This document shows positions 1-64,000 of a DNA stretch of 64,000 bases, piece after piece. Below the pieces are notes generated by a model. That model saw nothing but the letters and a program-made list of their open reading frames with translations. It was not told where the DNA came from and searched no databases. Made by a program: the position numbers and the translations under genes. Each line of letters begins with the position of its first letter. Position 1 is the first letter of the stretch. Source of the DNA: Verrucomicrobiia bacterium (GTDB lineage: Bacteria; Zixibacteria; MSB-5A5; DSPP01); NCBI GenBank assembly GCA_035574275.1, contig DATLYY010000064.1, forward strand, positions 70,516 to 134,515, in the 5' to 3' direction.

Positions 1-1
1 C

Positions 2-1093
2 GCGGCGGCGCTTTGGTTTATCCTGTTTGCCAAAGCGACCGTCACTTTGACCACAATCCCCCCCGAAGCGGCGGTACTTATCAACGGCGAAAAGCAGGAG
101 GGGGTGACGCCCCTGGAGTTGAAAGATCTGCCGGAAGGGGAACACGACTTGGTTTTCCGCAAACCAGGCTTGCCGGATTTGATGGCCCATCTTTCCTATC
201 CCAAGAAAGAGAAAAAGAGTCTTTCCTACGCGTTTGAAGCCCCCGTTCAGTTGGCTTCCGTGCCGTCGGGGGCGGCGGTGATGGTTAATGGCTCCGAATT
301 GGGCAAAACCCCCATGACTGTTCGCTGGAAACTCTCCGAACCGTTCGATTTGAAACTGAAAGAACCAAACGGCGGGGAACTCTCCGGCTTCAAGCTGGAC
401 CCCCTGCGGGAGACGGCGGAGATGACGGATGCTCGGCTGTGGCGTTTTACTCCCGGGCGAACCCCCTCCTTAAATTTCAGCATCACGGGCTACTTCCGGA
501 AAGAAATTGAATTTCGCAGCAACCCCTCCGGCGCCTCTGTCTTTTTGGGGAAAGATACTGCGCCGGTCGGCAACACGGCCCAGAACCCGAAAATTTTGCT
601 GGACTACGGCAGGCAAAGGATACGATTTGCCCTTTCCGGGCATCAGTCGAAAGAAGTTACGTTGGACGTGGGGGCGGCCACGGAGGCGATTTATGCAGCG
701 GAATTGATGCCGACCGGCACGACTCCCTTGGCGGAGAAGCCGCCGGATGCCAAGCCGGCCGGCAAGGGAGGTACGCGTTCAATTGCGCCGCCGGGCGAAA
801 AGCCGGAGACCAAAGCGCTCGACTCCCGCACCCGCATTGTTGTCAAGGATGAGCGGGCCAACAGCCTCTCCGGCGTGCCCGTGACCATCCGCAGCCGTCG
901 GACAAGGGAGATCGTGGCGCAGGGGAAAACGGACGGGAATGGAACTTTCGCTGCGGATCTATCCGGGGGGATGTATCGAGTCACGGTTTCACCCCCCGGC
1001 TTTGAGCCGTTTTCCGAGGAATTTGCCGTGGTTGCCGGACAGGGAAAAATGCTGCCCTGCACCCTGCGCCGAAACACCAGTTCCAGCCGGTAG
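2..1093 (+). CDS. PEGA-domain membrane protein (5' partial)
   Basis: The reading frame is open from the window edge, so the N-terminus is missing; the TTG at 47 is internal, not a start. The first visible residues (AAALWFILFAK) look like the end of a membrane helix. Three PEGA-type beta modules follow, recognisable by the pattern P-x-GA-x-V-x-(V/I)-NG: roughly residues 18-60, 80-135 and 165-230 of the visible part. A low-complexity Pro/Lys linker leads to a C-terminal carboxypeptidase-regulatory-like beta-sandwich (VPVTIRSRR ... DGNGTF). PEGA modules are thought to bind surface polymers or proteins. Seven bases separate it from an FHA gene and a PP2C gene follows, so the missing part could be a Ser/Thr kinase or another signalling domain; that is inference. 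Confidence 0.75.
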   Translation, partial: AAALWFILFAKATVTLTTIPPEAAVLINGEKQEGVTPLELKDLPEGEHDLVFRKPGLPDLMAHLSYPKKEKKSLSYAFEAPVQLASVPSGAAVMVNGSELGKTPMTVRWKLSEPFDLKLKEPNGGELSGFKLDPLRETAEMTDARLWRFTPGRTPSLNFSITGYFRKEIEFRSNPSGASVFLGKDTAPVGNTAQNPKILLDYGRQRIRFALSGHQSKEVTLDVGAATEAIYAAELMPTGTTPLAEKPPDAKPAGKGGTRSIAPPGEKPETKALDSRTRIVVKDERANSLSGVPVTIRSRRTREIVAQGKTDGNGTFAADLSGGMYRVTVSPPGFEPFSEEFAVVAGQGKMLPCTLRRNTSSSR

Positions 1094-1099
1094 GGGCGC

Positions 1100-2200
1100 A
1101 TGCCCAAAATTGTCCTAAAAAAAGATTCCGAAATCATTCAGATTTTTCGTCTGGAGGCGAAAAACCTGCGGGTCGGCTCCGACCGGCTGGCGGACGTAAA
1201 AATCGACGACTGGACGGTGGGAAAAGAAGAAGCGGTCATCTGGCCGAAGGGACAGCAGTTTTTCATCAAACCGGTGGGGGCCTTTCCGCAGCTATTCGTC
1301 AACGGCGCGGAAGTTTCCGCCGAACAGGTCTTGAAAGACGGGGATGAAATAAAAATCGGCCCGTACGTTCTGGTGTTCAGTCGGTTGCCGGAGGAGATGG
1401 AAGGATTGGCACTGGAGCCGCCGCCGGTCGTTTCGACTCCTTTCGTGCCACCCCTGCCTGAAGCGGAGCCGTTGGTTTCCCCTCCAGTCCCTCCGCAGCG
1501 GGAGCCGGAACCGCCAACTCCCCACCCTATCCCGCCCGTGCGGGAGCCGGAACGGGAGGTCCCCACCAGCAAGATTCCGCAGGTCAAACATCCGGCGCCC
1601 CCTCCTCCCCTGGTAACCGCTTCCCACGATACAGCCTCCGAAAAAACAATGATAGCCGCAATGCCGGGCCGAACCAAAGCAAGCGACGCTTTTGAAATGT
1701 CCGGGCGGGTGGACGAATACTATCTTTTGGCGGTCTGGGGGCCATTGGCCGGCCGCCGCTTCCAATTGAAATCCGGGGAGACCAAAATCGGGCGGGATAA
1801 AGAGGCGAACGAAATCGTTGTCCGCGAAGATGAACAAGGGGAGCTGGATACTTCCATCTCCCGCCGCCATGCCTCTTTTTTCTGGTCGAACATTTTTGCC
1901 CCTGGCGGAGGGGGGATCAATTTTTCCATCATCGACGTCGGCTCCAAGTTGGGGGTGATGGTGAACGGAAAAAAAATCAAGCCGGAGAAGGGATTCCCGC
2001 TCCAAGTGGGGGATGAAATCGGCATTTTGAGCGAGAAAGCGCCGACCATCTTCCGGCTGGCTTCCGGCGACCGGCTCGATTTTGCCCCACCGCGGATGGG
2101 GAAAGAGCCGAAAAATCAGTTTTTCGAGCAAAAAATTATCTGGATTATTGGCGGAATTATAATTTTATTCTTGGTTTTGGGTTGGATCGTACTTAAGTAA
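1100..2200 (+). CDS. FHA-domain protein with two FHA folds and a C-terminal membrane anchor
   Basis: 366 residues from ATG. The N-terminal FHA-like fold (about 1-90) has the GS-D and NG-E turns but lacks the canonical Ser-Arg-x-His, so it may not bind phosphothreonine. A Pro-rich linker (about 105-175) leads to a canonical second FHA (about 205-320) with IGRD, SISRRHA and VNGKKI, the usual phosphothreonine contacts. A hydrophobic segment at 343-365 followed only by a Lys would anchor the C-terminus in the inner membrane with the FHA domains in the cytoplasm. It lies between a PEGA protein and a PP2C phosphatase, 18 bp before the latter. The likely role is a phosphopeptide-reading scaffold in Ser/Thr kinase signalling; the partner kinase is not visible. 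Confidence 0.85.
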   Translation: MPKIVLKKDSEIIQIFRLEAKNLRVGSDRLADVKIDDWTVGKEEAVIWPKGQQFFIKPVGAFPQLFVNGAEVSAEQVLKDGDEIKIGPYVLVFSRLPEEMEGLALEPPPVVSTPFVPPLPEAEPLVSPPVPPQREPEPPTPHPIPPVREPEREVPTSKIPQVKHPAPPPPLVTASHDTASEKTMIAAMPGRTKASDAFEMSGRVDEYYLLAVWGPLAGRRFQLKSGETKIGRDKEANEIVVREDEQGELDTSISRRHASFFWSNIFAPGGGGINFSIIDVGSKLGVMVNGKKIKPEKGFPLQVGDEIGILSEKAPTIFRLASGDRLDFAPPRMGKEPKNQFFEQKIIWIIGGIIILFLVLGWIVLK

Positions 2201-2218
2201 AGATAGCGAGGAGCGCGT

Positions 2219-3160
2219 TTGAAATTGGATGTTTATGCCCTCTCCGACGTGGGGCGGAAAAGAGAGCAGAACGAAGACAGCTTTATGACCCTTCCGGAAC
2301 GGGGAGTGGTGGCGGTCTGCGACGGGATGGGGGGGCACAAGGCGGGGGAGGTGGCCAGCCGGGCGGCCGTGGATGCTTTGGAAAAGATTATGGTCGTCGA
2401 GCCGCCGGGGGCGGATTACCTGCCGGACAATCTTGGAAAAGAGCTTTCCCCCACCGTCCGAAACCTGATACGGGGAGTCCGGCTGGCCAACCGGCGGATT
2501 TTCCGGGCCTCCGCGCAGGCGGTCAAGATGCGCGGGATGGGGACCACTGTCGTGGCGGGGGTCTTCACCCCCGGGCAGTTCGCCATCTGCCACGTGGGGG
2601 ATTCCCGCTGCTATCTTTTGCGCGATTCAGTCATCCGCCGGCTGACCGTGGATCATTCCTGGATGGAGGAGCTCATCGCCTCCGGTGAGTTGAAAGCCGA
2701 GGAAGCGCAGAACTTTCCCGACCGCAACTTCATCACCCGCGCCTTGGGCATCCGTCCGGCGGTGAAGGTGGACGTCAGTTTGGAACCGGTCAAAACGGGG
2801 GATGTTTATTTATTCTGCTCGGACGGTCTTTCCGGCATGATTACGGACGACGAAATTTTGGAAATTTTGCTCGCCAATTCTTCCCTGGAAAAAGCGGCGG
2901 CTGCCCTGATTGAACGGGCCAACGCCAATGGCGGGGACGACAACGTAACCGTGGTTTTGGTGCGGGTGATTGAAGCCGACGGTGAAAACAACTCCAAGCC
3001 GCCGGTTTTTGTCACCGTCCCGGAGGAATCCGAGGCGGAGGCGGTAGCGACCGACCAGCTGCTTTTGAAAATGTTCGGCAAGGATGACTTGATTCTGGAC
3101 GATAAAGAACCGACCCGCGAAATGAAGGACAAAAAGAAAAAGAAGTGGCTGATTTTTTAA
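2219..3160 (+). CDS. PP2C-family serine/threonine phosphatase
   Basis: 313 residues starting at TTG, with GAGGAG a few bases upstream deciding the start. It carries the full bacterial PP2C (Stp/PrpC) motif set: REQNEDSF, VCDGMGGH, GMGTTVV, HVGDSRCY, SDGLSGM and GGDDNVT. The Asp residues of these motifs bind the Mn/Mg pair. It removes phosphate from Ser/Thr residues set by Hanks-type kinases. About 60 residues follow the catalytic domain and end in a Lys-rich tail. It is co-directional with the FHA and PEGA genes, so it probably resets the same pathway. Confidence 0.92.
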   Translation: MKLDVYALSDVGRKREQNEDSFMTLPERGVVAVCDGMGGHKAGEVASRAAVDALEKIMVVEPPGADYLPDNLGKELSPTVRNLIRGVRLANRRIFRASAQAVKMRGMGTTVVAGVFTPGQFAICHVGDSRCYLLRDSVIRRLTVDHSWMEELIASGELKAEEAQNFPDRNFITRALGIRPAVKVDVSLEPVKTGDVYLFCSDGLSGMITDDEILEILLANSSLEKAAAALIERANANGGDDNVTVVLVRVIEADGENNSKPPVFVTVPEESEAEAVATDQLLLKMFGKDDLILDDKEPTREMKDKKKKKWLIF

Positions 3161-3180
3161 GATTCTTTCATTAGGAATCG

Positions 3181-3206
3181 TAGGGGCTCAAGGTACTGAG
3201 TCCCTA
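3181..3206. terminator. Hairpin between convergent genes
   Basis: A 10-bp stem TAGGGGCTCA/TGAGTCCCTA (one G-T wobble) with a 6-base loop lies between the PP2C gene and the converging NFACT gene. The + strand side is followed by TTCTTTAT. It overlaps the NFACT stop codon. It probably ends transcription from the left and may act both ways. Confidence 0.5.
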
Positions 3207-4886
3207 TTCTTTATCCGGCCACTTCTGCCTTTCCGGTTTTTTCGGGTACACCATCACCGATTTTGAGCGTATCAAGACCACCAACCCCGGTTTGGCCTTG
3301 CGGGGTTTTTGGACGTAGCGCACCTCGGCGAAGTCCACGTTGACCTTGGTCGAATGGCGGGCTTTGGAAAAGTAAGCCGCCGCCGCGGCGGCTTCCAAGA
3401 TTGCCTCTTTTGAAAACGGCCGTTTTTCGGCCACCAGAATCACATGCGAGCCGGGGGATTGGGAGGCGTGCAGAAACAAATCGTTCTTACCTGCTTCGCG
3501 CAAGGTCAGCCGGTCGTTTTCCTCCGAATTGCGTCCGACCCGGAATTTAAAACCGTCTTTCGTCCAAAACGTCCAGCCGATTTGCGGTTTTTCCTTGGCT
3601 TTTTGTCTTTTGGCTACAGCCGGAGGTGGGTACAGAGTTTCCAGTTCCTGTGCCAAGAGCCACTTTTCTTCCGCCATTCCTTTCACGGCAATCCGCTTCA
3701 GCAGTTTGTCGACTTTTTCTAATTCCGCTTCGGTCTCTTTGATTCGCTCAGGTAAAAGTTTCAAGGCCCGCGCCGCCTTTTGAAATTTGGAGAAATAGAC
3801 CGCGGCATTCTGCCTGGCCGTTTTGGCCGGGTCAAGCGGAATGCGGATTTCAACCGCCGGATTTTCGTACCAGTTTTCAGTAATCAGCTCGGATGCACGC
3901 GGGCGGATTCTATCCTTGGCCGATAGAATCAAGTCCCCCATCTGTCGCAGGCGTTCGGGATTCTCGTAGCTTTTCAATTCGGCTTCGATTTTCTCCTTGC
4001 GCTTTTCCAAATCCTCTTTTTCGGCTTCCAGTTTCTTTTCATATTTTTTCAATTTATTCCAGACGGCGGCATAGGAAAACGAATCAAGAAACGAGGCGAA
4101 CTGCTTTTGGTTTTCCACTTTGACGGATGAAAGCGGAAACGGTGAAATGCCTTTCAGTTTTTCTTTTTCGAAATAGAGGGTTGGCGCAAAATTCTCTGCT
4201 TCAAACAGCAACCGGACGGCTGCCCGCAGAGCTGTCTTTAGTTCAGCGGACAGTGAACCAAAATTGGTTTGTCCATCGATTTGGGCGCGTTGCAGGAGCT
4301 CCAAAGCCAGAAAGGAAGGAATTCGAAGGGCTTTGCGCAACGCTTCGTCCAGCGATGTTTCCGGATTATCGTTCAGGAATTTTTCCGCACTGGAAAGCGA
4401 TAGTTCAAACCCGTTTTCCTTTCTGGGAGAATGTTCAACGGAGATTGGCCAGCTTTTCGTTGGTTTTTCATCGGTGGCCGGTTGATAAAACTCCATACGA
4501 GTATCTTTGCCGAAAAGAATAAAGCGAAGCGAAAAATCATCGCTAGGCGACGTATCAGAACAGGTGAACAAGATTTCGACTATCGAGTTACTGCCTTGCT
4601 GGCGGACATTCTTGAGGTAGGCGCCGCCCAACTCGGTGTCAAAACTTTCCCATCCAAAACGGGTTTTCGCCTCCGCAGCCGGTGCAAAAAAGAAGAGCTG
4701 ACAACCGGATTGAAAAGAGAAAAACAGGTGGAATTTTTTCTTTTCGAGGGCCTGACGGGCGTCAAAAAACGTCAGCCAAGCGGTTTTCCGGCTCTCCGAA
4801 GCGCGGACGGACTCCAGGCGCGCTTTTTTGATTTTTTGCTCCAATTCGCGCGCGGCCCAGCCGGTCAAGAGCGGATACAGCAGCAT
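3204..4886 (-). CDS. NFACT-family (RqcH/FbpA-like) protein, divergent
   Basis: 560 residues, close to the usual length of RqcH (about 570). The C-terminal NFACT-R domain is clear (about 440-550: FRVGRNSEENDRLT, KNDLFLHASQSPGSHVIL, KVNVDFAEVRYV). A long Lys/Glu coiled coil spans about 290-410. The NFACT-N part is recognisable but poorly conserved. In B. subtilis RqcH this domain carries the Asp97-Arg98 pair needed for alanine tailing of stalled chains; here the matching stretch reads QQGSNSIVEI, so Asp-Arg has become Asn100-Ser101. The protein may bind 60S-type obstructed ribosomal subunits' bacterial equivalent (50S-peptidyl-tRNA) without elongating tails. The label fibronectin-binding protein is historical. 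It faces yicC divergently across 109 bp. Confidence 0.85.
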   Translation of the reverse strand: MLLYPLLTGWAARELEQKIKKARLESVRASESRKTAWLTFFDARQALEKKKFHLFFSFQSGCQLFFFAPAAEAKTRFGWESFDTELGGAYLKNVRQQGSNSIVEILFTCSDTSPSDDFSLRFILFGKDTRMEFYQPATDEKPTKSWPISVEHSPRKENGFELSLSSAEKFLNDNPETSLDEALRKALRIPSFLALELLQRAQIDGQTNFGSLSAELKTALRAAVRLLFEAENFAPTLYFEKEKLKGISPFPLSSVKVENQKQFASFLDSFSYAAVWNKLKKYEKKLEAEKEDLEKRKEKIEAELKSYENPERLRQMGDLILSAKDRIRPRASELITENWYENPAVEIRIPLDPAKTARQNAAVYFSKFQKAARALKLLPERIKETEAELEKVDKLLKRIAVKGMAEEKWLLAQELETLYPPPAVAKRQKAKEKPQIGWTFWTKDGFKFRVGRNSEENDRLTLREAGKNDLFLHASQSPGSHVILVAEKRPFSKEAILEAAAAAAYFSKARHSTKVNVDFAEVRYVQKPRKAKPGLVVLIRSKSVMVYPKKPERQKWPDKE

Positions 4887-4957
4887 GCCGCAATTTATCC
4901 TCCATCCAATCCGGGGTCAAATTCCCCGTGTAAAAGCCCGACCGGAAAGTTTTTGTT

Positions 4958-4985
4958 TTGACAAAGCGGTTTGGATTTGTAACTT
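4958..4985 (+). promoter_or_regulatory. Predicted promoter for yicC-gmk-rpoZ-topA
   Basis: TTGACA at 4958-4963, 16-base spacer, TAACTT at 4980-4985 followed by C. The expected start of transcription is about 4992, only a few bases before the ATG at 4996, and no Shine-Dalgarno sequence is present, so the message may be leaderless. Nearly the same layout occurs before murA and pyrR. Confidence 0.5.
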
Positions 4986-4995
4986 CTTTTTTCTT

Positions 4996-5862
4996 ATGCA
5001 GAGCATGACCGGCTTCGGCCGGGCAGAAGTGGAGAGGGACGGACACCGCGTATCGGCGGAAATTTCCTCTTTAAACAGCCGTTTTCTGGAACTCACTTTT
5101 CGGCTGCCGCGATTCTTGTACGGGCTAGAGTTCACCCTGCGGGAGTATTTGACTTCCAAGCTAGAACGGGGGAAGGTGAACGTCAGTGTCCGTTGGGAAG
5201 AAAAAGACCGCCCGGCCTGGGCCTTCGATCCGTCCCAAGTTAAGGCCTTTCTGGACTGGCTAAAGACGGCCAAAAAGAGATTCAAGCTGAAGGGGGATCT
5301 CGAGGTGGAGGATTTGCTCTATTTGCCGTGGTGGGTGAAGGAGGATTTGGGGGAAGCGCCGGAAGGGGCTTTGGAACTCGTGCAAGAGGCCTTGACCAAG
5401 GCGATTGACGAATTGAATCGCGCTCGCAGGGAGGAAGGACGGCGCTTGGCGGAGGATTTCAAAAGCCGCTTGAATTTGATTAGCCGAGAAGTGGCGGAAA
5501 TCGAAAAGGAAATTCCAGCCCACAAGGAGACCTACCGCCAGCGGCTGGAGACGCGCATCAAGGAACTTTTGGGGGAAGGAAAGTACGACCCCGTTCGGAT
5601 GGAGCAGGAGGTGGCTATGATGGCGGAGCGTTCGGATGTTACCGAGGAAATTGTCCGCCTGAAAAGCCATATCGAGGGGTTTGACGCCGCGGTATCGGCC
5701 AACGGGCCGGTCGGCAAACGGCTGGGTTTTTTTCTGCAGGAAATGGGGCGGGAGGTGAACACGCTCGGTTCCAAGGCACTGGCGGCCACCGTCGCCCGGC
5801 GAGTAATCGCCGTCAAAGAGGAACTGGAAAAACTGCGCGAGCAGGTTCAAAACGTGGAGTAA
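4996..5862 (+). CDS. yicC: YicC/YloC-family endoribonuclease
   Basis: 288 residues. The start ATG at 4996 gives MQSMTGFGRAEVE, the typical N-terminus of the family (SMTGFGR); reading further upstream adds an unrelated peptide. The N-terminal YicC domain covers about 1-155 and the C-terminal DUF1732 domain about 205-288, including the conserved RMEQEVAMMAERSDVTEEIVRLKSHI region (shown here only as landmark RSDVTEEIVRLKSH). Members of the family are Mn-dependent endoribonucleases; E. coli YicC acts in decay of the small RNA RyhB. The adjacent gmk three bases downstream reproduces the widely conserved yicC-gmk-rpoZ order. Confidence 0.93.
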   Translation: MQSMTGFGRAEVERDGHRVSAEISSLNSRFLELTFRLPRFLYGLEFTLREYLTSKLERGKVNVSVRWEEKDRPAWAFDPSQVKAFLDWLKTAKKRFKLKGDLEVEDLLYLPWWVKEDLGEAPEGALELVQEALTKAIDELNRARREEGRRLAEDFKSRLNLISREVAEIEKEIPAHKETYRQRLETRIKELLGEGKYDPVRMEQEVAMMAERSDVTEEIVRLKSHIEGFDAAVSANGPVGKRLGFFLQEMGREVNTLGSKALAATVARRVIAVKEELEKLREQVQNVE

Positions 5863-5864
5863 GT

Positions 5865-6455
5865 TTGCCCAAACCGCTGTATATCGTCGTCTCGGCTCCG
5901 TCCGGTGCCGGAAAGACGACGTTGGTCAAAGAAATTCTAAAAAAGCACCCGCAGTTCGGATTTTCCACCTCCGTGACGACGCGACCGCCACGCTCGGGGG
6001 AAAAAAACGGTCGGGAATATCACTTCATTTCGGAAAAGGAATTTTTGCGGCTGCGAAAAACAGGAAAGCTTCTGGAATGGGCCAAAATCCATGGCTATTA
6101 CTATGGCACGCCCGCGGCCCCCTTGAAATCGAAAAAAAACTGGAAGGTGGTTCTTCTCGACGTCAACCGGCAGGGGGCGCGGGCGATAAAAAAGGTTTTC
6201 CCGGAAGCGGTTTTGGTTTTTATATTCCCCCCCGGTTGGAAAGCGCTAAAAACCCGGCTGTCCGGCCGGGGGACCGAATCGAAAGCGGAACTGCGAAAAC
6301 GGCTGATCGAGGCCAAACGGGAAATCGCGGCCGCCCGGCGGTACGATTATTGGATTGTGAACCAAACGGTCACGGAGAGCGTAAAACGGTTGGAAGCAAT
6401 ACTTACTGCGGAACTTTCCCGCCCGCTGCGGATGCCCGATGGGAACAAAAAGTAG
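5865..6455 (+). CDS. gmk: Guanylate kinase
   Basis: 196 residues from TTG. It phosphorylates GMP to GDP with ATP. The P-loop SAPSGAGKTT lies at residues 10-19, followed by the GMP-binding landmarks TSVTTRPPRSGE and GREYHFIS, and DVNRQGA in place of the usual DIDVQGA. The lid region is about 130-160. It sits two bases after yicC and 66 bp before rpoZ, so it is translated from the same message. Length and motifs are normal. Confidence 0.96.
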   Translation: MPKPLYIVVSAPSGAGKTTLVKEILKKHPQFGFSTSVTTRPPRSGEKNGREYHFISEKEFLRLRKTGKLLEWAKIHGYYYGTPAAPLKSKKNWKVVLLDVNRQGARAIKKVFPEAVLVFIFPPGWKALKTRLSGRGTESKAELRKRLIEAKREIAAARRYDYWIVNQTVTESVKRLEAILTAELSRPLRMPDGNKK

Positions 6456-6521
6456 AAATGCAGGGTTGCAACCAGAACTGGAGTTTACCCGGCTTCTGTC
6501 GATTAAAACAAAGGAGAGTAG

Positions 6522-6737
6522 ATGAACTTCAACAACTTGGAGAAAGTGGTTCAAACATCCGGTACGCGATACGAAGCGGTCATCCGCGCGGCGAAAACAG
6601 CCCGCTGGCTGAATCGCACGCGCAAGAAATATGAAGAAGGGGTTGTACCGATGGAAGAGGAGCTTCCCTCCCATCGGGTGGCCGAAGCGGCTCTGGAAGA
6701 GCTCGTTTCCGGCAAGATAGAATTTGAGCGGCAGTAA
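6522..6737 (+). CDS. rpoZ: RNA polymerase omega subunit
   Basis: 71 residues with a good ribosome-binding site (AAAGGAGA) before ATG. Omega helps fold and hold the beta-prime subunit. The landmarks are RYEAVIRAAKTARWLN near residues 17-32 and a later VAEAALEELVSGKI helix; the usual omega motif R-x-x-LV-x-x-A-x-x-RA-x-x-L is recognisable with changes. The position right after gmk matches the gmk-rpoZ pair found in many bacteria, which supports the call for such a short protein. Confidence 0.88.
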   Translation: MNFNNLEKVVQTSGTRYEAVIRAAKTARWLNRTRKKYEEGVVPMEEELPSHRVAEAALEELVSGKIEFERQ

Positions 6738-6764
6738 TATTTTTCGGGGGTTTACGTTTAATTT

Positions 6765-8999
6765 ATGGCCAAAAACTTAGTCATCGTCGAGTCGCCCACC
6801 AAGACCAAGACCTTGAAAAAGATTTTGGGGCGTGACTTTTCCGTTTTGGCGACCAAAGGGCACATCATGGATTTGCCCAAAAGCCGGCTGGGAGTGGATG
6901 TGGAAAACGAATTCGAGCCGGAATACGAAGTTGTCGCCAAGCGGAAGGAAGTCATCAGTGAACTGAAAAAAGCGGCAAAAGAAGCAGACAAAATCTATCT
7001 CGCGCCGGACCCGGACCGGGAGGGGGAGGCGATCGCCCATCATGTGGCCCAACAACTGAAGCTCAAAAAGCCGTTGCGGGCCTCATTTAACGAAATCACC
7101 AAGGAAGCGGTCAAGCGGGGGATTGCCGAGGCGGGGAAAATCGACGTTCACAAGGTGGAGGCCCAGCAGGCCCGCCGGATTTTGGATCGTCTCGTCGGTT
7201 ATCAAATCAGCCCCCTTTTGTGGAAGACCGTGCACCGCGGGCTTTCCGCCGGGCGGGTACAGTCGGTTGCCCTGCGGCTTGTTTGCGAGCGGGAAGAGGA
7301 AATTGAAAAGTTCGTCCCAAAGGAATACTGGTCCGTCAAAGCGTTTTTTGAAACCACCAAGAAGGATGTTTTCGCCGCCAAACTGGTCAAAATCAAAGGG
7401 GAAAACTTTGAGCTCGGCAGCAAGGCGGCAACCGATAAGATTTTATCCGACATTGAAAAGCAAAAATACGCCGTCTCCGACCAGAAAATTGAAGAGCGGC
7501 AGAAAAACCCGTACCCCCCCTATATCACCAGCACCCTGCAGCAGGATGCCAGCCGGCGGCTCGGCTTTTCCACCAGCAAGACGATGACTTTGGCCCAACG
7601 GTTGTATGAAGGGGCGGAAATCGGCGGCGAGACAATCGGTCTCATCACCTATATGCGCACCGACTCCGTGCGGGTGGCCAACGAGGCCCGGGAGGGGGCC
7701 GCTCAATTCATCCAAAGGCAGTACGGCAAGGAGTATTTGCCGGAGGAGCCGCGCTTTTACAAGTCCAAAAAAGGGGCGCAGGACGCCCACGAGGCGATTC
7801 GCCCGACCTACTTTGATTATCCGCCGTCCGCGGTGAAAAAGTACCTCGACAAAGATTTATTCCGCCTGTACGAGCTTATCTGGAACCGGTTTTTGGCTTC
7901 GCAGATGGCTTCCGCTGTTTACGATGCCCTCACAGTGGAAGTCGCCGGCGGCGACTATCTATTTCGGGCCACGTCACAGAATCTTAAGTTCCCCGGCTTT
8001 CTGGCGGTATACGAGGAGTTGAAGGACGAGAACGGTGAGGATGACGAGCAGTTTGAAATTCCGGTATTGAAAGTCGGCGCGCCGCTTTCCTTGAACAAAC
8101 TGGAGCCGGCCCAGCATTTCACCAAACCGCCGGCCCGGTTTACGGAGGCGGCTTTGGTGCGGGAGTTGGAAACGCGCGGCATCGGCCGGCCTTCCACATA
8201 CGCGTCCATTATCACCACCATCAAGACCCGGCATTACGTCGAAGTCAAAGAGCGGCGGCTTACCCCCACTGATTTGGGAAAAACCGTGAACCGGATTCTG
8301 GTGGCGGAGTTTCCCGACATTTTTGATTACGAATTCACCCGCGAAATGGAGGAGGAGCTGGATTCGGTGGAGGATGGAAAGGATGACTGGGTGAAGGTTT
8401 TGAAGGATTTCTACGAGCCGTTTGAAGAGGACCTGGCGGCGGCCAGGAAAAAGGAGAAGGAGATTCGCAAATCAACCCAGGAGAAGTCGGATGAGGTGTG
8501 CGAAAAATGTGGCCGGCCGATGGTCGTGCGTTGGGGACGGCACGGGAAGTTTTTGGCCTGCTCCGGTTATCCGGAGTGCAAATCGACGAAACCACTGGAG
8601 GGTTCGGAAGAGGCCCAAGAAGTCACCGAAAAGTGCGACAAGTGCGGCTCGCCGATGGTCGTCAAGCGGGGCCGCTACGGCACCTTTCTTGCTTGCTCGG
8701 CCTATCCCGACTGCAAAAACACCAAAGCACTGGTCAAGTCAACCGGGGTGAAATGTCCCGAAAAATGTGGCGGCGAGCTGGTGGAGCGCCGCAGCAAAAG
8801 CCGGCGGATTTTCTATTCCTGCTCCAAATATCCGAAATGCAAGTTTGCCACTTGGGATCGCCCCATGCCGACCGCCTGCCCGAAAGGGGACTCGAATTAT
8901 ATGCTGGCAAAGGTAACCAAGGCCAAAGGGGAATATTTGCTCTGCCCGGTTTGCAAGACCGAAGTTGCCCCGACTCCGGCGGCCGCGCCGGTGGCGTAG
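6765..8999 (+). CDS. topA: DNA topoisomerase I
   Basis: 744 residues. Type IA topoisomerase that relaxes negative supercoils by a single-strand break. The Toprim domain starts with NLVIVESPTKTKTLKKIL and contains the metal site DPDREGEA (about 83-90). The active-site Tyr296 sits in GLITYMRTDS. The gate domain includes SAGRVQSVALRLVC. The C-terminus carries three Cys4 zinc ribbons (about 580-705; CEKCGRPMV, CDKCGSPMV, CPEKCGGEL) and a fourth Cys-bearing segment ending CPVCKTE. The order topA-xer-hslV-hslU resembles the B. subtilis topA-trmFO-codV-clpQ-clpY locus, here without trmFO and codY. Confidence 0.97.
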   Translation: MAKNLVIVESPTKTKTLKKILGRDFSVLATKGHIMDLPKSRLGVDVENEFEPEYEVVAKRKEVISELKKAAKEADKIYLAPDPDREGEAIAHHVAQQLKLKKPLRASFNEITKEAVKRGIAEAGKIDVHKVEAQQARRILDRLVGYQISPLLWKTVHRGLSAGRVQSVALRLVCEREEEIEKFVPKEYWSVKAFFETTKKDVFAAKLVKIKGENFELGSKAATDKILSDIEKQKYAVSDQKIEERQKNPYPPYITSTLQQDASRRLGFSTSKTMTLAQRLYEGAEIGGETIGLITYMRTDSVRVANEAREGAAQFIQRQYGKEYLPEEPRFYKSKKGAQDAHEAIRPTYFDYPPSAVKKYLDKDLFRLYELIWNRFLASQMASAVYDALTVEVAGGDYLFRATSQNLKFPGFLAVYEELKDENGEDDEQFEIPVLKVGAPLSLNKLEPAQHFTKPPARFTEAALVRELETRGIGRPSTYASIITTIKTRHYVEVKERRLTPTDLGKTVNRILVAEFPDIFDYEFTREMEEELDSVEDGKDDWVKVLKDFYEPFEEDLAAARKKEKEIRKSTQEKSDEVCEKCGRPMVVRWGRHGKFLACSGYPECKSTKPLEGSEEAQEVTEKCDKCGSPMVVKRGRYGTFLACSAYPDCKNTKALVKSTGVKCPEKCGGELVERRSKSRRIFYSCSKYPKCKFATWDRPMPTACPKGDSNYMLAKVTKAKGEYLLCPVCKTEVAPTPAAAPVA

Positions 9000-9000
9000 C

Positions 9001-9921
9001 ATGCCCGCCGAATCGATTGGCTCGGTTCTGGGGGAATTTTTAACTCACTTAAAAAAGAGAAACGTTTCTTCCAATACGTTGAACGCCTATCAGAAGGATT
9101 TGACACTCTTTTTTGAATCGCTCGGTTACAAAAACTTTGGGGCGGAATTTGCGCCTGATAAAATTGGTCCGGACAGTTTTCGCATATACTTCGCCCGACT
9201 GGGGGCTGTAGCCGGGCAATCCAGCCGGACCCTTTCCCGACGGGCCTCCACCCTAAGGCAGTTTTTCAAGTTTCTCTATCGCACGGAACGGGGCGCGGAG
9301 GATTTGTCTCTTTGTATCTCCTCCCCCAAATTCCTCCGAAGGCCGCCCAAAAGCTTGAACGAGCGGCAGGTGGAAAAACTTTTTGACGACGCTCTTGTTC
9401 CCGGTGATACCGCCTTTGAAAAGGCCCGAAACCGGGCCATTCTGGAGCTTTTTTATTCCTCTGGGTTGAGGCTGGGGGAACTTTCGACCTTGAAACGGGA
9501 GGATGTTGATTTGGAACGGCGCTGGGTACAGGTTTTGGGCAAAGGAGGAAAAGTCCGCGGCGTGCCTTTGACGGACAAGGCGGCCAGTGCGGTGGGGGAA
9601 TATCTTACTGTTTGCGAGAAGTTGAAAGTTAAATCAAAAGGTAATTTTGAATCTCTTTTCTGCAAAGAAGATGGGACGGTCTTCTCCCGCCGCAGCATTG
9701 CCCGGATGGCCAAAAAAGCGCTTCTGTCCGTGGACGGTCGACCGGATATTTCTCCTCACTCCCTCCGCCATACTTTCGCCACCCATTTATACCGAAGAGG
9801 AATCGATTTGCGTTCGCTACAGGAGCTTTTAGGGCATTCCAAAATCTCCACCACCCAGATTTACACGGCTGTTGACCCGGATTGGCTGAAGGAGCAGCAT
9901 AAAAAGTTTTCCCGCCGGTAA
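9001..9921 (+). CDS. Tyrosine recombinase, XerC/XerD type
   Basis: 306 residues. ATG at 9001 begins one base after the topA stop; this start gives the usual short N-terminus. The SAM-like core-binding domain is about 8-95 and the catalytic domain about 118-300. The complete catalytic set is visible: Arg157 (SSGLRLGEL), Lys in GKGGKVR (181/184), His253 and Arg256 (SPHSLRHTFATHL), His279 (LGHSKI) and nucleophile Tyr288 (TTQIYTAV). The family resolves chromosome dimers at dif with FtsK. Its place between topA and hslV equals that of codV/XerC in B. subtilis, so a housekeeping Xer is more likely than a phage integrase. XerC versus XerD cannot be settled here. Confidence 0.92.
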   Translation: MPAESIGSVLGEFLTHLKKRNVSSNTLNAYQKDLTLFFESLGYKNFGAEFAPDKIGPDSFRIYFARLGAVAGQSSRTLSRRASTLRQFFKFLYRTERGAEDLSLCISSPKFLRRPPKSLNERQVEKLFDDALVPGDTAFEKARNRAILELFYSSGLRLGELSTLKREDVDLERRWVQVLGKGGKVRGVPLTDKAASAVGEYLTVCEKLKVKSKGNFESLFCKEDGTVFSRRSIARMAKKALLSVDGRPDISPHSLRHTFATHLYRRGIDLRSLQELLGHSKISTTQIYTAVDPDWLKEQHKKFSRR

Positions 9922-10020
9922 TATTTATAGTCGTTTCTCCAATTGATGGATGTAGAGGCGGTCGGCTGGTCGTCCTTACCGTTTACCTCAAAAGCATTAT
10001 ATTGCTCGACAGGAGGTTAA

Positions 10021-10551
10021 ATGATGTTTCGCGCAACAACTATTGTGGGTGTCATAAAGGATGGCAAGGCGGCCTTAGGCGGGGATGGCCAGGTCACGTT
10101 CGATGACACCATTGTCAAGCACAACGCCAAAAAACTGCGGCGGCTGGCCGGAGGGGAAATTTTGGCCGGTTTTGCCGGCTCTTCGGCGGATGCCTTTACT
10201 TTGTTCGAACGCTTCGAGGCGAAAATCGAGGAATTTAAGGGAAACCTTTCCCGTGCGGCCGTCGAGTTGGCCAAAGATTGGCGCATCGACCGCTACCTGC
10301 GCCGGTTGGAGGCCCTTTTGGCTGTATTGGATTCCAAGCAGGCCCTAATCATCTCCGGCAACGGGGACGTCATCGAGCCGGACGACAAAATCGTATCCAT
10401 CGGTTCCGGCGGGCCGTACGCCCTTTCGGCGGCGCGGGCTTTGGCCGCTCACTCCAAGCTTCCGGCCAAGGAAATCGTCCGCCGCTCGCTGGAAATCGCC
10501 TCCGAAATTTGCATTTACACCAACGACAAAATCACGGTTGAAGAATTATGA
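10021..10551 (+). CDS. hslV: ATP-dependent protease peptidase subunit HslV
   Basis: 176 residues. HslV is the proteolytic core of the HslUV protease. The N-terminus [11 protein letters not shown] implies removal of a short propeptide to expose a threonine nucleophile (Thr6 or Thr7), followed by GGDGQVT and the Ntn-hydrolase core. A strong AGGAGG lies at 10012-10017; two adjacent ATGs (10021, 10024) are possible, and the second has the better spacing and the more usual MFRATT start. Its last four bases overlap hslU (ATGA), indicating translational coupling. Confidence 0.96.
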
Positions 10552-11885
10552 AAGAATTGACACCAAGAGAAATCGTCAAAGAACTGGATAAATACATCGT
10601 CGGACAGGAGAAAGCCAAACGGGCGGTCGCGATTGCGCTGCGCAACCGCTGGCGGCGACAGCAGCTTTCCGAGGAATTACGGGAAGAGGTGATGCCGAAC
10701 AACATCATAATGATAGGTCCAACCGGCGTGGGGAAGACCGAAATTGCCCGGCGGCTGGCCTTTCTCGCCAACGCCCCCTTCATCAAAGTGGAGGCCTCCA
10801 AGTTCACCGAAGTCGGCTACGTGGGGCGGGACGTGGAGTCGATCGTGCGGGATTTGGCGGATTTGGCCGTGGCGCAGGTGCGCAAGGAGATGTCGCATCG
10901 TGTGCAGGAAAAGGCCGCTCGCCAGGCGGAAGAACGGATTTTGGACATACTATTGCCTGCCCGCCCGTCGGCCGTCCCCGGTACGCCGGAAGAGGGGGGC
11001 AACGGAGATTCGACCCGTGAAAAGCTGCGCGTGCAACTGCGGGAAGGGAGGCTGGCCAAGCGGCCGGTGGAGGTGGAACTTCCCGTGCAGGCGTTCCCGA
11101 TGGTGGAGGTATTCACCCCGATGGGAATGGAGGAACTGGGGACCAATTTCCAGGAAATGCTTTCCGGGATGATGCCGAAGAAGACCAAAAAACGGAAGAT
11201 GAACGTGGAGGAAGCCCAGCGGGTTTTAACGCAAGAAGAGGCCGGAAAATTAGTCGATATGGACGAGGTTATCGGAGAAGCCATCGACCGAGTTGAAAAC
11301 TCCGGCATAGTTTTTCTGGACGAAATCGACAAAATCGCCGGGGAGAAGGCCAAGACCGGGCCGGACGTTTCGCGCGAGGGGGTGCAGCGGGATCTTTTGC
11401 CGATTGTGGAGGGCTCCAACGTGACGACCAAATACGGAATGGTGAAAACCGACCATATTCTCTTCATCGCCGCCGGGGCGTTTCACACCGCCAAGCCCTC
11501 CGATTTGATACCGGAACTGCAGGGGCGTTTTCCCATCCGCGTGGAGCTGGACAGTTTGACCACCGAGGATTTTGTTAGGATTTTGACCGAACCGAAAAAC
11601 GCCTTGGTCAAGCAGTACACGGAGCTTTTGGCCACGGAGGGGATTGAAGTCAGTTTCAGCGACGACGCCGTCTCGGCCATCGCCCAAACGGCTTCCACGG
11701 TCAACGAACGGACCGAAAACATCGGCGCCCGGCGGCTGCATACGGTGATGACGGCACTTTTGGACGAATACCTGTTCCGGGCACCCGACCCCAAGCTGAA
11801 AAAGCTCAAAATCACCGCCGAAGTGGTGGAGAAAACGCTGAAGCATGTAGTGGAAGACGAGGATTTGAGCCGCTACATTCTATAA
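10548..11885 (+). CDS. hslU: ATP-dependent protease ATPase subunit HslU
   Basis: 445 residues. AAA+ unfoldase that feeds HslV. The N-terminus has [20 protein letters not shown], Walker A GPTGVGKT at 57-64, the inserted I domain (about 110-235), Walker [11 protein letters not shown] near 258-267 and the Arg-finger/sensor 2 segment [10 protein letters not shown]. The C-terminus DLSRYIL is the conserved tail that docks into HslV pockets. It overlaps hslV by four bases and precedes argF by 27 bp. Confidence 0.98.
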
Positions 11886-11912
11886 CATAAAAAAAGAGGA
11901 CATCCAATACTT

Positions 11913-12833
11913 ATGAAAAAGGATTTTTTGCAGGTACACGATTTTTCGGCCAAAGAAATTCAGGCGGTCTTGCAAACCGCCTCTGCCTTCAAAAAAGGGA
12001 AGCTCAAAGCTAAACCGCTGGCTGGCAAAACAGCCGCCCTGATTTTTCACAAAACCTCCTTGCGCACGCGGGTCTCCTTTGAAGTCGGCATTTCCCGTCT
12101 TGGGGGGAATTCCATATACTTGCGGCAGGAGGAAATCGATTTGGGAAAGCGGGAATCGGTGGCTGATGTGGCACGGGTGCTCTCTCGCTATGTCGGTTTA
12201 ATCGTCATCCGCACCTATTCGCAGGCCGACGTGGCGGAACTGGCCCGCTGGGCCTCCTGTCCGGTCATCAACGCCTTGACTGACTTGTCCCATCCCTGCC
12301 AGATTTTGGGGGATTTGCTGACCGTTTACGAAAAGCTGAAGAAAAAGGAGAAATTCTCCATCGCCTATCTGGGGGATGGCAACAACATCACCAATTCCTG
12401 GCTGGAGCTGGCCACCCAGATTCCAATCGATTTGCGCATCGGCACTTCGGAGGCTACCTGGCCGGATCGATCACTGATCGAACAGGCGAAGAAAGCCGGA
12501 AAAAGCAAAATCACCATCACCTCCAACCCGGATGAAGCAGTTTCCGGCGCCGAAGTGATATACACAGATGTTTGGGCTTCGATGGGGCAGAAACACTTGG
12601 CCGATGAAAAAAGGCGGCAACTGGCCGGTTTCCAGGTCAATTCCGCCCTTTTGAAAAAGGCCGCGCCGCGGGCCGTTGTTTTGCACTGCCTGCCTGCCAA
12701 CCGCGGAGAGGAAATCACGGACGAAGTGATGGATGGGCCCCAGTCGGCGGTTTTTGACCAAGCCGAGAACCGGCTTTGGATTCAAATGGGAATCATCAAT
12801 TTGCTTCTTAAATCCACAAAGAAGAGAAAATAA
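11913..12833 (+). CDS. argF: Ornithine carbamoyltransferase
   Basis: 306 residues. It makes citrulline from ornithine and carbamoyl phosphate. The carbamoyl-phosphate loop is FHKTSLRTRVSFE (T48-R53), followed by DLSHPCQILGD, the ornithine loop DVWASMGQ and HCLPANRGEEI. The SMG loop and HCLPA identify ornithine rather than N-acetyl- or N-succinyl-ornithine as substrate, and separate it from PyrB later in the window. No other arginine genes are adjacent; it is carried at the end of the topA-xer-hslVU run and is followed by a terminator. Confidence 0.94.
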   Translation: MKKDFLQVHDFSAKEIQAVLQTASAFKKGKLKAKPLAGKTAALIFHKTSLRTRVSFEVGISRLGGNSIYLRQEEIDLGKRESVADVARVLSRYVGLIVIRTYSQADVAELARWASCPVINALTDLSHPCQILGDLLTVYEKLKKKEKFSIAYLGDGNNITNSWLELATQIPIDLRIGTSEATWPDRSLIEQAKKAGKSKITITSNPDEAVSGAEVIYTDVWASMGQKHLADEKRRQLAGFQVNSALLKKAAPRAVVLHCLPANRGEEITDEVMDGPQSAVFDQAENRLWIQMGIINLLLKSTKKRK

Positions 12834-12853
12834 TTTTTTTAAAGGAGTAGCAT

Positions 12854-12900
12854 AGGTCTTCAGACCTCCAGGGGAGTTTCGCTTAAGTGAAACTCCCTTT
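12854..12900. terminator. Terminator after argF
   Basis: Two hairpins lie in the 78-bp gap between convergent genes: AGGTCT/AGACCT (12854-12867) and a 9-bp stem GGGAGTTTC/GAAACTCCC (12872-12880 with 12889-12897) followed by TTTATGTTTTG. The second is a good intrinsic terminator for argF and may also stop the converging barrel-protein transcript. Confidence 0.65.
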
Positions 12901-12911
12901 ATGTTTTGAGG

Positions 12912-14069
12912 TCAGAAACTTGTGGAAATCTGGGTGGCGACGATATCGTCGTTGAACTGCGGCTGGCCGGGAAAGCGGGTTAACTGCCCCACCAGTTTGA
13001 TGGTGACGTTCCGGTCGAAGCGGTACCCTAGCCCGGTCTCGATCCGGTACAGCGGATAATCCCAAACGGACCGGCCGCCGGAAGGGTCGTTGATTTTTGA
13101 AAACTCCATCCAGTCGTAACGGGCCGCGAAGTAAAACTGGGTGGCGAACTTATACGTCCCTTCCACATACCACGTGTAGGCGTCCAACGGCTCCGGCAGG
13201 TAGGGGTGTGTCCAGCGGTTGATCATCCCCTCGCCAAAAGCAACCAGTTTTCCTCGTTCAAAGCTTAGGTCCCAACCAAGAAGCCTTTGACAGTATTTGT
13301 TTAAGTCGGCGCCTGCGGGAAGTTTGGATTGGTGATCGCGGGTGAGATAAGGCCCATAGGCGAAAGAGCTTCCCAAATTGAGCCCCAGAAAGGGGGAATA
13401 GCCGAAACGGCCGGAAAATTGCGGGAGGCCGCGGCGGCGCTCTATAGTGGGATAAGTGAGCGAGCCGGAGAGGGCGGAGGCCATGTATTCGATGGTGCCG
13501 TTCCCCCCAAAAAACAAAATTCCTGTGTTCCAGCAGGCGTCGTAGACAAACGGCAGCCCGAAGACAAACCCGCTGTTGTTGGGAACGTTCCCCAAACCAC
13601 GGTTGGCGAGCAGTTGGCCCACGTCCGTTTGCAAAGGGGATTCGGTTACAGCCGTATGGTAATTGTACCCCAGCGGAACCCCGATCAACGAGTTTTTGTC
13701 CGAGTAGGTCCGCGGGCCCCAGGTGCCGAATGGATTGCGAATCATCCCCGCTTCCGCGTTCAGCCAGCGGTTTTGGGATTTGAAGCGGACGTAGGCACCG
13801 CTTATGCGGGGTGAGCGGGCGTTATCGGAAAGTAACTGGCTGAAGACCTCGAAGTTGTCGGAAACCTTCTTATCCAAAAAGAGCCGCATCCTGAGGGCAT
13901 GGAAGTTGGAATTGCCGAACATGGTGGTGTTGACATGGTCCTTGGCGCTTGTATTACGGCCCACCAAGTCGACCAATAGATGCGCTTCGAGGGGATTTTC
14001 CGCTTTTACCCCGGCACTCCATGCAACGAGGAGGATGAGCAAAAGGCCTGTTTTTAACGACTGATTCAT
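12912..14069 (-). CDS. Predicted outer-membrane porin-like beta-barrel protein
   Basis: 385 residues with a signal peptide (about 1-23: basic start, LLLILLVAWSAG core, cleavage near VKA-EN). The remainder has alternating hydrophobic/polar strands typical of a barrel, with aromatic-rich stretches (YVEGTYKFATQFYFAARYDWM region) and a strand-like C-terminus ending in Phe (ATQISTSF), as outer-membrane proteins often do. I cannot name the family. It is the last gene of an operon with a sensor kinase (7 bp upstream) and a cupredoxin-like protein, suggesting the three serve one envelope function. Confidence 0.7.
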   Translation of the reverse strand: MNQSLKTGLLLILLVAWSAGVKAENPLEAHLLVDLVGRNTSAKDHVNTTMFGNSNFHALRMRLFLDKKVSDNFEVFSQLLSDNARSPRISGAYVRFKSQNRWLNAEAGMIRNPFGTWGPRTYSDKNSLIGVPLGYNYHTAVTESPLQTDVGQLLANRGLGNVPNNSGFVFGLPFVYDACWNTGILFFGGNGTIEYMASALSGSLTYPTIERRRGLPQFSGRFGYSPFLGLNLGSSFAYGPYLTRDHQSKLPAGADLNKYCQRLLGWDLSFERGKLVAFGEGMINRWTHPYLPEPLDAYTWYVEGTYKFATQFYFAARYDWMEFSKINDPSGGRSVWDYPLYRIETGLGYRFDRNVTIKLVGQLTRFPGQPQFNDDIVATQISTSF

Positions 14070-14076
14070 ATAACAC

Positions 14077-15876
14077 TTATATCACAATTTTGCTCGTTTC
14101 CGGGAAAACCATTGTTTCCAAGGCCACCCGTTCCCCCCCCGGCAGGCGGATGGTGAAAGTGGTACCCTTTCCCGGTTCGGAATCGCACTGAATGGTTCCC
14201 CCGTGTTCCTCGACGATTTTTTTGCTCAAAGCCAGTCCCAGCCCTGTGCCGCCGGGTTTGCCGAAGGTGGCAAAGGGCTGAAACAATCGATCGGCCAGTT
14301 CGGCGGGAACTCCGGGGCCGTTGTCGGACACTTGGATGACCCCCTCCACTCGGTCCAGATAGGCCCTTACTTTGATTTCCCCTCCCCCTGCCATGGCCTC
14401 CCTGGCGTTGCGGATCAGGTTCATGAAAACCCGCAAAATCTTTTCCTTGTCGGCCCAGAGCTGAAACGGTTTTTTCAGTTCCACGTCAATCCGCACCGGA
14501 GTGTTTTTACAAAGTTCTTCCGCCTGAAAGTTGATTTCGGTCAGCAAGTCTTCAATATCCAAAACCACGCGGCGGGTGCGGGTCTCTCCCTTGGCAAAGT
14601 CCAAAAGCTCCTGGGTCATATTGGCCATCCGGTCCACCTGCTGGATGATTATTCCGCTGTGGCGCTCCCTTTTTTCCGGGTTTTCGTCGGGCAGGGCCAA
14701 CAGTTCGGCCGAACCCTGGATAACCTGCATCGGGCCGCGGAAGTCGTGGATGATGGTGGCAGCCATCCGTCCGAGAATCCCCAACCGCTCCTCCCGCATC
14801 GCCTGGGCATGGGCCTCCTTCAGCTCCGCGAGCCGGTTTTTCAGCGAGATGCGCATCTGGTTGAAGGCCTCCGAAAGCCGGCCGATTTCGTCACGGCTGA
14901 AAGGGGGAAGGGTAAAATCCAGATTGCCGGAGCTTATCTGGTGTGCGCCGGCCACCAGTTTTTCCAGCCGGCGGCTGATTTTTACTGAAAGAAGATACGA
15001 TCCTAGGATGGTTACCAGGGTGCCAAGCAGCACGGGCAGAAAAAAGGAACGGAAAATCTGGTTCATCAAGGGGGCGATGACTTTATCCTCGGATTTAAGC
15101 AGGTAATACCAGATTGGTGTTTCGGAGGCAAAATCCTCTTCCAGGTTGCGGTGCAAAACGAGGTAACTTTCATCTCCGATAGAAAGCTCGTGCACCCCTT
15201 CAAAGTCGCTTACGGCACTCGTGTGGCGGGCCAGCTCCGCCGTGCGAGCGGCCGTCAAAGTTGTCGCTATCGGTTTTTGGTTTATAAAAAAGCAAACTTC
15301 CGAATGAGTAATTTCTTTAATCAGGAGCGCCAGGGCCGAATCGATGGCGTAACCGAGCAAGAGCTGTCCGATTTCGCCGTGGCCGGGAGCGCGCAGGGGG
15401 GTTCGTACCATTTGAAAGACCCCTCCGGTCAACGGCAAAAGGCCGTCTTTGTCTTCGTAATCAAATTTTCTTAAAATTTCCAAGTCCTTTTCTTTGGGTG
15501 TATGGGTGGAAGGGGTTACGACCGAGGCCAAAATCCTGGATTTTGAATCGGTGACCACCAGCAAGTCGGCGTTGACGATGGCTTGAAACCGCACCGCTTC
15601 GGCTTGGGCGGTGGGAGGATCCCCTTCCGCAATGGCGGCAAAAAAGCGGGGATCATTGGCGATCACCTGGGTCTCCGCCTCGAGGTAGCGCCGGCGCTGC
15701 TCCAGAAATTTTTTTGAAACCGGAAAGCTGGTGGTCAGTTCCTCTTCCAGATAACCGGTCAGCTCTTTTTTGGCTGATTTATAGATGGTCAAGAGGGAGA
15801 ACAGAACCAAAATCAGAATGACGCCCAGAGCGGAGAGGAACAACTGCCGCTGCAGACGACTGGCCCAAAACCTCAT
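14077..15876 (-). CDS. Sensor histidine kinase with extracytoplasmic double-Cache-like domain
   Basis: 599 residues from the ATG at 15876, which overlaps the upstream stop as ATGA. TM1 is about 11-32, the periplasmic sensor about 35-270 (similar to dCache_3: EAETQVIANDPRFFAAIAEGD), TM2 about 278-298, HAMP about 299-350. HisKA follows with phospho-acceptor His377 in ATIIHDFRGP, then HATPase_c with NLIRNAREAM, DNGPGVP and GGTGLGLALSKKI. No response regulator is encoded nearby, so its phosphorelay partner is elsewhere. The neighbours suggest that it senses a compound handled by the cupredoxin-like protein or the porin. Confidence 0.88.
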   Translation of the reverse strand: MRFWASRLQRQLFLSALGVILILVLFSLLTIYKSAKKELTGYLEEELTTSFPVSKKFLEQRRRYLEAETQVIANDPRFFAAIAEGDPPTAQAEAVRFQAIVNADLLVVTDSKSRILASVVTPSTHTPKEKDLEILRKFDYEDKDGLLPLTGGVFQMVRTPLRAPGHGEIGQLLLGYAIDSALALLIKEITHSEVCFFINQKPIATTLTAARTAELARHTSAVSDFEGVHELSIGDESYLVLHRNLEEDFASETPIWYYLLKSEDKVIAPLMNQIFRSFFLPVLLGTLVTILGSYLLSVKISRRLEKLVAGAHQISSGNLDFTLPPFSRDEIGRLSEAFNQMRISLKNRLAELKEAHAQAMREERLGILGRMAATIIHDFRGPMQVIQGSAELLALPDENPEKRERHSGIIIQQVDRMANMTQELLDFAKGETRTRRVVLDIEDLLTEINFQAEELCKNTPVRIDVELKKPFQLWADKEKILRVFMNLIRNAREAMAGGGEIKVRAYLDRVEGVIQVSDNGPGVPAELADRLFQPFATFGKPGGTGLGLALSKKIVEEHGGTIQCDSEPGKGTTFTIRLPGGERVALETMVFPETSKIVI

Positions 15877-16532
15877 TGGTCCTTTCGGAAGTCGACGGAA
15901 GCGGTGTCGTCTCTTGGGATGGTCACCGTACGGGAGCCCCACTCGCCGGTTTTGTGCCAGACCTTCAACAAGTACTCCCCTTCCGGCACGTTTTCAATAC
16001 GGAAGCGTCCCTCCCCATCGGGATAGGTGAAATAGGGATTTTCCAGCACCAGGATTACGCAGTTCATATCGGAGTGGATTTCGCAAAAGACCCGCACCGG
16101 CCCCGGTTTATCGAAGGTGACAGCCCGGGATTTCCCCGTAGGATAACGGCCGAGATCGAACTTTTTGGTTTTGGAATAGGAGAAAGCATTGTGAAAGAAC
16201 GGGTCAAAGTTGGGAAAATCGACCGTCGTTCCCACCACCACCGGCAGGACCTCCGGAATAAACCGACGGTTGATTTGAACCACTCTCGGGCGAACGGAGG
16301 GGGGAGGAGGTTTTTGGGGAGGTTGCGCGTCCGCCGGCACGAGATAAACGACCGTGGCCGGCGGTTTGTAAAAAGTGTCCGGCATTACGGGTTTGGAATT
16401 AGTGGGGTAGCGCTCCACGCTTTGGAGCGTCACCGGTGGGGGAAAAACCGGAAGCCACCCCTCGACCGTCCCGGCCAAAAGCAGGGAGTGCGGCAGCAAA
16501 GAAACAGCGAAAATCAAACCGAACAGACGCAT
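15873..16532 (-). CDS. Secreted amicyanin/plastocyanin-like protein with C-terminal carboxypeptidase-regulatory-like module
   Basis: 219 residues; signal peptide about 1-20. The cupredoxin-like part (about 80-165) has candidate type-1 copper ligands His114 (FFHNAF), Cys150, His153 and Met156. The spacing C-x2-H-x2-M is that of amicyanin. The C-terminal segment (about 168-215: GRFRIENVPEGEYLLKVWH) is a CarboxypepD-reg-like beta-sandwich. A Pro-rich linker sits at 66-80. AAGGAGGGG precedes the ATG. Related proteins are often annotated methylamine utilisation protein; nothing here supports methylamine use. First gene of a three-gene operon. Confidence 0.75.
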   Translation of the reverse strand: MRLFGLIFAVSLLPHSLLLAGTVEGWLPVFPPPVTLQSVERYPTNSKPVMPDTFYKPPATVVYLVPADAQPPQKPPPPSVRPRVVQINRRFIPEVLPVVVGTTVDFPNFDPFFHNAFSYSKTKKFDLGRYPTGKSRAVTFDKPGPVRVFCEIHSDMNCVILVLENPYFTYPDGEGRFRIENVPEGEYLLKVWHKTGEWGSRTVTIPRDDTASVDFRKDQ

Positions 16533-16600
16533 ACTTCCCCTCCTTATAAGGCAAACCCCTCCTTAATCTTATCGGCGTCCGGGCAAGGGGCTGAAGTCAG

Positions 16601-16630
16601 CAAAAAGGCCTCCGTTGCCGGAGGCCTTTT
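16601..16630 (-). terminator. Intrinsic terminator
   Basis: A perfect 8-bp stem GGCCTCCG/CGGAGGCC (16607-16614 with 16619-16626), loop TTGC. Read on the - strand it is followed by TTTTTG, so it ends the transcript of the 18770-16654 operon. It also has T residues on the + strand. Confidence 0.75.
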
Positions 16631-16653
16631 CTATTGAGGGCGGCGACTATCTT

Positions 16654-17496
16654 CTATTTTTGGGGCGTGGAAAGGGCGGAACTGGTTTGGTCAAAAGCGA
16701 GCTTGTCAAGATAGGTCATGGAAGCTTCAATTGCTTCGGCATCCTTCACTTCGATGATTTTGAATATCTCGTCGGTTTGCAGGACCTCGCCGAAACGTGT
16801 CCAAGGGATGCTGCCCGAGCCGACCGGCAGGTGATCAGTAATTCCATTGCGGTCGTGCAGGTGCACCACGCCCACGCGGGGGAGATGGGTGAAAAAAAAG
16901 TTCAAGGTCCCCTGCACTTTTTCCGGTGTTTCCGCAAAAGAGTGGCCGATGTCCCAAGTCAGATTCAAGTTGGTCTGTTCCAAAAGGGAGGCGATGATTT
17001 CCTCGAAAAACCCCTCGAAGTGGTTGGTGTTTTCAAACCCCAATTCAAGCTTTCCATCGGAAAATTCCAAAAGCCGCAGGGCTGAGTCGCGGAAATTTTC
17101 CGCCAGCGGCTTGAAGGTCGGGTGCTGCATAATTTTGATCCGTCCGGAGCCGGTCGCCACCAGACCGACTTTGCCGGTATGCAGGGTGAAATAAACGGCC
17201 CCCAGTTCCTCTCCGAAAGCCAGCATCTCCTTTATCCGCTCAACCCCCGCCAGGCGGATGTTCTTGTGACGGGAAAGCAGATTGATGTCGTCCGGGGCAT
17301 GCAGGAGCAGTTGAATATTCGATTTTTCGGCCGCTTTTCGTATGGCCGTTCTTTTGCCGGCGTCAAAATGCTCTGGAAAGTATTCGGGCCGATTCAGATT
17401 GATTTCAACTGCTTCCAGCTTCCATTTCGCCGCTTTGGCAACCGCCTCCTCGATAGGCGTGTTTCGGCGATTGGCGGAAAAACCGAGCTTCCTCAA
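16654..17496 (-). CDS. Sugar phosphate isomerase/epimerase-like TIM barrel
   Basis: 280 residues of the xylose-isomerase-like/AP-endonuclease-2 superfamily. Metal-site landmarks are LLLHAP (about 66-71), FTLHTG, ELGFENTNHFEG, LTWDIGHSFAE and VVHLHDRNG, followed by a late IIEVKD. These proteins bind a divalent metal and isomerise or cleave sugars or sugar acids; the exact substrate cannot be told. The ATG overlaps the stop of the upstream secreted protein (ATGA), so the two are co-translated, an odd pairing of a cytoplasmic and an exported protein. Confidence 0.75.
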   Translation of the reverse strand: MRKLGFSANRRNTPIEEAVAKAAKWKLEAVEINLNRPEYFPEHFDAGKRTAIRKAAEKSNIQLLLHAPDDINLLSRHKNIRLAGVERIKEMLAFGEELGAVYFTLHTGKVGLVATGSGRIKIMQHPTFKPLAENFRDSALRLLEFSDGKLELGFENTNHFEGFFEEIIASLLEQTNLNLTWDIGHSFAETPEKVQGTLNFFFTHLPRVGVVHLHDRNGITDHLPVGSGSIPWTRFGEVLQTDEIFKIIEVKDAEAIEASMTYLDKLAFDQTSSALSTPQK

Positions 17497-18770
17497 GTTT
17501 TCCGCTCTTTCTGCCGGGCGGCCGGGAAAAGGACATTGTTCAAAATCAGCCGGTAGCCGGGGGAGTTTTTGTGCAACGACAAATCGGTCGGCGGGTCGCC
17601 AATCTGGTGCTCGTAATCCTCCGGGTCGTGGCCGGCCAGAAAGGTCCAGGTTCCCTGCCCGAAGTTGCCGTGGATGTAGCGCACTTCGTCCACGCCCGGA
17701 ATCTCCCCCAGAATGGTCACGTGCTTTTTCAAGAGGGAACGGCGAAGGGCGGTGGTGAGCCCCATAAAGCCGGCCACGGCGGCGTTGTGGTTCTGCACCA
17801 GCATCGTCGGCACGGGGTCCAGCTTGGCGGAAAACTCGAAGAGAGTGAAGAAGTCGGCTTTCGGGCTAGCCACCCAGCGGCTGCGGTCATAGGTGACGTC
17901 GATGTCCGAGCGGCGGTGCTCAAACGGCTCCGGAAAAACGGTGAAATTGGTGAAAGCCCAAGTTTTGTTGAAGTTTAATTCGCTGTTGTAACCGGCGTCC
18001 GGCGGGTCGCCGTCGAAGACGGCGTCGCAGATGTCCACCGAATCGGCGGCGAAGGCGATGTCTATGGTCTCTGTGGCAGAGCACATTGCAAAAAGCATCC
18101 CCCCGCCCGCTACGTAATCCTTGATTGCGCGGGCCACCCCTTTTTTCAATTCGGAGACCTTGGCAAATCCCAGCTGGTGGGCCATCGTCTGGTTGGCGGC
18201 GACTTCCTGCCGGTACCAGTCGGCGTTGCGGTACATCGCATAAAATTTGCCGTACTGGCCGGAAAAATCCTCGTGGTGGAGGTGAATCCAGTCGTATTTG
18301 GCCAGCTCCCCGGCCATCACTTCGGCGTCCCACAGGGTGCCGTACGGAATTTCGGCGTAGGTCAGAGCCAAAGTCACGGCGTCGTCCCAGGGTTCCTTGT
18401 TGGGGGGGGTGTAAATGGCGATTTTGGGAGTCTTTTCCAGAAGAATGACTTCCATGTTGTTGTCCTCAATCGTCTGGTAAATCTGGGCCGCGTCGCCGGT
18501 TGAGATAAGGTCGTAAGCCACCCCCTTCAAACGGCAGAGCTTTTCCAGCTCCGGCGCGGGGTCGGTCATAAAGGAGCCCCCGCGGTAATTCAACAACCAC
18601 TCCACGTTCTGGCCGCGGCCCAAGACCCAATAAGCCACGCCGTAGGCCTTTAAATGGTCGGTTTGCTTGCCGTCCATATAAATCAGAAGTTTATCGGCTT
18701 GGGCTGTTGCCGTCGAGAAGCAGAGTATCAAAAAAATGATTAACTTTTTCACTCTATGAATTATACGCAA
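17493..18770 (-). CDS. Secreted conserved protein (family often mislabelled asparagine synthetase B)
   Basis: 425 residues with a signal peptide (about 1-25: LIIFLILCFSTATAQA). The mature start KLLIYMDGKQTDHLKAYGVAYW resembles (landmarks QTDHLKAYG and WLLNYRGGSF) a family that, from memory, databases often label asparagine synthetase B. No Asn-synthetase features are present: there is no N-terminal Cys glutaminase and no SGGxDS ATP loop. Parts such as AGGGMLFAMCSATETIDIA resemble a glutamine-amidotransferase-like/ThuA-type Rossmann fold with an exposed Cys. Other conserved-looking blocks are HLHHEDFSGQY and HGNFGQGTWTFLAGHDPEDY. Function unknown. Confidence 0.7.
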   Translation of the reverse strand: MRIIHRVKKLIIFLILCFSTATAQADKLLIYMDGKQTDHLKAYGVAYWVLGRGQNVEWLLNYRGGSFMTDPAPELEKLCRLKGVAYDLISTGDAAQIYQTIEDNNMEVILLEKTPKIAIYTPPNKEPWDDAVTLALTYAEIPYGTLWDAEVMAGELAKYDWIHLHHEDFSGQYGKFYAMYRNADWYRQEVAANQTMAHQLGFAKVSELKKGVARAIKDYVAGGGMLFAMCSATETIDIAFAADSVDICDAVFDGDPPDAGYNSELNFNKTWAFTNFTVFPEPFEHRRSDIDVTYDRSRWVASPKADFFTLFEFSAKLDPVPTMLVQNHNAAVAGFMGLTTALRRSLLKKHVTILGEIPGVDEVRYIHGNFGQGTWTFLAGHDPEDYEHQIGDPPTDLSLHKNSPGYRLILNNVLFPAARQKERKT

Positions 18771-18786
18771 AAAACCGGCCTAAAAC

Positions 18787-21636
18787 TCAATCCCGGTAGG
18801 CCTCGGCCAGAATGGAAAGGGTATGCCGCACCGGCAGGCGGGTTCCCTGGGCTATCTGGATGTTGCAGGTGCCGCAGGAAGTGGCGACAGCGGCCACTCC
18901 GGTGCGCTTGATTTCCTCGAACAATTTGTTGCCGATTTTCATCGACAAGTCAAAGTTTTCGGTTTTGAAGCCGAAGGTGCCAGCCATTCCGCAGCAGGAA
19001 TCGGCAATTTCCTCGACTTTAACGCCCGGAATAAATCGCAGCAGTTCAATCGGTTCCCGTTCCACCCCCAGCGCCTTGGAATGGCAGGGGTTGTGCCAGA
19101 CCAGGTGCAAATCGACCGGTTTGAAATTCCGGTTCAGTTCCTTGCGCTGATGCAAATCCCAAAGGTATTGATGAATTTCCTTGGCGGCCTGACTGACCAG
19201 ATGGGCGTCCTCTGTATTCAAAAGCCGGGGGTAATCCTCACAAATCGCCAAGGCGCAGGAGGGGGCAGAAGCGACAATTTCGTATCCTTGTTTTACCAGC
19301 GGCGCCAGGACTTCCACGTTAAAGCGGGCATTTTTTTGGGCGTCCTTTTCGCTGCCGACCGTTATCATTGCAATACCGCAACATTTCTGCTCCGGCACGA
19401 AAACCTCGATGTCGTTTTTTTCCAGCACCTTGAGCGTGGCCTGCGCTTCACCGTTCACGTCGTTAAAGCGGGCAAAGCAGCCGGCAAAATAGGCAACCTT
19501 GCGCTGGGATGTATGGCCGGTTTTTTGTTTCACCGGGAATGGTTTGACCGCCGGGGCAAATTCCCGGTCGCGATGAATTCCCAAAATACGCTCCAAAAAT
19601 ACGCGGTTGAGACGGAGCGAAAGAGCCCAGTTGGTCACCTTCGGCAACAATGCAGCAAGCTGGGAACTGGTGTCGGAATGGGACAGCACCTTGTTGCGCA
19701 GGGTCTGGCCATGTTTTTCGGCGTAGGCTGTGCGGGCCAGAATCGCCAAATCGGGTACGTTCACAGCCGTCGGGCATTCGGAAAGGCAGAGCCGGCAGTT
19801 GAAGCACAAATCGGCCACGCTTTTGAGGCGCACGTCAAAAAGCAGTCCGGCCGGAAGTTCGCCGGTGATGATCCCCATCAACAAATTCGGTTTGGCGCGG
19901 GCCGTAGCGGGCTCGATTTCGGTCTCCGCCGCCACCGGGCAGTAATTGCGACAGGCACCGCAGCCGTGGCATTTTTCAATTTCTATTCTCCAGCGGGATT
20001 GGTCGAAAACCGTGCCGGTTTGGACAAATTTCTTAGGAAAACGAAGAATATTGACCGGGATGTGGTTGTGGTCGGTTACAATTTTGCCGGGATTCAGAAT
20101 GTTTTCGGGGTCCCAGATTTTTTTCAACCGTTCGAACAGGGGATAGGTTTTCGGATACTGCCGTTTCAAATAGGGGGCGCGCATCACCCCATCGCCATGC
20201 TCGGCGGAGATGGTGCCGCCCAGTTTTAGTGTCAAATCGAACGCTTCATCCGAGATTTCCACCAGTCGATTTTCGAATCCTGACTCGTGTGGATCCATCA
20301 GGGGGGTGATATGCACGTTGCCGTTGCCGGCGTGGCCGAAGATGACCATCTCCATGCCGCGCTTGCCCATAATGTGCTTCAGTCCGTTGATGTAGCGCCC
20401 CAAGTTCTGCGGCGGAACGGCGGAATCGTCGATGAAGTTCATCGGCTTTTTGACCGGGCTGGCCTTGTACACAATCGGCAGGGCGGCCTTGCGGGTTTCC
20501 CAAAGGGCCTGCTGTTCCTTTGGAAGAAAGGCGGCTCGGGTGCCAAGGGCAAAGGGGGTCGCACTTTGCTCGCCGACGGAGATTTTCTCCTTCACCTCCT
20601 CCGGCGACTGGCCTTCAAATTCAAGCAAAATCACCGCCGCCGATTTTTCCGGCAGAAACGGACGCAACTCGCGCCGCCCTTTGCGCACGTAGGCCACAAA
20701 GGTTTCGTCCACCAGCTCTAAAGCGGATGGTTTCAGTTTCAGCAGTTCCACCACCGCCTGCGAGGCCTTTTCCCAGTCATCGAAATACAAAAGCGTTACA
20801 GCGCGGTGGGGCGGCTTGGGCAAAAGCCGGAAGGTGGCTTCGGTCACAATTCCGAGCGTCCCCTCCGAACCGACTAAAAGCTGGGTGAAATCGATGCCAC
20901 CGCTTTTCAATGCTCCGTCCAGGTTGTATCCCGCTGAGTTCTTATTGACTTTAATGGTTGAATCGAGAATGGTTTGACGATTGGCGAGCAGCAAGCCCTC
21001 GGTTTGTTTCAGGATGCTTGCAAGCTCAAGAGAATGGGCCGAATTATTCTTCAGTTTGCCGGTCTCGACCAATGAACCGTCCGAAAAAACCGCCTCCAAA
21101 GAATCGACAAAGTCGCGGGTCGTGCCGTAAAGGACGGTATGCGCGCCGGCCGAGTTGTTGGCAATCATCCCCCCCACCGTGCAGTAGGCACCGCTGGAGG
21201 GGTCGGGCGGCAGGAAGAGGTTGTATTGGGCCGCGGCCTGATTCAGCTTGGTGTAAATCAGCCCCGGCTGGACGCGGATGGTTTTTTCTTCCGGATTGAT
21301 GCTCACCACCTTGTTCATATGGCGGGAGAAATCGACCACGATGCCGCTCCCCAGCGCCTGGCCGGACAAGCTGGAGCCGCCGCCGCGCGGGGTCAGCGAA
21401 ATCTGATGAGCGCGGGCATACTTGACCAGTGCCTCGATGTCCCGTTTGTTTTTCGGGCAGACCGCCCCGAGCGGGCGGACTTTGAAAATGCATGCGGCGG
21501 TGGCGTACTCCTGACGTGAAAGCTCGTCAAAGAGCACATCCCCTTCGATTATCTTGCCCAAATCCTTCGCTATTTTGCTGTCGCCGGTCACCCGTTCCAT
21601 ACCCGATAAGAAAGGAGTTGAAATGCCTTCCGACAA
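18787..21636 (-). CDS. FAD-linked dehydrogenase fused to Fe-S/CCG-domain subunit (GlcD-GlcF type)
   Basis: 949 residues. The N-terminal FAD-binding-4 domain has RGGGSSLSGQALG (84-96) and GSEGTLGIVTEA; the FAD-oxidase C domain continues to about 520 (HAGNGNVH, SAEHGDG). Two ferredoxin motifs follow: CHGCGACRNYCP (556-567) and CFNCRLCLSECP (611-622). Two CCG domains (CCG at 752 and 881) end the protein. Such fusions oxidise D-lactate, glycolate or another 2-hydroxy acid and pass electrons to quinone or another carrier. Two starts are possible: TTG at 21636, or ATG at 21600. Neither has a clear ribosome-binding site, and a -10-like GATAAT at 21643-21648 favours the shorter one. Confidence 0.88.
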   Translation of the reverse strand: MSEGISTPFLSGMERVTGDSKIAKDLGKIIEGDVLFDELSRQEYATAACIFKVRPLGAVCPKNKRDIEALVKYARAHQISLTPRGGGSSLSGQALGSGIVVDFSRHMNKVVSINPEEKTIRVQPGLIYTKLNQAAAQYNLFLPPDPSSGAYCTVGGMIANNSAGAHTVLYGTTRDFVDSLEAVFSDGSLVETGKLKNNSAHSLELASILKQTEGLLLANRQTILDSTIKVNKNSAGYNLDGALKSGGIDFTQLLVGSEGTLGIVTEATFRLLPKPPHRAVTLLYFDDWEKASQAVVELLKLKPSALELVDETFVAYVRKGRRELRPFLPEKSAAVILLEFEGQSPEEVKEKISVGEQSATPFALGTRAAFLPKEQQALWETRKAALPIVYKASPVKKPMNFIDDSAVPPQNLGRYINGLKHIMGKRGMEMVIFGHAGNGNVHITPLMDPHESGFENRLVEISDEAFDLTLKLGGTISAEHGDGVMRAPYLKRQYPKTYPLFERLKKIWDPENILNPGKIVTDHNHIPVNILRFPKKFVQTGTVFDQSRWRIEIEKCHGCGACRNYCPVAAETEIEPATARAKPNLLMGIITGELPAGLLFDVRLKSVADLCFNCRLCLSECPTAVNVPDLAILARTAYAEKHGQTLRNKVLSHSDTSSQLAALLPKVTNWALSLRLNRVFLERILGIHRDREFAPAVKPFPVKQKTGHTSQRKVAYFAGCFARFNDVNGEAQATLKVLEKNDIEVFVPEQKCCGIAMITVGSEKDAQKNARFNVEVLAPLVKQGYEIVASAPSCALAICEDYPRLLNTEDAHLVSQAAKEIHQYLWDLHQRKELNRNFKPVDLHLVWHNPCHSKALGVEREPIELLRFIPGVKVEEIADSCCGMAGTFGFKTENFDLSMKIGNKLFEEIKRTGVAAVATSCGTCNIQIAQGTRLPVRHTLSILAEAYRD

Positions 21637-21715
21637 GGCATATTATCCGGCCAATCAAAGACAGGATGTCGCCTCATCTTTCTATTCTTAGTATCGGAGA
21701 AATCCGTCGGGGTAG

Positions 21716-22858
21716 TTACGGAAAAAGTTCCGCAATTATCCGATCTGAAACATAAAACCCCAATGGGGTAAGCCGCAGCTGGCCGTTTTCCTTGTGGGCG
21801 AAGCGTTGGGCCGCCAGCCGGTTCAGCAATGTTTGTTTTTCCTTTTCAAGGTCATATCCGAATTCATTTTTAAGATCGTTTAGGCGGATTCCACCCTTTT
21901 GCCGCAAACCCAAAAGCAGCACCTCGTCGACGGCCTTCTTTTGGTCGATGGTTTCCTCGAATTCAAGAGGCAATTCTCCCGCATCCAGCCGGCGCTGGTA
22001 GATAGGCAAACTGCGGACGTTAGCCCAGCGCTGGTTCTTAAAGAAAGAATGGGCGGAAGGGCCAAGGCCTAAATAGTTCTTCCTTCGCCAATAGTTTAGG
22101 TTGTGCCGGGATTGGAATCCGGGGCGGGCAAAATTGGAAATCTCATACTGTTCGTAACCGTTTTGTTCCAAGAATTCAATGCCCGTCAAATACATTTCCT
22201 GACAAAGCTCGTCCGGTGGCAGCACGAGCTTTCCCCCCTGCTGCAGTTTATAGAAGACGGTTCGTTCCTCGATGGTTAAACTGTAAGTCGAAACATGCGC
22301 GGGCTGCCATTTGGCCGCCTTTTCCAAGGTTTGCCGCCAGCCCTCAATCGTCTGGCCGGGAACGCCGAAAATCAAGTCGATATTAAAATTCTCAAAACCG
22401 GACTTTCTAACATTTTGAGCTGATTCTTCCGCTTGTTTGGGGAAGTGTTCTCTTCCGAGCAGTTTTAGCTCGGCATCGTTCAAGCTTTGCATGCCGATGG
22501 AAAGACGGTTTATGCCAAGCCGTCTAAACTCTTTGGGTTTATTTCCCAAAAGTTCGTTTGGATTGGCTTCGAGCGAGATTTCGGCGTCATCCGAAACGTC
22601 GAAGCGACTTTCTATCAGCTTTAAAAGCCCGGCCAACTGTTCCGTTTCCAGAAGGGAAGGGGTGCCGCCGCCAAAGTAAATCGTTCCCAGTTTTTGGCTG
22701 AAAAGTTCCGGTTTTTTCTCGGAAAGCAGCTTCAACTCTTTTTCGTAATAGGGCAGAAAAGCGGCCCGTTTTGCCTCCGACTCCCGCAGGACGTAGAAAT
22801 CACAATACGGGCAGATTTTAGAGCAGAAAGGAAAATGAATGTAAAGACCCAATGGCAT
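21716..22858 (-). CDS. hemW: Radical SAM heme chaperone HemW
   Basis: 380 residues. The radical-SAM cluster motif is C12-x3-C16-x2-C19 (HFPFCSKICPYCDFYV), followed by FGGGTPSLL and ISLEANP. The C-terminal HemN-like domain is present (NYWRRKNYLGLGPSAHSF). The single short N-terminus and the length of 380 fit HemW, a heme chaperone often annotated as oxygen-independent coproporphyrinogen oxidase, rather than HemN, which is longer. Last gene of the glpX-hpf-hprK-mlaD-GH57-hemW run. Confidence 0.88.
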   Translation of the reverse strand: MPLGLYIHFPFCSKICPYCDFYVLRESEAKRAAFLPYYEKELKLLSEKKPELFSQKLGTIYFGGGTPSLLETEQLAGLLKLIESRFDVSDDAEISLEANPNELLGNKPKEFRRLGINRLSIGMQSLNDAELKLLGREHFPKQAEESAQNVRKSGFENFNIDLIFGVPGQTIEGWRQTLEKAAKWQPAHVSTYSLTIEERTVFYKLQQGGKLVLPPDELCQEMYLTGIEFLEQNGYEQYEISNFARPGFQSRHNLNYWRRKNYLGLGPSAHSFFKNQRWANVRSLPIYQRRLDAGELPLEFEETIDQKKAVDEVLLLGLRQKGGIRLNDLKNEFGYDLEKEKQTLLNRLAAQRFAHKENGQLRLTPLGFYVSDRIIAELFP

Positions 22859-22882
22859 AAGGGAAAGTAAAGAAGAATTAAG

Positions 22883-24946
22883 CTAAAGGGAAAGCAGTTC
22901 CAAACCGAAATTCAATTCGATAACCTGCTTGGCTTTCAATTGCAGGGGATATCCAAACAAAAGCTTGGAACCCTGATAGGTCTTTTCCGCCCCCCCCTCC
23001 GAGAGCGAAACCGTGAAAATGGGGTGGCGCTCAAAACTGACCGGCTGCTCAAACTGGAACCGAGCCGCCAGTTTGCGCCATTCATCCACCATTTCAACAG
23101 TGGTTACATTGCCAAGTTGTTCTTCGGTCTCCAGCGTGGGTCGCGAGGGTTTTTGCCCATTAATTTTGAAATACCGGTCGGCGGCGCTGGGCGCCTCAAA
23201 ATTAAAGTTGAACTCGCTTGCGAACTTTAACTCCCGCTTTTGCGCCCCCGTATTCTCCAAACGATATTCAAAGCGCAGCCGAGGCCGACTTGCTCCAAGG
23301 GATATTCGCTTTTCTATATAAAGACCGGCCGGTTCGGCTCCCTTGAGCAAAACAGCGGTGGAGGTTTCCCGCTTTTCAAGTTTGCGCTCGTACGAGAGAT
23401 GAAACGGGTGACCATCGATATGCTCGCGAAAGCTCCAATTGGGGTAAATCGCTTCCCCCTCGCACGGGAGGTATTTTTCCAGATCCTTATCCTTCGTTTT
23501 TACGTGTGTGTGGATGGTGGCCAGTTCGGGCGAGGTGGAACCGGAAAGCCCCAACTTTTTATGGTACGCCTCTGGATAGGGGGTGAACGTGTTCTGCAGA
23601 TTAAAACGCTTGGGTTTAAAGTCGAGTTCAATGATACAACCGTCTTGATGAGGGTCCACTACACAAAAAATCGCCGGTGTTTCAATAATAATTTCTTTCT
23701 GGCCGTCGGCATCGAAGTCAGCTTCTTCCACGGCAACCACTGGTTTTTTGTTCTCCAAATCGTACAGAATGTTTTGGGCCCCAATCAGGGCTTCGTAGTT
23801 CGCCGCCCGCAGATGGGTCAAATACGCCCCGCCGAAGACCCCGTGCCAATAAGGGCAGTTGCACTGGCCCTTGAATAACAGGTTTTCGGCCTCTTTAAAT
23901 TCCTTCTTGGGAACTTTCGGTTTACTCCTTAATTTGTTCAACCCGCGGCTTACAAAAAGCATCTTCTTATGCATCTGGTTTGCTTCCGGATATTTTGCCA
24001 AGAAATTTCGCCAGAAGCCGCCCCGGAAAAAGGGGGCGGCCTTTTCCCAGTGGCCGGTCAGCTTGATTTGCTCCCTGACCGCTTCGTACTCCAGCTGCAG
24101 CCGGGGCGGTAGCGCCCATTCCAGCATCTCCTCGTATGCGGCAGTCGGCAGATAAATACGCTCGACGGTCTTTTGTGCTGTTAGTGCTTCGCTGAAAAAT
24201 TTGATTTCCAGCGAATTGGTATGGGACGTGACTTCCGCCAGAAACCGCTCCAGCCAGCCATTCGTGTAGCAATGTTCAAACGTTTTCGGCCAGACGCCAA
24301 ATTTTTCACCGTCGTCGGCATAGACCCAGTTTTTTGGGTTTTCCGGCTGGGTAAAAAGCCGATGGGTCACCTCCTCGACCGGGGCGAAGGGAATTTTGTA
24401 GCGCAGTTCCTTCAGAATCGGGAAAACGTAGATTGAACGACCTTCGTCTTCGGTCAAAAGCGGGCCGGCAGTTAAGGGGCCGTCGTACCCGGCATATTTA
24501 AAAAGGGTATCATCCAGCATTGTGTATTCAATGCCCGCCTCGGCCAATGTCTTGGGCTGATTCGGTTCCCAAACCCGCTCCGTTGTCCAAAGCCCCTTGG
24601 GCCGGACGCCAAAGCGCTTTTCGAGATAGTCCGACATCTTCAAAATCTGCCCGAGCCGGTCGGTTTCAGGAATGGAAGGGAGAATCGGTTCGTAAAAACC
24701 GCCCCCCAAAAGCTCCAGTTGTTTCTGGTGCAGCAGTTCCTCTATGAGGTTGAAGAATTCCGGCTTTCGCTTTTCGGCCCACTCGTACAAAATACCCGAG
24801 TTGTGCAAGGCAAACTTGAATGTCGGGAATTTTTTAACCAGCCGCAAAAAGGGGAGATAGGCCTTTTCAAACGCATCCTCAATGACCGGGTCGAAATTTC
24901 CAACCGGTTGGTGGTTGTGGACGGCGAAGTAAAACGAGTGGGGCAT
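22883..24946 (-). CDS. GH57 4-alpha-glucanotransferase/alpha-amylase
   Basis: 687 residues. The GH57 catalytic barrel starts FYFAVHNHQPVGNFD; Glu123 in LWTTERVWEP is the nucleophile, at the same residue number as in the Thermococcus litoralis enzyme. The acid/base Asp lies at 211/212 in VYADDGEKFGVWP. The middle and C-terminal beta domains (about 300-687, DUF1925/DUF1926 type) match the glucanotransferase branch. It should rearrange or cut alpha-1,4-glucans such as glycogen in the cytoplasm; no signal peptide is seen. Its start overlaps the mlaD-like stop by one base (TAATG). Confidence 0.9.
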   Translation of the reverse strand: MPHSFYFAVHNHQPVGNFDPVIEDAFEKAYLPFLRLVKKFPTFKFALHNSGILYEWAEKRKPEFFNLIEELLHQKQLELLGGGFYEPILPSIPETDRLGQILKMSDYLEKRFGVRPKGLWTTERVWEPNQPKTLAEAGIEYTMLDDTLFKYAGYDGPLTAGPLLTEDEGRSIYVFPILKELRYKIPFAPVEEVTHRLFTQPENPKNWVYADDGEKFGVWPKTFEHCYTNGWLERFLAEVTSHTNSLEIKFFSEALTAQKTVERIYLPTAAYEEMLEWALPPRLQLEYEAVREQIKLTGHWEKAAPFFRGGFWRNFLAKYPEANQMHKKMLFVSRGLNKLRSKPKVPKKEFKEAENLLFKGQCNCPYWHGVFGGAYLTHLRAANYEALIGAQNILYDLENKKPVVAVEEADFDADGQKEIIIETPAIFCVVDPHQDGCIIELDFKPKRFNLQNTFTPYPEAYHKKLGLSGSTSPELATIHTHVKTKDKDLEKYLPCEGEAIYPNWSFREHIDGHPFHLSYERKLEKRETSTAVLLKGAEPAGLYIEKRISLGASRPRLRFEYRLENTGAQKRELKFASEFNFNFEAPSAADRYFKINGQKPSRPTLETEEQLGNVTTVEMVDEWRKLAARFQFEQPVSFERHPIFTVSLSEGGAEKTYQGSKLLFGYPLQLKAKQVIELNFGLELLSL

Positions 24947-25842
24947 TAAAACACTTTAATCGTCAAATAACGCCGGGGGTTGCGCCGGACATCGAGAATC
25001 AGCGAATCCAAATCCCGGGTGGTTTTGCGCATCTGGTCGTACAGCGTGCGGTCGTACACCAGTTTGCCCAAGGTTCCTTCCTGCTTTTCTATCTGTTCGG
25101 AAATGCGCCGGAAGGAAAGCCGGAGCGAATCGAGCCCCTCCACCAGCGGGGTGATCTTCTGCGAGGCGGTGTGCAGGTTGTCAAGGGTGGAGTCGAACGA
25201 CTCGGCATTTTTGGCTATTGTGGTTTTTAACTGGCTGGCGGCGCGGGAAAGGTCATCAAACGCGTTGTTAACCTTCCCTTCATTCTTGGCCAACATTCGA
25301 TTCAGCCGTTTACTCGTTTCCTCCGCCTGTTCCACGATGGAGGTAAGTTTTCCCAAATATCCCGGCGAGGCGATGGAGCCGCGCAACGCCTCCACCAACT
25401 GTTTCACCTCGTCCATCATCCGTCCCATCATTCCCATCACTTCCGGAATGCCGGTGTCGTAAAAGCCGCGGGGGTAAGGGGTCAACGGCAGAAGGGTGTC
25501 CGATTTCCCCGTTTCCACCGCAACGAACCGCTCCCCCATCAGTCCGATGTTCATCACCGTAAAACGGGCATCTTTTTTCAGAATCACGTCGTTTTCCAAG
25601 GTGAAATGCACAAGTACATCCCCCCGGTAGAGCTCAATTTTCCGAACCTTTCCCTTCAGAACGCCGGAGACGGAGACCGGGTCCCCCGTAGAGAGGGAGC
25701 CGACGTTCGGAAACACCACGGCCATGAAATAGGTCTTCTGGCCGAAGCGGGTTCCCCGTATCCAGATGATTCCGTAAATCAACAAGGTGATGGCGGCCAG
25801 GATGACCAGCCCCACCTTCCATTCCGCTGTTTTTGGGCTCAT
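24946..25842 (-). CDS. MCE/MlaD-family lipid transport protein
   Basis: 298 residues. One N-terminal membrane helix (about 11-29) is followed by a single MCE domain (about 38-115: FPNVGSLSTGDPVSVSGVLKGKV, seen as landmark GDPVSVSGV) and a long helical tail (about 125-290) of coiled-coil character. MlaD-type proteins are inner-membrane anchored and carry phospholipids between membranes with an MlaE permease and MlaF ATPase. Neither partner is adjacent, so this is an orphan gene; it sits instead between hprK and a glucanotransferase. Length and single MCE fit MlaD. Confidence 0.85.
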   Translation of the reverse strand: MSPKTAEWKVGLVILAAITLLIYGIIWIRGTRFGQKTYFMAVVFPNVGSLSTGDPVSVSGVLKGKVRKIELYRGDVLVHFTLENDVILKKDARFTVMNIGLMGERFVAVETGKSDTLLPLTPYPRGFYDTGIPEVMGMMGRMMDEVKQLVEALRGSIASPGYLGKLTSIVEQAEETSKRLNRMLAKNEGKVNNAFDDLSRAASQLKTTIAKNAESFDSTLDNLHTASQKITPLVEGLDSLRLSFRRISEQIEKQEGTLGKLVYDRTLYDQMRKTTRDLDSLILDVRRNPRRYLTIKVF

Positions 25843-25872
25843 ATCCCCCTTATGGTATCGACACTAAAAGGG

Positions 25873-26841
25873 TTACTCGTAATCGCTTTCGAGGTAGCGT
25901 GTGGTCATTTTGCGGCGGTGGATTTCCTCCGACAGCCTTTGGGCGAACCCCTCCGCCGTATTCTCGCCATACACTTTCAGCATGTGGTTCATGGCGATCA
26001 CTTCGGAAATCACGGTAATATTTTTTCCGGGGGAGAGGGGAATGGTGACCACCGGAATTTCCACCCCCAGAATGGTGGTGTGTTTTTCCTCCAGGCCTAG
26101 CCGTTCGTATTGCTCCTCCTCCGACCAGATGGTCAACCGGACCTCCACTTCAATCCGTTTCTGCAACCGGATGGAGCGGATGCCAAAGAGTTTTTCGATA
26201 TCGATGATTCCAATACCCCGCACTTCCATGTGGTGGCCCAACAGCTCAAACCCCGTTCCGACAATGACTTCCGGTGCTTTTTTGATGATGCGCACCATAT
26301 CGTCGGCCACCAAGCGGTGTCCCCGCTCCACCAAATCAAGCGCGGTTTCGCTTTTCCCCACGCCGGATTTTCCCGTGTACAAAAGTCCCACCCCATAGAC
26401 GTCCACCAGCGATCCGTGCACAGTGGTGGTGGGGGCAAATGCGTGGTCCAGAAAGACGGAGAGCCGGCTTTCCAACTCGGTGGTGGTCAGCTTGGAACTC
26501 AAAAGCGCCGTGTCGGTCTTTTGGGCCGCCTCCAAAAGTTCCGGCGGAGGGGACAATCCCTTGGAAATGATGACCACCGGCAAGTTGAAGGAAAAAAGGC
26601 GCATGCAGGCCTCGCGCCTTTTATCCGGCGGCTGGCTGGTCAAAAAGGCGATTTCCGTTTCTCCCAGAATCTGCGTTCGTTTGGAGGCAAACCGTTCGGT
26701 AAAACCGGCCAAAGCCAGGCTGGGACGGTGAATCTCGTTGTTTAAAATCGGACGGGAAAGGCCGGAATTACCGGTCAAAACTGACAGTTCGAGATACTCC
26801 TTTTTTTCACTGTAAAGGGTCTCGACCGTCAAAGAGTTCAT
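25873..26841 (-). CDS. hprK: HPr kinase/phosphorylase
   Basis: 322 residues. The N-terminal domain (about 1-130) is of DRTGG type; the kinase domain carries His142 (VHGSLVDVYG), the P-loop GKSGVGKS at 157-164, VADDMV and the HprK signature MEVRGIGIIDIEKLFG. The enzyme phosphorylates and dephosphorylates HPr Ser46. No ptsH, ptsI or EII gene is visible, as in many Gram-negative bacteria where HprK works with an incomplete PTS. The start overlaps the hpf stop as ATGA, matching the frequent hpf-hprK linkage. Confidence 0.95.
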   Translation of the reverse strand: MNSLTVETLYSEKKEYLELSVLTGNSGLSRPILNNEIHRPSLALAGFTERFASKRTQILGETEIAFLTSQPPDKRREACMRLFSFNLPVVIISKGLSPPPELLEAAQKTDTALLSSKLTTTELESRLSVFLDHAFAPTTTVHGSLVDVYGVGLLYTGKSGVGKSETALDLVERGHRLVADDMVRIIKKAPEVIVGTGFELLGHHMEVRGIGIIDIEKLFGIRSIRLQKRIEVEVRLTIWSEEEQYERLGLEEKHTTILGVEIPVVTIPLSPGKNITVISEVIAMNHMLKVYGENTAEGFAQRLSEEIHRRKMTTRYLESDYE

Positions 26842-27194
26842 TCTTCCTCTTCCTCCGTGTCGGCCGCCCTGCCCGCCTCCGTTTTTAACTGGTTTAGTTT
26901 CTTCTGATCTTTGATTTTCAGCTTTTCCTTGTGCCGTTTCAGTTGTTTTTCCATCTTCTCGGCCACTTTTTCAATCGAGGCCTGCATGTCGTTGGTGGCC
27001 ACTTTGGCGGTGATGAGCGTGCCGTACACCTTCAAGGTCCCCTCGGCCACTTGCTGGTAGCGATCCTTGGTCAAAATCAAGTGACAATCGACGATATTTT
27101 CAAAATAGCGCTCCAGCTTGGCAAAGTTTTTTTCGGCGAATTCCTTCAAATTCCCATTCAGGTCGAAATGGCGCGCGGTTATTCTAAGCTGCAT
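26838..27194 (-). CDS. hpf: Ribosome hibernation-promoting factor, short form
   Basis: 118 residues. The beta-alpha-beta-beta-beta-alpha domain of HPF/YfiA is present: MQLRITARHFDLNGNLKEFAE at the start, then KLERYF, LILTKDRY and DMQASIEKVAEKMEKQLKRHKEKL. The acidic tail (TEEEEE) replaces the dimerisation domain of long HPF. It blocks the A and P sites of idle ribosomes. It is encoded between glpX (12 bp upstream) and hprK (4-bp overlap). Confidence 0.92.
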   Translation of the reverse strand: MQLRITARHFDLNGNLKEFAEKNFAKLERYFENIVDCHLILTKDRYQQVAEGTLKVYGTLITAKVATNDMQASIEKVAEKMEKQLKRHKEKLKIKDQKKLNQLKTEAGRAADTEEEEE

Positions 27195-27206
27195 GGTTTT
27201 TTCCTT

Positions 27207-28166
27207 TCATTCGTAGTCCGGCATCCGGTCGAACAGATGCCGGGTGGTGATAAATCGCAGGGTGCCGGTTTTGGAACGCATGACCAGGGAATGCGTTTCC
27301 GCCCCTCCGGGAAAGAAATGCACCCCTTTCAGCAAATCCCCGTCCGTCACCCCCGTGCAGGCGAACATGATATTGTCCCCCCGGGCCAGTTCCTCGCAGG
27401 TGTAAATTTTGTTCACGTTTTTTACCCCCATTTTTTTAGCCCGCTTGATTTCCTCCTCGTTTCTGAAAACCAATCGGCCCTGAAACCCCCCTCCCAAACA
27501 GCGCAAAGCCGCCGCCGCCAAAACCCCTTCCGGCGCCCCCCCGGTTCCCAGAAGCACGTCCACCCCGGAGTCCGGCAGGGCGGTGGCAATGGCGGCGGAA
27601 ACGTCCCCATCCGGAATCAAATGAATCCGGCAGCCCAGTTTGCGCACCCGCCGCACCAGTTCCTCGTGGCGCTGGCGGTCCAGGACCACCACGGTCAGGT
27701 TTTCCACCGGCAGTTTTTTGGCGTCGGCAATGTTTTTTAAGTTTTCCTCCACCGATTTGGACAAATCGATCGCTTCCTCCGCTTCTTTGCCTACCGCAAT
27801 TTTTTCCATATAGGTGTCCGGGGCGTGCAGGAAATGCCCGTGCTCGGCCGCCGCCACGACCGATAGGGCATTGGAACGGCCAAAGGCCACCGAATTGGTG
27901 CATTCCAAAGGATCCAAGGCGATATCCACTTTGGGCGGTTTTCCGTTCCCCAGTTTTTCCCCTATGTAAAGCATCGGGGCTTCATCCCGCTCCCCTTCAC
28001 CGATAACCACAACCCCGGAGAACTGTATGGCGGAGAAGGCCTTACGCATCGCTTCCACGGCCGCATCATCGGCCTGATGGGCATCCCCTTTCCCCATCCA
28101 CCCGGCGGAAGCCAAAGCCGCTGCCTCCGTCACCCGCACCAACTCCAGCCCTAAATTGCGGTCCAT
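27207..28166 (-). CDS. glpX: Fructose-1,6-bisphosphatase class II
   Basis: 319 residues. GlpX-type Li-sensitive phosphatase of gluconeogenesis. Landmarks are GKGDAHQADDAAVEAMR, VVIGEGERDEAPMLYIGE, DIALDPLECTN (metal and substrate binding) and VLLGTGGAPEGVLAAAAL, followed by GGAETHSLVMRS. It complements the pfkA-gap-pgk-tpiA run upstream on the same strand, and the gene leads the operon continuing into hpf and hprK. Confidence 0.95.
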   Translation of the reverse strand: MDRNLGLELVRVTEAAALASAGWMGKGDAHQADDAAVEAMRKAFSAIQFSGVVVIGEGERDEAPMLYIGEKLGNGKPPKVDIALDPLECTNSVAFGRSNALSVVAAAEHGHFLHAPDTYMEKIAVGKEAEEAIDLSKSVEENLKNIADAKKLPVENLTVVVLDRQRHEELVRRVRKLGCRIHLIPDGDVSAAIATALPDSGVDVLLGTGGAPEGVLAAAALRCLGGGFQGRLVFRNEEEIKRAKKMGVKNVNKIYTCEELARGDNIMFACTGVTDGDLLKGVHFFPGGAETHSLVMRSKTGTLRFITTRHLFDRMPDYE

Positions 28167-28236
28167 ACGTCCCTATTCACCGATAACGACAAACGATTCG
28201 GTTTTACGGAAAAATTTCTGTGGCGACATCAGAACT

Positions 28237-28264
28237 AAAATACGGGATTTTAATCGGGAAGCAA
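28237..28264 (-). promoter_or_regulatory. Predicted promoter for glpX-hpf-hprK
   Basis: On the - strand, TTGCTT (28264-28259), 16-base spacer, TATTTT (28242-28237). It lies about 70 bp before the glpX ATG and just after a candidate terminator for the tRNA-Leu transcript. Confidence 0.4.
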
Positions 28265-28270
28265 TAGACA

Positions 28271-28296
28271 AAAAGCTACTTAGTAGAGGGGCTTTT
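28271..28296 (-). terminator. Candidate terminator after tRNA-Leu(GAG)
   Basis: On the - strand AAAAGC and GCTTTT form a 6-bp stem with a 14-base loop, ending in a T-run. It lies 18 bases past the tRNA 3' end. Confidence 0.4.
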
Positions 28297-28313
28297 CACT
28301 GCCGCCAATAAAC

Positions 28314-28395
28314 TGCCGAAGGCGGGATTCGAACCCGCACGCCTCACGGCGCCACCCCCTCAAGATGGTGTGTCTGCCAGTTCCACCACTTCGGC
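28314..28395 (-). tRNA. tRNA-Leu (anticodon GAG)
   Basis: 82 nt class II tRNA. Acceptor GCCGAAG/CTTCGGC, anticodon stem CCATC/GGTGG with loop TTGAGGG (anticodon GAG), long variable arm CGCC-GTGA-GGCG, T stem GCGGG/CCCGC with TTCGAAT. Discriminator A; CCA is not encoded. It follows secG, the same order as secG-leuU (also tRNA-Leu GAG) in E. coli. Confidence 0.97.
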
Positions 28396-28462
28396 AAAAT
28401 CCTTTCAGCGCCCCTCAAATGTAAACAAATTTTAAAGAAAAGAGCAACCCTTATGGAATTTC

Positions 28463-28480
28463 CCTCCCCTTGAGGGGAGG
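28463..28480. repeat. Inverted repeat between secG and tRNA-Leu
   Basis: CCTCCCC/GGGGAGG, 7-bp stem with a 4-base loop, in the 145-bp gap downstream of secG. No T-run follows in either direction, so it may be an RNA processing or weak termination site rather than a standard terminator. Confidence 0.4.
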
Positions 28481-28540
28481 AATTAAAACCTCGCTTTAAC
28501 CGGAGCCGAAGGGGAGGTCAACGACCGCCCTGCAGATGAA

Positions 28541-28963
28541 TTACTTCGGAGTCGCGGACTTTTGCTCGGTCGGTTTCTGGCTGCCCGGGGCGTTCGGGTC
28601 GAAAACGTTCGGCTCGGCCGGCTGGCCCGCCGCCGGCTGGGCATCCGGTCCCTGCTGGACGTTCACCGGTGCTTGCTGTTGGGGCATCGGAATCGTTCCG
28701 GCCGCCTTCTGCACGGCGCTTTCGGCACTGGAACTGGGTTTGATCATGGTCAAACCAACGGAAGTCAAGGCAAAAACCAGAGCCAAAATGGCCGTGGCCC
28801 GGGCCAAAAAGGTGGCCGCCCCCCGCCCGCCGAATACGGTGGAGGAAAAAGTCCCGCCTCCAAAAGCCCCCGCCAGCCCCTCCCCTTTGGCGGACTGCAT
28901 CAAAACCGAAATAATCAAACAAACCGCCACGATAATATGCAAGATAATCAACAGCGTGTACAC
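28541..28963 (-). CDS. secG: Preprotein translocase subunit SecG
   Basis: 140 residues. Two membrane helices (about 3-22 and 55-75) with the conserved link LMQSAKGEGLAGAFGGG...GGRGAATFLARAT between them. SecG joins SecYE in protein export. The tail (about 78-140) is long and rich in Pro, Gln and Ala, a feature common in larger SecG proteins. It lies 14 bp after tpiA, the usual tpiA-secG pair. Confidence 0.93.
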   Translation of the reverse strand: MYTLLIILHIIVAVCLIISVLMQSAKGEGLAGAFGGGTFSSTVFGGRGAATFLARATAILALVFALTSVGLTMIKPSSSAESAVQKAAGTIPMPQQQAPVNVQQGPDAQPAAGQPAEPNVFDPNAPGSQKPTEQKSATPK

Positions 28964-28977
28964 AAAACCTCCTTAAC

Positions 28978-29733
28978 TCACTTTGCCTTTTTAACTATCG
29001 TCACAAACTCGGCGGCCTTCAAACTCGCTCCGCCGACCAAAGCCCCGTCAATCTCCTCCTCGGCAAAAAGCCCGTCGGCAACCTCGGCCTTTACCGAGCC
29101 GCCATATAATATATGCAATTTTTGGGCTGTGGGAGTACCGACATGGGCGGAAAGTTTCTCGCGCAAAAAGCGGTGCGCCTCCGCGGCCTGCTGGGGGGTG
29201 GCATTCACCCCCGTGCCGATGGCCCAGACCGGCTCGTAGGCGATAATTAAATTTTTCTCCTTAAAATTGAGCCCATCCAGCCCTCCCGTTAATTGCCGTT
29301 GCAGAACCTCAAAAGTCCGGCCGCCTTCCCGTTCGGCCAGCGTTTCACCCAGGCAGAAAATTGGGATAAGCCCAAGTTCCAGGGCTTTTTTCAGCTTCCG
29401 ATTTATGATTTGGTCCGTTTCGCTAAAATGTTGGCGCCGCTCGCTGTGGCCGATAATAACTACTGAACAACCTGAACCAAGAAGCATGGAGCCGGAAATC
29501 TCGCCGGTAAAAGGGCCTTCGCTTTCAAAATGCATATTTTGAGCTCCGAGACGAATCGTGGTCCCTTTAATCGCTTCCCAAACGGCCGCAAGGGAGGTGA
29601 AGGGGGGGCAGAGAACGACTTCGACCGGTGGAAATTCGGGCGCATAGCGTGCAATGGCAGAAGCAAGGTCGCGGGCCAAGCTTGGAGTCGTGTTCATTTT
29701 CCAATTGCCGGCGACAAGACGGGGACGAATCAT
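28978..29733 (-). CDS. tpiA: Triosephosphate isomerase
   Basis: 251 residues. TIM barrel with Asn10-Lys12 (VAGNWKMN), His in IGHSERR, catalytic Glu in AYEPVWAIGTG and the phosphate loop YGGSVKAE, ending GGASLK. It interconverts dihydroxyacetone phosphate and glyceraldehyde 3-phosphate. Part of the pfkA-barrel-gap-pgk-tpiA-secG run. Confidence 0.98.
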   Translation of the reverse strand: MIRPRLVAGNWKMNTTPSLARDLASAIARYAPEFPPVEVVLCPPFTSLAAVWEAIKGTTIRLGAQNMHFESEGPFTGEISGSMLLGSGCSVVIIGHSERRQHFSETDQIINRKLKKALELGLIPIFCLGETLAEREGGRTFEVLQRQLTGGLDGLNFKEKNLIIAYEPVWAIGTGVNATPQQAAEAHRFLREKLSAHVGTPTAQKLHILYGGSVKAEVADGLFAEEEIDGALVGGASLKAAEFVTIVKKAK

Positions 29734-29761
29734 TCTTTGCGAGAGTTGAAAATTTTAAACC

Positions 29762-32599
<2,838 letters not shown>

Positions 32600-32607
<8 letters not shown>

Positions 32608-33640
32608 AGAACACCTCGGCGGTTTTATAATACTCTTCCGGTACGGTTTTCAGCTGTTTGGCGGCCTCCTCCAGCGGCACGGCGACGATTTCGGTTCCTT
32701 TCAGGGCGGCCATATACCCGAATTTTTTCCACTTAATCATTTCTACCGCAAAAACGCCGAAACGGCTGGCCAAGATCCGGTCAAACGCAGAGGGGGACCC
32801 CCCCCGCTGGATGTATCCCAAAGTCACCGGCCGGGCCTCAAATTCGGTCAGCTCCTCGATTTTTCGGGCCAAAACCTCGCCAATCCCCCCCAGCCGGGGA
32901 TGTCCGGCGGCGTCCGTTCCGGGCTGCCAAATATAGTCCCCCGGTTTGTCCTTTTCCAAGGAGATCTTGGCCCCCTCCGCCACCACCACAATCGAAAAAT
33001 ATTTTCCCCGGGCAAAGCGGGCTTCGATCACTTGGCAGATTTCCTTGACCCCCGTGGGGTGCTCCGGAATGATGATCAAATCGGCCCCGGAAGCGAGCCC
33101 CGCCGCCCAGGCAATCCAGCCGGTGTAGTGCCCCATCACCTCCACCACCAAAACCCGGTTGTGGCTTTCCGCCGTGGAGTGCAGCTTGTCAATGACCTCC
33201 ATCGCCGTGTTGACCGCGGTGTCAAAGCCGAAGGTCATATCGGTGCCCCAGATGTCGTTGTCAATCGTTTTCGGAACCCCTACGAGGGGGATGCCCATAT
33301 CAAAGAACTTTTTGGACAGCTTCATCGTCCCCTCGCCGCCAATGGCCACTAGGGCGTCAAGCCTGTTTTTTTTGACGTTGGCGAGTACTTCATCGGCGCC
33401 GTTGGGGATTTTAAAGGGGTTGTCGCGGGAGGTGCGCAAAACCGTCCCCCCCCGGCGCAGGATTCCGGAGACCGATTCCAGCCGCAAGGGTTCGAACCAG
33501 CCATCCCCCATCAACCCGCGCCATCCCTCGACGATGCCCCAAATGTCCCAGTTCTCCCGCAACCCCTTGCGGGTGACCGCGCGGATGACGGCGTTCAGGC
33601 CGGGGCAGTCCCCGCCTCCGGTCAGGACCCCGATGCGCAT
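32600..33640 (-). CDS. pfkA: 6-phosphofructokinase, group III-like
   Basis: 346 residues from ATG at 33640 (MRIGVLTGGGDCPGLNA). Residues 101-105 are GGEGT: Gly104 is the residue of ATP-using enzymes (PPi enzymes have Asp). Residues 123-129 are PKTIDND: Lys124 is typical of PPi-dependent and group III enzymes, where ATP-only bacterial enzymes have Gly. The combination is known from actinobacterial-type group III ATP-PFKs. Further landmarks are MTFGFDTAVNTA, VEVMGHYTGWIA and LGYIQRGGSPSAFDR. First gene of the glycolytic run. Confidence 0.95.
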
Positions 33641-33760
33641 GGTTTGTCCAATCCTTCCTTCACCGCTCTGAAAATACACTTCGGCGGGCGATGTGCAAGT
33701 TAGCGAGGAAAAAAATCAAGTGGGCGGGCGAAAAACGGTTTCCTTCACCCAAATCGCTTT

Positions 33761-34573
33761 TCACTGGAGGGACCCGATAGCTGTCCGCAGGCGTTTCAGG
33801 TTTTTCGCCAACCTGTGCTTCGATTGAAGCCCACACAAACATTCCAGATAAACCCTTGTTATTTCGCGGATGCTTTTTTCGTTTGCCAGAAGGTAGGATT
33901 TTGCAATGGTCGCTCTTTGATGGCGGGTCAAGTGCCGGTAGGCCCATTTAGAGCCGTACACCTGTTCGCCTTTGAGGGTCGCAGCGGCAAAGAAGACCAG
34001 CTTTCGCATTTCCTCGAGCAGCGACTGCGCCTGGAAAACATCGCTCCTTTTGACCGCCTTTAGGGCATCGTGTAAATAGAAAGGATACCAATTCAGATGA
34101 CGGCCGAGCTGCCGTTCGATGTCTCTGGATCGATTTCTCAGGCGGCTTTTTGCCAACACTCGTTTGAGCTTTCCGTTTCGATCGAAGAGAATCTTATAAT
34201 CCGAGTCGGGCATCTGCTCCGAGACGAAGCGCAACTGGCTGAAGATGAAATCGATCTCAAGCCCAATGGGAGGAAACCGATTTTTGCTGTAAAGCGCAGC
34301 GGTCATTTTGCAATGTTCCCAGCCCCGGTCAAGAGAGGCAACGGGTGTCCCCACAGCGGCCATCAGACGGCGTCTTAAGCCATAGACGTTGAAAAATGCT
34401 TTGGCGCTGTTCTCTGTAGCGATGCCGAAGTCGATGTCGGAATAGCGATCCCGGTTCCGGTTCGCCAGCGACCCGCCGAGAAAGACACCTTCCACGTCCG
34501 GAACGGTTTTGAAGGCACAGACGAGCGCCTCTAAGACCTTTTGCCGCTGCACAGATTGTGGCGTCAAGGCCAT
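33761..34573 (-). CDS. Nucleotidyltransferase-domain protein
   Basis: 270 residues from ATG at 34573 (MALTPQSVQRQKV), 5 bp after the HAD gene. The NTP-transferase motif GGSLANRNRDRYSDIDFG (about 35-52) gives GS-x(n)-DxD, and a third acidic residue is likely in GLEIDFIF (about 107-114). The C-terminal half is helical, as in aminoglycoside/lincosamide-type nucleotidyltransferases or MNT toxin-antitoxin enzymes. Substrate unknown; no HEPN partner is present. Confidence 0.72.
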   Translation of the reverse strand: MALTPQSVQRQKVLEALVCAFKTVPDVEGVFLGGSLANRNRDRYSDIDFGIATENSAKAFFNVYGLRRRLMAAVGTPVASLDRGWEHCKMTAALYSKNRFPPIGLEIDFIFSQLRFVSEQMPDSDYKILFDRNGKLKRVLAKSRLRNRSRDIERQLGRHLNWYPFYLHDALKAVKRSDVFQAQSLLEEMRKLVFFAAATLKGEQVYGSKWAYRHLTRHQRATIAKSYLLANEKSIREITRVYLECLCGLQSKHRLAKNLKRLRTAIGSLQ

Positions 34574-34578
34574 CTGGT

Positions 34579-35310
34579 TTAATCTTGAAGCAGAACTTGC
34601 AATTGGGGCCAATTTTTGACTTGTCGGACATTTGGGTCGGAAGCGTACGCCCCGATGCGGCAGAACCAAAGGGGAGTCAAACCGGCTTTCTGTGCCCCGG
34701 TGACGTCCGCCTGCCAACTGTCCCCCAAATGAAAGCTCCGCTCGGGTGTTATACCCAGTGCCTCTAACGTCTTTTCGAATATGGCCAAATCCGGTTTGCG
34801 CCGGCCGAATTCGTCGGAGAATGAAAAGGTGTCGAAGAGCTCGAAAACGCCATGCTTTTGCAAAAGCCGCCGCAGGTAAACGCCGGAGGTGCGGCCGGTG
34901 TTGGAAATCAGGCCCAGCTTCCAGCCCCTTTGTTTCAGTTCTAACAACACGTCCCGAGTGCCGGGCATCGGAAAAGGGGAATGCACCAGAATTGGCTCTA
35001 AATAAGCGGTCAAAAGCTCGGGTTCGGGCAAATTGTTGGGAGTCTTGTCCTCAAACAGGAGATTCAGATACAGCCTCAACTGTTCGGATGGGACAATTTC
35101 CTGTCCGGTTTGCCAGGTTTGTTCCAGCCATTGCCAAGTGGTCTCATAAGCGGCGCGCATCCGCTCCCGTGATTTCTGATAATCGAAGCCGGCGGCCGCT
35201 TGCAGTATTTTTCCGATTTCAAGAAGGCGTAAATCCCGGCGGGCGTCGTCCACTTCCGGCACATCATAGATCAGTGTGTCCCATAGATCTACGGTTAGGG
35301 CCCGGTTCAT
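34579..35310 (-). CDS. HAD-superfamily hydrolase
   Basis: 243 residues from ATG at 35310, which overlaps the upstream phosphatase stop as ATGA. HAD motif I is VDLWDTLI with the second Asp replaced by Trp-Asp order (DLWDT; Asp7/Asp10), motif II LGLISNTGR, motif III K in GRRKPDLAIFE and motif IV LGDSWQADVTGA. The cap is helical (type C1). It hydrolyses a phosphorylated metabolite such as a phosphoglycolate- or nucleotide-like substrate; not specific. Confidence 0.85.
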   Translation of the reverse strand: MNRALTVDLWDTLIYDVPEVDDARRDLRLLEIGKILQAAAGFDYQKSRERMRAAYETTWQWLEQTWQTGQEIVPSEQLRLYLNLLFEDKTPNNLPEPELLTAYLEPILVHSPFPMPGTRDVLLELKQRGWKLGLISNTGRTSGVYLRRLLQKHGVFELFDTFSFSDEFGRRKPDLAIFEKTLEALGITPERSFHLGDSWQADVTGAQKAGLTPLWFCRIGAYASDPNVRQVKNWPQLQVLLQD

Positions 35311-37835
35311 ACAGCTTTCAGTATCACCAGTGAGACGTCGTCCCCCAGTTCCCGTCCGTCGCAAAAACTCCGGAGGCCAGAGAGGATTCGCTCACCTAAC
35401 TCCTTGGTGGGAAGCTGCCGGTTCGATTCCACAATCTCCGACAGCCGTTCGGTACCGAATTGTTCCTCCGAATGGTTCTCCGCTTCGGTGACCCCGTCCG
35501 TGTACAGAACCACCGGGGCGTTTTTTTGCAGGGAGAGTTCCCCCGCTTCATAGCGAACCTCCGGCATAATCCCCAAAAGAAGCCCTCCTTCCGTCAGCTC
35601 CTTCGGTTTGCCGCCGGGGGGAAAATAGAGCGGGGGATTGTGGCCGGCATTCACATAGGTCAAACACCGGTTGTTGGTGTCAAAAAACCCCAAAAAGAAG
35701 GTGACGAAATGCTGGGGTTCGGTGTTTTCCTGCACCAGCCGGTTCAGCCGCTGCATAATCTCGACCGGCGAGAACTTCTGCTCGACCAGGGTGGTCAGCG
35801 AAGATTGCACCGTGGCCATCAAAAGGGAAGCGGGCACCCCCTTGCCGGCCACGTCCCCCACGGCCAGAGCCACTTGCCCTCCCCGCGCCGGGAGTACGGT
35901 AAAAAGATCGCCGGAAACCTGTTTGGAAGGCAAATAGGTGGTGGCGACATCCACGCCGGAGATCTCCGGCAGCCGGCAGCAGGCCACCAGCCGCTCCTGA
36001 ATCTGCCGCGCGACGTCCAGCTCCCGCTCCATCTCGTGCTTTTCCAGTTCCTCCTTGTACAGCCGGGCGTTCTCCACCACCACTGCCAGTGAGACCGAAA
36101 AAGCGGCAAAAAAATCGATATCCTCGGAGTTGAAATGATCCCCCGACTTTTTATTCCCCAGAAGCAGCATCCCCACTAATTTATCCTTCAACAAAAGCGG
36201 AACAGCCAAGGCGCTTTCCATTTTTTTCAAGGCGACCTTGTCCGCCACCGGCAGATGGGTGAAAAGGGGGTTGGTTTCCAAATCATACAACTCAAGGGGG
36301 CGGCTTTCCTTTATCAGCAAGGTGGCCAGCCCGAACTCCAAGCCGGAAAAGCGTACTTTTTCCAAGACTGGATCGGACAGTCCATACGGGGAGACCATTG
36401 CATAACTCTCGGTCTTTTGGTCCAAAATGAACGGAAGGCAGTTGGTCACGTGCAGGGTGTCCACGAACTGTTTGGAAATTTTGGCCAGAAGCGTATCGAG
36501 CCGTTCCAGCCTGGAAAGCTCCCTGGAAAATTCCAAGAGCGTTTTTTGATAGTTGTAACGGTCCTTGAAAAAATTCCGATCCAGATAATTTTGCACCCGC
36601 TCCCGGTACAGGTTGCCCACCACCGCCGTCAAGAGCGCGGCGGCGAAAATCGCCACTTGGGATTCCTGTCCGGTCAAAAAGACCACCAGTTGGCTGGCGG
36701 CCATCACCAAGACCACGAAGGACCCGATTAAAAGCGCGCTTAAAATGGCATATATCAGTGAGCGTTTTACAACCACGCCGACATCCATCATTCTGTCCTT
36801 GAGGATCAAATAAGTCAGTATGATCGGGGGCGGAATGAGACCCAGCAAGCTCCAGCGCAGAAGGGAGTTGTTGAAAAAAGCCGGAAGAATTATTCCAAAA
36901 ATAACGAAAATCGACATGGGCAGTCCCATTCCCCACTGCAGCCAAGCTCCCTGCCGGGGGTTTAACACGAATTCCTTTTTCCGAATCCGCAGGGATATTT
37001 CGGTAATAAACCAAACGAGGTAAATCCCATACAGGGTGGGAATCACGTAAGGCTGAAAGTGGGGCCAAAGGCCGGATGCTGGCCATTCAAATTTTCCCTT
37101 GGCAAACGCGAAGGCCAGAGGAAGAAAGTAAAAAAGGGCGGCCGAAAGGGCTGGCAGGTAGGTCAAACGGGTAAGCACTTTGGCGGGGGTGTTTGGGGGG
37201 GCGAAAAACATCAGCCGACGCATAAAATCCAGGGCGAAGGCCCCCACAAAGCAAATGTTAAAGATTATCCACAGGTTGTAGGCAAACCGGATCCGATCGT
37301 CCATTCCAACAGTGTTCACCCAGCTCATCGCCAAAAGGGAGCCGGATACGCTGGCGAAGAAAAGAAAGACGCGGGCCGTGGGGAGTTCCGGCTTTTTGAC
37401 GAAAACCAAAAGGCCTAAGAAAATGTACAGGAATCCCCCCAACTTAAGCGGCCAGTGCAAAATCAGTCCGGTCAGATCACGCTCCGGCTCGACCTCCAGC
37501 CGGATGAGCTGTTCGGCTCTCCGTACCGTGAAAATCACCCGCCCGCCGGTCGGAACGGCATCCAATACTTCCTGCAGGGTTCCATCGTTGGAGATGCTTA
37601 CCCCGTTGGCGGCAAGCAGGGTATCCGTCAAGATCAGTCCGGCCCGGTCGGCCGGGCCGTCCGGGCGGATATTGGTCGGCACCAGCCCGCCGGAAGCGGT
37701 TTTCCAGTCAGCGCCGTCCCGCGCCTGTTGAAAATACTTGGGGGCGTAGATGGTGAAGTAGAAGCTGGCATCCCCCCAGAGGAGCACGACAAAAAGCAAA
37801 AGCAGAAGTGCCTTCGGTTTCAATTTCCAAGCCAC
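35307..37835 (-). CDS. Membrane SpoIIE-type phosphatase with PDZ and GAF domains
   Basis: 842 residues. TM1 (about 8-30), a PDZ-like domain (about 45-115: IRPDGPADRAGLILTDTLLAANG region), then a block of about seven membrane helices (about 125-410), a GAF domain (about 440-595) and a C-terminal SpoIIE/PP2C domain (about 625-840: LAVGDVAGKGVPASLLMATV, YVNAGHNPPL, LLYTDGVTEAEN form). Such proteins dephosphorylate anti-anti-sigma or related partners, or act on c-di-GMP-independent stress signalling; the PDZ part would see the periplasm. The neighbouring gene is a soluble SpoIIE phosphatase. Confidence 0.87.
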   Translation of the reverse strand: MAWKLKPKALLLLLFVVLLWGDASFYFTIYAPKYFQQARDGADWKTASGGLVPTNIRPDGPADRAGLILTDTLLAANGVSISNDGTLQEVLDAVPTGGRVIFTVRRAEQLIRLEVEPERDLTGLILHWPLKLGGFLYIFLGLLVFVKKPELPTARVFLFFASVSGSLLAMSWVNTVGMDDRIRFAYNLWIIFNICFVGAFALDFMRRLMFFAPPNTPAKVLTRLTYLPALSAALFYFLPLAFAFAKGKFEWPASGLWPHFQPYVIPTLYGIYLVWFITEISLRIRKKEFVLNPRQGAWLQWGMGLPMSIFVIFGIILPAFFNNSLLRWSLLGLIPPPIILTYLILKDRMMDVGVVVKRSLIYAILSALLIGSFVVLVMAASQLVVFLTGQESQVAIFAAALLTAVVGNLYRERVQNYLDRNFFKDRYNYQKTLLEFSRELSRLERLDTLLAKISKQFVDTLHVTNCLPFILDQKTESYAMVSPYGLSDPVLEKVRFSGLEFGLATLLIKESRPLELYDLETNPLFTHLPVADKVALKKMESALAVPLLLKDKLVGMLLLGNKKSGDHFNSEDIDFFAAFSVSLAVVVENARLYKEELEKHEMERELDVARQIQERLVACCRLPEISGVDVATTYLPSKQVSGDLFTVLPARGGQVALAVGDVAGKGVPASLLMATVQSSLTTLVEQKFSPVEIMQRLNRLVQENTEPQHFVTFFLGFFDTNNRCLTYVNAGHNPPLYFPPGGKPKELTEGGLLLGIMPEVRYEAGELSLQKNAPVVLYTDGVTEAENHSEEQFGTERLSEIVESNRQLPTKELGERILSGLRSFCDGRELGDDVSLVILKAV

Positions 37836-37844
37836 GGCGGGAAA

Positions 37845-39593
37845 TTACAAAACTTTCAACACAATCAAAGTAAAATCATCCTGGCGCCGCTGGTTCTGAA
37901 AACGGGTCACCTCCTCTTCCACCGCACGGTAGATCTCCCGTGCGGACCTCTCGTGATTTTCATCTACGAGCCGCTCCAGCCGCGGCAGGCCGAATTCCTC
38001 GTCCGCTTCATTGCGGGCTTCGGTCACGCCGTCCGTGTAAAACATGAGGAGGTCGCCGGCGTGGAGGGGGTACGGCTTTTCCTTGTACGCGGAGTCGGAA
38101 AAAATTCCCAGAGCCACCCCCCCTTTGGTCAAGTACTCCCGTCGGCCGTCGGCATGCCGCACTAGGGGGGGATTGTGGCCGGCGTTACAGAAGGTGAAGA
38201 CTCTTTTCAGGGAGTCCAGAACACCGTAAAAAGCGGTCACGTAGTTACCGGCCTCGATGGACTCGTGCATCAAGGAGTTGACTTTGGCCATGATCGTGCG
38301 GATGGCGTAGTTGTTGCGGATCTCCGCCTTCAGGCTGGCGCGGAAGGCGGCCATGATCAAGGCTGCCGGAATCCCCTTGCCCGAAACGTCGGCGACGGCG
38401 ATGCCGATTTGATTTTCGACGATCGGTATGAAGTCGTAGTAGTCGCCCCCCACTTCGGAGGAGGAAACGTTGGCCCCGTACAAGTCAAAACCGCGCACTT
38501 CCGGTATCCGCTGGGGGAAGAAGGACTGTTGGATTTGCCGGGCGATGACCAATTCCCCCTCCAAGCGGCGTTTGGCCACCCGCTCGGCGAAAAGCTGGGC
38601 CCGCTCGATGGAGAGCGCCGCTTGCGCGGCAAAGTCGGCCAGAAGCCGCAAATCCTCCTCGCGAAAGGCGTCCGGGAAATCGGACTCGAGGTTGAAAACG
38701 CCGATCACCCGGTCGCTAGAGACAATCGGCACTACCATTTCCGAACGGGTTTCCAACCGGGCGTTCACGTAGCGGCTGTCCTGGCGGACGTCCGGGACGA
38801 TCACCGGTTGACCAGTCTTGGCCACCCAACCGATGAGCCCCTGTCCGATTTTCAGCTTCAAATCGCTTTCCATGGAGGGGTCGTACCCCCGCGTGGCGAT
38901 TTCCTCCACTTCCTGCTTTTGCTTGTTGATCAGAAAAACGCCGGCGGCGCCGTAGGGAATCAAAACCTTCAGCGCATCCATGATCACTTCCAAAACCTCG
39001 GAAAGTTCGAGCGAGCCAGCCAACACTTTGCCGGTCTGGTACAGGAGTTCCCGCCCCAGTTGTTCCGATTTCAGCTGTTCCTCTTTCCGGTTCGCCTCCA
39101 GCTGCAGCCCGAACAGCGTCAAAAGCAGCCGTTCCAGAGGAGGGGTTTCCTCCGGAAGCAGGTCGGTGAGAGAGCCGATTAAAAAGCCGATGTTCCCGGA
39201 GGAGCCGGGGATTGGTATCAGCGGAACGCCCGCCTTCCGCACGGTTTCCGGACAACCCCAGCGGGTCAGCTCCTCGGCCAATTCAACCGGCGCCGCTTCC
39301 GGTTTCGCCGAAGTCTTCGAAAGAAGCGGTCGCAACAACTCCCGGCGCTCGGGACTCAAACTTTTCCAAAACAGTTCCTTCTTGTCAAAATCCCACGCTG
39401 CAAGAGCAAGCCCCCCCTTGGACTGGGGGACAATCCCCCCCCAGATCGCTTCCGGGGGATGGCTTTCCCAAAGAATTTCCAAAAAAATCCGTGCCGTTTC
39501 CCGGTAGTTGCGGGCCTGGTGCAAAACAGCCAGCCGCCGGTTCAGTTTTTCAACGGACAACGATCCGATGTCGGCGTCTATTTCTTCGTTCAC
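37845..39593 (-). CDS. Soluble GAF-SpoIIE phosphatase
   Basis: 582 residues from GTG at 39593 with AAAAGGA upstream. A longer reading from a TTG at 39656 is unlikely because that TTG is the -35 box of a good promoter. The middle GAF domain (about 185-330: GAAGVFLINKQKQEVEE) precedes a SpoIIE domain (about 370-582: IAVADVSGKGIPAALIMA, FCNAGHNPPLV, LMFYTDGVTEARN). The N-terminal 180 residues have no recognised domain. It starts the run phosphatase-phosphatase-HAD-nucleotidyltransferase; no STAS antagonist or anti-sigma kinase is seen here. Confidence 0.87.
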   Translation of the reverse strand: MNEEIDADIGSLSVEKLNRRLAVLHQARNYRETARIFLEILWESHPPEAIWGGIVPQSKGGLALAAWDFDKKELFWKSLSPERRELLRPLLSKTSAKPEAAPVELAEELTRWGCPETVRKAGVPLIPIPGSSGNIGFLIGSLTDLLPEETPPLERLLLTLFGLQLEANRKEEQLKSEQLGRELLYQTGKVLAGSLELSEVLEVIMDALKVLIPYGAAGVFLINKQKQEVEEIATRGYDPSMESDLKLKIGQGLIGWVAKTGQPVIVPDVRQDSRYVNARLETRSEMVVPIVSSDRVIGVFNLESDFPDAFREEDLRLLADFAAQAALSIERAQLFAERVAKRRLEGELVIARQIQQSFFPQRIPEVRGFDLYGANVSSSEVGGDYYDFIPIVENQIGIAVADVSGKGIPAALIMAAFRASLKAEIRNNYAIRTIMAKVNSLMHESIEAGNYVTAFYGVLDSLKRVFTFCNAGHNPPLVRHADGRREYLTKGGVALGIFSDSAYKEKPYPLHAGDLLMFYTDGVTEARNEADEEFGLPRLERLVDENHERSAREIYRAVEEEVTRFQNQRRQDDFTLIVLKVL

Positions 39594-39627
39594 TCGTTTT
39601 CCTTTTGGTTTTAGGTTTCCATCCCGA

Positions 39628-39656
39628 AGTATATAGTTACCATCGGCGGCAATCAA
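39628..39656 (-). promoter_or_regulatory. Predicted promoter for the SpoIIE phosphatase operon
   Basis: On the - strand TTGATT (39656-39651), 17-base spacer, TATACT (39633-39628). The match and spacing are good, the start of transcription would be about 39621 and the GTG start with AAAAGGA follows at 39593. Confidence 0.6.
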
Positions 39657-39695
39657 CCAATAATTGAGATTTTTTCTGGGAAACGAAAGTTGCCG

Positions 39696-41351
39696 TCAGC
39701 AGCTGAACGGCAGCGAAAGGAAGACGAAATTCAAAAGCGAAACCACGTCAGCCGGCCCTGACAGGCCGTCGCAGTTCAAATCCCCGGCCTCCGGCCGGTT
39801 TTCGGGCGGCGGGATGGCCAAGAACACCCAGTTGGACAGGAAAACGACATCCTCCACGGTCACGGCCAGATCCTCGTTCAAATCACCCAGAATGTAGAAG
39901 GGGAAAGCCTTGTAGCTGTAATCGAAGTACTCGGAGACGGTAAGCTGGGCGGTTTTTATCTGGGCGCCAATCAGAACCACCCTCGGAAAGGAGTCAAGTC
40001 CGTAATAGATGGTGTCCCCTTGGTTGTTGGCGACCAGATTAAAAGGATAGGCCCGGATGGCGGCCGGATTGTGCAGGATCACATGCGCCCCCCACACGCC
40101 GGTGGAACGGCCGGCAAACGTCAGTTGCGCTTTCTCAATGGAATCGGCGGAGGGAAAACTTTCATACTGGGCGGCTAGGGCGAAAATCGCGCTGGAGCGG
40201 CCGGTAATCGGGGGGTCTCCGGAATTCTGGTGCAGGATCATTTCCGGGTAAAAGCTCCCTTCCTCGTAATGCTGGCCGTCATCCCGGCTACCCGTGTAAA
40301 AATTCCAAAGAGCAAAGCTGGAAAATTCCCGGCCCAGGCTCGTGGAGCGGGTCTGCAGCACCCGGTCCAGGGCGGCGGCGGCCTGAAAGGAACGGATTTC
40401 CTGCCAGGCCTGGCGGATTATGTCCGGACCGAAGTTTTGCGCCAGGTATTGGTTCCAGATGAAGCTCGAATACATGTGGATGCCCGTGTTGGTCAGGGGA
40501 GTCTGCGGTTCGGAAAAAAAAACGGGAAGATAATTGTAATTGTCATCCACCGGGTCAAAAACGACCTCCTCCATCCAAGTGGAGGTGGCTTCCATAAACC
40601 AGAGCCGCCCGCTGGTGCTGGCGTTGTACGCAAACTGAACGGCGTGATGAAATTCATGGGCGATAGTGGCTTTCATCGCCCCTTTCTGAGCCCCCTCCGG
40701 GTCGTTGTTTGGGGGGAAGCCGATAAAGGAATTATGAACCACGATGAAGCTGGTGTAATCGGTCCAAGGGGCTGGGCCGGGGGACTCCGGTTCGCAGAAG
40801 CCGTACAGGCCGGCGCCCAGGTTCAGCGTATAGATGTCGTACCTGCCGTCTCCGTCCGGCGGCGGGTGTAGATAACCCATCTGTAAAACCTGTGTTCGGT
40901 AGGAAGAGTCGGCGTAGCGGGCCAGATTATCGGCGTAATCCGGCGTGCCGGAGGCATCCCCATCCTCCGTTGGTACGGCGTGCGGGCCGGCCGTGTCGTA
41001 GTGTATCTCAAAATAACCGTCCGGACTAAAAATGGATTTATGCTGCACCGGCCGTGCCATTATTTCACGCAGCGCTTGCCGGGTTTCAATTGAATAGGAA
41101 TCCCAGTTTTCGAGAATCTCGGAAGTGACCCGGGTGCCGCACCGCTCCGGCAGGGAATGGTCCGAACGGTATTCGCTTGGAAGGACTTCAGCGCTCTTGA
41201 GCACTTGGGCTTTCAAGAGAATGGCCCGCTCGGCGGAAAGCTTTCCTTGCGCCTGCGCCTGGTCAATTTTGTCCAGCGGCGTGGCGGCCTCGGCCGTCGG
41301 TACGGTCAAAAGCACGGCAAAAAACCAGCTTGAGAATCCCCTAACGTTCAT
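39696..41351 (-). CDS. Secreted metalloprotease-like protein (MXAN_6640 type) with dockerin-like C-terminus
   Basis: 551 residues from ATG at 41351; signal peptide about 1-22. The zinc motif HEFHH (HExxH, residues 232-236 in ATIAHEFHHAVQ) is followed by Glu254 in WFMEATSTW, the arrangement of gluzincins. The segment EIHYDTAGPHAVPTEDGDASGTPDY matches the N-terminal part of MXAN_6640-like proteins (recognised by DGDASGTPDYAD). The last 65 residues hold two dockerin-like Ca-binding repeats (DLNEDLAVTVEDVVFL and DLNCDGLSGPADVVSLL). Cell-surface or secreted protease is the likely role. No Shine-Dalgarno is present, so a leaderless message is possible. Confidence 0.82.
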   Translation of the reverse strand: MNVRGFSSWFFAVLLTVPTAEAATPLDKIDQAQAQGKLSAERAILLKAQVLKSAEVLPSEYRSDHSLPERCGTRVTSEILENWDSYSIETRQALREIMARPVQHKSIFSPDGYFEIHYDTAGPHAVPTEDGDASGTPDYADNLARYADSSYRTQVLQMGYLHPPPDGDGRYDIYTLNLGAGLYGFCEPESPGPAPWTDYTSFIVVHNSFIGFPPNNDPEGAQKGAMKATIAHEFHHAVQFAYNASTSGRLWFMEATSTWMEEVVFDPVDDNYNYLPVFFSEPQTPLTNTGIHMYSSFIWNQYLAQNFGPDIIRQAWQEIRSFQAAAALDRVLQTRSTSLGREFSSFALWNFYTGSRDDGQHYEEGSFYPEMILHQNSGDPPITGRSSAIFALAAQYESFPSADSIEKAQLTFAGRSTGVWGAHVILHNPAAIRAYPFNLVANNQGDTIYYGLDSFPRVVLIGAQIKTAQLTVSEYFDYSYKAFPFYILGDLNEDLAVTVEDVVFLSNWVFLAIPPPENRPEAGDLNCDGLSGPADVVSLLNFVFLSLPFSC

Positions 41352-41355
41352 ATAA

Positions 41356-41392
41356 GCTATACGAAATATGCTATCAAAAAGCAACTTTACAA
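41356..41392 (-). promoter_or_regulatory. Candidate promoter for the metalloprotease gene
   Basis: Two overlapping choices on the - strand: TTGTAA-N16-CATATT (41392 to 41365) and TTGCTT-N17-TATAGC (41384 to 41356). Both put the transcript start within a few bases of the ATG. Confidence 0.35.
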
Positions 41393-41443
41393 GCCCTATT
41401 TTATCCCCCATATACCGAATACCGAGCCTGTATCCAAATTCCA

Positions 41444-41526
41444 TGCCGAAGGCGGGATTCGAACCCGCACGCTTTGTGGGCGCGGCGCCCTGAACACCGT
41501 GTGTCTGCCAGTTCCACCACTTCGGC
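41444..41526 (-). tRNA. tRNA-Leu (anticodon CAG)
   Basis: 83 nt class II tRNA. Acceptor, D arm and T arm are the same as in the tRNA-Leu(GAG) at 28314; the anticodon stem CGGTG/CGCCG with loop TTCAGGG (anticodon CAG) and the variable arm differ. Discriminator A; CCA not encoded. Confidence 0.97.
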
Positions 41527-41534
41527 TCAAGCAA

Positions 41535-41563
41535 AATATAATCCGGTTATGGCCCGGCGACAA
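41535..41563 (-). promoter_or_regulatory. Promoter of tRNA-Leu(CAG)
   Basis: On the - strand TTGTCG (41563-41558), 17-base spacer, TATATT (41540-41535), with the tRNA 5' end 8 bases beyond the -10 box. Confidence 0.6.
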
Positions 41564-41630
41564 GTGATTACCGGGCATCCCATGCAGGCATGGCGGGCTG
41601 TTTTGAGCATGGCGGCAAATTCGGTAATGG

Positions 41631-41659
41631 TTGTTTTCGGAATGAAAGTTTCATATTTT
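41631..41659 (+). promoter_or_regulatory. Candidate promoter of the RND efflux operon
   Basis: TTGTTT at 41631, 17-base spacer, TATTTT at 41654-41659, about 26 bases before the ATG of the His-rich protein. The rest of the 159-bp gap after tRNA-Leu shows no clear operator. Confidence 0.4.
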
Positions 41660-41685
41660 AAGACCGATACTTAGCATGAGGGAAA

Positions 41686-42141
41686 ATGCGTAATACTTTC
41701 AGGTTTCCGGCAAACAAGATTTGGGCGGTTTTTGGGGGGGCTGCCTACCTGTTTGGTTCGTTTTTGCCCAACGGTTTGCACCTGCACGCCGACTGGCACA
41801 GCCCCCATGATGACGGTCAGCGGCATCATATTCATATTGTTCTGCATGGACACTCCGACTTAGCGGCGCAACCGCCGCACTGCGCGAAAATTACCCCGGA
41901 GGAAAAGGACCATCACCATCCGTTGGGGGAGTGCCAGGAATCAAAGTTTTTTCAGGTATTAAGCAAAAGGTCGAGACCGTCCGAATCAAAAAAGACCGGT
42001 TTCGAGCCGCTCTTCGCCGCTGTGCCTTTTCCGCAGTTGTTTCTCCCCGGATTGCGAACAACTCTTCTTGCTGGATGCAACCCGCCGCCGAGGGAGATTT
42101 TCCTTCCGGCTTCTTCCGGGCGTTCTCCACCTTTAGGGTAA
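41686..42141 (+). CDS. His-rich small protein preceding RND efflux genes
   Basis: 151 residues, unrecognised. A hydrophobic N-terminal segment (about 9-30: KIWAVFGGAAYLFGSFLP) may be a signal or anchor. It is followed by a histidine-dense stretch (about 31-80, with HLHADWHSPHDDG, HHIHIVLHGHSD and DHHHPLGE), a plausible periplasmic metal-binding region. The C-terminus is less ordered. Small His-rich exported proteins often accompany heavy-metal RND pumps, and the adaptor gene follows 78 bp downstream. Metal buffering or delivery is inference. Confidence 0.6.
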   Translation: MRNTFRFPANKIWAVFGGAAYLFGSFLPNGLHLHADWHSPHDDGQRHHIHIVLHGHSDLAAQPPHCAKITPEEKDHHHPLGECQESKFFQVLSKRSRPSESKKTGFEPLFAAVPFPQLFLPGLRTTLLAGCNPPPREIFLPASSGRSPPLG

Positions 42142-42219
42142 CCTCCTTTCTTTTCAAAATCGACCGATAGCGGTCCCGTCCAGGACGGGATTTTCTCTAT
42201 TTTTTTACAAGGAGTGCGT

Positions 42220-43767
42220 GTGTGTAAAAGAAGTTTTTGGCTTTTAATTTTTCTCTTCACCGGATTGGTTGGAGGATGCGGAAAGAGTTCGGAAGTGACA
42301 GAGGCCGTCCCGGGTGGCGGTTCCGTTACTCTTTGGACCGGAAAAACCGAGTTATTTATGGAGTATCCCGGGCTGATTGTAGGGGAGGAACGTCAGTTTG
42401 CCATCCACCTTTCGCGGATGGACAACTTCAAGCCGATAACCCGGTGCTCGCTGGAACTTTTCTTTCAAGCCGCTTCGGGAGGAACGTTCACGGCCCAATC
42501 GCCAGCTCCCAGTTCGCCCGGCATTTACCGTCCCTCGGTAAAATTCGAACAACCGGGGACCTACCGGCTTACGATGATCTTGCGCGGGGAAGTCAAGGAT
42601 ACGCTGGAAGCGGAATCCATCCCGGTCTACTTTTCCGCCGATTCCATACCCGCCGAAGAGGAGGAGGCCTCCGGCGAACAGCTAATCTCCTTTCTGAAAG
42701 AACAGCAGTGGAAAATTGATTTCCGCACCGAGCCGGTTCGAAAACGGCGCATCAGTGGTTCGGTTGCCGCTTCCGGAGAAATTGTGCCGAAGTTGACAGC
42801 GCAGGCCGTCGTTTCGGCCCCATTCAGCGGGGTCTTGTTCGCCGAGCAGAACCGGCAGATTCCCTTAATCGGGGCCAACGTGCAAAAAGGGGATGTTTTG
42901 GCCGTGCTTTCCCCCTCCGCCCAAACTCCGGATGGAGGGGAAAACTTCGCCTTCCGTTACGCCGAGGCGGAGTCGGAAAGCAAATTGGCACAAGCGGAGT
43001 TTGACCGGGCCAAACGACTGTACGAAAAGGGGGCCATTCCCCTCAAGGAGTACCAAGAGGCTGAAGCCGCACACAAAAGGGCTTTGGCCAACTTCCGCGC
43101 CCTGCAAAAATACGTCCAGCGGGAAGCCGGAAAAACCTCCGCGGAGATAACCGTCCAGGATGACTACGGCTTTGTTTTAAAAGCTCCGCTGTCCGGAACG
43201 GTGGCCGAAGTGCACGTCGTTCCCGGCAAGCAGGTGAATGCCGGGGATCCCCTCTTTCGCATCGTGGACGTCTCCACCGTGTGGCTGCGCATCAACGTTC
43301 CGGTGACCGAAGTGGGAAAGCTAAAAAATCCCTCGCGGGCCTCCTTCCGCGTCGCCGGATTTGACCGGCCGTTCCGCGTGGATGAGAAAAACAGCCGGTT
43401 GGTATCGTTCGGAAACGTGGTAAGCGAGGAGACCCGCAGCATCCCGCTCATCTTTGAAATCGAAAACGACGACCGGAAGCTGAAAGTCGGAATGTTCGCC
43501 GACGTACAAATCGCCGCCGGAAGCGTGGAAGGGCTGGCCGTTCCGGAGACCGCCCTGATAGAAGAGGAGGGGCGCTACAGTGCCTTTGTTCATCTGGAAG
43601 GGGAAACCTTCGCCAAACGAGCCGTCGACATCGGTGCCAAAGATAACGGCTGGATGGAAATCAAACACGGCCTTTCGGCCGGAGAGCGGGTGGTAACCCG
43701 CGGCGCGTACGACATCCGGCTGGCCTCCCTTTCCACCCAACTGCCGGCCCACGGGCATGAACACTAA
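42220..43767 (+). CDS. RND efflux periplasmic adaptor lipoprotein (CusB/CzcB-like)
   Basis: 515 residues from GTG at 42220, chosen because AAGGAG lies at 42209-42214; a GTG at 42214 would overlap that site. A lipobox (LVGGC) at about 17-21 marks a lipoprotein. An extra N-terminal beta domain (about 30-150) precedes the membrane-fusion core: barrel-sandwich/lipoyl halves (about 185-250 and 310-345), alpha hairpin (about 250-305), beta-barrel (about 345-430) and a membrane-proximal end rich in His (AHGHEH). It links the inner-membrane pump to an outer-membrane channel; no TolC-like gene is adjacent. Confidence 0.88.
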   Translation: MCKRSFWLLIFLFTGLVGGCGKSSEVTEAVPGGGSVTLWTGKTELFMEYPGLIVGEERQFAIHLSRMDNFKPITRCSLELFFQAASGGTFTAQSPAPSSPGIYRPSVKFEQPGTYRLTMILRGEVKDTLEAESIPVYFSADSIPAEEEEASGEQLISFLKEQQWKIDFRTEPVRKRRISGSVAASGEIVPKLTAQAVVSAPFSGVLFAEQNRQIPLIGANVQKGDVLAVLSPSAQTPDGGENFAFRYAEAESESKLAQAEFDRAKRLYEKGAIPLKEYQEAEAAHKRALANFRALQKYVQREAGKTSAEITVQDDYGFVLKAPLSGTVAEVHVVPGKQVNAGDPLFRIVDVSTVWLRINVPVTEVGKLKNPSRASFRVAGFDRPFRVDEKNSRLVSFGNVVSEETRSIPLIFEIENDDRKLKVGMFADVQIAAGSVEGLAVPETALIEEEGRYSAFVHLEGETFAKRAVDIGAKDNGWMEIKHGLSAGERVVTRGAYDIRLASLSTQLPAHGHEH

Positions 43768-43788
43768 ACCGGCCGGAAAGGAAAGAAT

Positions 43789-46700
43789 ATGCTGGACGCC
43801 ATAATCAAATCGTCCCTTAAAAACCGACTTTTGGTTCTCTTTGCAGCCGCCGGTTTGCTTTTGGCCGGGTTTTTCATTGTGCTCGAAATGCCAGTGGACG
43901 TTTTCCCCGACCTCACCGCCCCCACCGTCACCATTCTCACCGAAGCGCACGGCATGGCCCCAGAGGAAGTGGAAGCGCTGGTTACGTTTCCCATTGAGGC
44001 CTCGGTAAACGGCGCCACCGGCGTCCGCCGGGTGCGCTCCTCCACCGCAATGGGCATCTCAATAGTGTGGGTGGAGTTTGATTGGGGTACCGATATTTTC
44101 ACCGCCCGCCAGATTGTGAGCGAAAAGCTCCAACTGGTCGCCGCCCAATTGCCGAACGACATATCGCCGCCGGTTCTGGCGCCCATTTCCTCCATTATGG
44201 GAGAGATTATGCTCGTGAGCATCTCCAGCGAACAACATTCGGAATTGGAGGTGCGTTCAGCGGCCGACTGGATTATCCGAAAACGTCTTTTGGCCATTCC
44301 CGGTGTCTCACAGGTTGTACCAATTGGAGGGGGGCGCAAACAATATCAGGTTCTGGTTGACCCGGACAAACTTTTGGCCTACGGGGTCACCCTGCAGGAG
44401 GTCACCGCGGCCTTGGAAAAATCTAACCAGAACTTCTCCGGCGGCGTTTTTATGGAGAAGGGACAGGAGTACGTCATCCGAGGCATCGGGCGGGTTTTCT
44501 CGCCGGACGATATCGGCGGCGCGGTGATAGCCGTGAAAAACCGCGTGCCGATTCTGGTTCGAAACGTGGCGGAAGTCAAAGTCGGGCCGGCCGTCAAAAT
44601 CGGCGATGCCTCGGTCAACGCCCGTCCGGCGGTGGTCATTTCCATTCAAAAACAGCCGGCCGCCAACACGCTGGAGCTTACCCGGAGAATCGAGAAAACG
44701 CTGGCGGAAATTCAGGCCACTTTACCGCACGGTATGGTCATTAATACCCACATTTTTCGGCAAAGCGACTTCATACAGGCCGCCGTAAAAAACGTTTCCG
44801 TTGCCCTCCGGGATGGAGCCATTCTGGTTGTTCTTATACTCGCCCTCTTCTTGGCCAATTTCCGCACCACCTTCATCTCGCTGACCGCCATGCCGCTCTC
44901 CTTGATATTTGCGGTTTTTGTGATGAAACTTTTGGACATCACTATCAACACGATGACCTTGGGAGGAATGGCGATTGCCGTGGGGGCCATCGTGGACGAT
45001 GCCATCATTGACGTGGAAAATGTCTTCCGCCGTTTGAAAGAGAATGCCGCCCGCCCGGAAGGGGAAAGAAAACCGCTTATGCTCGTCATCTTTGAGGCCT
45101 CCAAGGAAATCCGCGCCTCCATCGTCATCGCCACGTTAATCATTATGGTCGTTTTTATCCCCCTCTTTTTCTTAAGCGGAGTGGAAGGGCGGCTTTTGCG
45201 CCCTTTGGGGATTGCCTACCTCACCGCCATAGCGGCTTCCTTGGTGGTCGCCTTAACCGTCACACCGGCTCTTTGTTCCTATCTTTTGACCGAAAAGACC
45301 TTTGGCCGGGCACCAAAAGACGGCTTTGTTCTGCGGTATCTCAAGCAACTTTACGGAGGAACGCTCGACTTTGTGTTGCGAAAACCAAAGGTCGTTTTGG
45401 GTGGAGCGGCACTGGCACTGACCGGTTCGCTTGTCTTTCTCCCGTTTTTGGGACGGGCTTTCCTGCCGGAGTTCAACGAAGGGGCATTTGTAATCAGCGT
45501 GGTAACTCTCCCGGGTACATCGTTGGCGGAATCCAATAGAATCGGCAACTTGGCGGAAGGCATCCTGCTTACCCATCCCGCCATTCAATCCACCGCCCGG
45601 CGCACCGGCCGGGCGGAGCTGGATGAACACGCCCAAGGGGCGAATGTCTCGGAAATAGAAGCCCGTTTTGAGTTAAAAGGCCGGACAAGAGAAAAGCTGT
45701 CGGAAGAGCTGCGCCGGGCCTTGAGCGTTCTTCCCGGCACCCACATCACCATCGGCCAGCCCTTGGGGCACCGCATCGACCATATGCTCTCCGGGACGCG
45801 GGCCAACATCGCGGTGAAAATCTTCGGCCCGGATCTGCACCGGCTGCGCTTTCTGGGGGAGCAGGTCCGCCGGGAAATGGAGCAGGTTTCCGGCGCGGCC
45901 GACTTGGCCGTGGAGCAGCAGACCGACGTTCCGCAAATTCGCTTGAAGGTTAATCGACCGGCCATGGCCCGCTACGGAATGAGTGTGGCGGATTTGGCCG
46001 AGGCGGTGGACGTGGCCTTCAACGGCCACGTGGTTTCACAGGTTCTGGAAGGGCAGCAAGTGTTTGATTTGCTGGTGCGGTTCGACGAAAACAGCCGGGG
46101 AAGTTTGGATAAAATCCGCCAGGCCCGGTTCTCCACTCCGACCGGCGTCAATGTGCCGATTACCGAGTTGGCGGCCATCACTTCGGAAAAGGGGCCGAAC
46201 ACGGTGAGTCGGGAAAACGTGCAGCGTAAAATTGTGGTTCAGGCCAACGTCTCCGGACGCGACCTGCGCGGGGTGGTGGATGACATTCGTGTCCGGATTG
46301 GCAAAAACGTCCGTTTGCCGGAAGGATACTTCGTCGAATACGGTGGCCAGTTCGAAAGCGAGCGGGAGGCCACGCGCATCATCACCTTGCTTTCTCTGGC
46401 GGCCATACTCATCATCGGCCTGCTCTTATACATAGAGTTCAATTCCTTCTGGACGCCGCTTTTAATTATGGTCAATCTTCCGCTGGCTTTGATTGGGGGA
46501 ATTGTAGCCGTCTTTCTAAGCGGCGGGATAATCAGTGTCGCTTCCCTCATAGGATTCATTACCCTTTTTGGGATTGCCACCCGCAACGGCATCCTTATGG
46601 TTTCCCATTATTATCATCTTTTGGCGGAAGGAAAATCGCTGGAGGAAACCATCCGCCAGGGATCGATGGAGCGCCTAAGCCCGGTTTTGATGACCGCCCT

Positions 46701-46884
46701 GGCCGCCGGTCTGGCCTTGATACCGTTGGCGTTGGCGGGGGATAAACCGGGAAACGAAATTCAAGCCCCGCTGGCGGTCGTCGTTTTGGGCGGTCTTTTA
46801 AGCTCCACCACCTTGAATCAAATTGTAATTCCGGCTTTGTTTTATAAGTACGGTCGTCTTGATCGATTGTCTTCTTCCGCTTAA
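43789..46884 (+). CDS. CzcA/CusA-type RND efflux pump
   Basis: 1031 residues, normal for heavy-metal RND pumps. TM1 is near residue 10-30 with DVFPDLTAPTVTILTEAHG after it; a second half starts near residue 520. TM4 carries GAIVDDAIIDVENV (about 398-411), with acidic residues for proton relay; this is neither the DFG-x3-DGA pattern of Zn/Co/Cd pumps nor the usual CusA form, so the metal is uncertain. Periplasmic porter domains and the late MGIATRNGIL-type helix (GIATRNGILMVSHYYHL) are present. Follows the adaptor by 21 bp. Confidence 0.9.
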   Translation: MLDAIIKSSLKNRLLVLFAAAGLLLAGFFIVLEMPVDVFPDLTAPTVTILTEAHGMAPEEVEALVTFPIEASVNGATGVRRVRSSTAMGISIVWVEFDWGTDIFTARQIVSEKLQLVAAQLPNDISPPVLAPISSIMGEIMLVSISSEQHSELEVRSAADWIIRKRLLAIPGVSQVVPIGGGRKQYQVLVDPDKLLAYGVTLQEVTAALEKSNQNFSGGVFMEKGQEYVIRGIGRVFSPDDIGGAVIAVKNRVPILVRNVAEVKVGPAVKIGDASVNARPAVVISIQKQPAANTLELTRRIEKTLAEIQATLPHGMVINTHIFRQSDFIQAAVKNVSVALRDGAILVVLILALFLANFRTTFISLTAMPLSLIFAVFVMKLLDITINTMTLGGMAIAVGAIVDDAIIDVENVFRRLKENAARPEGERKPLMLVIFEASKEIRASIVIATLIIMVVFIPLFFLSGVEGRLLRPLGIAYLTAIAASLVVALTVTPALCSYLLTEKTFGRAPKDGFVLRYLKQLYGGTLDFVLRKPKVVLGGAALALTGSLVFLPFLGRAFLPEFNEGAFVISVVTLPGTSLAESNRIGNLAEGILLTHPAIQSTARRTGRAELDEHAQGANVSEIEARFELKGRTREKLSEELRRALSVLPGTHITIGQPLGHRIDHMLSGTRANIAVKIFGPDLHRLRFLGEQVRREMEQVSGAADLAVEQQTDVPQIRLKVNRPAMARYGMSVADLAEAVDVAFNGHVVSQVLEGQQVFDLLVRFDENSRGSLDKIRQARFSTPTGVNVPITELAAITSEKGPNTVSRENVQRKIVVQANVSGRDLRGVVDDIRVRIGKNVRLPEGYFVEYGGQFESEREATRIITLLSLAAILIIGLLLYIEFNSFWTPLLIMVNLPLALIGGIVAVFLSGGIISVASLIGFITLFGIATRNGILMVSHYYHLLAEGKSLEETIRQGSMERLSPVLMTALAAGLALIPLALAGDKPGNEIQAPLAVVVLGGLLSSTTLNQIVIPALFYKYGRLDRLSSSA

Positions 46885-46922
46885 CTTTGCTTTAAGGGTT
46901 GCATCCGCTTTATATTCACGGG

Positions 46923-47390
46923 GTGAAGGAGAAAGTCGAAACCAAGGCGGTCGCCACCAACCGCAAGGCGTTCCATCTGTATCATATTGAAGACAAACTG
47001 GAGGTCGGGATGGTTCTGGGCGGCACGGAGGTAAAATCCCTGCGGGCGGGGAAGGCGAACATGTCGGACGCCTACGCTATGATTGAGGAGGGGGAGCTCT
47101 GGCTTTATAATTTGCACATCTCCCCCTATGAGGCGGGTAACCGGGCCAATCCGGACCCGGTCCGCAAGCGGAAACTTCTGGCCCACAAGCGGGAAATTCA
47201 AAAACTTTTTGCCAAGGCCGCCCAAAAGGGATATACGCTCGTTCCCCTGCGCATCTATTTCTCCGAGGGACGGGCCAAGCTGGAGCTGGGGGTGGGGGTG
47301 GGAAAGAAACTTTTCGACCGCCGGGAAGCTATAAAAGAAAGGGATTTGCGCCGAGAAGAAGAAAGGGAGAGAAGAGGTAGAAGAGCATGA
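46923..47390 (+). CDS. smpB: SsrA-binding protein
   Basis: 155 residues from GTG at 46923; the alternative TTG at 46899 adds residues not typical of the family. SmpB binds tmRNA in trans-translation. The landmarks are NRKAFHLYHIED, GTEVKSLRAGKANMSDAYA and DPVRKRKLLAHKREI, followed by GYTLVPLRIYF and the basic tail KERDLRREEERERRG that enters the mRNA channel. No tmRNA gene is visible in the window. The stop overlaps the amidase start (ATGA). Confidence 0.95.
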   Translation: MKEKVETKAVATNRKAFHLYHIEDKLEVGMVLGGTEVKSLRAGKANMSDAYAMIEEGELWLYNLHISPYEAGNRANPDPVRKRKLLAHKREIQKLFAKAAQKGYTLVPLRIYFSEGRAKLELGVGVGKKLFDRREAIKERDLRREEERERRGRRA

Positions 47391-48874
47391 AAAAAGTTGC
47401 CCTATTGGCATTTGTGACCCTTTTCGCCGGCGGGGCTGTCTTGGCTGGCGAAGTCGAGTTTCAAAGGGGAGACCAGCGGGCCAAAATCCAGTCCGTCCGG
47501 CAGGGAGAGATGGACTATCTTTTGCTGAACGACCTTGCCTCTGCTTTGGGGGGGCAGACCAGCTTCGACCCGCCAAGCCAGAAGGCGACCTTCACGCTCG
47601 GCGGCCACACTCTCGAAATCACCGTTTTCTCCCCCTTCGTGGTGCTGGACAAAGTCACCTACAACCTGTCGTTTCCCCCCGTATTCGACCAGGGAACTTT
47701 CTGGCTGCCGGCGGTCACAACCATCCCGGTTTTGGAAAAAATGTGCGGCGGGCGGCTTTACTATTCCGAAAATGACAAGCTGCTGCGGCTGGAGGAGGCC
47801 GCCTCCAACATTCTGGATGTTTACGTCTCCCGCAAGCAGAACGGCACCCTTCTGGAAATCGTGACCGCCGAGGGGATGCAGGCCGAGACCTATCTTTCCT
47901 ACCCCTGGCTCAACGTCACCATCTTCGGCGGGCGGCTCGTTCCCTCTGATTTCGACGGCCGGAAATTTCCCCCTTTGATTGCGGAAGTGCGTGCCTACCA
48001 GTTTGACAACTCGGCCCAGCTCGCTTTCCGGCTGGCCCGCGCCATCGGCAACTACCGCCAAACGCTGGCCACCGACCCCTTCCGGGTGCAGGTGGCGATG
48101 GAGGACACGGCCCAGATCGCCGAAACCTACATTCCTCCCACTCCACCGCCCAAGCCGAAACAACAAGCCCTGGCGCCGGTCATTAAAAAAATCGTGGTGG
48201 ACGCCGGGCACGGGGGGGAGGATTTCGGCGCGATCGGCAAAAAGAAGACCAAGGAGAAGGATGTCTGTCTGGCAATTGCCCACAAACTGAAAAATATCCT
48301 GTTGGACGACGGCCGCTTTGAAGTGATCATGACCCGCGTGGACGATACCTTCATCCCGCTCGGTGACAGGACCAAAATCGCCAACGACGCCGGGGCGGAT
48401 TTGTTCATCTCCATCCACGCCAACGCCAACCGGAAGCGCCACATCGCCGGCGTTACCACCTATTTTTTGGACGTGGCCCGCAACGACGAGGCCCGCGCCC
48501 TCGCGGTGGCGGAAAACGCTTCCATTCGCTTCGAGCAGGAGGAGGAAGAGGACTTCGAGGCGATGGATGATTTGTCTTTTATCTTGCTGGACATGGTGCA
48601 GAACGAGCATCAAAAGGAATCGGAGGAACTTTCCAAGCTGATTCAACGGGAGCTGGCCGATTCCCTTTTCATTCCGGACCGCGGCGTTGACCAAGCCGGA
48701 TTCTTCGTTTTGAACCGGGCCTACATGCCCGCGGTTTTGGTGGAGACCGCCTTCATCTCCAACCCGGACGAGGAAAAACTGCTTCGCAAAAAGGAGTTTC
48801 AGGAAAAAATCGCCCGCGGCATTTACCGGGGGATACTGGCCTTCAAAGGAAAGGTCGAAAGACAGACGCCGTAA
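47387..48874 (+). CDS. N-acetylmuramoyl-L-alanine amidase with AMIN-type and copper-amine-oxidase-like N-terminal domains
   Basis: 495 residues; signal peptide about 1-20. The first part (about 25-125) resembles the copper-amine-oxidase-N fold found in cell-wall enzymes (DYLLLNDLASALGG). An AMIN-like domain (about 140-245) follows, then a Pro-rich linker and the Amidase_3 catalytic domain (about 265-490). The zinc ligands sit in VVDAGHGGEDFG (His), a Glu near KEKDVCLAIA and SIHANAN (His), with the catalytic Glu in VLVETAFISNPDEE. It cleaves peptide stems from glycan strands in the periplasm, as AmiC does in cell separation. Confidence 0.92.
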   Translation: MKKVALLAFVTLFAGGAVLAGEVEFQRGDQRAKIQSVRQGEMDYLLLNDLASALGGQTSFDPPSQKATFTLGGHTLEITVFSPFVVLDKVTYNLSFPPVFDQGTFWLPAVTTIPVLEKMCGGRLYYSENDKLLRLEEAASNILDVYVSRKQNGTLLEIVTAEGMQAETYLSYPWLNVTIFGGRLVPSDFDGRKFPPLIAEVRAYQFDNSAQLAFRLARAIGNYRQTLATDPFRVQVAMEDTAQIAETYIPPTPPPKPKQQALAPVIKKIVVDAGHGGEDFGAIGKKKTKEKDVCLAIAHKLKNILLDDGRFEVIMTRVDDTFIPLGDRTKIANDAGADLFISIHANANRKRHIAGVTTYFLDVARNDEARALAVAENASIRFEQEEEEDFEAMDDLSFILLDMVQNEHQKESEELSKLIQRELADSLFIPDRGVDQAGFFVLNRAYMPAVLVETAFISNPDEEKLLRKKEFQEKIARGIYRGILAFKGKVERQTP

Positions 48875-48878
48875 AAAA

Positions 48879-48905
48879 CAGAGATTGGAGATTGGAAATT
48901 AGATT
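48879..48905. repeat. GATTGGA-type short repeat tract
   Basis: In the 97-bp gap between the amidase and murI lies an array of near-repeats (AGAGATTGGAGATTGGAAATTAG; units AGATTGG, AGATTGG, AAATTAG). It resembles the arrays flanking the four-helix-bundle gene at 50685 and may be what remains after such an insertion. Confidence 0.35.
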
Positions 48906-48971
48906 CCTACAACCGCGCGCCTGCCAAAAGGAGGGTGGTTTTTTTGCGACATTGCAGAGGAAAGGTTTGTA

Positions 48972-49811
48972 ATGACAGAAAAAAGTAAACCAATTGGCGT
49001 CTTTGACTCCGGCATTGGCGGACTTACGGTCACCGCCGAACTGTTCCGGCAACTGCCGGAGGAAAAAATCATCTACTTCGGCGACACCGGCCGTTATCCC
49101 TACGGCGTGCGCAGCCAGCCGGTCATCCAGCGCTTTTCCCGGCAGGCGGTCCGCTTCCTTCTGGAAAAGGAAGCCAAGTTGGTTGTCGTGGCCTGCAACA
49201 CCGCCACGGCAATGGCCTTGGAAGTTTTGCAGTCGGAATTCTCCGTCCCCATCATCGGGGTGGTGGAACCGGGCTCCCGCGCCGCTGTGGCCGCCTCCAA
49301 AAACCGCAAAGTCGGCGTCATCGGCACCTTGGGAACCATCCGCTCCGGCTCCTACGAACGGACGATAAAGCGGGCGGCCCCGGATATTCACATCTTTTCC
49401 CTCCCCTGCCCGCTTTTTGTGCCGCTGGCGGAGGAGGGGTTTGCCGACCATCGGGCCACGCTGCTTATCGCCGAGGATTATCTTGCCGCTTTCAAAAAAC
49501 AGGGGGTGGATACGCTTGTTCTGGGCTGCACGCATTATCCGCTTTTGAAAAAGGTAATTGGCCAGGTGATGGGGCCCTCCGTCCGCCTGGTCGATTCCGC
49601 CGAGGAAACGGCGCGGGAAGTGAAGCAAGCGCTTGCCCGTTTGAATCTGTTGCGCCCGGACGGCCACCCGCAGCCGGAATACTACGTCTCCGACACGCCG
49701 GACAAATTCGTGGAAGTAAGCCAGCGCTTTTTGGGGGACAAAATCAGCCGGGCGGAGCTTGTCGACATTGAAAGGTACTCCGGCCAGCCGAAAACGGCGG
49801 TGATTGTATGA
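48972..49811 (+). CDS. murI: Glutamate racemase
   Basis: 279 residues. It makes D-glutamate for peptidoglycan. Landmarks are GVFDSGIGGLTV, the first catalytic Cys in VVACNTATAMAL, IGVVEPGSRAA and the second catalytic Cys in LVLGCTHYPLL. Full length. Its last four bases overlap rdgB (ATGA). GAGGAAAGG lies upstream as ribosome-binding site. Confidence 0.97.
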   Translation: MTEKSKPIGVFDSGIGGLTVTAELFRQLPEEKIIYFGDTGRYPYGVRSQPVIQRFSRQAVRFLLEKEAKLVVVACNTATAMALEVLQSEFSVPIIGVVEPGSRAAVAASKNRKVGVIGTLGTIRSGSYERTIKRAAPDIHIFSLPCPLFVPLAEEGFADHRATLLIAEDYLAAFKKQGVDTLVLGCTHYPLLKKVIGQVMGPSVRLVDSAEETAREVKQALARLNLLRPDGHPQPEYYVSDTPDKFVEVSQRFLGDKISRAELVDIERYSGQPKTAVIV

Positions 49812-50425
49812 AGAAACTGTTTCTGGCCACCGGCAACGAGGACAAAATGAAAGAGATTTCCGCTCTTCTTTTGGACCTGCCCATCGAGTTGAAAACCTTC
49901 CGGGATTTTCCAGAACTGCCGGAAGTAGAGGAGACCGGCGCCACGCTCCGGGAAAACGCCTTCTTGAAGGCCCGCGCCTATTACTTGGCCACCGGGCTGC
50001 CGACCTTGGCGGACGACACAGGGCTGGAAATTGACGCCTTGGGGGGGGAGCCGGGGGTGTATTCCTCCCGCTTTGCCGGGCCGGAGGCGAGCTACGCCGA
50101 AAACGTGGCCAAAGTTTTGAGTTTTATGCAGGGAATCCGGGCCAAGGAGCGGAAGGCCCGCTTTCGGGCGGTCATCGCCATGGTTTTTTCCCCGACCGAC
50201 GAGCGGTTTGTAGAGGGGCGGCTGGAGGGCTCCATCACCGTGGTTCCCATCGGCGCCGGCGGCTTTGGCTACGACCCGATTTTCTATGTGCCGGAGCTGG
50301 AAAGAACCTTGGCGGAGCTTTCGTTGGAGCAGAAGAACCGCATTTCCCACCGGGCCCGGGCTTTGGAAAAAGCCAAGCCGATTTTGGCCGAGTGGGCCAG
50401 AGATCCCGTACAAAACCCAGCGTAA
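49808..50425 (+). CDS. rdgB: Non-canonical purine NTP pyrophosphatase (RdgB/HAM1)
   Basis: 205 residues. It hydrolyses dITP, ITP and XTP to the monophosphates and keeps them out of DNA. Landmarks: LFLATGNEDKMKEISALL, VEETGATLRENAFLKARAY, LADDTGLEIDALGGEPGVYSSRFAG-type active site (seen as ADDTGLEID and PGVYSSRFAG), GFGYDPIFYVPE and LSLEQKNRISHRARAL. Full length, translationally coupled to murI. Confidence 0.97.
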   Translation: MKKLFLATGNEDKMKEISALLLDLPIELKTFRDFPELPEVEETGATLRENAFLKARAYYLATGLPTLADDTGLEIDALGGEPGVYSSRFAGPEASYAENVAKVLSFMQGIRAKERKARFRAVIAMVFSPTDERFVEGRLEGSITVVPIGAGGFGYDPIFYVPELERTLAELSLEQKNRISHRARALEKAKPILAEWARDPVQNPA

Positions 50426-50568
50426 CCCTTTCATCAATGGAAAGGCAATTCGGCTTGACTTCCCTTTTGCCTTCGGTTTCCTTTAATGGCACGGTTCGAC
50501 GCCGCGGCCGGTGTTTCCATTTATTTACCCCATCTGGTCCTCCGGCAGGCGGCGCCGGCCTAAAATTT

Positions 50569-50642
<74 letters not shown>

Positions 50643-50648
50643 ATTGAA

Positions 50649-51106
50649 GCAGGGATTAGGGATCAGGGATTAGAGAGTAGTGAAATGCCAAAGATAAATA
50701 CGTATAAAGACCTGTTGGTTTGGCAGATGTCGCACGAATTGGCCAAAGAAGTCTTGGATGCTTGCGAGAAACTGAATGGCAGCGTTACCGCCAAAGAAAT
50801 CGCCGGCCAAATGATTCGCTCATCCACATCCGTTCCCGCCAATATTGCGGAAGGGTTCGGTGGTCGAATTGGAAAAGAATATGTCAGTTTCCTGTTTCAG
50901 GCCCGGCGGTCTTTGACCGAAACGGATTACTGGATTTTGCTGGCTGCCGAACGGGGTTTGATTGACAAGAATAAAGCTGAGAAGTTGCAATCCGGTTATC
51001 TTGAACTGACCAAAATGCTGAACGCCATAATTCGTAAAATCGGAGAACGGGAAAGGAGGTAGTCGTTTTTCACTAATCCCTTATCCCCAATCCCTGATCC
51101 CTGTCT
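50649..51106 (+). mobile_element. Inverted-repeat-bounded four-helix-bundle cassette
   Basis: A left tract (50651-50684; GGGATTAGGGATCAGGGATTAG then AGTAGTGAAA) and a right tract (51070-51106; TTTCACTAATCCC...AATCCCTGATCCCTG) are imperfect inverted copies. They share, in opposite orientation, AGGGATCAGGGATT and TAGTGAAA. They bracket one gene for a four-helix-bundle protein, and the whole sits exactly between tRNA-Pro and tRNA-Arg. This looks like a small insertion unit; mobility is inferred, not shown. Left boundary is just past the tRNA-Pro 3' end. Confidence 0.5.
50685..51062 (+). CDS. Four-helix-bundle protein (23S rRNA intervening-sequence protein family)
   Basis: 125 residues from ATG at 50685 (MPKINTYKDLLVWQMSHELA). 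The family signature is clear: YKDLLVWQ, QMIRSSTSVPANIAEGFGG and a following ARRSLTETDYWI. Such proteins form pentameric four-helix bundles, were first seen in intervening sequences of 23S rRNA genes, and are scattered at non-rRNA sites in many genomes. Their function is unknown, with nucleic-acid binding suspected. Here it is flanked by inverted repeat tracts and lies between two tRNA genes. Confidence 0.92.
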   Translation: MPKINTYKDLLVWQMSHELAKEVLDACEKLNGSVTAKEIAGQMIRSSTSVPANIAEGFGGRIGKEYVSFLFQARRSLTETDYWILLAAERGLIDKNKAEKLQSGYLELTKMLNAIIRKIGERERR

Positions 51107-51113
51107 TAAAAAC

Positions 51114-51187
<74 letters not shown>

Positions 51188-51197
51188 AAAATTCAAA

Positions 51198-51230
51198 AGC
51201 CCCGTCCCTCCGGACGGGGCTTTCGTTTTT
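51198..51230. terminator. Bidirectional terminator after tRNA-Arg
   Basis: A strong stem AGCCCCGTCC/GGACGGGGCT (51198-51207 with 51212-51221, loop CTCC) followed by TTCGTTTTT on the + strand and TTTGAATTTTT on the - strand. It serves tRNA-Arg and the converging 54532-51269 gene. Confidence 0.8.
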
Positions 51231-51234
51231 CATA

Positions 51235-51256
51235 GGGGCGAGGCATGCCCCGCCCT
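51235..51256. repeat. Imperfect palindrome
   Basis: GGGGCGAGGCATGCCCCGCCCT, 11-bp arms with one mismatch and one G-T pair, in the 81-bp gap before the barrel-protein stop. It resembles a REP-like extragenic palindrome; no second full copy was found in this window. Confidence 0.4.
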
Positions 51257-51268
51257 TACCTATCTTTC

Positions 51269-54200
51269 TTAGAAATCCGCTCCGAAGGAGAAGTAATGCC
51301 GCGGGGAGGAGGTTCGGTCGAAATCGGTCTTCCAGGCCATGTCCCAGCGCAACACGAACAATCCCAGATTCACGCGAGCCCCGAAGCCGAACCCGGACTT
51401 CAAATCCTTCAAACGGCTCCCTTCAAATTCCAAGGTGTTCGGGTCATCCGCGCCGGAAAAGGGCTGGAAGGCCTGTCCCTTGTTCCAGGCGGCGCCCGCA
51501 TCCAAAAACATCACACCCTCTATTCGGCTCAAAATCATCGCCAGGGGAAAACGGGTCTGAAGCTGATCCACGAACGGGAAGCGGAACTCCAGATTGCTCA
51601 AAAAGTAGCGGTTGCCGGAAAGCTCGTAATAGTCAATCCCGCGCAGGGGGGTCACGACGCTCGAAGCGTAGAACCCTTCCGGCGTGTAGGCGAGTTGGTT
51701 GTCCACCGAGCTGGTAATCTGGTTGGTGGCGCCGCCGAGGAAGAACAGCTTGGGGGTTTGTCCGTAGGAGGCCCCGCCCGCCAGCCGGAAAACGAAATTG
51801 TACCGTTTCCAGAACTTCCAGTACTTGCGAAAATCCCCTTCATACGCGCTGTAGGAAATCCCCTTGTTGGCGGCCTTCGGCGCGTACTCGGCGGAAAGAA
51901 TGTAGCGGTGGCCGTTGGTCGGCCCCACAATGCCCCATAGCACCACGTCGGAAACCAGCGAAAGATTCCCAACAATGAGCTGTCGGCTGCCGTCGTCAAA
52001 CGGCGGGTCAAAATACTCCCGGTCAAAATTCAGGGCCGAAAGGGAGAGCTGGGCGCGGGTAAACTTTGAGAAAGGATAAGCGGCCTGCGCCAACGCCCCG
52101 TATACCTTGTCGGAAAAAAGCCGGTCGGAGGAGCCGATGGCGGATTGGTTGTCGATGTAGAAATTCTTGTAATACAAAACCCCCGCGCCGTACTCAATCC
52201 GCTTCTTGCTGTAGTTGTAGAAAAGCTGGAAGTTGGACTGGTCGATGGAGTTGAGCAAATCGGTCGCCAAAAAGAACTGGTGATCCCCCATCACGTCGGT
52301 CACGTACAGAATCGACTGCCCGCGCAGCCCAAAGAAAGTGTCGTACGAAAGCCCCCCCGCCACCACATCCGGCGCAAAGCGGGGGCTGTACTTTTTCTGC
52401 TTGTACTCCCCGTCCGGCAGCTTGGCCACTGCCGCAATACTGTCCCGGACCCGGTTGGTTACAAGGGTTGAATCGGTGGCGGAAGCGGCGGCGCTATCGG
52501 GCAAAGCCGCCAGGTCCTTGACTTCCGCTTTGGCAGTGTCTGCGGCTTGCGCGGTATCCTTCCTGTCCGGTTCGGCGGTGAAGACAAAGGAGCGGAAGGG
52601 GTCATCCTTTTTGACCTGGGTCGTGTCCTCCGTTTCGGCCGTGTCGGATGAGGCGGATGTTTTTGCTTCCTTATCCTCTTCCTTGGCCGCCTTTATCCGG
52701 GCCACAGCGGAGTCCCTTTCTTCCTGATCGAAGACGTAAAAGGGAGCGTTCTCCCGGCGGCTTTTGACAAAGTGGGTCAGCGGCAGCTCCTCCCCCGGTT
52801 TGGTGAGCGGCTTGGGATCTTTCAAAACAAAGATGTCGAATCCCCCCTTGTAAAAACAGGCAAATGCCAACCGGTCGCCGTCCTTCGACCAGCTCGGGTT
52901 GAAACAGCCGGTCAGAACGTTGGTCACCGGATAGGACTTCAGGCTGTCCATATCCATCACGTAAATGTTGTCCACCCCGGAAGGGTTGGCGGTGTAGGCC
53001 AGCCGTTTGCCGTCCGGCGAGAAAACCGGGCTTCGGTTGTTGGTGCCGTTCTTGGTCAAGGGGGTAATTGTGCCGGTCTCCGCGTCCCATTTAAAGAGGT
53101 TGTAGTAGCCGTACTTGAAGCTGTGGTGGTTGTAGGGATGGCCGTTTTCCACCGCCCGGTCGGAGGCGAAGACAATCGATTTCCCGTCCGGGCTGTAGGT
53201 CGGGTCGTAGTCTCCAAAGGCGTCGTTCGTCACCTGCGAAAGGGCGCCGGTCGCCAGATTGACTTCATACAGGTTGGTCTGTCCCGCTTTCATCCCAACG
53301 AAGACAATCTTGGAACCGTCCGGTGAATAGGCCGGCGAATAAAGCCCGTCCATCCCGAACTTGTAACGTTTATCCACGCCCCCTTTCACTTTGAAAATGG
53401 TGAGCGCGTCCTCCCCCTTGCTTTTGGTCACCAACGCGATTTTGGACCCGTCCGGCGACCAGGAAAGCCCCGAAACGTAGGAATGCAGCGACTCCAAATC
53501 GCCGGAGCGTTCCCCTTTCAGGATCTTTTTTATCCGCTTCCCGTCCGCCGCCGAAATCAGATACACTTCGGTGAAGTCGGAGCGATCGGTGAAAATGGCG
53601 ATCTCGTTGCCGGTGGGGGAAAAGGAGGGGCGCTCGTTGAAATTCGAGCCGTCCTTTTCGTGATTGGTCAATTGCTTGGCAAACTCCCGCGGCTCTTTCC
53701 TTTGGTTCAGCTCCGGCCAATAGATTTTCTTTTGGGCCTTCACCCACTCGTCGTTGAAGGCGGACATCGACTGCCCGATGGCGGCCTTCAGCGCCCGGTC
53801 CATCGACAAATTGACCTTCCCCTTGGAGATAATCTCGGAAATCTTCTCCTCCCCATACTTTTGCGCGAGGTAAGTCAGAGCGGACTGCCCCTGCTTGTAG
53901 GCCAGAAAGCCGCCGACGTATTCCAAGGGCTGCAGATAGTTGTTTATGGTGGCGTCCCGCAAGACCATGTCGGCGAAGGGGTCCATCCCATAGCGGGAGG
54001 AGTACTCGGCATACCCCTCCGCAAACCACAAGGGAATTCTAAAGAAGGCCTGGCGCGAGAGAATCGAGCCGAAGGGGTTGGCGAAAAGCATGTCGAAAAT
54101 CATGGCGTGCGTGAGCTCGTGATGCAGCACGTGGCGGAAATCCTCGTAGTTCCCCATAAAGGGCAAAACTACCCGGTTTTTGAACGACTCGGTGAACCCC

Positions 54201-54532
54201 CCCACCCCTTCTTCAATCAGCTCCGGCGTGACGTTGGTCTGCTGAAAGTCGTTATGGGACAAAAAAAGGATGACCGGCACCCGTTTACGGACGTCGTAGT
54301 TCAAGCTTTTGCGCACCTGCACGTAGGCGGACTCCAAAGAGGAGGCCGCAAATTTGGCCAGTTCGTAGCCGTTTTGGTAGTAGTAGATGTCGAAGTGTTC
54401 GGTCTGGATGTAATGCCAGTCGAACTTTTTGTAGTGAACCTTGTTTTTGCCGAAGTAGGTTTCCTGGGCGGATCCGATGGCAAAGGGGAAGCAGAGGGCG
54501 GCGGCGAGTGCGAGGGTGCGAAAAAGCTTCAT
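51269..54532 (-). CDS. Peptidase-MA-like / TolB-propeller / BamA-like barrel fusion protein
   Basis: 1087 residues; signal peptide about 1-22; AAGGAGATG before the ATG. The N-terminal part (about 25-280) is a peptidase-MA-like gluzincin: HELTH at 138-142 and Glu172 in LWFAEGYAEYSSR. A TolB/PD40-type propeller follows (about 290-580) with repeats of FSPTGNEIAIFTD, WSPDGSKIALVT, YSPDGSKIVFV and FSPDGKRLAYTA form. A low-complexity acidic/Ala linker (about 620-700) leads to a C-terminal barrel (about 715-1087) of bacterial-surface-antigen kind, ending ...RHYFSFGADF with terminal Phe. It is probably an outer-membrane protein with a large periplasmic part; function unknown. Confidence 0.85.
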   Translation of the reverse strand: MKLFRTLALAAALCFPFAIGSAQETYFGKNKVHYKKFDWHYIQTEHFDIYYYQNGYELAKFAASSLESAYVQVRKSLNYDVRKRVPVILFLSHNDFQQTNVTPELIEEGVGGFTESFKNRVVLPFMGNYEDFRHVLHHELTHAMIFDMLFANPFGSILSRQAFFRIPLWFAEGYAEYSSRYGMDPFADMVLRDATINNYLQPLEYVGGFLAYKQGQSALTYLAQKYGEEKISEIISKGKVNLSMDRALKAAIGQSMSAFNDEWVKAQKKIYWPELNQRKEPREFAKQLTNHEKDGSNFNERPSFSPTGNEIAIFTDRSDFTEVYLISAADGKRIKKILKGERSGDLESLHSYVSGLSWSPDGSKIALVTKSKGEDALTIFKVKGGVDKRYKFGMDGLYSPAYSPDGSKIVFVGMKAGQTNLYEVNLATGALSQVTNDAFGDYDPTYSPDGKSIVFASDRAVENGHPYNHHSFKYGYYNLFKWDAETGTITPLTKNGTNNRSPVFSPDGKRLAYTANPSGVDNIYVMDMDSLKSYPVTNVLTGCFNPSWSKDGDRLAFACFYKGGFDIFVLKDPKPLTKPGEELPLTHFVKSRRENAPFYVFDQEERDSAVARIKAAKEEDKEAKTSASSDTAETEDTTQVKKDDPFRSFVFTAEPDRKDTAQAADTAKAEVKDLAALPDSAAASATDSTLVTNRVRDSIAAVAKLPDGEYKQKKYSPRFAPDVVAGGLSYDTFFGLRGQSILYVTDVMGDHQFFLATDLLNSIDQSNFQLFYNYSKKRIEYGAGVLYYKNFYIDNQSAIGSSDRLFSDKVYGALAQAAYPFSKFTRAQLSLSALNFDREYFDPPFDDGSRQLIVGNLSLVSDVVLWGIVGPTNGHRYILSAEYAPKAANKGISYSAYEGDFRKYWKFWKRYNFVFRLAGGASYGQTPKLFFLGGATNQITSSVDNQLAYTPEGFYASSVVTPLRGIDYYELSGNRYFLSNLEFRFPFVDQLQTRFPLAMILSRIEGVMFLDAGAAWNKGQAFQPFSGADDPNTLEFEGSRLKDLKSGFGFGARVNLGLFVLRWDMAWKTDFDRTSSPRHYFSFGADF

Positions 54533-54726
54533 TCGGTCATCTCCTTTTTTGGCCTGCCCTCAAAATCGCAACCGGTATGCCGTCTTTGTCCCTTTGTAAG
54601 TCGTTGAAATCCATTTCGCTATCTTTTTAACACCCTGCAAAGCCGGTTCGTTCCCGCACCCGAATATGCAAAACTTCGCTTATTGGAATATACGCTTTAA
54701 GGCTTACTTTGATAGCGTTTTTGGGG

Positions 54727-55992
54727 TCAGTCGGCCCGGGCCCGTTTGATTTCGGCCCCGAGATGGGAAAGTTTTTCTTCTATTCTGTGGTAGCCGCGGT
54801 CGACGTGATACACCCGCAAAATCTCCGATTTCCCTTCCGCCGCCAACGCCGCCACCACCAAGCCTGCGCCAGCCCGTATGTCGGAGGCCATTACGGTCGC
54901 CCCCTTGAGCGTTTCGACCCCGGTGATGGTCGCCTCATCGTGGGCGATTTCAATCTTCGCCCCCAGCCGGGCCAGTTCGGGAGCGTGGGTGAAGCGGTCC
55001 TCGAACACCGTTTCCCTAAGATGGCTGGTGCCGCTGGCCACCGTAGCCAAGGACATCATCTGGGCCTGCAAATCGGTGGGGAATCCCGGATAAGGGAACG
55101 TGACCACGTTGAAGGCCTTCAGACGGGCAGGGCCTTTGGCCTTGATGGCGTTTTTGTTTATTTCGAGGTGCACCCCCATCTCCGCCAGCTTGATTAAAAC
55201 CATGTGCAAATGAGTCGGGCAAAGATTGGTCAATTCCACGTACCCGCCGGTGGCGGCGGCGGCGGTCAAAAAAGTCCCGGCCTCCAGCCGGTCCGGAATC
55301 ACTTTGTGTTCGGCCGGCTCCAGTTTTTTGACCCCGGTGATGGTTATCTGCGTGGTTCCGGCCCCTTCGATTTTGGCCCCCATCTTGTTCAAAAAATTGG
55401 CCAAATCCACCACTTCCGGATCGCAGGCGGCGTTGATGATGGTTGTCTTTCCCTTGGCCAGAACGGCGCCGGTGATGATGTTTTCCGTGCCGGTGTGCGT
55501 CGGCCGGTCGAAAAAGATGGTGGCGCCGGAAAGTTCCTTTGCCTCGCCGATGACGTAGCCCGACTCTTCCTCGAATTTCGCCCCCATCCGGGAAAAGCCG
55601 TACAGGTGCAGATTGACCGGCCGCTGTCCCAACACGCACCCGCCGGGCAGCGAAACTTTGGCCTTGCCAAACCGGCCAAGCAGGGGCCCCAATACGAGGA
55701 AGGAGGCCCGCATCTTGCGCACCAGCTCATACGGCGCCTCCGTCTTGCTGACCCCGGAAGCATCCACGGAAAGCCGCTTGTGGGATAAATCCTTCTCCAC
55801 TTTGGCTCCCAGATGCTCCATCACCTGCACCATCGTGGAAACGTCGGCCAGATCGGGAACGTTTTCGATGACGCACGTTCCCTTGTCCAAAAGTAACGAG
55901 GCGGCCAGAACCGGCAAAACGGCGTTCTTGGAGCCGTCGATTTCCACCGAGCCGGAAAGCTTCTTTTTGCCGAAAATTACAAACTTGTCCAT
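54727..55992 (-). CDS. murA: UDP-N-acetylglucosamine 1-carboxyvinyltransferase
   Basis: 421 residues. First committed step of peptidoglycan synthesis: transfer of enolpyruvate from PEP to UDP-GlcNAc. Lys22-Asn23 (GSKNAVLPVLAAS), catalytic Cys119 (LPGGCVLGQRP, the fosfomycin-reactive Cys) and the ending typical of MurA (YHVDRGYHRIEEKL) are visible. Full length. It has its own predicted promoter and lies 194 bp before the next - strand gene. Confidence 0.97.
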   Translation of the reverse strand: MDKFVIFGKKKLSGSVEIDGSKNAVLPVLAASLLLDKGTCVIENVPDLADVSTMVQVMEHLGAKVEKDLSHKRLSVDASGVSKTEAPYELVRKMRASFLVLGPLLGRFGKAKVSLPGGCVLGQRPVNLHLYGFSRMGAKFEEESGYVIGEAKELSGATIFFDRPTHTGTENIITGAVLAKGKTTIINAACDPEVVDLANFLNKMGAKIEGAGTTQITITGVKKLEPAEHKVIPDRLEAGTFLTAAAATGGYVELTNLCPTHLHMVLIKLAEMGVHLEINKNAIKAKGPARLKAFNVVTFPYPGFPTDLQAQMMSLATVASGTSHLRETVFEDRFTHAPELARLGAKIEIAHDEATITGVETLKGATVMASDIRAGAGLVVAALAAEGKSEILRVYHVDRGYHRIEEKLSHLGAEIKRARAD

Positions 55993-56049
55993 GAGTTAAT
56001 TGTTTTTGCGAAGCGTTTTTTGAAAGCCCTTGATTTTCACAGAAAAAGG

Positions 56050-56077
56050 AAGTTATCAAACATCGATTCAAAGTCAA
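56050..56077 (-). promoter_or_regulatory. Predicted promoter of murA
   Basis: On the - strand TTGACT (56077-56072), 16-base spacer, TAACTT (56055-56050) followed by C. The start would be about 56043, giving a 50-base leader. It has the same spacing and -10 form as the yicC and pyrR promoters. Confidence 0.55.
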
Positions 56078-56098
56078 GCCGCGCCCGCAAAAAAAATG

Positions 56099-57283
56099 CT
56101 AACGGATGATTTCCGCATACAGCCGGTCAAATTTTTCCGCCAGTTTTTCCGGGGAGAATTTTTCCGTATACGTCCGATGGCCTCTTTTCCCCATCCTCTG
56201 TCTCAAATCGGCATCGGCAAGCAGTTTTTTGAATGCGTGGGCCATTTCATCCGGATTATCGGGATCCGCAAGAAATCCGTTTTCGCCATCCGTGACGATG
56301 TCGGAAATCCCCCCCGAACGGGCCGCCACCACCGGTTTTTGAAAAAGAAAAGACTCGACCAAAACGAGGCCAAACCCCTCGTTTCTGGAAACAAGGGTCA
56401 CAATTTCCGCCGCTTGGTAAAGCTTGCCCAATTTTGCAGGGGGCATTGAAGGCAGAAATTCCACCTTTTTTTCCAAATCCAGATTCCGCGCTTTGTTTTT
56501 CAGTTCCGCCTCCTTCGGCCCGCTACCAACGATTAAGAGCTTTGCCTCCGGAAATTCATTTGCTACCCGGACAAACGCTTCCAAAAGCATGCCCAGGTTT
56601 TTTTGCTCAATCAGCCGGGCCGGGCAGAGAATTATTTTTCCGGTTGCGTCCGCTTTTGGCTCTCTTTGCAGAACCTCTGGGTCGATGGGCATTGGAATTA
56701 CTGCGATTTTCGACTCGGTTTCCGGGAAAAGGGAGACAAGTTCGTTTTTTAGAAAGCTTGAAACGACCGTAATTTTGGCTGCTCGGCCGAAAACCCGTTT
56801 GGCCCGGCCGCGCAAAAAGCCGCTTTTTTTCAAGAGCATCAAATCGGTGCCGTGCAGGGTGACGAGATAAGGCGTTTTCGAAAAAAAGGAATTCCAAAAG
56901 GCCACCACCCCGCCGGGTATCCACCAATGGGCATGCAGGAGGGCCGGTTTTTCCTTTTTGACCAGTTTTCTGGTTTTGAAAAAGAAGGCGGCCAGAAAGA
57001 AAAGAAACAGGATTTTGTAAAAAAAGCTTTTCTGCACCCGCTCGGCCATATCCCCCATATACGCCAGGGTCTCCCATTTTTCAAAGAAGTAGCGAAAACG
57101 GGAGATCTTGACTTTCCCCAACTCCTCTTCCGCCGCCAGACCGGTGGCGTGGGGCAGAAGAATGTGGATATCCCAGCTTTTTTTTGCGAGTTCTTGCGCC
57201 AGCGTGTTGATGTAATGGGAGAGCTCTTCCGATTTGAAGCGGAAAAAAGAATGACTTAGAAAAAGTACTTTTTTCCCCGGCAC
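56099..57283 (-). CDS. Glycosyltransferase family 4
   Basis: 394 residues from GTG. GT-B fold: N-terminal Rossmann domain (about 1-190: KVLFLSHSFFRFKSEELSHYI) and C-terminal GT1-type domain (about 195-370) with ILCPARLIEQKNLGMLLEA, KAKLLIVGSGP form and the donor-binding NEGFGLVLVESFLFQKPVVA...GGISDIV motif. It adds a sugar from a nucleotide-sugar to a surface glycan precursor at the membrane. A hydrophobic patch near 88-105 (ILFLFFLAAFFF) may attach it to the membrane. Last gene of the glycan cluster. Confidence 0.9.
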   Translation of the reverse strand: MPGKKVLFLSHSFFRFKSEELSHYINTLAQELAKKSWDIHILLPHATGLAAEEELGKVKISRFRYFFEKWETLAYMGDMAERVQKSFFYKILFLFFLAAFFFKTRKLVKKEKPALLHAHWWIPGGVVAFWNSFFSKTPYLVTLHGTDLMLLKKSGFLRGRAKRVFGRAAKITVVSSFLKNELVSLFPETESKIAVIPMPIDPEVLQREPKADATGKIILCPARLIEQKNLGMLLEAFVRVANEFPEAKLLIVGSGPKEAELKNKARNLDLEKKVEFLPSMPPAKLGKLYQAAEIVTLVSRNEGFGLVLVESFLFQKPVVAARSGGISDIVTDGENGFLADPDNPDEMAHAFKKLLADADLRQRMGKRGHRTYTEKFSPEKLAEKFDRLYAEIIR

Positions 57284-57299
57284 GGGCTTCTTGTCCGCT

Positions 57300-58094
57300 T
57301 TACCGGCCCGTTTCCGGTTTCAATGTCGGCGCCATCGCCACCTTCGCATACTTGGGGAAATTCAAAAGTTTCAAGCGGTGCAGCCGGTACTGCAAAAGCA
57401 CCCAGAGAATGCCGAGCCCATACTTGACCGATTTCCAAAAACCGATGGAGGAGGCCTCCTTGAAATAGCGGGTCGGAATCGGCACTTCCCCAATCCGGTA
57501 TTTCCCGGCCACGCACTGCACGATGATTTCCGAGTCGAAAACAAAATCGTCGGAGTTCAACTCCAAAGGCAAACTGGAGAGCAATTGCCGGCTGTAGGCC
57601 CGGAATCCGGAGTGGTATTCGCTCAACTGGTACCCCAGAACGATGTTGGCGAGGGTGGTGAGAAATATATTGGCGAAGAACTTCCAGTACGGCATCCCGC
57701 CTTCGAGCGCTCCCTTGCGGAAGAACATCCGCGAGCCGAAAACGGCGTCCGCTTTCCCCTCCAGAATCGGGGCGATGAGGCCGGGGATGTAGGTCGGGTC
57801 GTACTGGTAATCGGGATGCACCATCACTACCACGTCGGCCCCCCGTTTGACGGCCTCGGCATAGCAGGTTTTCTGGTTGCCGCCGTACCCCCGGTTTTTT
57901 TCGTGGCGGATGACCACCAGCCCCAGTTTTTCGGCCAGTGCCACGGTTCCATCCCGGCTGCAGTCATCCACCAGAATTATCTCATCCACCCAATCCCGCG
58001 GAATGTCCGCCACCGTCCGCTCGAGTGTCCGCTCGGCGTTGTAAGCCGGCAGAACGGCGGTGACCTTTTTGCTTTTATCCCTTCTTTCCAACAT
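57300..58094 (-). CDS. Glycosyltransferase family 2 (dolichol-phosphate-mannose-synthase-like)
   Basis: 264 residues. GT-A fold with VTAVLPAYNAERTLERTV, the DxD-like DDCSRDGT, YGGNQKTCYAEAVKRGAD and MVHPDYQYDP, then ADAVFGSRMF. C-terminal amphipathic helices (about 225-255) suggest membrane attachment. It probably makes a polyprenyl-phosphate sugar that the GT39 enzyme of the same cluster could use. Start overlaps the methyltransferase end by 20 bp. Confidence 0.88.
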   Translation of the reverse strand: MLERRDKSKKVTAVLPAYNAERTLERTVADIPRDWVDEIILVDDCSRDGTVALAEKLGLVVIRHEKNRGYGGNQKTCYAEAVKRGADVVVMVHPDYQYDPTYIPGLIAPILEGKADAVFGSRMFFRKGALEGGMPYWKFFANIFLTTLANIVLGYQLSEYHSGFRAYSRQLLSSLPLELNSDDFVFDSEIIVQCVAGKYRIGEVPIPTRYFKEASSIGFWKSVKYGLGILWVLLQYRLHRLKLLNFPKYAKVAMAPTLKPETGR

Positions 58095-58953
58095 ACCATT
58101 CCATCTGGTCGCCGAAATTGAGCGGCAGCATCAATTTTTTTAAAGACCGGTTCTTGCCCAGCTTTTCCATAAAAGCAAGATAACCCCCCAGCCGGTAAAA
58201 AAAATAGGCGGCTGAAAAATAGCGGGTGTGGGTTCTTTTCTCCACGACCCGAAAACCGGTTTCCGTAAGAATTTTCTCCAGCGTTTTGGGGGAGAAGTAA
58301 AAAAGATGCCCCGGGAGAATCGCGTACCACTTCTCCTTGGTCCGTTTCGCTGCAAAGCTTTCGATGTTGGGAGTGGTCAATACAAAAACGCCGTTCGGTT
58401 TTAAGATTTTTGTGACTTCCGAAAGAACTTGTCTTGGATCCGTCAAATGCTCGATGACATCCAGCATCGTTATGGCGTCAAAACTCTCCGGTTTCCAATT
58501 CAGCTTCTCCAGCGGCTGGTTGTAAATGGAAAGCCCGAACGTTTTTTCCGCATGCTCTTTTGACCATTTTGAGAACTCGATGCCCGCCGTCTCCCATCCC
58601 CGGCCTTTCGCCTCCGCCAAAAAAAAACCGGCCGAGCTGCCGATGTCCAAAATTTTCCCCTTGTTTGTAAGCCGTTCGATTCGTTCCAGAATTTTTCGCG
58701 ACGCCTTCCGCCGTCCAGTTTCTTCTTCAAGATAAGTCGGGTCTGACTTGCTCGGTATGGCGGCAAACGCCTCCCGTTCCGCCTTCGCAAGCATCCAAAG
58801 CCCGCAATTTGGGCAGGCGTAGAGGTTTCCATGCCTGCCGGTGCGGTTTTCGGTGATGGCGTAGCTTTCCTCCTCCGGTTTGGTGGTGGACGGGTATCGC
58901 AGTTCGACCGGCGAGGCGCAGAGGTAACAAAGCTCCAGCGGGGAGGAAGCCAT
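58075..58953 (-). CDS. SAM-dependent methyltransferase with N-terminal zinc-ribbon-like motif
   Basis: 292 residues. The N-terminal Cys pairs CYLCASP (about 9-15) and YACPNCGLW (about 46-54) could bind zinc, as in glycan-cluster methyltransferases. The class I SAM fold has ILDIGSSAGFFLAEAKGRG (motif I, about 98-116), FDAITMLDVIEHLTDP and LKPNGVFVLTTPN. Substrate unknown, probably a glycan or its lipid carrier. Start overlaps the GT39 stop (TAATG). Confidence 0.88.
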   Translation of the reverse strand: MASSPLELCYLCASPVELRYPSTTKPEEESYAITENRTGRHGNLYACPNCGLWMLAKAEREAFAAIPSKSDPTYLEEETGRRKASRKILERIERLTNKGKILDIGSSAGFFLAEAKGRGWETAGIEFSKWSKEHAEKTFGLSIYNQPLEKLNWKPESFDAITMLDVIEHLTDPRQVLSEVTKILKPNGVFVLTTPNIESFAAKRTKEKWYAILPGHLFYFSPKTLEKILTETGFRVVEKRTHTRYFSAAYFFYRLGGYLAFMEKLGKNRSLKKLMLPLNFGDQMEWYVGKKG

Positions 58954-60770
58954 TACGAAGTTTTAGGGGGAAGTTCCAATAGATACAGCGTGCCGCCCGC
59001 CACCGGATAGGCCTTCAGAACCTTCGATTTTGCCAAAACGTCCGGATAGGTTTCCTGAAAAAATTGCGCCTCCCAACCCCCTTGAAAAATCAAAAGATGG
59101 GTCACCGGAAAGCGCTCCAAAACCTTTTCTTTGTGCAAATAGATCTGCATCGGCAAAGCCCTCACCGGCGCTTCAATCGTGGCGGAGGAAGACCACGGCC
59201 CCGCAACCATGCTACCCGTCGGCAGGTTCCTCAAATCCCGCGAAAGCTCCACTTCCTGATAGGTTTTGTTCTTCGACCAGCGGTTGTACTGCGAAAAATC
59301 GGAAATTATGCCAAAGAAGAGCAGAACGAGCACGAGAACCCGCGCGGGGAAAACCGAAACACCGGACTTTTTCGCTAGCTTCGAGCTTAACCACCACCAC
59401 AATCCTAATCCTACGACGCCGACAATTACTGCTTGAGTGAGCAGCTTGCCGTAATTTTGCACTGTTTTCAAAAGGTCTTCAAACCAGATCTGCGGACTGG
59501 CGCTGAAGGTATCCACCAGCCCCGTAAAACTCGGATAATTGTTCAGCATAAAAGCGTACCAGGTGTAAAGCAGGTTGAAACTGAAAAGAATTACCAGGGG
59601 GGCTTTCAAAAGCAGGCCTGTTGCGGTTGGCTGGGCCGGCTTGAATCCCTCCTGCCAGAGTTCGACCGCCTTCAAGCTGGCCCAGAAAATCGTCGGCAAA
59701 AGAAAAATCATCTGGTACCGCAGGGGATGATAATTGGTTAGTGAGAGCATTATCGTTCCCGTGCAATAGCCCGCGAAAATGATAAACTTAAGCGAATTTT
59801 TTTCTTTCAGCCTGTCCCTAATATCCCCCACCCAAGCCAAAAGCCCCCAACAGGCGAGAAGAAAGACGATGGGTGCCCGGGCCGAAAGCCTGTCCCCTGT
59901 GCCGAGCGTAACAATGTTGCGGATGAAAACCCAGATATCCTCCGGCTTTCCCCCCGCCGATTCAATGGTGTTCGCCTTCACCATCAGCCGCGCCGGATAA
60001 CCGAAGGGCAGAATAATTGTCAATACCCAGACAATTGGGCCGATGAGAAACCCGCTGGCAAAAAACAAAAGCGGCTTCCACCCCTTTTCCTTCAAGGGGG
60101 AGTCCGGCACGAAAAATTTTTGCCTTAATGCTTCGGCCACCAACACCGGCGCGAAAAAAAGCCCTGAAAGTTTGACAAAGAATATCGCCACGGAGGCGGA
60201 AAGCCCGGCCAAAAGAAACTGCCAGTTTTTGCGGGCCGGCAGCGTCCAGAAAAAAATCGAAAGCAGAACAAAAAACATCATCGTGGACTCTTCCAAAGCC
60301 AAGCGGTTCTGCATTATCCATAGAAAGTTGGTTGATGCAAGCAGGCTTCCCAAAAGCCCGGCCTTCGTGCCGCCTTCCCGTTTCAAAATGAAGAAGGTGA
60401 GAAGAATCGTCCCCAACCCGAAAAGCACGGAGATCATTCGTGCTTGGGAGAATCCGAAGCCGAAGAGCTTGAAATTGACGAACATTATCACGGAGAAAAG
60501 AGGGGAGACCGCCATCCGGAAAAAATCATCCAAAAGCCATCGTCCAAAAAGAACTTTATTCTTGGCGTTTTGCACCATAAACCCCTCGTCCGTATAGGGG
60601 GACAGGCTCCAGGTCAAATCCCGCGGAGCGTCGGCGGTCAAGCCGTTTATTCGCAGGAGAAATCCTACGAGAAGTATGAACCCCAAAAGAAGCCCTGCGG
60701 TTTTCGGAGAGATTTCTCTTGCCTGCGCCGATGAAACCGGACGAGCGGACTTGGGCTTTTTTTCGGCCAT
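58953..60770 (-). CDS. GT39/ArnT-like membrane glycosyltransferase
   Basis: 605 residues from ATG at 60770; upstream in-frame residues cover the divergent promoter area and are unlikely. About 11-12 membrane helices. After TM1 (about 27-45) comes the first periplasmic loop with LSPYTDEGFMVQNA, whose Asp-Glu pair matches the catalytic site of PMT/ArnT enzymes. It transfers a sugar from a polyprenyl-phosphate carrier in the periplasm. It leads the operon GT39-methyltransferase-GT2-GT4. Confidence 0.85.
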   Translation of the reverse strand: MAEKKPKSARPVSSAQAREISPKTAGLLLGFILLVGFLLRINGLTADAPRDLTWSLSPYTDEGFMVQNAKNKVLFGRWLLDDFFRMAVSPLFSVIMFVNFKLFGFGFSQARMISVLFGLGTILLTFFILKREGGTKAGLLGSLLASTNFLWIMQNRLALEESTMMFFVLLSIFFWTLPARKNWQFLLAGLSASVAIFFVKLSGLFFAPVLVAEALRQKFFVPDSPLKEKGWKPLLFFASGFLIGPIVWVLTIILPFGYPARLMVKANTIESAGGKPEDIWVFIRNIVTLGTGDRLSARAPIVFLLACWGLLAWVGDIRDRLKEKNSLKFIIFAGYCTGTIMLSLTNYHPLRYQMIFLLPTIFWASLKAVELWQEGFKPAQPTATGLLLKAPLVILFSFNLLYTWYAFMLNNYPSFTGLVDTFSASPQIWFEDLLKTVQNYGKLLTQAVIVGVVGLGLWWWLSSKLAKKSGVSVFPARVLVLVLLFFGIISDFSQYNRWSKNKTYQEVELSRDLRNLPTGSMVAGPWSSSATIEAPVRALPMQIYLHKEKVLERFPVTHLLIFQGGWEAQFFQETYPDVLAKSKVLKAYPVAGGTLYLLELPPKTS

Positions 60771-60850
60771 CGCGCCAGAATATAAGGGGGCAAGATAGAA
60801 GTCAAAGCGAAGAATTTTAACCGCAAGTAGGACCACTTCCTGAAAACTGC

Positions 60851-60878
60851 TTGACTTCTTTGCTTTCGGCATTAAGTT
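60851..60878 (+). promoter_or_regulatory. Predicted promoter of pyrR-pyrB-pyrC
   Basis: TTGACT at 60851-60856, 16-base spacer, TAAGTT at 60873-60878 followed by CC. The expected start, about 60885, would place the 5' end of the message right at the base of the PyrR hairpin. Confidence 0.5.
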
Positions 60879-60886
60879 CCAACCGG

Positions 60887-60921
60887 TTCCTTTAAACCGG
60901 TCCTGTGAGGCCGGAAAGGAA
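60887..60921 (+). promoter_or_regulatory. PyrR-binding RNA hairpin covering the pyrR ribosome-binding site
   Basis: Lower stem TTCCTTT (60887-60893) with AAAGGAA (60915-60921), one-sided AAA bulge (60894-60896), upper stem CCGG (60897-60900) with CCGG (60911-60914), and loop TCCTGTGAGG (60901-60910). This is the architecture of the known PyrR binding loop, whose B. subtilis consensus has UCCAGAGAGGCU at the tip and a purine bulge. The 3' strand holds AAAGGA, the Shine-Dalgarno sequence of pyrR (ATG at 60926). PyrR bound with UMP should hide this site and repress translation, as described for mycobacterial pyrR; no terminator follows. Confidence 0.82.
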
Positions 60922-60925
60922 AAGA

Positions 60926-61477
60926 ATGCAGAAGGAAAGTCCCGTTTTAGACGAACGCCAAGTGGGCCGCGTATTGGCCCGGATTTCCCACGAAATTTCG
61001 GAACGCAACGCCGGCGCCAAAAATCTGGTTGTCGTCGGCATCCAAACCCGCGGCGCCCTTTTAGCCCGAAGATTAGCCAAACTGCTTTCCGAACTGGAAG
61101 GGCTTAAAGTTCCGGTTGGGGAAATGGACATCACCTTCTACCGCGACGACATCGAAACCCGCCCCGACCGACCGGTAGTCAAAAAAACCCACATTCCGTT
61201 CTCCATCGACGACAAAATCGTCATTTTGGTCGATGACGTTTTGTTCACCGGTCGCACGGTGCGCGCCGCCTTGGATGAACTGATCGATTTCGGCCGCCCC
61301 AAAGCGGTGCAGTTGGCCGTCTTGGTCGATCGCGGTCACCGGGAGCTGCCCATTCGCGCCGACTACGTCGGCAAAAACATTCCTACTTCCCAATTGCAGG
61401 AAATAATCGTCCGGGTCAAAGAGGCCGACCGGCAGGATTCGGTAACGCTGGCGGACAAAAAGAAGGGGCGGAAGTGA
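60926..61477 (+). CDS. pyrR: Pyrimidine operon regulator/uracil phosphoribosyltransferase
   Basis: 183 residues from ATG at 60926; a GTG at 60905 lies inside the RNA hairpin and is rejected. The PRPP-binding motif VILVDDVLFTGRTVRAAL and the uracil/phosphate-binding segments VVGIQTRGALLARRL and DITFYRDD are present. PyrR binds pyr mRNA when UMP is high and is also a weak uracil phosphoribosyltransferase. The stop overlaps the pyrB GTG (GTGA). Confidence 0.95.
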   Translation: MQKESPVLDERQVGRVLARISHEISERNAGAKNLVVVGIQTRGALLARRLAKLLSELEGLKVPVGEMDITFYRDDIETRPDRPVVKKTHIPFSIDDKIVILVDDVLFTGRTVRAALDELIDFGRPKAVQLAVLVDRGHRELPIRADYVGKNIPTSQLQEIIVRVKEADRQDSVTLADKKKGRK

Positions 61478-62412
61478 AAAAGTTTCCCCACAAACATCTT
61501 TTGGGACTGGAAGGATTGACGCGGGAAGAAATCGAGTTTGTGCTCGATACCGCCGTCACCTTCAAAGAGGTTCTGGAACGCCCGATTAAAAAAGTTCCCA
61601 CCCTGCGGGGGTTGACCATCGTCAATCTCTTCTACGAGGCCTCCACCCGCACCCGCATCTCCTTCGAACTGGCCCAAAAGCGGCTCTCCGCCGACACGGT
61701 GAACTTCTCCCCCTCCGGCTCCTCGGTCAAAAAAGGGGAAACCTTGAAGGACACCGTGCGGAATTTGGAGGCGATGAAAATCGATATGGTGGTGGTACGC
61801 CACGCCTCCTCCGGCGTGCCGTACTTTTTGACCCGGTGTTTGGAATCCTCCATCATCAACGCCGGAGACGGCGCTCACGAACATCCGACGCAGGGGCTTC
61901 TGGACCTCTATACGATACGGGAAAAATACGGCAAAGTGGAGGGGCTGCGGGTCGTCATCGTCGGCGACGTCAAGCACAGCCGGGTGGCGCGCTCCAACAT
62001 CTGGGGACTGAAGGCGATGGGGGCCTCCGTCGCCGTTTGCGGGCCTTCCACCCTTCTGCCGGTGGAAATGGAAAAAATGGGGGTCGAGGTTTACACCGAT
62101 TTGAACAAAGCCCTCTGGGGCGCCGACGTGGTCAATGTTTTGCGTCTGCAACTGGAGCGTATGGAACGCGGCTTTCTCCCCACCCTGCGGGAATATTCCC
62201 GCTTGTTTGGTATTAACAAGGAACGGCTGGCTCTCTTGAACAAAAACTACACGATTATGCACCCCGGCCCGATCAACCGCGGCGTGGAAATTACCCCGGA
62301 AGTGGCCGACTCGCCGGAGTCGGTGATTTTGGCACAGGTCACCAACGGCGTCGCCGTGCGGATGGCCGTTCTGTATCTTCTCTCCGGCCAGCAGGAGGAA
62401 GCGGTTGCCTAA
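61474..62412 (+). CDS. pyrB: Aspartate carbamoyltransferase catalytic chain
   Basis: 312 residues from GTG. Carbamoyl-phosphate loop EASTRTRISFE (S57-R61), the SSVKKGETLKDT loop contributing Ser and Lys, EHPTQGLLDL and PGPINRGVEI are all present. It forms carbamoyl aspartate in UMP synthesis. No pyrI regulatory chain is adjacent, so the enzyme is likely of the class that works as a trimer or with dihydroorotase. It overlaps pyrC by 8 bp. Confidence 0.97.
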   Translation: MKKFPHKHLLGLEGLTREEIEFVLDTAVTFKEVLERPIKKVPTLRGLTIVNLFYEASTRTRISFELAQKRLSADTVNFSPSGSSVKKGETLKDTVRNLEAMKIDMVVVRHASSGVPYFLTRCLESSIINAGDGAHEHPTQGLLDLYTIREKYGKVEGLRVVIVGDVKHSRVARSNIWGLKAMGASVAVCGPSTLLPVEMEKMGVEVYTDLNKALWGADVVNVLRLQLERMERGFLPTLREYSRLFGINKERLALLNKNYTIMHPGPINRGVEITPEVADSPESVILAQVTNGVAVRMAVLYLLSGQQEEAVA

Positions 62413-63823
62413 GAAATTAAAGAAAGAGGAAGGGCTTCCCCGCACCCCGGCGATCATCGCCGGCGGCCGCATCGTCGACCCCGCCTCCGGCATCGACCGG
62501 CCCGGCGACGTTTATCTCGAGAGCGGCAAAATCGCCCGGCTGGAATTTTCCAAACTCCTTTCAAAAAAATCGATTCAATCGTTCGGTTCGAGGGCGCTGG
62601 ATGCTTCCGGGTTGGTCGTTTCCCCCGGGTTCGTCGATTTGCACGTTCATCTGCGCGAACCGGGCCGGGAGGATGAAGAAACGATTGTCTCCGGGACGAA
62701 GGCCGCAGCAGCGGGCGGTTTCACCTCCGTTTGCTGCATGCCGAATACCGACCCGCCGTTGGACAATCAGGAAAACATCCGCTTCGTTTTGGAACAGGCC
62801 CGCTTTGCTTACGCGCGGGTGTATCCCACCGGCTGCATTACCCAGGGGCGCGGGGGGGAGAAGATTGCCGAAATCGGGGATTTGTATGCGGCCGGGGCGG
62901 TGGCGGTCACCGATGACGGTTCGCCGGTGATGGATGCCTCCGTGATGCGCCTCGCTTTCGAGTATTCCAAAATGTTCGGCATCCCGGTTGTACAGCATGC
63001 CGAGGATATGAACCTCTCGCACGGCGGGATCATGCACGAGGGGTTTGTCTCCACCGTTCTGGGAATGCGGGGCATCCCGGCGGCGGCCGAAGAGGTCATC
63101 GTCGCCCGGGATTTGAAGCTTTTGGAAAGTTTCGGTGGCCGTTTGCACATCGCCCATCTTTCCACCGCCGGGGCGTTGGAACTCGTGCGGGAGGCGAAGA
63201 GAAAAAAACTGTCGGTCAGTTGCGAGGTCACGCCCCATCATTTGACCTTGACCGATGAGGAAATAAAAAAAAGTTTTAATCCCAACCTGCGGGTCAATCC
63301 CCCGGTGCGTTCCAAAAAGGATGTGGAAGCGCTGCGCGAAGGGTTGATTGACGGCACCATCGACGCCATCGCCACCGACCACGCCCCTCATTCCCGGGAG
63401 GAAAAGGAAGTGGAATTCGACGCCGCCCCCAACGGAATGATCGGCTTGGAAACCGCCTTCGGCATCGTTATGACTGAACTCGTGGCCAAAGGATATCTCT
63501 CGCTCGTGCAGGCCGTCGAAAAGCTTACTGCAGGGCCGGCAAAGGTTTTCGGTCTTTCGGGTGGCCGGTTGAAAGCCGGCCATCCCGCCGACCTCACCCT
63601 TTTCGACCCCAACCAAGGCTGGACGTATCGCGCGGCGGAAGGGTACTCCAAATCGATCAACTCCCCCTTCGACGGCTGGAGCTTCAAGGGCAAAATCGTC
63701 TCCACGTTGATGAACGGGAAAGTGATTTATCCATTTGAATCAAAATTAGAGGTCACGCCCCTCGGCCCACAGGACAAAATAAAAATCCGGGTTTCCGGAA
63801 GAAAAAAACAGAAAAAAAGATAA
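62405..63823 (+). CDS. pyrC: Dihydroorotase, class I
   Basis: 472 residues from TTG. Metal ligands His80 and His82 in VDLHVHLREPG, further His residues in VVQHAED and LHIAHLST, and the late Asp in ATDHAPHS. GGRIVDPASGIDRPGDV at the N-terminus forms the composite beta domain. About 20 more residues at each end than average; the C-terminus is Lys-rich. It closes carbamoyl aspartate to dihydroorotate and may bind PyrB, as in Aquifex-type complexes. Confidence 0.96.
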   Translation: MPKKLKKEEGLPRTPAIIAGGRIVDPASGIDRPGDVYLESGKIARLEFSKLLSKKSIQSFGSRALDASGLVVSPGFVDLHVHLREPGREDEETIVSGTKAAAAGGFTSVCCMPNTDPPLDNQENIRFVLEQARFAYARVYPTGCITQGRGGEKIAEIGDLYAAGAVAVTDDGSPVMDASVMRLAFEYSKMFGIPVVQHAEDMNLSHGGIMHEGFVSTVLGMRGIPAAAEEVIVARDLKLLESFGGRLHIAHLSTAGALELVREAKRKKLSVSCEVTPHHLTLTDEEIKKSFNPNLRVNPPVRSKKDVEALREGLIDGTIDAIATDHAPHSREEKEVEFDAAPNGMIGLETAFGIVMTELVAKGYLSLVQAVEKLTAGPAKVFGLSGGRLKAGHPADLTLFDPNQGWTYRAAEGYSKSINSPFDGWSFKGKIVSTLMNGKVIYPFESKLEVTPLGPQDKIKIRVSGRKKQKKR

Positions 63824-63837
63824 AACCCGCCGGGTAG

Positions 63838-63857
63838 CCCGGAGCCCCCGCTCCGGG
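63838..63857. repeat. GC-rich inverted repeat after pyrC
   Basis: CCCGGAGC/GCTCCGGG, a perfect 8-bp stem with loop CCCC. No T-run follows, so it may be a dispersed palindrome or a Rho-linked 3' end rather than an intrinsic terminator. Confidence 0.45.
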
Positions 63858-63885
63858 TGGTATCGCATTAACGGAAGGAGGGAAC

Positions 63886-64000
63886 CTGAACGCCGCTCAC
63901 CTGCACCTGATAACCAATCATTTCCCCGTCGTCGGCACCCTTATCGCTTTTCTCGTTCTGCTTCTGGGCTGGGCGGGCAAAAAATCGGCCGTGCAAAAAA
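63886..64000 (+). CDS. Small membrane protein starting at CTG (3' partial)
   Basis: The visible 38 residues (NAAHLHLITNHFPVVGTLIA then FLVLLLGWAGKK) resemble a short conserved family that begins NAAHLHLxxNHFPxxGT followed by a membrane helix; the two His-rich motifs could bind a metal or heme. In-frame there is no ATG, GTG or TTG between the stop at 63835 and this point. CTG at 63886 follows a strong AGGAGG (63876-63881) by 4 bases, so it is the apparent start. Function unknown; the rest is outside the window. Confidence 0.6.
   Translation, partial: MNAAHLHLITNHFPVVGTLIAFLVLLLGWAGKKSAVQK

Follow-up and report, generated by a model that had tools for sequence, protein, structure and literature searches.

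An RqcH ortholog that lacks the Asp-Arg pair in a Zixibacteria genus without detectable RqcP

The window (the whole stretch of 64,000 nucleotides analysed here) carries on its minus strand an open reading frame of 560 amino acids with an ATG start, which is assigned to rqcH on the basis of its Pfam domains, its match to solved structures, and its gene order. Transcribed away from it on the plus strand are yicC and gmk, followed by topA. Coordinates within the window are as follows.

3204..4886, minus strand: rqcH ortholog, encoding an NFACT protein without the Asp-Arg pair
4437..4886, minus strand: NFACT-N domain, residues 1–150, the most diverged part of the protein (profile-profile alignment; lowest family identity)
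4584..4589, minus strand: codons 100–101, AAC TCG (Asn-Ser), at the position of Bacillus subtilis RqcH Asp97-Arg98 (MAFFT and profile-profile alignments)
4518..4520, minus strand: Ile123, at the position of RqcH Glu121
4497..4499, minus strand: Arg130, at the position of RqcH Asn128
4101..4436, minus strand: HhH region, residues 151–262, with a gap at the conserved Gly202 position
3597..4100, minus strand: coiled coils and M domain, residues 263–430, with Arg330 in place of the conserved Gly342
3243..3596, minus strand: NFACT-R domain, residues 431–548, strongly constrained
3474..3476, minus strand: Phe471, at the position of RqcH Trp484, a change common to another RqcP-less clade
4996..5862, plus strand: yicC homolog, the divergently transcribed neighbour of rqcH
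5865..6455, plus strand: gmk (guanylate kinase), part of the conserved neighbourhood
6765..8999, plus strand: topA, part of the conserved neighbourhood

The protein combines the NFACT_N/middle domain and NFACT-R in one chain, as is characteristic of the NFACT family. Both Pfam domains score over their cut-offs, NFACT_N over residues 156–432 only (120 bits) and NFACT-R over residues 440–528, and the N-terminal 150 residues are reached by profile-profile alignment (probability 98%). The resulting order of NFACT-N, HhH, coiled coil with M domain, and NFACT-R is that of B. subtilis RqcH, the bacterial homolog of Rqc2/NEMF. A phmmer search against solved structures likewise returned B. subtilis RqcH (7aqc, 7as8, 7ope; E = 7e-40), with the match spanning residues 266–548 only, from the coiled coil to NFACT-R. 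The N-terminal 150 residues are too diverged for a single-sequence search, and thus the alignment by eye from which a sequence-only reading had derived the loss of the pair had to be tested. No second NFACT gene, and hence no second intact RqcH, was found in the window genome (Candidatus Zixiibacteriota, 99.9% complete).

The placement of rqcH divergent from yicC-gmk and then topA is shared by the window, the congener metagenome-assembled genome (MAG) PMV_8.32, and the order-mate RBG-1, and rqcH beside a divergent yicC recurs in many other families of the phylum. This phylum-wide arrangement argues that the gene is a native, vertically inherited ortholog. Vertical inheritance within the Zixibacteria lineage is the simplest reading; horizontal replacement is unlikely given the gene order, though less clearly so for replacement in place. 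In a phylogeny built from the coiled coil and NFACT-R, a grouping of the genus with RBG-1 is not rejected (p-AU 0.75), and the genus joins the other RqcP-less clade, made up of families f3 and f15, only at a support of 35, which is not firm. The genus has the longest stem branch among the sequences of the phylum in this tree.

The Asp-Arg position was examined against a B. subtilis RqcH reference sequence identical to PDB 7aqc over 559/559 residues. MAFFT alignments with 48 relatives and with about 90 both place Asn100-Ser101 under RqcH Asp97-Arg98, with QQGSNSIVEI in the window protein aligned to QAGLDRIMIF in B. subtilis. The same register emerged independently of MAFFT from a profile-profile alignment in which a profile of the two genus sequences was set against an N-domain profile of the family from which both had been left out (probability 98%, E = 6e-13), the family 'DRI' lying over 'NSI' at a confidence of 8–9 out of 9. 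The substitution proposed by the sequence-only reading is therefore borne out, and it stands also against the possibility of another Asp-Arg pair at the site: none was found by sequence, and residues 1–160 of the window protein contain no Asp-Arg dipeptide elsewhere.

A survey of the pair within the phylum, as that reading had suggested, found Arg98 without exception in the 91 further NFACT proteins aligned across the site (B. subtilis RqcH and 90 from the phylum), so that among the 93 aligned sequences it is absent only from the two members of the genus. Asp97 is present in 88/91, the three exceptions being Asn-Arg sequences of family f6 (L041, L043, and L038), whose genomes encode RqcP in two of three cases. 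RBG-1 retains Asp-Arg. PMV_8.32, which was assembled separately and is 69% identical in RqcH, reads Asp-Ser, with the same TCG serine codon at the Arg98 position as the window species; because two separate assemblies share this codon, a sequencing error is very unlikely to account for the change of Arg98 to Ser. The change of Asp97 to Asn is confined to a single genome, that of the window species. Since PMV_8.32 reads Asp-Ser, Arg98 would have been lost in the common ancestor of the two species, and Asp97 later, in the window species.

The alignments show that the loss extends beyond the pair: large parts of the NFACT-N and HhH surface have changed, with a gap at Gly202, and so has Gly342 of the M domain. 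Glu121 is Ile in the window protein and Val in PMV_8.32, and Asn128 is Arg in both; outside the RqcP-less clades, Glu121 and Asn128 are each conserved in 80/83 sequences. Nine NFACT-N positions reach 85% conservation or more among sequences from outside those clades, and the window protein retains two of the nine and PMV_8.32 three. The mean identity of the window NFACT-N to the family is 0.159, the lowest of 87 sequences. The claim that NFACT-R and the coiled coil are well kept also finds support: of the 30 family-conserved NFACT-R positions, 24 remain in the window protein and 26 in PMV_8.32, and the window protein keeps 7/8 conserved positions of the coiled coil and M domain, the changes of note being Gly342 to Arg and, in NFACT-R, Trp484 to Phe. 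AlphaFold2, run on the full protein with three sequences, gave a confidence of 80–90 over most of the coiled coils and M domain (residues 263–430) and a pLDDT of 30–50 at residues 1–103, with a pTM of 0.33 and an N-domain site that is uninterpretable.

Comparison of the two genus members shows that rqcH is under purifying selection, strongest on NFACT-R and weaker on NFACT-N and HhH. The gene is full-length and without stops in both, with an overall omega of 0.13. Identity between the pair is 59% in NFACT-N, 51% in HhH, 72% in the coiled coil and M domain, and 92% in NFACT-R; the corresponding omega values are 0.15, 0.29, saturated, and 0.05. Control pairs that have Asp-Arg and an NFACT-R identity of 91%–92% show N-domain identities mostly of 64%–85% (for example, 64% and 67%), and thus the 59% of the genus pair lies only slightly beyond them. 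By these pair comparisons, relaxed selection specific to NFACT-N is only slight.

Alanine tailing depends on RqcP (PMC8012679), which was sought with a profile built from 13 Zixibacteria RqcP proteins that carry the R2, D4, and K/R-rich motif as expected. At E ≤ 1e-12, RqcP was found in 78/98 genomes of the phylum (matches of 1e-22 to 1e-36), including RBG-1, and was found neither in the window genome nor in PMV_8.32 (93% complete). The S4-domain matches over cut-off in both genus genomes are of the rpsD, RluD, RluB, and TyrRS types. The gene immediately downstream of surA is rqcP in RBG-1 and in four further genomes; both genus genomes have surA, with no rqcP in the slot after it. In the Zixibacteria L158, L159, L160, L161, and L162, rqcP follows at once on a cluster of genes that includes a SurA-type PPIase, a conserved arrangement that is useful for locating it. 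YlmH can replace RqcP when overexpressed in B. subtilis (PMC11317155), and no YlmH match over cut-off was found in the genus genomes. Neither of the two partners, one of which is expected beside a tailing-competent RqcH, was therefore found in this genus. A published survey reports RqcH and RqcP without YlmH in 67% of Zixibacteria (PMC11317155), in line with the RqcP survey here. MutS2 is full-length in both genomes (G000:C73:24463-26796 and G001:C27:3513-5846), and tmRNA is present with ALAA-type tags. The genus MutS2 proteins score about 725–729 bits, against about 770–870 for almost every other complete MutS2 in the phylum.

RqcP is also undetected by profile search throughout the clade formed by families f3 (L037, L040, L033, L014, L028, and L032) and f15 (L031 and L035), which is supported at 96, and YlmH was not found in those of its genomes that were tested. 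The RqcH proteins of this clade resemble those of the genus in occurring without RqcP, in the replacement of Glu121, in the change of Trp484 to Phe, and in a diverged NFACT-N, but differ in having kept Asp-Arg, Gly202, and Gly342. Glu121 is lost in all ten sequences of the RqcP-less clades (two from the genus, eight from f3 and f15), Trp484 is Phe in 10/10 of them and Trp in 82/82 others, and Phe475 has become Leu in 8/10. RqcP-negative MAGs scattered elsewhere in the phylum keep both Glu121 and Trp484, and thus their lack of RqcP may reflect gaps in the assemblies. A specific set of residue changes accompanies the loss of RqcP, probably through two independent events only, making this a lead rather than a statistic; Glu121 and Trp484 are possible candidates for RqcP-coupled residues. 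The f3 and f15 clade is itself a second candidate RqcP-free system, one with an Asp-Arg RqcH. Loss of RqcP as the sole explanation for loss of the pair was rejected, since f3 and f15 have lost RqcP and retain Asp-Arg; RqcP loss alone thus does not make the pair dispensable.

That the pair is needed for tRNA-Ala recruitment, as the sequence-only reading had stated, agrees with the published D97A/R98A mutant of B. subtilis RqcH, in which tRNA-Ala selection and RQC function are abolished: the preference for tRNA-Ala is lost in vitro and in vivo, NFACT-N and HhH swing away from the anticodon, and the mutant still binds tRNAs, without specificity, and stays on the 50S subunit with peptidyl-tRNA (PMC8373112). 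Yeast Rqc2 D98A is deficient in tailing and partly supports ubiquitination by Ltn1 (PMC5562442). The engineered RqcH mutant (PDB 7ope) and the yeast Rqc2 D98 mutants are changed at the same residue pair as the window protein; the latter, however, is natural, with Asn-Ser or Asp-Ser rather than Ala-Ala, fixed in the genus, and accompanied by other changes and by RqcP loss. Compared with B. subtilis RqcH, to which its N domain is homologous by profile, the window protein has Glu121, Asn128, Gly202, and Gly342 changed or missing in addition to the pair, in a genome without detectable RqcP or YlmH. RBG-1 RqcH, an ortholog from the same order and the same gene neighbourhood, differs in keeping Asp-Arg, Glu121, and Asn128, with rqcP behind surA.

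The reading favoured here, with a probability of about one half, is that the genus has retained an RqcH that binds split 50S subunits without tRNA-Ala-directed processive alanine tailing; 50S binding and the absence of tailing are both what we infer from the comparison. The RQC elongation module would have been dismantled in the ancestor of the genus, with loss of RqcP and with drift or change in the residues by which RqcH reads the anticodon of tRNA-Ala (Arg98, then Asp97 in the window species, plus Glu121, Asn128, and HhH Gly202), and the coiled coil and NFACT-R would have stayed under selection. After splitting by MutS2, RqcH would join the 50S subunit with its peptidyl-tRNA and might mark, stabilise, or perhaps clear it, with no processive addition of a poly-Ala tail. 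In that case tmRNA would have to supply the tag for degradation, and a different hydrolase would release the peptide. The proposal of the sequence-only reading that the protein binds 50S subunits without adding Ala tails is strengthened by the concurrent absence of RqcP, YlmH, Glu121, and Asn128 in the genus, and overall its interpretation is partly supported. Binding to the 50S subunit is not assured, because Gly342 is changed in the M domain, which contacts uL11.

The main rival holds that tailing continues without RqcP, by means of an altered contact with the tRNA and perhaps with a changed or less strict choice of tRNA; it is the less likely account, but one that deserves to be taken seriously. 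Eukaryotic NEMF/Rqc2 make tails without RqcP. The constraint on NFACT-N (omega 0.15) implies that the domain does something, which counts against the favoured reading, and the parallel loss of Glu121 and change of Trp484 to Phe in f3 and f15, where Asp-Arg is kept, resemble adaptation to life without RqcP. Non-specific tRNA binding by the Asp-Arg mutant (PMC8373112) would suit a looser choice of tRNA; set against it are the description of the pair as universally conserved and catalytic (PMC7494853), the requirement of alanine tailing for RqcP, and the additional loss of Asn128 and HhH Gly202.

A second rival, that the gene is decaying, heading for loss, and kept by recency only, is improbable: the long stem branch, the low NFACT-N identity, and the stepwise loss of Arg98 and then Asp97 fit it, but two species whose proteins differ at 32% of positions both carry the gene complete and undisrupted, and its omega values, overall and above all in NFACT-R, are low. 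A job outside RQC, such as general RNA binding or the surface role proposed for fibronectin-binding homologs, is very doubtful. The closest NCBIfam model by bits is indeed the fibronectin-binding EfbA, but the score is far below cut-off, the conservation of the coiled coil, M domain, and NFACT-R matches that of ribosome-bound RqcH, nothing resembling a signal for secretion or anchoring was noticed by eye, and the gene context is native. That the change is an artefact, with the true Asp-Arg elsewhere or the codons wrong, is conceivable for an N domain below single-sequence detection but can be given hardly any credence in view of the independent, high-confidence profile register, the serine at position 98 in a congener from another assembly, and the lack of any other Asp-Arg dipeptide in the N domain.

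Beyond the favoured reading of a retained, non-tailing RqcH on split 50S subunits, the genus may tentatively be regarded as a natural separation of function, in which RqcH has given up tRNA-Ala recruitment, RqcP has been discarded, and RqcH is selected as a tail-free split-50S factor; this fuller proposal is somewhat the less secure of the two. The open-access papers searched yielded no account of a naturally occurring RqcH lineage that is missing the pair as well as RqcP. Such variants may have been set aside: a large survey kept as RqcH only sequences with Asp-Arg 'or similar motifs' (PMC11317155), and used as a filter the pair causes variants without it, such as the Asn-Ser of the window protein, which fails the Asp-Arg criterion, and the Asp-Ser of its congener, to drop from published counts. 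If the proposal is correct, bacterial RqcH would have a selected job apart from alanine tailing, and an Asp-Arg-free RqcH in the absence of RqcP would constitute a natural mutant allowing a direct test of a tail-independent role for RqcH.
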